From a virus: a stretch of 29,427 bases of DNA. Below are positions 1 through 29,427 of the stretch, in pieces (positions within the stretch are counted from its first letter, which is position 1; the number at the start of each line of letters is the position of its first letter). A program made the translations under genes and the position numbers. The stretch spans positions 1-29,427 of the IMG/VR virus record IMGVR_UViG_3300025138_000228; one strand, given 5' to 3'. Below the pieces are notes generated by a model that searched no databases, was not told where the DNA came from, and saw nothing but the letters and a program-made list of their open reading frames with translations.

Positions 1-81
1 GAAGAAGATTTATTAAACAACAAAACTAGAGAGGTAGAGAAAAAAGCTTTTAAAGGTTTTGCAGAAGGTAGATCTAAATAA
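1..81 (+). CDS. 3' end of an unidentified gene upstream of terminase
   Basis: An open frame enters from the left edge and ends at TAA 79-81, giving 26 residues that are Lys/Glu/Arg-rich (LNNKTREVEKKAFKGF near the end). The stop overlaps the terminase start by one base (TAATG), the arrangement of translationally coupled neighbours. The position just before the large terminase would suit a small terminase subunit or another packaging gene, but nothing in the residues proves this. It is too short to classify. Confidence 0.6.
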   Translation, partial: EEDLLNNKTREVEKKAFKGFAEGRSK

Positions 82-2294
82 TGTACGAGCAAAGTTTATA
101 TAAAGTTGTAGAACCTGTAAAGCTAACTACTATAAGTAGACTTAATAAAAGCAAGAAGTGGGCGTACGGTTACAACAAAGAACATGATATTGTTGTTATA
201 TCTAGAACAGGGCAAATAGGAGAGATATATGAAATACAAAACTTTAAAATTGCGCTGCCAAAAGCTAGTAGTGTGTATAGCAACAAGGATAAGAAGTGGA
301 AACAATTTCAATATCCTAAAGAACTATCAAGACTTAAAAGCATATTTGACTGGAAAAACTACCCAGAAGAAAACAAAGAGCAATGGCACGACTATATTGA
401 TGAAGAGTTTAAACGAAGAGATGACGGCTTTTGGTTTAATAATAATGGGAAGAATACCTACATCACTGGTACTCATTACATGTATCTTCAATGGAGTAAA
501 ATAGACGTAGGAGCACCAGACTTCAGAGAAGCAAACAGATTGTTTTATATATTCTGGGAAGCTTGCAAAGCAGATAAAAGATGTTATGGTATGTGTTACC
601 TTAAAAACAGAAGATCTGGTTTTTCTTTTATGTCATCGGCTGAAACAGTTAATCAAGCTACAATATCTACAGACGCAAGGTTTGGTGTGTTATCTAAAAC
701 AGGTTCTGATGCAAAGAAAATGTTTACCGACAAAATTGTACCTATATCAATTAACTACCCGTTTTTCTTTTCACCTATTCAAGATGGTATGGATCGACCT
801 AAATCAGAGCTTGCCTATCGAGTACCTGCGTCTAAGTTTACTAGAAAGAAGATCACGACAAACGAAAAGCTTGAAGAAATACAAGGATTAGATACAACTA
901 TAGACTGGAAAAATACAGGTGACAATAGCTATGACGGTGAAAAACTAAAGCTTTTAGTACACGATGAAAGTGGTAAGTGGGAAAGACCTGACAATATATT
1001 AAATAACTGGCGTGTTACAAAAACATGTCTACGACTAGGAAGTAGAATTATAGGTAAGTGTATGATGGGATCAACATCAAACGCTTTAGATAAAGGAGGT
1101 GATAACTTTAAAAAATTATACAATGCTTCAGATGTTACAAAACGAAACAGAAATGGACAAACAGCGTCTGGTTTATATTCTCTTTTTATCCCAATGGAGT
1201 GGAACTATGAAGGATTTATTGATGAGCACGGAAGTCCAGTCTTCGATAATCCGGACCATGATGTCTTCGACCCCCAAGGAGAGTTAATAGACGTAGGTGT
1301 TGTAGAAAACTGGCAAAATGAAGCTGATGGTTTAAAAGGTGATCAAGATGCTTTAAACGAATTTTACAGACAGTTTCCAAGAACTACTGAGCATGCGTTT
1401 AGAGATGAAGCCGCTGGAAGTATATTTAATCTAGTTAAAATATACGAGCAAATAGATTACAACGAAGAAATGACTAGATCTTTAGGTGTTACTGTAGGAA
1501 ACTTTCAATGGGTAAACGGTATTAAAGATTCTAAAGTTATATTTTACCCAGATAAAAAAGGTAGGTTTAAAGTTAGCTGGGTGCCACCAGTACACATTCA
1601 AAATAAAGTTGTAATAAAAAAAGGCGTTAAACACCCAGGCAATGAACATATGGGTGCGTTTGGTTGTGATAGTTACGATATATCAGGAACTGTTGATGGT
1701 GTTGGTTCTAAAGGTGCTTTACACGGTTTAACTAAGTTTAGCATGGAAGATGCTCCAGCCAATAGCTTTTTCTTAGAGTACTTAGCAAGACCACAAACCG
1801 CAGAAATGTTTTTTGAAGATGTTTTAATGGCTTGTGTTTTTTATGGAATGCCTATACTTGCAGAGAACAATAAACCTCGTCTACTGTATTATTTTAGAAG
1901 AAGAGGTTATAGAGGTTTTAGCATGAACAGACCTGATAAAATATGGAACAAATTATCTGTAGCAGAAAAAGAAGTTGGTGGAATACCCAACTCAAGCGAG
2001 GATATAAAACAAGCTCATGCCGCAGCTATTGAAATGTATATACAATCTCACGTGGGCATGAAACAAGATGGATCGTTTGGTGATTGTTATTTTAACGAGC
2101 TATTAAATGATTGGTCAAGGTTTGATATAAATAAAAGAACAAAGCATGATGCTTCTATTAGCTCTGGTTTAGCTATTATGGCTAACAACAGACATTTATA
2201 TGCACCAAACGCAACAGTAGAAAAACCAAAACTAAATATAAGTATTGCTAAGTATTCAAACAATGGTAGTACATCTAAATTAATCAAAGAATAA
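81..2294 (+). CDS. terminase large subunit (ATPase-nuclease packaging motor)
   Basis: This is the DNA-packaging motor that docks on the portal, hydrolyses ATP to pump DNA into the procapsid and cuts the concatemer. The 737-aa product has an N-terminal ATPase with a degenerate Walker A (LKNRRSGFSF, residues 174-183). It has no Lys in the usual GK[S/T] position; an Arg/Lys-rich stretch precedes G180. Walker B is LLVHDES (291-297, acidic pair D295/E296). The RNase H-like nuclease follows, with candidate metal ligands D530 (GCDSYD), E595 (ILAEN) and D690 (KHDAS), which fits the usual Asp/Glu/Asp layout. The Walker A variant resembles those I recall in crAss-like and other Bacteroidetes phage terminases (not checked). 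The start is supported by TAATG coupling to the upstream gene. The portal gene follows after two bases, as expected for a packaging module. Confidence 0.9.
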   Translation: MYEQSLYKVVEPVKLTTISRLNKSKKWAYGYNKEHDIVVISRTGQIGEIYEIQNFKIALPKASSVYSNKDKKWKQFQYPKELSRLKSIFDWKNYPEENKEQWHDYIDEEFKRRDDGFWFNNNGKNTYITGTHYMYLQWSKIDVGAPDFREANRLFYIFWEACKADKRCYGMCYLKNRRSGFSFMSSAETVNQATISTDARFGVLSKTGSDAKKMFTDKIVPISINYPFFFSPIQDGMDRPKSELAYRVPASKFTRKKITTNEKLEEIQGLDTTIDWKNTGDNSYDGEKLKLLVHDESGKWERPDNILNNWRVTKTCLRLGSRIIGKCMMGSTSNALDKGGDNFKKLYNASDVTKRNRNGQTASGLYSLFIPMEWNYEGFIDEHGSPVFDNPDHDVFDPQGELIDVGVVENWQNEADGLKGDQDALNEFYRQFPRTTEHAFRDEAAGSIFNLVKIYEQIDYNEEMTRSLGVTVGNFQWVNGIKDSKVIFYPDKKGRFKVSWVPPVHIQNKVVIKKGVKHPGNEHMGAFGCDSYDISGTVDGVGSKGALHGLTKFSMEDAPANSFFLEYLARPQTAEMFFEDVLMACVFYGMPILAENNKPRLLYYFRRRGYRGFSMNRPDKIWNKLSVAEKEVGGIPNSSEDIKQAHAAAIEMYIQSHVGMKQDGSFGDCYFNELLNDWSRFDINKRTKHDASISSGLAIMANNRHLYAPNATVEKPKLNISIAKYSNNGSTSKLIKE

Positions 2295-2296
2295 AT

Positions 2297-4699
2297 ATGG
2301 CTGAGTCGTTTATGAATAATTATTTCCCAAGCCAAGTCGTTAGTGATTTGGAAAAAATGAGCTATGATTATGGCTTAAAAGTTGCTAAAGCTATTGAAAA
2401 TGAATGGTTTTATTCAGACAGAGGTTCTAATAGAGCAAGAACAAACCAAACTAATTTTCATAAGTTAAGGCTTTACGCTAGAGGAGAGCAACCTGTACAG
2501 AAATATAAAGACGAGTTGTCTATAAACGGTGACTTATCTTATCTTAATTTAGACTGGAAACCAGTACCTATTATACCTAAATTTGTTGATATTGTTGTTA
2601 ATGGTATTGCAGATAGAACTTATGATGTAAGAGCATATTCTCAAGATCCTTTTGGTGTCAGTAAAAGAACTGAATATATGGAGTCTTTACTAAACGACAT
2701 GAGAACTAAAAAAATTAGCGAGTTTACTGAACAAGCTTTTGGTATGTCTTTATTGAACAATTATAAAGAAGAATTACCAGACTCAAAAGAAGAACTAGAT
2801 CTTCACATGTCACTAACATATAAGCAAGCTGTAGAAATAGCAGAAGAACAAGCTTTAAATGTTTTGCTAGAAGGTAACGATTACGAGTTAACTAAAAAAA
2901 GATTTTATTACGATTTAGCTGTGTTAGGTATTGGAGCTGTTAAAACAAACTTTAATACATCTGAAGGAGTAACTATAGACTATGTTGATCCAGCTGATTT
3001 AGTTTACTCTTATACTGAATCACCTTACTTTGATGACATATATTATGTTGGCGAGGTAAAAATGATACCTATAAACGAGTTAGTAAAACAATTTCCTAAT
3101 CTTTCTCAAGAAAACTTAGAGGACATAGTTAAAAACAAAAACCATCACAAAACTAACTACCACAACACTAATCATAATTTAAACGAAGACGATAATAATA
3201 AAGTTCAAGTTTTATATTTTAATTATAAAACTTATATGAATGAGGTTTACAAAGTAAAACAAACCGGGGCTGGTGGTGAAAAAGCTATAGAAAAAAACGA
3301 TACATTTAATCCTCCTAGAAATTTAGACGGAGATTACGAAAAACTAGAAAGATCAGTAGAGTGTTTGTATGAAGGCGCTATGATATTAGGTAGTGAAAAA
3401 CTACTTAAGTGGGAGATGTCTAAAAACATGATGCGTCCTAAAAGTGATTTTACAAAAGTAAAAATGAATTACGCTATTACCGCTCCAAGAATTTATAATG
3501 GAAACATAGAGTCTTTAGTTGGCCGTATAACTGGTTTTGCTGATATGATACAGCTTACACATTTAAAGCTACAACAAGTTTTATCTAGAATGGTTCCAGA
3601 TGGTATATATTTAGACGCTGATGGTTTGGCTGAAATAGATTTAGGTAATGGAACAAATTATAACCCACAAGAAGCTTTGAACATGTTTTTTCAAACAGGT
3701 TCAATAATTGGTAGATCATTTACTTCTGAGGGAGATATGAACCCAGGTAAAATACCTATACAAGAAATACAATCAGGATCTGGTAGTGGTAAAATGCAAA
3801 GTTTAATACAAACTTACAACTACTATTTACAAATGATAAGAGATGTAACTGGTTTAAACGAAGCTAGAGATGGTAGCACTCCAGATAAAAACGCTTTGGT
3901 TGGTGTTCAAAAACTAGCAGCAGCTAATTCAAACACAGCTACAAGACACATATTACAATCAGGTTTGTTTTTAACAAAAGAGGTTTGTAATTGTTTATCT
4001 TTAAGAATATCTGACATATTAGAATACTCACCAACAAGAGATGCGTTTATACAACAAGTTGGAGCTCACAACGTAGCCACGTTAAAAGAAATGTCAGAGC
4101 TTTATTTGTATGACTTTGGTATATTTATAGAGTTAAGTCCAGACGAAGAACAAAAAGCAATGCTAGAAAACAATATACAAGCTGCGGTTGCTCAACAAGC
4201 TATAGACTTAGAAGACGCAATAGATCTTAGAGAAATTAAAAATGTTAAATTAGCTAATCAATTGCTAAAAATAAGACGTAAAAAGAAAAAACAAGAAGAC
4301 CAAAGAATACAGCAAGAAAACATAAAAGCACAATCAGAAGCAAATATAAACGCTCAAAACGCTGCTGCAATGATGGAGGTTAAGAAAAATGAAGCTGTTA
4401 CAATGAGTCAAATGCAACTAGAAGAAGCTAAAGCAGGTTTAGCTTCTAAAGCTTTAGAACAGGAAGCTGCTATAAAGAAAGATTTAATGGATCACGAGTT
4501 TCAGTTAAACATGCAACTAAAGAAAATGGAAGCTGAGGTTACTAACACAAAAGAATCTCAGAAAGAAGATCGTAAAGACAAAAGAACAAAAATTCAAGCA
4601 ACTCAACAAAGTGAGATGATTGATCAAAGAAATAACCAAAAACCACCTAAAAACTTTGAGTCAGCAAGTAATGATAACTTAGGCGGTTTAAGTATTTAA
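2297..4699 (+). CDS. portal protein with long C-terminal coiled-coil extension
   Basis: This is the dodecameric portal at the unique capsid vertex through which DNA enters and leaves; the terminase docks on it during packaging and the connector proteins afterwards. The call rests on the position between terminase and scaffold/MCP, the length (800 aa, long for a portal) and a conserved-looking helical core. The core carries PRIYNGNIESLVGRITGFAD at about 400 and VTGLNEARDGSTPDKNALVG at about 517-536, the latter typical of portals of Bacteroidetes phages as I remember them. From about residue 650 to 770 the chain becomes a Lys/Gln/Glu/Ala-rich helix (starting IRRKKKKQEDQR), probably a coiled coil forming the barrel or an internal extension. 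The last 30 residues are polar and disordered-looking. The start lies two bases after the terminase stop, in a different frame, with no Shine-Dalgarno. Confidence 0.85.
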   Translation: MAESFMNNYFPSQVVSDLEKMSYDYGLKVAKAIENEWFYSDRGSNRARTNQTNFHKLRLYARGEQPVQKYKDELSINGDLSYLNLDWKPVPIIPKFVDIVVNGIADRTYDVRAYSQDPFGVSKRTEYMESLLNDMRTKKISEFTEQAFGMSLLNNYKEELPDSKEELDLHMSLTYKQAVEIAEEQALNVLLEGNDYELTKKRFYYDLAVLGIGAVKTNFNTSEGVTIDYVDPADLVYSYTESPYFDDIYYVGEVKMIPINELVKQFPNLSQENLEDIVKNKNHHKTNYHNTNHNLNEDDNNKVQVLYFNYKTYMNEVYKVKQTGAGGEKAIEKNDTFNPPRNLDGDYEKLERSVECLYEGAMILGSEKLLKWEMSKNMMRPKSDFTKVKMNYAITAPRIYNGNIESLVGRITGFADMIQLTHLKLQQVLSRMVPDGIYLDADGLAEIDLGNGTNYNPQEALNMFFQTGSIIGRSFTSEGDMNPGKIPIQEIQSGSGSGKMQSLIQTYNYYLQMIRDVTGLNEARDGSTPDKNALVGVQKLAAANSNTATRHILQSGLFLTKEVCNCLSLRISDILEYSPTRDAFIQQVGAHNVATLKEMSELYLYDFGIFIELSPDEEQKAMLENNIQAAVAQQAIDLEDAIDLREIKNVKLANQLLKIRRKKKKQEDQRIQQENIKAQSEANINAQNAAAMMEVKKNEAVTMSQMQLEEAKAGLASKALEQEAAIKKDLMDHEFQLNMQLKKMEAEVTNTKESQKEDRKDKRTKIQATQQSEMIDQRNNQKPPKNFESASNDNLGGLSI

Positions 4700-4713
4700 A
4701 AATTATTAACTAT

Positions 4714-4727
4714 TATTATATTATATT
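4714..4727 (+). promoter_or_regulatory. AT-only leader TTATATTATATT before the scaffold gene
   Basis: The bases directly before the ATG at 4728 are purely A/T, in a TAT/TATT repeat pattern. The same ending, TTATATTATG, precedes the genes at 7484 and 18387, which also follow gaps. It may be a promoter element, a translation-initiation leader, or both. It has no Shine-Dalgarno. Function is inferred from recurrence only. Confidence 0.35.
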
Positions 4728-5942
4728 ATGGAAGAAAAAAATGAAGTAGTTGAAGAAACTACAAAGCAAAAACCTATTGTTGACGATAAAGTTGACAAAA
4801 TAAAAATAAAAAAGAAAATCAAAAAATTTACTCCAGAAGAAGATTACAAAGTAGATTTAAACAAACCGCCAACACCAAAAGAAGAAAATGAAGTTAAAGA
4901 AGATAACCCTGTCGACAAGGGAGTGGTTACAGAGCTTGATAATGCCGAGTCCACAGAAAAACAAGAAGAAGTACAACCGGAAGAACAAACACAAGAAGAA
5001 ACGCCAGTATTAGAAGAAATAACTGAAGAAGAAGAAGTTAAAGAGCAAGCAGAAGAATTAACTGAACAAGTTGAAGAAGCTGTGGCTGAAGCTCAACAAA
5101 CTGGTAAACCTTTACCTGAAAATTTACAAAAAGTTGTAGATTTTATAGATGAAACTGGAGGTACTTTAGAAGATTACGTAAACATTAATCAAGATTATTC
5201 TAAATTAGACAATGATACATTGTTAAGAGAGTTTTACAAACAAACAAAACCGCATTTAGATAATGAAGAAATTAGTTTCTTAATGGAAGATCAATTTTCT
5301 TATGACGAAGAAAATGATAACGAAAGAGAAATAAGAAGAAAAAAATTAGCATTAAAAGAGCAAGTTGCCGATGCTACTCGCCACTTAGACGGGCAAAAGT
5401 CTAAATACTATGAAGAAATCAAAGCTGGATCAAGGCTAACGCAAGATCAACAAGATGCTATAAGTTTCTTTAATAGGTACAACGAAGAATCAGAAGCAAA
5501 CAACAAAGCTGCTGAAAAAGGTAAATCTGTATTTTTACAAAAAACAAATGACGTGTTTGGAAATGAATTCAAAGGTTTTGACTTCAAAGTTTCAGACAAA
5601 ACGTTTAGATTTAATGTAAAAAATGTTGATCAAGTTAAAACTTCTCAAAGTGATATTAACAATTTTGTTTCTAAATTCACTAACAAAGAGAGCGGTTTGA
5701 TGAGTGATGCTAAAGGTTATCATAAATCCTTATACGCAGCCATGAATCCAGATGCTGTTGCAAGTCATTTTTACGAACAAGGTAAAGCAGATGCTTTAAA
5801 AAGTAGTGTTGCAAGATCTAAAAACGTAAGTATGACACCTAGACAATCATTCAGTACAAATGAAACTGATGGTTTAAAAGTAAGAGCACTAGATGATGCA
5901 ACTCCTGATTTTAAGTTTAAGTTCAAAAATAAAAATAAATAA
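4728..5942 (+). CDS. putative head scaffolding protein (acidic, low complexity)
   Basis: The 404-aa protein sits between portal and major capsid protein, the classic place of a scaffold that templates procapsid assembly and is later expelled. Residues 1-50 are Lys/Glu/Asp-rich, and about 55-125 are almost entirely Glu/Gln/Thr/Val (runs such as EEITEEEEVKEQAEELTEQ), likely disordered or helical. A more ordered part with aromatic residues follows (DYVNINQDYSKLDNDTLLREFY at about 150). The C-terminus ends in alternating Phe/Lys (FKFKFKNKNK), which could bind the capsid shell, as basic C-termini of known scaffolds do. No protease domain or catalytic motif is visible. The gene ends in tandem TAA TAA, and the MCP gene follows in the same frame. 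Function is inferred from place and composition; an alternative is an internal head protein. Confidence 0.6.
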   Translation: MEEKNEVVEETTKQKPIVDDKVDKIKIKKKIKKFTPEEDYKVDLNKPPTPKEENEVKEDNPVDKGVVTELDNAESTEKQEEVQPEEQTQEETPVLEEITEEEEVKEQAEELTEQVEEAVAEAQQTGKPLPENLQKVVDFIDETGGTLEDYVNINQDYSKLDNDTLLREFYKQTKPHLDNEEISFLMEDQFSYDEENDNEREIRRKKLALKEQVADATRHLDGQKSKYYEEIKAGSRLTQDQQDAISFFNRYNEESEANNKAAEKGKSVFLQKTNDVFGNEFKGFDFKVSDKTFRFNVKNVDQVKTSQSDINNFVSKFTNKESGLMSDAKGYHKSLYAAMNPDAVASHFYEQGKADALKSSVARSKNVSMTPRQSFSTNETDGLKVRALDDATPDFKFKFKNKNK

Positions 5943-5963
5943 TAAATTTAAAAATAAAAACAA

Positions 5964-7412
5964 ATGGCATTAACACCAGGAGGTAGTTTAAATGTAACGC
6001 CAGCTTCAATAAAAGCTACGTTAAATACAAACTATCTAGATTTTACGGGTACTACGGACACAACGTGGGCTCAACAATTTTTACCAGATCTTATGGAAAA
6101 AGAAGCTGAAGTTTTCGGTAACAGAACAATTTCAGGATTTCTTTCACAAGTAGGAGCTGAAGAGAGCATGGCAGCTGATCAAGTTGTATGGTCTGAACAA
6201 GGTAGATTACACTTGACTTACACGTGTACAGTTACAACTGCTGCAAGTAATTTAATAACAATTAACGATCATATTGATACTAACGCTGTTTACGCTGCTG
6301 CGTCTCACGGTATTAGAATTGGTGATACAGTTATTTTATCAACAGCAACTAAAACTGTTAAAGGTGTAATCACTGCGCTGCCAGGAGCTGAAACACTAAC
6401 TGTTGCTCCTTATAACTCTAATGACTTAGCTGATACTAGAATTGGTATGGCTGATGCAGATACTGCTGTTATTATGGTTTATGGTTCTGAATTTGCAAAA
6501 GGAACTGCTGGTCAAACTACAGCTAACGAGCCTTCTTTCAAGTCTTATAGCAACAAGCCAATTATAATTAAAGATTACTACGAAGTGTCAGGTTCTGATA
6601 CATCTAAAATCGGTTGGGTTGAAGTTTCAGGTGAGCAAGGACAAAATGGTTACTTATGGTACTTAAAAGCTGAAGGTGATACTAGAGCTCGTTTTAACGA
6701 CTACTTAGAAATGTCAATGATTGAATCAGTAAAAGGTTCTAACGACAATGTTGTAGATACTTATTTAGATAACGCAGGTGGTTCTGTTGGTACTGAAGGT
6801 ATGTTTGCTGCTATTGAAAGTAGAGGTAACATTACTACAGGAGTTGATGGAGTTGACGTTGTTACAGATTTAGCTGAGTTTGATTTAATACTAGCTGAGT
6901 TTGATAAGCAAGGTTCTATTGAAGAAAACATGTTATTCTTAAACAGAAAAACATCTCTTGCTTTTGACGATATGTTAGCTTCTGTTAACGGTGGTTACGC
7001 AGGTGGTGCTTCTTTTGGAGTTTTTGAAAACGAAGAAGACATGGCGTTAAACTTAGGTTTCTCTGGTTTTAGAAGAGGTTCTTACGACTTTTACAAGTCT
7101 GACTGGAAATATCTAAACGACAAAGGAACTAGAGGATCTATCAATGATAAAGACACTGTTGGAGCTGTTAGAGGTGTTATTATCCCAGCTGGTGTATCTT
7201 CTGTTTATGATCAACAATTAGGTAAAAACCTAAAAAGACCATTCTTACACGTTAGATATAGAGCTTCTAATTTAGAAAGTAGAAAAATGAAAACTTGGAC
7301 TACTGGATCTGTTGGAGCTGCTACTTCTGATATTGATAAGATGGGAATTCACTTCTTATCAGAAAGATGTCTTATTGTACAGGGTGCTAACAATTTCATG
7401 ATGATGAAATAA
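5964..7412 (+). CDS. major capsid protein
   Basis: The 482-aa product is the expected length for the shell protein of a podovirus-like Bacteroidetes phage. It lies after portal and scaffold and is followed by the only strong intrinsic terminator in the window, as is common after a highly expressed MCP gene. The N-terminal region carries LMEKEAEVFGNRTISGFLSQ (about 45-64), a helical N-arm/delta-like segment. A Thr/Val/Ala-rich beta insertion spans about 80-170. The C-terminal half has a long-helix-like stretch (EFDLILAEFDKQGSIEENML) and ends in DIDKMGIHFLSERCLIVQGA, a pattern typical of HK97-fold capsid C-termini. Codons are visibly biased towards gct/tct/aac and similar, consistent with high expression. 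Family assignment is by context and general pattern; no single diagnostic motif exists. Confidence 0.85.
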   Translation: MALTPGGSLNVTPASIKATLNTNYLDFTGTTDTTWAQQFLPDLMEKEAEVFGNRTISGFLSQVGAEESMAADQVVWSEQGRLHLTYTCTVTTAASNLITINDHIDTNAVYAAASHGIRIGDTVILSTATKTVKGVITALPGAETLTVAPYNSNDLADTRIGMADADTAVIMVYGSEFAKGTAGQTTANEPSFKSYSNKPIIIKDYYEVSGSDTSKIGWVEVSGEQGQNGYLWYLKAEGDTRARFNDYLEMSMIESVKGSNDNVVDTYLDNAGGSVGTEGMFAAIESRGNITTGVDGVDVVTDLAEFDLILAEFDKQGSIEENMLFLNRKTSLAFDDMLASVNGGYAGGASFGVFENEEDMALNLGFSGFRRGSYDFYKSDWKYLNDKGTRGSINDKDTVGAVRGVIIPAGVSSVYDQQLGKNLKRPFLHVRYRASNLESRKMKTWTTGSVGAATSDIDKMGIHFLSERCLIVQGANNFMMMK

Positions 7413-7424
7413 GCATTATTTATT

Positions 7425-7461
7425 AAAGAACCGGGGCTTCGGCCTCGGTCCTTTTATTTTA
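7425..7461 (+). terminator. rho-independent terminator after the capsid gene
   Basis: An 8-bp stem, ACCGGGGC (7430-7437) with GCCTCGGT (7442-7449), has one G-U pair and a UUCG tetraloop. It is extended by AAAG/CTTT flanking pairs across one mismatch. The 3' arm runs into CTTTTATTTTATT. This is a textbook intrinsic terminator for transcripts ending 13 bases after the MCP stop. Confidence 0.9.
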
Positions 7462-7465
7462 TTAA

Positions 7466-7483
7466 TTTATATTATATTATATT
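7466..7483 (+). promoter_or_regulatory. AT-only leader (TATATTATATTATATT) restarting expression after the terminator
   Basis: Between the terminator and ATG 7484 lies only an A/T repeat of the TATAT/TATT kind, ending TTATATTATG like the leaders at 4714 and 18379. Because a strong terminator precedes it, a promoter for the downstream genes must lie here or transcription must read through. It is a reasonable promoter/5' leader candidate, but no canonical -35/-10 spacing is convincing. Confidence 0.35.
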
Positions 7484-8329
7484 ATGGCTAAAAAAACAAA
7501 AACAAAAGATTCATACCAGGGAGATCCTGGAGATGAGCACGTAGAAAAAGTAGTAACACCGGTTATGGAAACTCCAAAACCAAAAATAAAAGTTGAACCT
7601 AAAAAACCAACTTGGGAAATAAAAGATAGGTTATACAAATTATCAGGGGATGTAAAGCCTTTATCTTATGTTTTAAAAACATCAAACATTTATTATTTTG
7701 ATGAAGAAAAAGGATACGAAAGAGAGTTAAAATGTACGACTAATCAAAGAACAAACTTTGTAGACGAAATGAAAGGAGATAAAAGAGCAGACCATGTTAT
7801 ATTTAGAGATGGTGTTTTGTTCGTAGAAAGAGAAAAAACAGTTTTACAACAATTACTTTCTTTATATCACCCGCATAAAGGACAAGTTTATTATGAACAC
7901 AAACCTCAAGATATTGCTGTTGATCAAGTAGCGTCTATAGAAACAGAAATAGAAGCTTTAAACGAAGCAATGAACATGGACATTGATATGGCAGAAGCTA
8001 TCATGCGTGTTGAGGTTGGTTCTAAAGTATCAGAGATGAGTTCTAAAGAGCTTAAAAGGGATTTATTATTATATGCTAAAAGAAATCCAGGTTTGTTCTT
8101 AGAGTTAGTTGATGATGAAAATGTTGTTCTTAGAAACTTTGGTATTAAAGCAACAGAAATGGGAATATTAAAGTTGTCAGCAGATCAAAGAACATTTACT
8201 TGGGGATCTAACGATAGAAAACTAATGAATGTACCATTTGACGAGCATCCATATTCAGCTTTAGCCGCTTGGTTTAAAACTGATGAAGGTATGGAAATAT
8301 ACACAAACATAGAAAAACAATTGAAGTAA
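7484..8329 (+). CDS. conserved phage virion-module protein of unknown function
   Basis: The 281-aa product follows the capsid gene. Residues 1-45 are basic, Pro/Lys-rich and look disordered. The folded part starts at TWEIKDRLYKLSGDVKPLSYVL (about 44 on) and includes SNIYYFDEEKGYERELK, VIFRDGVLFVEREKTVLQQLL and LYHPHKGQVYYEH. A helical segment rich in Glu/Met (about 150-185) follows, then a C-terminal part ending in AWFKTDEGMEIYTNIEKQL. I recall very similar sequences next to MCP genes in uncultured marine and flavobacterial phages, but I do not know an assigned function. Capsid-associated or capsid-decorating protein is the best guess. No enzyme motif is visible. Confidence 0.7.
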   Translation: MAKKTKTKDSYQGDPGDEHVEKVVTPVMETPKPKIKVEPKKPTWEIKDRLYKLSGDVKPLSYVLKTSNIYYFDEEKGYERELKCTTNQRTNFVDEMKGDKRADHVIFRDGVLFVEREKTVLQQLLSLYHPHKGQVYYEHKPQDIAVDQVASIETEIEALNEAMNMDIDMAEAIMRVEVGSKVSEMSSKELKRDLLLYAKRNPGLFLELVDDENVVLRNFGIKATEMGILKLSADQRTFTWGSNDRKLMNVPFDEHPYSALAAWFKTDEGMEIYTNIEKQLK

Positions 8330-8334
8330 AAACC

Positions 8335-8375
8335 TTGTAGAAGCGGTCGCTCTACGGGGCGACTGCAAACTACAA
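8335..8375 (+). other. GC-rich stem-loop between virion genes
   Basis: The outer stem is TTGTAG (8335-8340) with CTACAA (8370-8375). The inner stem is GCGGTCGC (8343-8350) with GCGACTGC (8359-8366), 8 bp with one G-U pair, around an 8-base loop TCTACGGG. The structure begins six bases after a stop codon and ends 13 bases before the next ATG. On the + strand it is followed by A-rich sequence, not a T-run, so it is not a normal + strand terminator. On the - strand it is followed by GGTTTTTAC. A competing hairpin GTAGA (8337-8341)/TCTAC (8351-8355) is possible. Roles could include mRNA processing/stability, attenuation or a minus-strand terminator. Confidence 0.65.
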
Positions 8376-8388
8376 AACAAAAAGAAAT

Positions 8389-9123
8389 ATGGCGGTAAAC
8401 ATAGATACAGTATATCAAAGAGTTTTAGCTTTGGCTAACAAAGAACAAAGAGGTTACATAACACCTCAAGAGTTTAATCTACATGCTAATCAAGCCCAGA
8501 TGAATATATTTGAGCAATATTTTTATGATATACATCAATTTCAAGCTACGTCAAAAGGAAACAGTACTACCTATTCTGATATGGTAAGTATACTAGAAGA
8601 AAAAATAAGTTTGTTTGAAAAGTACGGTCAAGATTTAGCTAGTAACAATAGCAACTTAGGTCAGTTACCAACTGATCTTTATAGATTAGGACAACTACAG
8701 TTTGGTAATAGTTTTGAAGATTCTGTTGTTGTAGAAAAAGTAAACACTAACGAAATAAACTTGTTGTTAAATTCTAACTTAACAGCGCCAACATTAGAAA
8801 GACCAGTATATGTAAGAGCTGCAAATAGCACAGTATATGATATAGAAATATACCCAACAACAATGGCCGCAAGTAACCGCATGGACAATGTTAGTGTTAA
8901 CTATATTAAAAAACCAACAAAAGCAGAGTGGGCTTACGTGGTTGTTGGTGAAAAAGCTTTGTTTAATTCTAATTTAGCAGTTGACTTTGAACTTCACGCA
9001 TCTGAAGAAGAAAGTTTAGTTATAAATATATTAGAGCTAGCGGGTATAACTATAAATAAAGTAGGTTTAGTACAAGTAGCCTCTAACATGGAGGCTAAAA
9101 ACCAACAACAAGAAAAACAATAA
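8389..9123 (+). CDS. putative head-tail connector / ring protein (first)
   Basis: The 244-aa product opens with VYQRVLALANKEQRGYITPQEFNLHANQAQMNIFEQYFYD (residues 8-48), a helical start I recall from conserved structural proteins of Bacteroidetes and marine phages. The middle (about 95-190) is mixed beta. The region VDFELHASEEESLVINILELAGITI (about 200-225) resembles the C-terminal helix of a ring-forming adaptor, followed by a Gln-rich tail. With the next gene it occupies the place where podoviruses encode the rings between portal and nozzle, so a ring/adaptor role is inferred. The gene ends TAA TAA immediately followed by the next ATG, in the same frame. Confidence 0.55.
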   Translation: MAVNIDTVYQRVLALANKEQRGYITPQEFNLHANQAQMNIFEQYFYDIHQFQATSKGNSTTYSDMVSILEEKISLFEKYGQDLASNNSNLGQLPTDLYRLGQLQFGNSFEDSVVVEKVNTNEINLLLNSNLTAPTLERPVYVRAANSTVYDIEIYPTTMAASNRMDNVSVNYIKKPTKAEWAYVVVGEKALFNSNLAVDFELHASEEESLVINILELAGITINKVGLVQVASNMEAKNQQQEKQ

Positions 9124-9126
9124 TAA

Positions 9127-10002
9127 ATGGGATTACTAGACAATCAAACTCAAGCTCAATACCAAGCAAGTGGAAATCTTGGAGGCTATCAATACACTTC
9201 TCTTAAGGATATAATTAACAATTTTTTAATTGCTTATGTTGGAGAAAATAAATTAATAGGCAAGGTAAAAAGAACAGATGTTGCGTTTTATGCTCAAAGA
9301 GCTTTAGCTGAATTAAGTTATGATACTTTGAGGTCTAAAAAATCTCAAGAAATAGAAGTTCCACCATCTTTAAAAATGATGTTACCTCAAGATTACGTTA
9401 ACTATGTTAAGTTAACTTGGGTTGATGGAAGAGGTGTAGAGCGCGTTTTATACCCAGCGCAGCATACTAGTAACCCTAAAGCGATTGTACAAAGCGCGGT
9501 TGATGGTTCTTATACTTTAAGCAACGATGAGCTTCAATACCAAGCTGAGTCAGACACTTGGGCAGCTTTTAAACTAAACTCACCTAACGAACTTTCAAAC
9601 CTTGACTCGGACACAGATGTTACTGATAGCATTCATAGCGGTAGATTTGGTTTATCCCCACAACAAGCACAAATGAATGGTAGTTTTTTTATAGATAATG
9701 TTGATGGTTATATACATTTTAGCTCTAATATTAATGGAAAAACAGTTACTTTAAAATATGTTAGTGATAACTTGGGTGCAGATGGAGATCAAGTTGTGCA
9801 TAAGTTTGCTGAAGAAGCTATGTATAAGTTTATAGCTTACTCTATAGTATCAACTTCACCTACAATACAAGAACATGTTGTTAGAAGGTTTAAAAAAGAA
9901 AAGTTTGCAGCTACAAGACAAGCCAAATTAAGACTATCAAATATAAAACTAGAAGAAATAGCTCAAGTAATGAGAGGTAAGTCTAAACAAATAAAACACT
10001 AG
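9127..10002 (+). CDS. putative head-tail adaptor / tail tubular protein A-like
   Basis: The 291-aa product has a helical N-terminal region (SLKDIINNFLIAYVGENKLIG, then RTDVAFYAQRALAELSYDTL). This leads into IEVPPSLKMMLPQDYVNYVKLTWVDGRGVERVLYP (about 77-111), the beta core typical of T7 gp11-like gatekeeper/adaptor proteins. Near the C-terminus come VTLKYVSDNLG and a helix-rich tail (FAEEAMYKFIAYSIV, RFKKEKFAATRQAKLRLSNIK). The pattern helical bundle, beta sheet, helical tail and the position just before the long nozzle-like gene match a portal-proximal adaptor. The start is three bases after the previous stop, with no Shine-Dalgarno. Confidence 0.65.
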   Translation: MGLLDNQTQAQYQASGNLGGYQYTSLKDIINNFLIAYVGENKLIGKVKRTDVAFYAQRALAELSYDTLRSKKSQEIEVPPSLKMMLPQDYVNYVKLTWVDGRGVERVLYPAQHTSNPKAIVQSAVDGSYTLSNDELQYQAESDTWAAFKLNSPNELSNLDSDTDVTDSIHSGRFGLSPQQAQMNGSFFIDNVDGYIHFSSNINGKTVTLKYVSDNLGADGDQVVHKFAEEAMYKFIAYSIVSTSPTIQEHVVRRFKKEKFAATRQAKLRLSNIKLEEIAQVMRGKSKQIKH

Positions 10003-10005
10003 TAT

Positions 10006-13000
10006 ATGCCAGAGTTAAAGCGCAATTTTACCGCAGGTAGAATGAATAAAGATCTTGACGAAAGATTAGTTCCAAATGGTGAATATAGAGATGCAATGAA
10101 CATTGAGGTTTCAACTTCAGAAGACTCTGACATTGGGACTATACAAACAACATTAGGAAATACTAAAAAATCTGACGTAACAGGATCAACAACCGCTTTT
10201 ACCATTGCTTCAATAGCTGATATACAAACAAATAAAATATACTCTTTAATACATAATGATCCCTCTGACACATCTGAAGGTGTTACAAGAGATATGATAG
10301 TAGAGTATGATCCTATAACAGAAACAAATAAATATGTTTTTGTAGACATTTGGAGAGTTAAAACAAAAATAAACATTTCTAATGGTGGTGCTGTTAAGTT
10401 TTTGTACATAAGTCTTGGAGCTGGTAGCAGTACAAACAACGTTACTGGAATTAGAAAAGGCATGAGTATAACTGGAGTGTTTAACAGTGTTTCGATTAAC
10501 GCTAATGATGATATAGTTGTTGATAGAGATCCTGAATACGACTCTACAACTAACAGTTGGAAAATAACTTTAAACAAAAAATTACAAACTTTAGCTAATG
10601 ATGTTATAGTTTTTAAAGCTAGAAGAACTTTGAATTTTTCAAGAACTTATCTTGTTACTGGTATAAACATAATTGACGACATGTTGTTCTGGACAGATGG
10701 TAATACTGAGCCTAAAAAAATAAACATTATAAGATCAATAAAAGGTACAGGTGGTAATGTTGTTTTAAACTCAAACCCTAATAATACTTTTACTGGTGAC
10801 AATTTTAATTATCACACTAGACTTGTTATAGAAGATTCTTCACAAACAACTGGTTACAAAGTTGTTGCTAACAGATTACTTACAAACCCAATATTTGCTG
10901 AACAACAACACTTAACAGTTCTTAGACCAGCACCTCAATCTACTTTAGAGTTAGAAATGTCTAGAACAACATACAATAGAGCTAATCCAATTACTGGTGT
11001 TACCAACAGAACAAACGCTACAGCTCTAATTCAGTTTTACTCTAGTTCAACTACTCTTCTTCAACCAGCGGTTGGATCCGCTACTTCAACAACAATAAAC
11101 ATTACTTTTGACCAAGCTCCTGATTTTAGATTAGGTGATGTAATAATTCTTACAAATGAACTTGGTTCGGCAAGTGCAACTAACTTCACTGAATATAAGG
11201 CAAGACTTCAGGTAAGTGGAGTGCCTCAAAACAACGGTCCTAGTAATTTACAATTAGGTATTTTTGAGTTTAAGCTATTAGCAGTAAGTCAAGATTTAAA
11301 CTTTGTTGCTAATGGAGAAACATTTTTTTGTTTGCTAGAAGAAAAACCATCTATATTTGAATTTAAATTTCCTAAATTTAGTTATAGGTACAAGTACACG
11401 GATGGAGAGTATTCTGCTTTTGCACCTTGGTCTGAAGTAGCTTTTTTACCTGGAAGTTTTAATTACGAACCAAAACACGGCCACAACAAGGGTATGGCTA
11501 ATCATTTAAAAACTTTAAAATTAAAAAAATACGTACCAGAACCTGGTGCTGAAAATGGAACAGGTGCTTCAAGACCCGGTGATGTAGTTGAAATAGATAT
11601 TTTATACAAAGAATCAAACAGTACAAATATATACACTGTAAAAACAGTTAAACCTTCAGACCCTCACCCTGTTTGGCCTGATAATTTTAACTACTACGTA
11701 GATAGAGGTGAGTTGGTTATTGACACAGAAATGATACATGCTGTTTTACCTTCTGATCAATTTTTAAGACCTTTTGACGTTGTACCAAAAAAAGCTAAAT
11801 CTCAAGAAGTAACAGGTAACAGGTTGTTATATGGTAATTATACCCAGAACTACGATTATGATACAGCTATAGATATAGAAACATCTTTAGAGGTTAACAG
11901 TTTTGAAGCTTTTGTAGATAATGCAGAAAAATCTGTTAAGTCGATGAGAAATTATCAGCTAGGCGTTGTTTATTTAGATGGTCAAGGTAGAGAAACACCA
12001 GTTTTAGTTGGGCCTGAAAACGGTGTTTACAAGGTTTCAAAAACTTTTAGTGATAACAATACTAAGTTAACAGCTAAATTAACAAACACAGCACCAACAT
12101 GGGCAAAAGCTTTTAAGTTTTACGTAAAAGAGCCTTCTAATGAGTACTATAATTTAGCTATGGATAGATGGTATAATGCTTTAGATGGTAATATATGGTT
12201 GTCTTTTTCTTCTTCAGAAAGAAATAAAATTAATGAAGAAACTTATTTAATACTTAAAAAAGCACACGATAGTAATAAATCTGTTGCTGATGATTTTGGT
12301 AGATATAAGGTTTTAGCTATAGAAAACGAAGCGCCTGATTTTATAAAGAAAACAAAAAAATCTCTAGGATTTGTATTTGACAACACGGCTAAAACTCGTA
12401 TTGGTAACGGTGGTGATGGTTTTCCACTTGCTGGATTTGTATACGTAGAAGTTACTTACAGTGGTTTAAATAATAGTAACTTAGTAGATATAGACGCTAG
12501 TGGTACTGTAAACCCAAAATCACCTCACCTTAAAGACGATTTGTTTTTAAAAATTCACAGCAGCAACAGGTCTAGTGTAGAATACGAAATTGTAAACATT
12601 TCAAACACTGGTGCTGGTGGTAACTACAAAATACAGCTTTCAGAACCTTTAGGTGACGATGTTGATTTTACTTCTACTGACGGCACTTATGCTAATAGAA
12701 TTTCTGGTATTTCTTTAGAGCTAATACAGTATGAAGTACAAAACAAACCTGAATTTGATGGTAGATTTTTTGTTAAAATAGAAAATGATCTTTTAATACA
12801 GCAAAGAGTTCTTGGTCCAGCGGGTAAAGAAGATCAAGAAATTTATGCGGCTAGACAGTTTAGATATGTAAAAGCAGTTGATGATCATCCAAGAAACGCT
12901 GGTATGACTAATGTTACTTCTGCTTATGGAACTAATAATTTTAATTTTGATTGGGGAGGTTCTAACTTTGGTAAACTTGGTGGTCAAGATCATGATGAGA

Positions 13001-16000
13001 TTGATGATAGCTTATTTCATAAAGGTCATAAATATTGGAAGGAAATGTCAGAGTTTTTAAGAAATGGTAATGGTAGTGGTTTTTTTATTGACGATGACAC
13101 TATTACTTCTGATCCACCTTTATTGTCAGGTGCTGGTACATTAGCAACTAAAGATTATGACACTCTTGGAAGTATTTTTGATGCAAATAGCACTTTAGTT
13201 AGTAAGCATGGTAGAAAAGTAGAGGGTTTTGGAAACTTTATTGGAGCAGAAGAACCAAAAGGAATATATCGTGGTAGCACCTCTGAGGCTATGGGTTCAA
13301 GAATAGATATATCTTGGGTAGGTTTTACTCCAGAAAGATTTAGCTACGGAACCACTATTAGTGGTGGAGATGCTCCAAAATTATGGAGTCAACATGGTCA
13401 AGATATTCAAGCAGAAGATTACGCTTTTTCAAAAGAGTTTTTTCAAATAGGAACTACTTTTAGATTTTCAGCAGATCCTGAAGAAACTATTTACACAATA
13501 AAAGATGTTAGATATGAACATGGTATTAGAAATTACACTACATTAAATCCATCGCCTCCGTTTCAACATCCAGTAGCATCGTTAAACCCATCTAATAGAT
13601 GGAACGGTTCGTGTTTTAGAGACAAATGGTCTTTAAAAATAGAACCACCAATAGTAAGAACAGGTGGTGTTGGAGCTGGTTCGTTTTACCCAACAGACTT
13701 AAGGCACGATGGTACCGAAGCGGGTTTAATTGAATTAGTTAGACGTAGTCCTTCAGAGTCTGCTAAGTTTACTACAAACCCTGGTGTCTGGGAAACAGAA
13801 CCTAGAGAAGATGTTGATCTAGACGTGTATTATGAAGCAAGTGCTACTTTTCCAACTGTTTTAAACAGCGACACCAACGAAATGTTTGCAGCAATAGGAT
13901 CAAAGGTTTCTGTTTTATCATCAAGCCTAGCAACAGTAACTAGTGGATGCGCGGTTGAAAGCTGGAGCAACAACGAGGTTACTTTAACAGGTTCTATAAC
14001 TTCGCTTAGCCAAGGAGAAATTATTGTTTTTACAAAGTCCGACGGCGGAAAAGTAACAGCAAAGTTAAAATCAATCATTACATCAACACAAGTTTCTGGC
14101 TTAACTCAAGCAACTGTAATTTCTTTTTACAAAGACGTAAGTAATCAAAACATGACTTTAGCTTATAGCAATTGCTTTTCTTTTCCTCAAGGCATAGAGT
14201 CTGATAGAGTTAGAGATGATTTTAATCAAACAGTCCTTGGTAAAGGAGTTAAAGCATCTACAGTTTTAGGAGAACCTTACAAAGAAGAACATAGAGCTTC
14301 AGGTTTAATATTTTCAGGTATATACAACTCTATGAATGGTGTTAACAATTTGAACCAATTTATAGCATCAAGCGGCATCACAAAAGAACTAAACAATCAA
14401 TACGGTTCTATACAAAAACTATTTTCTAGAGATAATAATGTTGTTGCTTTTTGTGAAGATAAAATTTTAAAAATTTATGCAAACAAAGACGCGTTGTTTA
14501 ACGCTGATGGAAACGTAAACTTGACAGCAACAAATAAAGTTTTAGGAACCGCTGATCCTTTTAGTGGGGAATATGGTATATCTAAAAACCCAGAATCTTT
14601 TGCTCAAGAAAACTTTAGAGCATATTTTACAGACAAAGCTAGAGGTGCTGTTTTAAGATTATCTAAAGACGGTTTGACCGTTATATCTAAACAAGGTATG
14701 GTAGATTACTTTAGAGATAACATGCCTTTGGCAACAGAGTTAATAGGTAGTTATGACAAAAGAAAATCTTTATACAACATAACTTTAAGTGATACTGGTG
14801 TTGACAAAAATGGCAAACCAATAGATACTAAAGTTGCGTACAAACCTAAAGTAAGTACAACTGTTAGTTTTAGCGAAAAATCAAAAGGTTGGACTTCTTT
14901 TAAATCTTTTGTTCAAGAAAGTGGTTTAAGCTTAGACAACAACTATTACACTTTTAACAAAGGTGATATATACTTGCACCACAGCAATTTAGAAACAAAT
15001 AATTTCTACGAAACATCAGCAAATAATTCTAATAATGCTTTTTCCAGTGTAACTGTTTTGCTCAACGAACAACCTAGTTCTATTAAAAGTTTTAACACTT
15101 TAAACTACGAGGGTACACAGTCTAAAATTGATTTGTTTCAAACAGCTGTAGTTGGAGGTGTTACTTATAATGATGGAGAGTTTTACAATTTAAGTGCTAA
15201 AAAAGGATGGTACGTTGATAGTGTACAAACAGATCAGCAAACTGGAAAATTAAAAGAGTTTATAGAAAAAGAAGGTAAATGGTTTAACTATTTGTATGGG
15301 GAAACTACAACACTTAGTAATCTTGATAGTAGAGAGTTTTCTTACCAAGGAATTGGTATGGCTTCTGCTATTAGCCACAATGGTCCAACACCTGTTTACG
15401 GTTGTACAAACTCTACAGCTTTAAATTACAATCCACTAGCAACTATTGATGACGAAAGTTGTATACTTGCTGAAGAACCAACTAGAATTAGATTTATGTG
15501 GCTAGATATTATATCACCTTGTGACCCAAATCCAGAGTGGAGCAGTGAGTTAAACTATAACTTTACTTGGTCTAACACTTTAGCGAACATACCGGCACCA
15601 ACGTCAAACACTACCATAACAAACAACTCGTTTAACACCACAAACGGACAAACAACAAACGATGTTTCAGGTGAAACTTTAATAGGTACATATATAAACC
15701 CTGTTTACACTAAAGTAATATCTGCTAACACGGGTCACATGTTTGTTTCAATACCGACTTTTTCTATAATTACAAACAACGCTACTTCTAGTTTAACAAA
15801 CTACAACGTGCAGCAAACAAACTTAGTTTATGATTCTAATCAAAACTTAATTAGCGCAACATTTACTATATCGTTTACTATGCCTAACTCCGCTATGAGC
15901 GTCAATGACAATATTGTTTGGAATGTTTGTACTAAGTTAATACCAGACTCAAACACTAATAACTTTACTTTAACAGTACAAGACGATCCAACTGATCATT

Positions 16001-16002
16001 AA
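10006..16002 (+). CDS. tail nozzle/muzzle-type protein with appended C-terminal domains
   Basis: The 1998-aa, strongly beta-rich protein is the likely distal tube (nozzle/muzzle, tail tubular protein B-like) of a short tail. Family hallmarks as I recall them: FTAGRMNKDLDERLVPNGEY with RDAMN (8-32); FDVVPKKAKSQEVTGNRLLY near 590-610; YQLGVVYLDGQGRETPVLVG near 650-670; GEYGISKNPESF and AYFTDKARGAVLRLSKDG (1521-1552); SEKSKGWTSFKSF (about 1624-1636). The part after about 1795 looks added. It holds a Cys-to-Cys motif at C1800-C1819 with NYNP and DDESC, then Thr/Asn-rich beta sandwiches (about 1820-1998) resembling repeats in the next gene. It ends in TAA TAA. Two sense codons then lead to the next ATG in the same frame. 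The conserved part belongs to tail assembly; the C-terminal part may be surface exposed. Confidence 0.75.
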   Translation: MPELKRNFTAGRMNKDLDERLVPNGEYRDAMNIEVSTSEDSDIGTIQTTLGNTKKSDVTGSTTAFTIASIADIQTNKIYSLIHNDPSDTSEGVTRDMIVEYDPITETNKYVFVDIWRVKTKINISNGGAVKFLYISLGAGSSTNNVTGIRKGMSITGVFNSVSINANDDIVVDRDPEYDSTTNSWKITLNKKLQTLANDVIVFKARRTLNFSRTYLVTGINIIDDMLFWTDGNTEPKKINIIRSIKGTGGNVVLNSNPNNTFTGDNFNYHTRLVIEDSSQTTGYKVVANRLLTNPIFAEQQHLTVLRPAPQSTLELEMSRTTYNRANPITGVTNRTNATALIQFYSSSTTLLQPAVGSATSTTINITFDQAPDFRLGDVIILTNELGSASATNFTEYKARLQVSGVPQNNGPSNLQLGIFEFKLLAVSQDLNFVANGETFFCLLEEKPSIFEFKFPKFSYRYKYTDGEYSAFAPWSEVAFLPGSFNYEPKHGHNKGMANHLKTLKLKKYVPEPGAENGTGASRPGDVVEIDILYKESNSTNIYTVKTVKPSDPHPVWPDNFNYYVDRGELVIDTEMIHAVLPSDQFLRPFDVVPKKAKSQEVTGNRLLYGNYTQNYDYDTAIDIETSLEVNSFEAFVDNAEKSVKSMRNYQLGVVYLDGQGRETPVLVGPENGVYKVSKTFSDNNTKLTAKLTNTAPTWAKAFKFYVKEPSNEYYNLAMDRWYNALDGNIWLSFSSSERNKINEETYLILKKAHDSNKSVADDFGRYKVLAIENEAPDFIKKTKKSLGFVFDNTAKTRIGNGGDGFPLAGFVYVEVTYSGLNNSNLVDIDASGTVNPKSPHLKDDLFLKIHSSNRSSVEYEIVNISNTGAGGNYKIQLSEPLGDDVDFTSTDGTYANRISGISLELIQYEVQNKPEFDGRFFVKIENDLLIQQRVLGPAGKEDQEIYAARQFRYVKAVDDHPRNAGMTNVTSAYGTNNFNFDWGGSNFGKLGGQDHDEIDDSLFHKGHKYWKEMSEFLRNGNGSGFFIDDDTITSDPPLLSGAGTLATKDYDTLGSIFDANSTLVSKHGRKVEGFGNFIGAEEPKGIYRGSTSEAMGSRIDISWVGFTPERFSYGTTISGGDAPKLWSQHGQDIQAEDYAFSKEFFQIGTTFRFSADPEETIYTIKDVRYEHGIRNYTTLNPSPPFQHPVASLNPSNRWNGSCFRDKWSLKIEPPIVRTGGVGAGSFYPTDLRHDGTEAGLIELVRRSPSESAKFTTNPGVWETEPREDVDLDVYYEASATFPTVLNSDTNEMFAAIGSKVSVLSSSLATVTSGCAVESWSNNEVTLTGSITSLSQGEIIVFTKSDGGKVTAKLKSIITSTQVSGLTQATVISFYKDVSNQNMTLAYSNCFSFPQGIESDRVRDDFNQTVLGKGVKASTVLGEPYKEEHRASGLIFSGIYNSMNGVNNLNQFIASSGITKELNNQYGSIQKLFSRDNNVVAFCEDKILKIYANKDALFNADGNVNLTATNKVLGTADPFSGEYGISKNPESFAQENFRAYFTDKARGAVLRLSKDGLTVISKQGMVDYFRDNMPLATELIGSYDKRKSLYNITLSDTGVDKNGKPIDTKVAYKPKVSTTVSFSEKSKGWTSFKSFVQESGLSLDNNYYTFNKGDIYLHHSNLETNNFYETSANNSNNAFSSVTVLLNEQPSSIKSFNTLNYEGTQSKIDLFQTAVVGGVTYNDGEFYNLSAKKGWYVDSVQTDQQTGKLKEFIEKEGKWFNYLYGETTTLSNLDSREFSYQGIGMASAISHNGPTPVYGCTNSTALNYNPLATIDDESCILAEEPTRIRFMWLDIISPCDPNPEWSSELNYNFTWSNTLANIPAPTSNTTITNNSFNTTNGQTTNDVSGETLIGTYINPVYTKVISANTGHMFVSIPTFSIITNNATSSLTNYNVQQTNLVYDSNQNLISATFTISFTMPNSAMSVNDNIVWNVCTKLIPDSNTNNFTLTVQDDPTDH

Positions 16003-16011
16003 TAAATAACT

Positions 16012-17967
16012 ATGGGACACAGTTCATCAACAAACTATACAATAAGCTCAAGTTTAACAACTGAGCAAAACGGTGATTCGATTGTAAATGGTCTATTACC
16101 AAGTAATGTAATTTTAACTATAACACCAAATGCTGGTTTTGCTGTTTCTAGTGAAAACTTTACAATAAGTAATTTTACACCAACAAATACAACAACTGCT
16201 GGTAGTGGTTCAAGTCAGTTTATAAGCTATTTCTTTCACAGCACTAGCAGTCCACTTCTTCCTTCTGGAGCAACTGGCGTTGGTACTTTACCACCTGAAG
16301 TAGATCATGTTGTTTTAGTTAATACCATCGCTGGTTCTCCTGTTGGAGACCCGTCAAATAATATCTTAGTTTATGTTTATTTTGCAAACGGCTTTGTCAT
16401 GCCGTCTTATGATTTAGTTTTAAACATAGACATAGATGGTAAGCCTTCTTTGGCTCAAAGCATAAATTATCCAGCTTCTTTTGAAATATGGACAAGCTTT
16501 ATTTCAAGTGATTATACAATATTACCTGTTGTTGGGCCAAATTTAATAAACTCTTCTATCAGCAATCTTACTTTTAACAACACTCAAAAAACAAATGTTT
16601 CGGGATTTGTTGATGATGGTGTTCAAACCTTGTTATTAACTCAGACTTTTGCAACAGTATCTGGTTTTCACTTTGTTTCAATAAACGAAATGGAACAGTT
16701 TACTAGCTATGGTCTAGCTGATTGGTTACCGTATTTTGACGTAGTAACAACTAATCAAATATTTAATAACAACGGACAAGAAATTTCAAGAACTATTGAG
16801 GTTTATTATACAAACCCTTCTTTAGGTGGAACTTTAGATCCAAACTGGGGAGGTAACGCTTTTTTAGGTCATCTTTACGAATATCAAATACAAACAAACG
16901 AAGACACTAAAGGTGAAGGTATTTCTCCTTTATCACCTAAACTACCACTAAACAGTATTGTTAGCAACGAATCTAGCGCTGAGCTTGGTGGAGAAGTTGA
17001 AAACGTAAACCCAGCTTTAATTTCAAAAAAAGACACAACATTTTTTAAATCAATTTACAATGTTACTACTCCTAGTTACAGTATAAACGGTGCTGGTGGA
17101 GATTCAAGAGCTATTGTTGTTCGTGGAGATGTTGGCGCGGCATATTCTATAAAAATTGTAGAAGGTAGTAACACTTATGATAGTAGTGATGATACTTTTA
17201 CCTCTTCTGCAACTCAAATAGATGCAGAGGTTGGTGATGATGGCACTAAAGTTCACAATATTATTTTTCCACAAGTTACTTCAACAAAATCATATGTAGC
17301 AACTATAAGTAGTAGGTTTGGAACTAAAATGCCTGCAAACATTGCAGATGGTGTTGCTGGAAACATTGTAACTCTATCATCAGAAGCTACAAGAGTTTTA
17401 AAAATTTCATTTACGTTTGCTTTTACGGATGCTACTTGTGATTACAACAACGATCCTACAATCACTCATGATGATGATAATGGAAAAATTGAAGCAGGTA
17501 TGTCTGTAACTGGAACTGGTATACCATCAGGTGCAACTGTTTCGTCAATAACTGGAGATACAGCTTTTGAGCTATCAACTTCAACAACTGGTGGTAATGT
17601 TGCTAACGGAACTCTTACTTTTAACGAGGTTGCTGAAACAATGCCTTCTGATATTACGTTTAGCTTTGTTGAACTACCACTACCTAAAACTTGGAAAGTT
17701 GAAGTAAACGGTGATGTTGGCCAAACTTTTACAATTGTTGATACAAAAAATAATAGCGAAGCTATTGTAACAGCAATGGCAGTTGTTAGTGGTAGTGCTA
17801 GCGGTTGGGCTTGGGAAATGTCAAACTTTAAAATAGTGTCTAACGGTATTAACGCAGAAACAAATAAACCAAACGTAAGCATGGGTGGAGATTTAAACGT
17901 TAGTACTGTTGGTGCTGCTGACGTTGAATATGCTGTAGCTTTAGATACATTAATTAACGTAAATTAA
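16012..17967 (+). CDS. beta-rich tail-associated / adhesin-like protein
   Basis: The 651-aa, Ser/Thr/Asn/Gly-rich protein looks like a string of beta-sandwich domains. Segments at about 35-140 (ILTITPNAGF...VMPSYDLVLNIDI) and about 190-270 (TNVSGF, GFHFVSI, TTNQIF, ISRTIEVYYTNPS) resemble each other and the C-terminus of the upstream 1998-aa protein. A later part (about 365-560) includes VVRGDVGAAYSIKIVEG and an SVTGTGIPSGATVSSIT module, a short repeat type common in marine phage structural proteins. The last 90 residues again contain a V-GDVG-type strand (VNGDVGQTFTIVD). It has no signal peptide and no catalytic motif. A tail-tip fibre or decoration role is inferred. It starts in the same frame as the upstream gene, after two stops, so it may be a gene-fission product. 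Confidence 0.6.
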   Translation: MGHSSSTNYTISSSLTTEQNGDSIVNGLLPSNVILTITPNAGFAVSSENFTISNFTPTNTTTAGSGSSQFISYFFHSTSSPLLPSGATGVGTLPPEVDHVVLVNTIAGSPVGDPSNNILVYVYFANGFVMPSYDLVLNIDIDGKPSLAQSINYPASFEIWTSFISSDYTILPVVGPNLINSSISNLTFNNTQKTNVSGFVDDGVQTLLLTQTFATVSGFHFVSINEMEQFTSYGLADWLPYFDVVTTNQIFNNNGQEISRTIEVYYTNPSLGGTLDPNWGGNAFLGHLYEYQIQTNEDTKGEGISPLSPKLPLNSIVSNESSAELGGEVENVNPALISKKDTTFFKSIYNVTTPSYSINGAGGDSRAIVVRGDVGAAYSIKIVEGSNTYDSSDDTFTSSATQIDAEVGDDGTKVHNIIFPQVTSTKSYVATISSRFGTKMPANIADGVAGNIVTLSSEATRVLKISFTFAFTDATCDYNNDPTITHDDDNGKIEAGMSVTGTGIPSGATVSSITGDTAFELSTSTTGGNVANGTLTFNEVAETMPSDITFSFVELPLPKTWKVEVNGDVGQTFTIVDTKNNSEAIVTAMAVVSGSASGWAWEMSNFKIVSNGINAETNKPNVSMGGDLNVSTVGAADVEYAVALDTLINVN

Positions 17968-17973
17968 TAAACA

Positions 17974-18345
17974 ATGCCACAAATAACATTAACATTCCCA
18001 TCAACCGTAGAACTTAACGTTTCTTGTCAAGTTGGTGACACGGCTTATTTTAGTCCAACAACTTCTATAGCTGGTTTTGCTACATCTGCTCAATCAACAG
18101 TTATAGAAATAGGTAGAGTTATATCTATCTCAAAAACAAGTGGAACTTGGGTTTTAATCTGTGACACAAACCTTATAAACGGCCAACAACCAACTACTTC
18201 TGACTTTATAAGTTTCTCTAAAAACAACTCTGTCAATCTTTCCAGTATTTTAGGTTATTACGCTGAAACAAAGTTAATAAACACTTCCTATATAAAATCT
18301 GAACTTTATAGTATTGGCTGTGACTACTTTGAAAGTAGTAAATAA
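17974..18345 (+). CDS. small conserved virion-module protein, unknown function
   Basis: The 123-aa protein has alternating hydrophobic strands: ITLTFPSTVELNVSCQVGDTAYF at the start, VIEIGRVISIS and WVLICDTNLI in the middle. The C-terminal part is FISFSKNNSVNLSSILGYYAE, then LINTSYIKSELYSIGCDYFESSK. I recall near-identical patterns (CQVGDTAY, FSKDN.NLSS.LGYYAE, ESSK end) in uncultured marine phages, always as a small protein beside tail genes. The function is unknown. It might be a tail completion or chaperone-like partner of the preceding beta-rich protein. It lies in the same frame as that gene, six bases after its stop. Confidence 0.65.
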   Translation: MPQITLTFPSTVELNVSCQVGDTAYFSPTTSIAGFATSAQSTVIEIGRVISISKTSGTWVLICDTNLINGQQPTTSDFISFSKNNSVNLSSILGYYAETKLINTSYIKSELYSIGCDYFESSK

Positions 18346-18378
18346 ACTGTAAAAAGTGTAACTATAATATATACTTAA

Positions 18379-18386
18379 ATTATATT
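18379..18386 (+). promoter_or_regulatory. AT-only leader before the cupin gene
   Basis: The 41-base gap 18346-18386 contains AACTATAATATATAC and ends in AAATTATATTATG at the start codon. It shares TTATATTATG with the leaders at 4714 and 7466. A TATAAT hexamer lies at 18363-18368, but no good -35 partner is visible at normal spacing. It is a promoter or leader candidate by recurrence. Confidence 0.3.
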
Positions 18387-18848
18387 ATGTCAACAAACAG
18401 TTTAGTTTCTAGAAAAAAAATATTAGAGTTAGAAAACGTATTAATTAATAACACAGATGGTATTAATATAATTAGTGATAAAGGAAATATTGTTAGGTGT
18501 GAACAGTTTCCTTTGAAACATTCGTTTGCTGATGGAATATATATTAGGCAAATGAGTATGAAAAAAGATTCTGTTGTTGTTGGTGCTATACACAATCACT
18601 TACATGCTTGGTTTTTATTAACAGGAAAGATTCTTGTTATAACAGAGGAAACAGAGGAAGAGTTTGTATCGCCTTGTTACGTTGTGTCAACGCCAGGTGT
18701 TAAAAGAGTTATATGTGCAATTGAAGAAAGTATATTTGTAAATATACACAAAAACCCCTCAAACACACAAGACTTAAATAAATTAGAAGCTGAAATAGTT
18801 TCTAAAAACTATAAAGAATATGAAAAATATATTAACAAAAAAAAATAG
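18387..18848 (+). CDS. cupin-fold protein of the virion module
   Basis: The 153-aa product has a compact beta-barrel pattern. FADGIYIRQMSMKKDSVVVGAI is followed by HNHLHAWFLLTGKILVITEE (H69, H71, H73), then VSPCYVVSTPGVKRVICAIEESIFVNIHKN (H121). This is the cupin layout: a first histidine cluster, a Gly turn, then a second motif with Pro-Gly and a late His. The family I recall is widespread in tailed phages as a short protein of unknown role. Whether it binds metal or catalyses anything is not shown. It follows a 41-base gap with an AT-only leader, so it may start its own transcript. The next gene follows after three bases in the same frame. The last 25 residues are a Lys/Glu-rich helix. Confidence 0.65.
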   Translation: MSTNSLVSRKKILELENVLINNTDGINIISDKGNIVRCEQFPLKHSFADGIYIRQMSMKKDSVVVGAIHNHLHAWFLLTGKILVITEETEEEFVSPCYVVSTPGVKRVICAIEESIFVNIHKNPSNTQDLNKLEAEIVSKNYKEYEKYINKKK

Positions 18849-18851
18849 CTT

Positions 18852-19490
18852 ATGAGTTTTTTAGTAGTAGGAATAGCAGCTGTTTCTGGAGCGACAAAAA
18901 TAGCTATGGCTTTGTCTGGTCGTAAAAAAAGAATACAAGAGCAAAAAAGCGCAAACGCAGAGCTTCAAATGCGTAGAGATGCTTATGAAAGTTTAGACAC
19001 TAGTAATCCATATTTAAACATGGAGAACACTATGGAGGATCTTACAGTAAACACTCAACAAGCAAACTTTCAAAAAGACATGGCGCAGCAGCAACAATCT
19101 AACATGCTTAGTAGTATACAACAGGGTGGTAACTTCAACGCTGGTAACATACAAGCTATGGTCAATGCTGGGGCTAATCAAGCAAGAGGTGCTTCTGCTA
19201 GTATAGGTATGCAAGAATCTCAAAATCAAAAATTAAAACAACAAGAAGCTGGTAAAATTCAAGGATTAGAAAGAAGAGGTGAGGTTTATTCTAGAAATTT
19301 AAAGAGAGATAAAGCGGAAACTTTGTTTGGTATGTCGATGCAACGATCAAAAGAATCAGACGAGGCTAGGCAGAGAGCAGGTCAGCAAATTGCAAGTGGT
19401 GTTGGTGATTTAGCTAGCGCAGGTATAGGCGCTGGCCAAGCCGGAGCATTTGGATCAAAAGCTCAAACATTTTTTCAAGGACCTCAATAA
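18852..19490 (+). CDS. internal virion protein, T7 gp14-like
   Basis: The 212-aa product starts with a hydrophobic, Ala/Gly-rich helix (FLVVGIAAVSGATKIAMAL, residues 3-21). Next is GRKKRIQEQKSANAELQMRRDAYE and a long Gln/Asn/Met-rich helical region (QQANFQKDMAQQQQSNMLSS). It ends in a Gly/Ala-rich stretch (VGDLASAGIGAGQAGAFG). This composition (N-terminal membrane-active helix, long polar coil, Gly/Ala end) is what ejected core proteins such as T7 gp14 look like. Those proteins enter the outer membrane during infection. The position before two more large internal-type genes supports this. The assignment is by architecture and context, not by a specific motif. Confidence 0.6.
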   Translation: MSFLVVGIAAVSGATKIAMALSGRKKRIQEQKSANAELQMRRDAYESLDTSNPYLNMENTMEDLTVNTQQANFQKDMAQQQQSNMLSSIQQGGNFNAGNIQAMVNAGANQARGASASIGMQESQNQKLKQQEAGKIQGLERRGEVYSRNLKRDKAETLFGMSMQRSKESDEARQRAGQQIASGVGDLASAGIGAGQAGAFGSKAQTFFQGPQ

Positions 19491-19502
19491 AACAATATAA
19501 CT

Positions 19503-21308
19503 ATGGCAAAGAAATTTGAAAAACACATGATGTACGGTGATGGTAAGTCAGAAATGGCCGACACTAATGCGGAGCACTTGAAATTAAAGAAAAAAGGTTG
19601 GGGTCATAAAAAACCAAAAACACCTAGTCCTTTGCAAATAAATCAAACTTTAATAGAAAACTATAAAGGAGTAAACAAATACACTAGAACTGGTGGTGGA
19701 ACAAGAACTCCTGAAATTGATTTTAGCGATGCTAATAAAATGATGGCTAGAACTGCTGTTGGTGGACTGTCTAAGGGTATCATAAACCCTAAACAAAAAA
19801 AGAAAAAAAAGAAAGATAAAAAAAATGATACTAAAAATACTATAAACAACGATAATTTTGATAGTGATAACATAGAAAATTTTGTTGAAGATGAAAATGA
19901 AAATAACGAAAGCAACGACTCAGATGGTCTTTTTGATATGCCTGAAGAAGAAGTTATTGACTATAGTGTCCCTACAGATACTGATAATAAAACAGATGTT
20001 GTTGAAAAAACCAATGTAGATAGTAAAAAATCAAAAGATAAAAAATCTAAAAACAAGTATAAAGTAACAAAAAAAGGAAAATTGTTTTCAAAAAAGCATA
20101 AATTTAGGTATGATGAAAACACTAGAAAAAGATTAAAACAAGAAGGTAGGTTAGACGAGGCAAACGAAATTTTATACAGAGTTAAAAAACCTGGACTGTT
20201 CAATGATAAAACAATGAACAAAGATGAGTTTAATACTTTTAAAGAAAATGAAAATGTAATTAGAAGAGGTAATACACACTCAAACCGCGTTGAAGGGAAT
20301 TATTTTTCACCTCTTGAAGCTCAGTCTTCTAGCTATTTTGGAAGAAGGTTTACTAACAAAGGAAAAACTCCATTGTTTTTTCAAACACCTAAACCACAAG
20401 ATTACGAAGACAAGTTATTAGCTATGCAAATGCAAAACCCAAACATAGAGCAAGATGTTGACAAGTACATATCAAACTCTTCACTTGTTGGTGATGAAAA
20501 ATTAGACATTTTAGGAAGTCAAGCTAATTCAAAAGTTTTTGAATATGCTAAAAGCATAAAAGACGACGCGGCAATGAGAATTGAGCAAGAAGGTGGTGCT
20601 GGTGGTAGAGTTATAAATGACTCAATAAACACCTTAAGAGGTTTGACTCAAAAAGTAAACAACTTAATAGATAAAAAAGCAGAGTGGATTGAAAACAACG
20701 GTGGAGGTGAATCTACAAGACGTAACTTTTCAAAAGGATCTTCTGGAAAAAACAAGTTTGTACAAAACGCAATTTTTTCTGAAAGAAATGATTTGTTTCA
20801 AATAGTCATGCCAGAAATAGAAGTAAACGCAGATGGAAGTTCTACTTTTGCTGATATTGTATTTGATTTTGATGGCGAGCAAGTTAAATCTTCCGACATG
20901 TTTACTAATGTATTTTTAAAACCAGAACAAAAATTTGCTGACTTTAGAAAACAAGCTGTTAAACTTGCTAGCGACGCAAGAGAAAGAAAACCTTTTAACG
21001 AGTATCACACTAGTGTAGCTGTTGACAGTTTATTAGATTCAAAAGAAAATATTTTGTCTTTTGCTTGGGATAATTTTGCAGGACCTTCTTTTGTAGAGCA
21101 ATACACAGATGTAAACCAAAACGAAGATCCTACATGGATGGATGTTGATAGTCCTAATTTTAATGAAAATAGACTTAAAGATGAAGTTTCCTTTTGGTTA
21201 AAGCAAAAACTTAAGACAGAGCATAAAATGAGCATGGTAAACGAGCAAATTGACACTTCTGAGCAGCTTACACCAAAACAATTGTTGGAAAAATATTCAA
21301 TATCTTAA
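19503..21308 (+). CDS. putative internal virion protein with charged low-complexity region
   Basis: The 601-aa protein begins KKFEKHMMYGDGKSEMADTNAEHLKLKKKGWGHKKP (residues 2-39). I recall this start motif from proteins next to the internal-protein genes of marine and flavobacterial phages. Residues about 97-107 are nearly all Lys, encoded by an A-tract-rich stretch. Residues 110-160 are Asn/Asp/Glu-rich, and 165-200 are Lys/Ser-rich, so about 100 residues are probably disordered. The remainder (about 260-590) is helical and Glu/Lys/Asn-rich, with VMPEIEVNADGSSTFADIVFDFDG at about 430. It has no enzyme signature. It sits between the gp14-like gene and the giant gene, suggesting a head core or ejected-protein role. 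Confidence 0.5.
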   Translation: MAKKFEKHMMYGDGKSEMADTNAEHLKLKKKGWGHKKPKTPSPLQINQTLIENYKGVNKYTRTGGGTRTPEIDFSDANKMMARTAVGGLSKGIINPKQKKKKKKDKKNDTKNTINNDNFDSDNIENFVEDENENNESNDSDGLFDMPEEEVIDYSVPTDTDNKTDVVEKTNVDSKKSKDKKSKNKYKVTKKGKLFSKKHKFRYDENTRKRLKQEGRLDEANEILYRVKKPGLFNDKTMNKDEFNTFKENENVIRRGNTHSNRVEGNYFSPLEAQSSSYFGRRFTNKGKTPLFFQTPKPQDYEDKLLAMQMQNPNIEQDVDKYISNSSLVGDEKLDILGSQANSKVFEYAKSIKDDAAMRIEQEGGAGGRVINDSINTLRGLTQKVNNLIDKKAEWIENNGGGESTRRNFSKGSSGKNKFVQNAIFSERNDLFQIVMPEIEVNADGSSTFADIVFDFDGEQVKSSDMFTNVFLKPEQKFADFRKQAVKLASDARERKPFNEYHTSVAVDSLLDSKENILSFAWDNFAGPSFVEQYTDVNQNEDPTWMDVDSPNFNENRLKDEVSFWLKQKLKTEHKMSMVNEQIDTSEQLTPKQLLEKYSIS

Positions 21309-21309
21309 T

Positions 21310-24300
21310 ATGGCGGAAAAAATAGAGGAAAATTTATTAGAAAAAAATTTAACACCACAGCAAATAAAACTAGCTGAGGTTATTGCTAATATGGAAAGAG
21401 ATAATGTTGAGCAAAGCGTTATACAACAAAATATTCCTGCTATTAAAAAAGAAATAGAACAAACTACAAGCAATACTGATTATGTTTATGGTGCTCCTGT
21501 ACCAAAAGAAATAAAACCTTTTTTTACTAACGAAAAATTTAATAATGAAGCTAACGAAGAAGAAGTTGTTGAAGAAGTTGTTGAAGAAGAAAAAACAATT
21601 AAAGAAAAAATTGGAAGTTTTAATGTTTATAAAGGTACAACTTTAGCAGATTTATTAAGCGATCCTGTTGAACAAGAGGTTAACGATGATTTTAAAACAT
21701 TACCAGTTGCTGAGCCAGATAACACAAGAGTTGTTTTAGGGCCAGAAATAGAAGTTGTTGAAGTATTTGATGACTCACAATATTGGGATGAAAATACAAA
21801 CACTGTCAAGTCAGATGTTGATGAGTTTTTTGATGATGGTGAGTTTACAGAAGAAGAAGAAACAGAAGAGCTTGAGGAAGAAGAAAAAGAAGAAGAAGAA
21901 GAAGAAGTAAATGAAGAAAAAAAGTTTATGGGTAATAATTTTTTCTTTAAAATGCTTAGAATAGGTGTTGATGCTACAAAAGAAAGTGAAATAAAAGAAA
22001 GTCTTGAAGCTGTTTCAACTATATGGAAAAACATACCTTTAAGTTTTAAGCAATCATATTATACAACAAAACTTTTAACAAACAAACAAATATCTGAGAT
22101 TACTAAAGGTTCTTCAGATTACGATAATATAGAGAATTTAATAAAAATGGATATTGAAGGTGGTAATTTAGGTTTTTCCACCGAAAACCCATTTGGAATA
22201 GATAATTCAACTTTTGACGCTGACGGAGGTGTTCATTGGGTTTCACCGCAAGGAGAAACTGTAGATTTAAACGTGATGCGTAGACTTGATAAAGAGTCCG
22301 TAGGAAGAAACATTGAAGACTTGCAAAGTTTATCAAACAAAAGAATAGAAAACGGGTGGAAGGTTGTTTACAAAAGATCTGGAAAAGAAGTTGGTTACAA
22401 GTATAGAGCTTGGCAGTTAAGTCAATTTGAAAAAATTATTGAATTAGAAGCTAAAAAAATAAAACCAAAAGTTTCTTTTGTTCAAGGTTACAAACAAGAA
22501 GATGCTTCAATGTTTATAGGTTCTGTGTTTTTAGCAATATCAAGTCTTTTAGAAACAATGCTTCCAGCTATAGCAACAAGAGGAGTTTCTTTGTACCCTC
22601 AAATAGTTACACCAAAATACGTTGAGTATAATAGAGAAAAAGCTAGATCGTTATACCCTGAGTTATCAGAGATGGATGCAATTGAAAAATTAATAAGATC
22701 AGAACAAGAAGAGTTTATAACTCCTTTAGTTTTAGGTTTTGCTGAGTTAGCTTTAGAAAAAATAGGTATAACAGGTATATCAAACTCTATAAAGTTAATG
22801 AAACCTGGAGGTTTAAGACTTTTAACCACTATAACAACTTCTGGTAGTAGAGAGGGTATAACAGAGTGGGCTCAATTAGGTACAACAATAATAAACAGAG
22901 AAGTAGCTAGATTAGAAGGTGAGCAAGAAAAAAGAATAAAAGATGGTTTAGAAAGAACTATGAGTAATTCTCAAGTTTTTGAAGAAGCAGGTAAAATAGC
23001 TTTAACCGCAATGTGTAGCGAAGAAGGTTTGGAAAACTTTTTATTAGGATTTGTTGGTGGTACTTTTGCTAGTTCTACTGGAGCAATGATAAATAGAGCT
23101 TTAAGAATGGATCCAGCTAGTATTAACTTTGTTAATTCTAAAATTTCAGAAGTAGCTAGATTAAAATCTATTATTAGCGAAAGTATATCCCCTAAAGTAA
23201 AAGCTCTTTTACAGAAAAAAATAGACAAAATAATTAAAGAGTTAACTGACCATGTAAACGTTTCTAAAAAGTTACAGGCTTACTTAACAAAAGATGAAAA
23301 AACAAATTTATTAAGCTTTTTAAACGAATACAGCCGTTTGTCGGCTAAAGCTATAGACGAAAAAATGGATTATTTTTTAAATTTTGAAATTAATGGCAAA
23401 ACAATAGCTGAACTTGCAAAAGAAGAAAATTTATCTTTAATGGGTTATTTAGAGAAATACGAGCCTCAAATGGCTAAAGATTTAAAATTAATATTACAAA
23501 ATATTGAAGAAGAAAAACTAGCTATACATAATCAAATAAATGACGTTAAAGATCGTGCGAACCAAAGAATGATAGAAGATGGTTTGCAAGGTGTTGAAAA
23601 TATAGTTAAATCAGAAGGTGGTAAAATTGTAGTTTTTAATACAGAACAAGAATTAAACGATCACATAGAAAAAAACAGAGGTAAAAAAGGTTATACTTCT
23701 GAAGAAATAAACAAAATGAGAAAAGCTGATGGTTTTCAAATTGGCAACATTATGTTTATCAATAAACACATAGCTATAAACGTTGGCGCTATATCTGTTG
23801 CTCAACACGAAGCTGCTCATTTTCTTTTTGGAAAACACTTTCGCGACTCTCAAGGTAATATAACAGCAGAAGGTTTAGTTGTTATAAATAACTTTAAAAA
23901 CAGTTTAAGCGTAAAAGCTTACAACAGTATATTACAAAGATTAAAAGGTGCCGGGTATAACTTATCTGATTTAAACACTCAAGAAGAGTTTTTGACAATG
24001 TACATCGACGGTATTATTAAAGGTGATTTCAAAGCAAGTAGTAAGAGTATGAGAATTTTAGGCAAAGCTCTTATGGGTATAATGAAATCAAAAGGTTATG
24101 AAAATATCAGATTTGATAACTGGCAAGATATTCAGCTTTGGCTTGAAAACTACATAAAACAAAGGAATACTAGTTCTGATCCAATAAAAAGAAAAACACC
24201 AACAGAAGACAAGTCAAACACTAGTTTTTCGTTAACAGATTTAAAACCAAAAACAAATAGTTTTGGCAAAACAGACCAAACAACTTTTAATAATTCTGGT

Positions 24301-27300
24301 GTTAATAAAGTTGTTGAATACTTGTATGGTAAGCTTGATGGTCTTATAATGAAGTACGTAAGCTCAGAAGTAAAAAGACTAGATGATTTTAAGCAAGAAG
24401 ACTATCTACAAGATACTTATATACAGTTAATTAAACATATTAAAACGTTTAAAGTTGCAGAATACAATGAAGATGGTACAAGAAAGTTAAATCAAGACGG
24501 TGAACAAATAGGTAATGATGATCTTTTTGGTTTTATAGTAGCTTACGCTAGGCTTAAAGGTTTAGATGTTACTAAAAAGCTTGATTTTAATTTTGTACAA
24601 AGGTTAGATGACGAAAACTCATTTATTGACGACGTTGCTGCTGATGATGTTTTAGATTTAGACTTAGCTATTGAAGAAGATGTTACTTTTTCAAAGCTAA
24701 GAAAAATACTAGGCATAGAAAAAGGTAGTGCACTTTACAAAAAAATAATTGAAGCTGTAAAAACTATAATACCTGGAGAAATTTCAAGTGTAAATTCACC
24801 AGAGTTTAAAGCAATACTTGCTAAGTATTTTCAAGATAAGTTTTTTGATGATATAAAAAGAATTATAGGGGGAAGCCCTGGCAAGCAAAGTTATAAAGAT
24901 TTTATAATAAACAACGCAAAAGCTTTGTATGATGTGTTTTCTCAACAAGTGTTTAACAAATCTTTTCAAGATTTTATAATACAAACAGAAACAAACATAA
25001 GCCCTACAAGAGTTGACGAAGCTATAAGAGAGGGTTTACTACCTAAAGGCACTTCAAGAACTTCGGGTCCTGATCTTTTTAAAAAACTACCTTGGAACGA
25101 AGACACACAAACAAAATGGGTTGATAATTTTTTAAACCCAACGAAAGGTAGACCAGCTTCAAAACAAAACTCTTTAATAGAAGCACTTTCTCTTATTATA
25201 GGTTTTGATGCTGTCATGGAAACTATATCTTCAAAAGAGTTTAAAGAAACAAACGATATCGCTTTGTCAACAATAGCAACTATTGGCTTAAAAATAGACA
25301 GAGGGTTAAACGTTAGGTTTAGCAATACAACTCTTAACATAAACAACTTTGACGCACAAAAAGCCGGTGACATGGTTAGATATGTTAGGGGTTTTATTCC
25401 TTACGAAGTCTCTCCTGAAGATTTAACTGTAGAGTTAAACGCAGAGTTTCCAAACGCTTCTAAAGAAACAATTGATTTTGTTGTTCTTATGTATGACAAA
25501 GCTTTTATAGCTAATAGTGAAAGCACGCGTTTTAAAGTTCAAGTTAATAATGATCCAGATATTAGTGATGCTACAAAGAAAAAAATTAAAGACGTAAAAA
25601 ATCTTAGATATGATGAACAAGCATTAGAAGATCTTTACCTTCAAGCTTTTACAATAGCAACTACTTTAGGTCCTAACGTTATGAAAATTATAGGTTATGA
25701 CTGGCTTGGTTTTACTAGCAGAGTAATGGACTCGGCAAAGTTAAAAGAAAGTGGATTAAGCGGTAAGTATTATGAAAAACTAGAAGATTTAAAAGCAGCT
25801 GTTGAAAACTCTGAAAATATAACACTTCCTAAAGGATTAAATCTTAGCAAAATAAGATTGATGAATAAAAAGTATTCTATTTTTAAAGCTGTTGAAAAAA
25901 TACTTTTTGACGGTGATAGCAAGATCGACGGTAGCAATATTAAATGGAAAAAAGCTGAATTAGCAAAACTATCTGTACAAATTAAAGAAGCTGGTAAAGC
26001 TAATATTATGTTAGCAAAGCTTTTGGCTAAAACATTGATAACTACTAGCAATGACGATGCTTCTATAATACAATTATTGCAAACACAAACAAGTATTGTT
26101 TCTGGGTTTAGAGCATTAACAACTTTAGATCTTATAACTGTACTAGAAGGATCACAAAAGCCAGGTGAGTCACATCCTTACTTTCAAATGGAGCTTGATA
26201 TAGCTAAAAAAGCAGTGCATGGGCCAAAATACAAAATTAAAGAACTGCGTGGAAAACCAAAATATCCTACAGAAGAACTTGCTATTGCTGCTGCTATAAC
26301 GGCTTTGGGTACAAAAGGAGAACACGCAGCTGCAAACGCAAATACTATGGCTAAAATTGCAAGCTTACGAGCAAAATACTTAAAAGATAAAAGTATTGAT
26401 TTAGACGGTGAGTTAGATAAAATATTTGCAAACCACGGCCAAATACATACTACAAAAGGTGTTACTAACATTATTGATGATGAAGGAGGTGCTACTAACG
26501 CGATGGACTGGCTTAGAGCAATGCTTACGGAGTTAAGAGATGATATGTTTAGTTCAGATGGTAAAACCGCTGAAGATGTTATTATAGAAAAACAAGACAA
26601 CAATGTTAGATTTTCTTTGTCTGTTGATTTTAACAAAATACTAGAACAAAACGAAGGCATTAAAGCAGAGGCTACTTACTCTCCTGCTCAAGGACAAATA
26701 CAAGGTAGGTCAATAGTTAGGTTTTGGGATTATGTTTACCCTCCTTCAGCTTACGACTTAGAGTTGTTTTTATATAGAATTATTGGAAAAGGAGAGCTTG
26801 GAGAAAAACAAATGAAGTTTTTTAAAGCTGCTATACTAGATCCTTACGATAGAGCTTATCAAAAAATAAACAAAGAAGCCCAAAGAGTTAAATCAGAGTA
26901 TAAAGCTTTGTTAAAAAAATTACCTTTAGTTAAAAAATCATTAAACAAAACTGTTAAAGGTTCAAAATTTACTATTGACCAAGCTATAAGAGTTGCTATA
27001 TGGACCGACATGGGCGTTAACATGCAAGAGTTAGGTTTATCTAAAAGAGATCAAAAAATTTTAGTTGATGCTGTTAATTCTGACCAAGAATTACTTGATT
27101 TTAAAAACTCTCTTAAAGATTTAAATCTTAATAATGGTGAATACGTTTTACCTACTGAATATTGGACTGTAGAAAATATAGCATATGATCTTGACTCGGG
27201 AGTTAACAAAACAAGTAGAGCAAAGTTTTTGGCTGAATGGAAAGAAAACGTTGAACAAATATTTTCTTCAGAAAATAAAAATAAGTTAAGAACTATTTAT

Positions 27301-28692
27301 GGAAATAATTTTGTAGATTCTTTAAATGATATGCTTTACAGAATGGAGTTTGGTAGAGGAAAATCAACTTCATCTAGAATAGAAACAGCTTGGCTTAACT
27401 GGGTTAACAACTCTGTAGGAGCTATTATGTTTTTCAACATGCGTTCTGCAGTTCTTCAAACAATATCCTCTTTTAACTACGTTAATTGGACTGATAACAA
27501 CCCCGCTAAAGCGGCTTTAGCTTTTGCTAACTTTCCTCAGTTTTTAAAAGACTTTGGAATGATATTTAATTCTGATTATTTAAAAGAAAGAAGATCTGGA
27601 AACAGGCAAGATGTTAACATGAACGAGCTTACTGTTTATTTAAAAGGTAAGCAAAACAAAGCAAAAGCTATAATAGCTTTTTTACTAGAAAAAGGATTTG
27701 CACCCACACAAATAGCTGATAGCTTTGCAATATCTTCAGGTGGTGCTATTTTTTATAGAAATAGAGTTAAAACATATATAAAAGAAGGTTTTTCCCAAGA
27801 AGCTGCTGAGCAAAAAGCATTTAATGATTTTGAAAATAAAACAGAAAAAGGACAACAATCTTCAAGACCAGATCTTATATCAGAACAACAAGCTGGTGGT
27901 TTAGGTAAATTATTATTAGCTTTTAAAAATACTCCTATGCAGTATAATAGGTTGATGATAAAAGCTATATTAGATATAAAAAACAAAAGAGGTAGTACAA
28001 GGGAAAATTTATCTAAAATAGCTTATTACGGTTTTATTCAAAATGTTATATTTGGAGCTTTGCAATCAGCTTTATTTGCCGCGTTGGGAGATGAAGATGA
28101 GTGGGATACAAAAACAGAAAGAATTGCTAATGGCATGATAGATACTATACTTAACGGTTTGGGTTTAACTGGAGCAGTCGCTGTTACGTTAAAAAATGCA
28201 TATCTTACTTATAGGAAGCAAAATGAAAAAGGTTGGAATGCAGATCACACTTACACTATACTTCAGTTTGCTAATTTATCACCAACAATAGGCTCTAAGC
28301 TTAGAAAACTATACGGATCTATAACAACAGAAAAATATAATAGAAAAGCTATTGAAGAGATGGGTTTTAGTATAGAAAACCCTTTGTTTAATTCTTTTGC
28401 TAGTTTATGCTCCGCTCTTACAAACATACCTACGGATAGAATGGTTCAGAAAATTCAAAACATTATATTAGCTTCAGACTCAGAAACAGAAGCAATGAAT
28501 AAGATTGGTTTACTTATGGGTTGGAATCCTTGGGATCTTAACATAGAAACAAAAGCAAAAAAAGTTAAAACAAAGTTAAAAGAAGAGGAAAAAGCTAAGA
28601 AAAAACAATGCACTGCTATTAAAAGTAAAGGTGGTAGATGTAATAATAAAACAACTAATAAATCAGGTCTTTGTTATGCTCACATCAAATAA
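21310..28692 (+). CDS. giant large-polyvalent-type virion protein with zincin motif
   Basis: The protein is 2460 aa. I chose ATG 21310, not the upstream in-frame ATG 21250, because it lies one base after the previous stop and gives the typical MAEK start. In order: an acidic region (Glu-rich at 181-205); a hydrophobic stretch at 401-420; REGITEW and a Gly-rich hydrophobic patch (about 575-595); helical coils (620-760); a zincin-like site H833-E-A-A-H837 with candidate third ligand E892/E893 in NTQEEF; FSL motifs at 973 and 1768; a sigma region 2-like helix (about 1023-1044). A conserved C-terminal part (1790-2270) contains VGAIMFFNMRSAVLQTISSF, PTQIADSFAISSGG and LLAFKNTPMQYNRLM. A Cys/His tail ends the protein (C2434, C2444, C2455, H2458). 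The C-terminal part matches giant proteins I recall from marine phages. It is probably ejected with the DNA; activity is unproven. Confidence 0.75.
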   Translation: MAEKIEENLLEKNLTPQQIKLAEVIANMERDNVEQSVIQQNIPAIKKEIEQTTSNTDYVYGAPVPKEIKPFFTNEKFNNEANEEEVVEEVVEEEKTIKEKIGSFNVYKGTTLADLLSDPVEQEVNDDFKTLPVAEPDNTRVVLGPEIEVVEVFDDSQYWDENTNTVKSDVDEFFDDGEFTEEEETEELEEEEKEEEEEEVNEEKKFMGNNFFFKMLRIGVDATKESEIKESLEAVSTIWKNIPLSFKQSYYTTKLLTNKQISEITKGSSDYDNIENLIKMDIEGGNLGFSTENPFGIDNSTFDADGGVHWVSPQGETVDLNVMRRLDKESVGRNIEDLQSLSNKRIENGWKVVYKRSGKEVGYKYRAWQLSQFEKIIELEAKKIKPKVSFVQGYKQEDASMFIGSVFLAISSLLETMLPAIATRGVSLYPQIVTPKYVEYNREKARSLYPELSEMDAIEKLIRSEQEEFITPLVLGFAELALEKIGITGISNSIKLMKPGGLRLLTTITTSGSREGITEWAQLGTTIINREVARLEGEQEKRIKDGLERTMSNSQVFEEAGKIALTAMCSEEGLENFLLGFVGGTFASSTGAMINRALRMDPASINFVNSKISEVARLKSIISESISPKVKALLQKKIDKIIKELTDHVNVSKKLQAYLTKDEKTNLLSFLNEYSRLSAKAIDEKMDYFLNFEINGKTIAELAKEENLSLMGYLEKYEPQMAKDLKLILQNIEEEKLAIHNQINDVKDRANQRMIEDGLQGVENIVKSEGGKIVVFNTEQELNDHIEKNRGKKGYTSEEINKMRKADGFQIGNIMFINKHIAINVGAISVAQHEAAHFLFGKHFRDSQGNITAEGLVVINNFKNSLSVKAYNSILQRLKGAGYNLSDLNTQEEFLTMYIDGIIKGDFKASSKSMRILGKALMGIMKSKGYENIRFDNWQDIQLWLENYIKQRNTSSDPIKRKTPTEDKSNTSFSLTDLKPKTNSFGKTDQTTFNNSGVNKVVEYLYGKLDGLIMKYVSSEVKRLDDFKQEDYLQDTYIQLIKHIKTFKVAEYNEDGTRKLNQDGEQIGNDDLFGFIVAYARLKGLDVTKKLDFNFVQRLDDENSFIDDVAADDVLDLDLAIEEDVTFSKLRKILGIEKGSALYKKIIEAVKTIIPGEISSVNSPEFKAILAKYFQDKFFDDIKRIIGGSPGKQSYKDFIINNAKALYDVFSQQVFNKSFQDFIIQTETNISPTRVDEAIREGLLPKGTSRTSGPDLFKKLPWNEDTQTKWVDNFLNPTKGRPASKQNSLIEALSLIIGFDAVMETISSKEFKETNDIALSTIATIGLKIDRGLNVRFSNTTLNINNFDAQKAGDMVRYVRGFIPYEVSPEDLTVELNAEFPNASKETIDFVVLMYDKAFIANSESTRFKVQVNNDPDISDATKKKIKDVKNLRYDEQALEDLYLQAFTIATTLGPNVMKIIGYDWLGFTSRVMDSAKLKESGLSGKYYEKLEDLKAAVENSENITLPKGLNLSKIRLMNKKYSIFKAVEKILFDGDSKIDGSNIKWKKAELAKLSVQIKEAGKANIMLAKLLAKTLITTSNDDASIIQLLQTQTSIVSGFRALTTLDLITVLEGSQKPGESHPYFQMELDIAKKAVHGPKYKIKELRGKPKYPTEELAIAAAITALGTKGEHAAANANTMAKIASLRAKYLKDKSIDLDGELDKIFANHGQIHTTKGVTNIIDDEGGATNAMDWLRAMLTELRDDMFSSDGKTAEDVIIEKQDNNVRFSLSVDFNKILEQNEGIKAEATYSPAQGQIQGRSIVRFWDYVYPPSAYDLELFLYRIIGKGELGEKQMKFFKAAILDPYDRAYQKINKEAQRVKSEYKALLKKLPLVKKSLNKTVKGSKFTIDQAIRVAIWTDMGVNMQELGLSKRDQKILVDAVNSDQELLDFKNSLKDLNLNNGEYVLPTEYWTVENIAYDLDSGVNKTSRAKFLAEWKENVEQIFSSENKNKLRTIYGNNFVDSLNDMLYRMEFGRGKSTSSRIETAWLNWVNNSVGAIMFFNMRSAVLQTISSFNYVNWTDNNPAKAALAFANFPQFLKDFGMIFNSDYLKERRSGNRQDVNMNELTVYLKGKQNKAKAIIAFLLEKGFAPTQIADSFAISSGGAIFYRNRVKTYIKEGFSQEAAEQKAFNDFENKTEKGQQSSRPDLISEQQAGGLGKLLLAFKNTPMQYNRLMIKAILDIKNKRGSTRENLSKIAYYGFIQNVIFGALQSALFAALGDEDEWDTKTERIANGMIDTILNGLGLTGAVAVTLKNAYLTYRKQNEKGWNADHTYTILQFANLSPTIGSKLRKLYGSITTEKYNRKAIEEMGFSIENPLFNSFASLCSALTNIPTDRMVQKIQNIILASDSETEAMNKIGLLMGWNPWDLNIETKAKKVKTKLKEEEKAKKKQCTAIKSKGGRCNNKTTNKSGLCYAHIK

Positions 28693-28695
28693 GAC

Positions 28696-29244
28696 GTGAA
28701 AAAACTATTAGTACTTTTAATGTTTGTTTCTTGTACTAAAAGCGTTGATGATCTTGGCTTTAGAACCTATATTATACCCGAAGGTCAACACAGGTCTGGT
28801 TCTTATTTTAATCACCCTGACAACTCTAGAATTAACTTTCAGTTTATACTTGATGAGTCAGCAGAGTATACAACTGAAATACCAGAAAACCAATATGATG
28901 TTAACAAAATATATGGTTTTAGTGATTTTGGCAAAACACATAAAAAATACTCTATAAGGTTGGGTTGGAGATTTGTAAAAGGTAATGTAGAGCTTTGTTG
29001 GTTGAAACGTGAAAATAGCAACAACTCGTCTGGCTTTATAAGAAATATAGAGCTAAATGAAATATATAGTGCTGTTATTGATATAAATACGTTTTATTAT
29101 GTAATAGTAGTTAACAATGATACCACAATGGTCCGTAGACGACCTGATGGTTTTTGGGGTACGATAAGAAGATATTATTTATACCCTTATTTTGGTGGCA
29201 ATGAATTTGCGCCGCATGATATAACAATTAAAATAAAAGAATGA
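28696..29244 (+). CDS. putative phage lipoprotein, beta-sandwich type
   Basis: This is a GTG-start gene of 182 codons. The GTG is preferred because only it supplies the charged KK and hydrophobic stretch KKLLVLLMFVSC; the lipobox is FVS-C13, slightly non-canonical with Phe at -3. The mature part is aromatic and beta-rich: NQYDVNKIYGFSDFG, KYSIRLGWRFVKGNVELCW, and a C-terminus YLYPYFGGNEFAPHDITIKI. I recall this PYFGG..APHDI ending from small proteins of phages and Bacteroidetes, without known function. It would be anchored in the host envelope. It begins three bases after the giant gene's stop, in the same frame, and overlaps the next gene by ATGA, so it is co-transcribed with the virion operon. 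Superinfection exclusion or virion surface display are possibilities only. Confidence 0.6.
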   Translation: MKKLLVLLMFVSCTKSVDDLGFRTYIIPEGQHRSGSYFNHPDNSRINFQFILDESAEYTTEIPENQYDVNKIYGFSDFGKTHKKYSIRLGWRFVKGNVELCWLKRENSNNSSGFIRNIELNEIYSAVIDINTFYYVIVVNNDTTMVRRRPDGFWGTIRRYYLYPYFGGNEFAPHDITIKIKE

Positions 29245-29427
29245 AAAAACTAATTATAATAATATGTATAGCATTGACAGCTTGCACAGCGCCAAAAGAT
29301 TGTTGTGCACAGGTTGATTTTAAAAAAATATTTAAGTTTTCAACTTTTTATGCTGCAGCAAACGGTGGTAACTCTATATCTGATGTAGATATTTTTTCAG
29401 TTACTGATGGTTTAAACACAGTTACAG
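29241..29427 (+). CDS. putative lipoprotein, 5' part (runs off the window)
   Basis: The ATG at 29241 overlaps the preceding TGA (ATGA), indicating translational coupling. The first 62 residues are visible. A classic lipoprotein signal MKKLIIIICIALTAC has lipobox LTA-C15, followed by a Cys pair (C21, C22). The mature start is FKKIFKFSTFYAAANGGNSI with SDVDIFSVTDGL. I recall that FSTFYAA.NGGNS pattern from conserved proteins of marine flavophages located near the giant internal protein; no function is known to me. A signal-peptidase-I cut near CCA-Q is an alternative reading. The frame is open to the right edge. Confidence 0.65.
   Translation, partial: MKKLIIIICIALTACTAPKDCCAQVDFKKIFKFSTFYAAANGGNSISDVDIFSVTDGLNTVT

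Follow-up and report, generated by a model that had tools for sequence, protein, structure and literature searches.

A giant virion-type protein of Bacteroidota phages with a predicted gluzincin-type domain, a sigma-70 region-2-like module and a motif recurring at module seams

Among the domains of phage and plasmid polyvalent proteins, which include the N4 virion RNA polymerase, zincin-like peptidases occur most often (Iyer 2017, PMC5512222). The layout described for these peptidases comprises an N-terminal helix, a three-stranded sheet, a helix with the HEXXH motif and a helix with a Glu, and a widespread phage-type form carries a conserved Asp three residues after HEXXH (Iyer et al., PMC5512222). 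It has been proposed that the zincins of giant phage proteins process their own multidomain chain, and both outcomes occur for comparable domains, i.e. P1 DdrB is processed before packaging and the N4 virion RNA polymerase enters the particle as an uncut chain (PMC5512222). Since zincins in giant phage virion proteins are thus known and common, we do not follow an earlier, sequence-only reading of the locus analysed here, which had regarded a phage virion protein with a metalloprotease and without a cell-wall-lytic domain as unusual.

We analysed a 29.4-kb virus record (IMG/VR IMGVR_UViG_3300025138_000228, positions 1-29,427), hereafter referred to as the window, in which a run of virion genes encoding the terminase (phrog_6681), the portal (phrog_6547), the capsid and tail-type proteins is followed by a giant ORF (Table 1). 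The longest open frame extends from a TTG at 21250 to 28692 and encodes 2480 aa. The ATG at 21310, which results in 2460 aa, is the likelier start, because the TTG falls inside the upstream ORF, whose end at 21308 is located just before the ATG. Two residue numberings are used, one from the TTG (termed P0001) and one from the ATG, the latter corresponding to P0001 minus 20 (e.g. 853 becomes 833). Between the tail genes, a 153-aa ORF (18387-18848) reads like a small cupin-type protein, a putative assignment made from reading the sequence.

According to the terminase, no phage record is closer than that of MW202828, an uncultured podovirus (62% identity), and the other related records come from phages of Flavobacterium, Cellulophaga, Maribacter and Tenacibaculum. 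The giant genes of the relatives are annotated as "structural protein" (Cellulophaga phage phi38:1, Flavobacterium phage elemoA and Tenacibaculum phage Gundel_1) or "virion structural protein" (Cellulophaga phage phi13:2), and synteny together with this annotation in cultured relatives suggests that the giant protein is probably carried in the phage particle. The giant of Maribacter phage Panino is annotated as "tRNA methyltransferase" in its record, which we did not adopt.

Table 1 Features of the giant ORF in the window. The table indicates the feature, its position in the window, the strand and the basis of the assignment or remarks.
Feature	Position	Strand	Basis and remarks
Giant virion-type protein, 2460 aa from ATG	21310..28692	+	ORF list, translation, synteny with giant genes that have a structural annotation in cultured relatives
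Zincin (gluzincin-type) domain, predicted	23557..24162	+	P0001 residues 770-971; AF2 model, zincin fold matches, alignment
HEAAH, putative catalytic HExxH	23806..23820	+	Residues 833-837 from ATG, 853-857 in P0001; invariant in 63/63
Candidate third zinc ligand E893 from ATG (E913 in P0001)	23986..23988	+	Sole invariant column besides H, E, H
Seam motif 1, SNTSFSLTD	24214..24240	+	Where the zincin ends and the sigma-like module starts; score of 10.4 with the PSSM from a different seam; low pLDDT in both models
Sigma-70 region-2-like module	24232..24609	+	About P0001 995-1120; structural comparison, HMM scans, PDB profile match
Predicted helical continuation of sigma-like module	24682..25299	+	About P0001 1145-1350; AF2 pLDDT mostly above 90
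Seam motif 2, LNVRFSNTT	25306..25332	+	End of sigma-like module; aligns with FS[K/R] in relatives; pLDDT collapses
Seam motif 3, NNVRFSLSV	26599..26625	+	Start of conserved C-terminal block; PSSM score 12.4
Conserved C-terminal block, common to all relatives	26617..28620	+	About P0001 1790-2457; identity 42-62% to IMG/VR relatives, 40-64% in later search
C-terminal Cys/His tail CTAIKSKGGRCNNKTTNKSGLCYAH, possible zinc knuckle	28609..28683	+	Sequence; like pattern in 54/98 relatives

Direct searches were nearly blind, as neither the zincin region nor the whole protein matched any phage record, and among viral contigs the zincin region matched none and the whole protein one. Therefore, relatives were gathered via the capsid gene and then via the conserved C-terminal block. 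HEAAH is the only HExxH found by a sequence scan of the giant protein, and an HExxH is present in 18/18 giant relatives of the first set. In the second set, it was located upstream of the C-terminal block in 69 of 72 complete frames, with 0.8 motifs expected from composition; one of the exceptions (L165) is a split frame, the upstream half of which bears the motif. The merged set comprised 98 non-redundant giants, 95 of which carry HExxH upstream of the C-terminal block (94 of them once), amounting to 96 motifs versus 1.1 expected from composition, a comparison in which the Poisson values ignore the shared ancestry of the relatives. The giant of MW202828 (L133, 3859 aa) contains HEFGH twice, about 885 residues apart. 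Three complete giants of the window's own clade (L202, L260 and L270) are devoid of any HExxH, and L202 nevertheless retains the sigma-like module and the C-terminal block.

Over 63 zincin sequences, H853, E854, H857 and E913 (P0001) are the only invariant columns, and overlapping alignments of 20 and 54 sequences agree with this. An N at 838, a Y at 903 and a D/E at 920 are common without being invariant. Outside the four putative catalytic residues, which stay, identity within the domain has fallen to about 10-26%. The sequence-only reading had located the motif at H833-E834-A-A-H837 and had expected a third ligand at E892/E893 within a downstream NTQEEF, in the order of a gluzincin-type metallopeptidase. 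Indeed, we could validate both elements in the sequence, and the two His residues, the Glu between them and E893 are retained in 63/63 homologues, so that the proposed check for homologues lacking these residues turned out in favour of that reading. As to the third ligand, a conserved Glu candidate was found as anticipated, but because only the E893 column is invariant, the candidate is E893 and not E892.

Twelve relatives contain HExxH without being matched by the zincin profile, and six of these read HExxHxxD, a subtype which sits at the same place in the chain. The zincin subtype has thus been swapped while its position was kept, from which we argue that a protease is needed at that place. 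The giants of phi38:1, phi13:2 and Panino (L136, L137 and L220), which are encoded at the same gene position, have no HExxH, and the zincin is hence not universal in the wider group.

The AF2 model of the zincin domain, which is based on a 54-sequence alignment (the elemoA row was left out for structure prediction), has a mean pLDDT of 83.3, with values >90 in most of the core. It consists of a helix (2-19), three strands (23-27, 59-62 and 65-69) and two further helices, the first of which (81-95) contains HExxH and the later one (139-155) the Glu that is the candidate third ligand. The best solved matches in Foldseek are the M34 lethal factor (E 0.27) and selecase, a minigluzincin (E 0.63), both of which are weak, with PPEP and the collagenase peptidase domain ranking lower. 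A second structural aligner places chains of the M34 fold and PPEP at ranks 1-30 (Z 5.0-7.8), followed by PprI and collagenases further down, and gives selecase Z 2.2-2.8; such Z values alone are in the range which the aligner calls common, and it is the consistency of the families that carries the weight. PPEP-1/2/3 are among the best solved matches. The best viral fold matches are giant phage proteins, among them entries named "large polyvalent protein", a protein of a crAss-like type and the structural protein of elemoC. The likeness to M34 and PPEP is one of fold only, as the zincin region gave no Pfam or PDB profile match that would indicate membership by sequence, and no reliable library match was obtained for the domain with Pfam, PHROGs or a PDB-sequence profile search with the zincin alignment. 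Structure prediction of this region, which had been suggested as a check, thus returned a zincin layout with zincins as the best solved matches, and together with the invariant HExxH...E order it supports the proposed gluzincin-type domain. Sequence and prediction support a gluzincin-type metallopeptidase domain with a Glu as third ligand in the giant protein, and its conservation suggests that it would be an active protease.

Directly after the zincin follows a module, the likeness of which to sigma factors was first spotted by reading the sequence and then tested. When its model (pLDDT 79.6) was compared structurally with solved chains, sigma factors or their region 2 took every one of ranks 1-31, with Z values of 5.2-7.8, whereby the Z of 7-8 reached with this predicted model is in the range which the aligner calls common. 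The alignments cover 76-102 residues within model residues 1-141, and the first non-sigma chain appears at rank 32 (Z 5.2). Foldseek gave no confident match to the same model, and its ranking was uninformative. With a profile of 25 relatives, the best PDB sequence match was a sigma factor (E 1.4), and this was again the case with a profile of 95 homologous segments (E 0.0068). Among the Pfam families, Sigma70_r2 was matched by the largest number of these 95 segments (7 members, best E 0.0013), and in an NCBIfam scan the top five families by members were all sigma factors (best sigma70-ECF E 1.4e-4). The Sigma70_r2 match of the window itself is weak (E = 0.056, 13.7 bits versus a Pfam cut-off of 24), and its module reached no curated sequence cut-off in the Pfam and NCBIfam scans. 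To the part after region 2, where a region-4 helix-turn-helix would be located, no fold was assigned by Foldseek or structural comparison. Taken together, a region-2-like fold of the modelled module is well supported, and a function as a sigma factor may be inferred from it. No RNA polymerase family was detected in the full giant protein in Pfam and PHROGs scans.

In relatives, the region between the zincin and the C-terminal block can hold further modules, namely a HAD-like module (DxDxT) in 56/95 relatives and a P-loop kinase or Zeta-toxin-like module in 7/32 relatives by Pfam. Such modules were seen in the middle regions of giants just before the C-terminal block, e.g. in L155 and L166, and nine giants show both the HAD and the P-loop patterns, which might represent a kinase-plus-HAD combination. 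Both module types are absent from the giant of the window.

A short motif, x-F-S-[K/R/L], recurs at the seams between modules at 4-18 times the background and is at background level inside the modules. FSK was counted 97 times versus 26-51 times for other orderings of the same letters, and FSR 33 times versus 5-13; these strings recur downstream of the zincin and of the sigma-like module, ahead of the HAD module and where the C-terminal block begins. We trained a PSSM on one of these places alone, the end of the sigma-like module, and then applied it to the others. Among 60 giants, it matched 3.3, 4.8 and 9.8 times per 1000 residues at three other seams, compared with 0.6-1.0 elsewhere and 0.72 in shuffled sequences. 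At a stricter threshold, 95 giants contained 16 matches after the zincin (4.0 expected), 28 before the HAD module (1.5 expected) and 32 at the start of the C-terminal block (2.4 expected), and all these enrichment figures are inflated by shared ancestry. That a single motif turns up in one chain at several places which are not homologous is independent of shared ancestry. In other ORFs of the same phages, the PSSM was at background (0.42 versus 0.46 per 1000).

The residue following FS agrees more within one protein than between proteins (0.64 versus 0.52, p = 0.0095), and the first two seams of the window fall where model confidence collapses, as in linkers. All six Ser codons occur at the FS[K/R] sites, and this mixture favours selection on the protein over copying of DNA. 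Intragenic copying of the motif at the DNA level is for this reason not favoured, even though AGT is over-represented. A strong match at seam 1 was found in just 16/95 relatives, and 11 of 83 zincin-bearing giants are without a strong downstream seam match. The three zincin-less giants have 0, 1 and 2 matches, and they are too few and too mixed to tell whether motif and protease are lost together. Judged from the sequences, the motif could also reflect a linker preference or a recombination seam instead of a cut site. A literature search of open-licence papers revealed no description of predicted cut sites or of such seams.

The reading which we prefer, with a probability of about 0.5, is that a short-tailed Bacteroidota phage ejects the giant protein as a polyvalent polyprotein, the gluzincin of which would cut the seams of its own chain and thereby free cargo including a sigma-like factor. 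The protein would be ejected from the particle into the cell, H853, H857 and E913 would bind zinc, and E854 would activate water. Cleavage at x-F-S-[K/R/L/N] seams between the modules would take place during or after cell entry. The first cargo freed after the protease would be the sigma-70 region-2-like module, which could redirect the host RNA polymerase to early promoters of the phage, and the C-terminal block would stay with the delivery apparatus; in relatives, the slots between the zincin and this block would also supply HAD-like and P-loop kinase (Zeta-toxin-like) cargo.

Besides processing of the giant chain, the sequence-only reading had considered attack on a host factor after ejection and a relic. 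An attack on host factors in an uncut chain is the main rival, according to which the zincin would be an active effector protease that is ejected and cleaves host proteins, e.g. defence or transcription factors, while its own chain stays intact. A domain that strictly keeps its catalytic residues and is otherwise highly divergent is expected if the target changes, the predicted fold resembles effector-type proteases, and comparable zincins are effectors in other conflict systems (PMC5512222). The packaging of the N4 virion RNA polymerase as an uncut chain (PMC5512222) points in the same direction and counts against self-cutting. However, this explanation accounts neither for the recurring FS[K/R/L] motif at the seams of the same chain nor for the near-universal single copy of HExxH upstream of the cargo modules, and we consider it unlikely. 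It is because of the recurring seam motif that self-processing is favoured over cleavage of a host factor.

Self-processing could also be a matter of virion assembly, with the zincin acting as a maturation protease on virion proteins before packaging, and with the C-terminal block and the cargo packaged as separate chains. The conserved C-terminal block begins at a strong seam, and P1 DdrB with its comparable domain offers a precedent for processing before packaging (PMC5512222). But the prediction of seams is common to this explanation and to our preferred one, from which it differs by timing alone, and we regard it as quite improbable. Only a slim chance is given to a zinc site which conserves the fold without proteolysis, or to a structural part of the ejection apparatus. 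The N4 virion RNA polymerase is packaged only with the help of the region where its comparable domain lies (PMC5512222), yet the catalytic base E854 is no zinc ligand, and a zinc site of purely structural use would have no need for this residue, which is invariant in 63/63 sequences. Finally, the missing library match for the zincin domain of the window might suggest a chance HExxH or a decayed relic, which is hardly credible in view of the invariant catalytic residues and the confident fold. From the excess of HExxH over expectation among the 98 relatives we conclude that a chance match is refuted and that decay is very unlikely; a relic is also at odds with four retained catalytic residues in a domain that has drifted so far elsewhere.

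No description of a virion sigma factor was found among open-licence papers, and the neighbouring sigma-70 region-2-like module and the recurring seam motif, both missed by the sequence-only reading, therefore appear new. Extending the self-cutting reading to the whole clade is more tentative, and we treat the following as a doubtful proposal: these Bacteroidota phages would eject a self-cleaving polyprotein, in which a zincin and an F-S-[K/R/L] seam code free interchangeable cargo, among it a sigma factor carried in the virion, which captures the host RNA polymerase before any phage gene is expressed. Phages would exchange the protease subtype and the cargo with one another but keep the seam code and the C-terminal delivery block. 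The large natural alignment provides concrete candidate cut sites and fragments, which makes a self-cutting polyprotein directly testable by expression.

Compared with the polyvalent proteins (PMC5512222), the protein of the window is likewise a giant multidomain phage protein, which by synteny is probably encoded among virion genes, the helix and strand layout of its predicted zincin is the same, and the HExxHxxD form is present in some relatives. Several unrelated effector-type domains in one chain, as in polyvalent proteins, were also found, i.e. the zincin and the sigma-2-like module predicted in the window and the HAD-like and P-loop kinase/Zeta-toxin modules in relatives. In contrast, the text of that paper mentions neither sigma nor a recurring cleavage-like seam motif. 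No Pfam match above the cut-off was obtained for the window protein, and no polyvalent-associated model was among the listed matches of the relatives. The M34 and PPEP-type gluzincins, i.e. the lethal-factor fold and the Pro-Pro endopeptidases, share the predicted fold and the HExxH...E order and provide the best solved matches, but the zincin of the window differs by having no sequence-level match to them and Z values under 8. The terminase-related phages phi38:1, phi13:2, Panino, Gundel_1 and elemoA have a giant gene within or next to the cluster of virion genes as well; the giants of Gundel_1 and elemoA bear HExxH like the window, whereas those of phi38:1, phi13:2 and Panino do not, and the conserved C-terminal block gave no profile match to any of these five giants.

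The Crassvirales cargo proteins (PMC10172136) are large proteins which short-tailed phages of Bacteroidota store in the virion and eject, as is proposed for the giant of the window, and they include transcription proteins, but they belong to a different phage lineage and the main text of the paper is without protease, cleavage or sigma. The N4 virion RNA polymerase (Schitoviridae; PMC12633501) is a giant virion protein of a short-tailed phage (about 3500 residues) that is ejected, as is proposed for the giant of the window. It combines a zincin-like domain containing HExxH with a C-terminal part that is large and helical, and it brings transcription machinery into the cell. In contrast to this chain, which is packaged uncut, the giant of the window has no detected RNA polymerase domain and instead a sigma-region-2-like module, which would need the host polymerase. 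If this module is real, the particles of these phages would contain a promoter-recognition factor of their own, and such a virion sigma factor would represent a different solution from that of N4 and the crAss-like phages, whose particles deliver an entire RNA polymerase.
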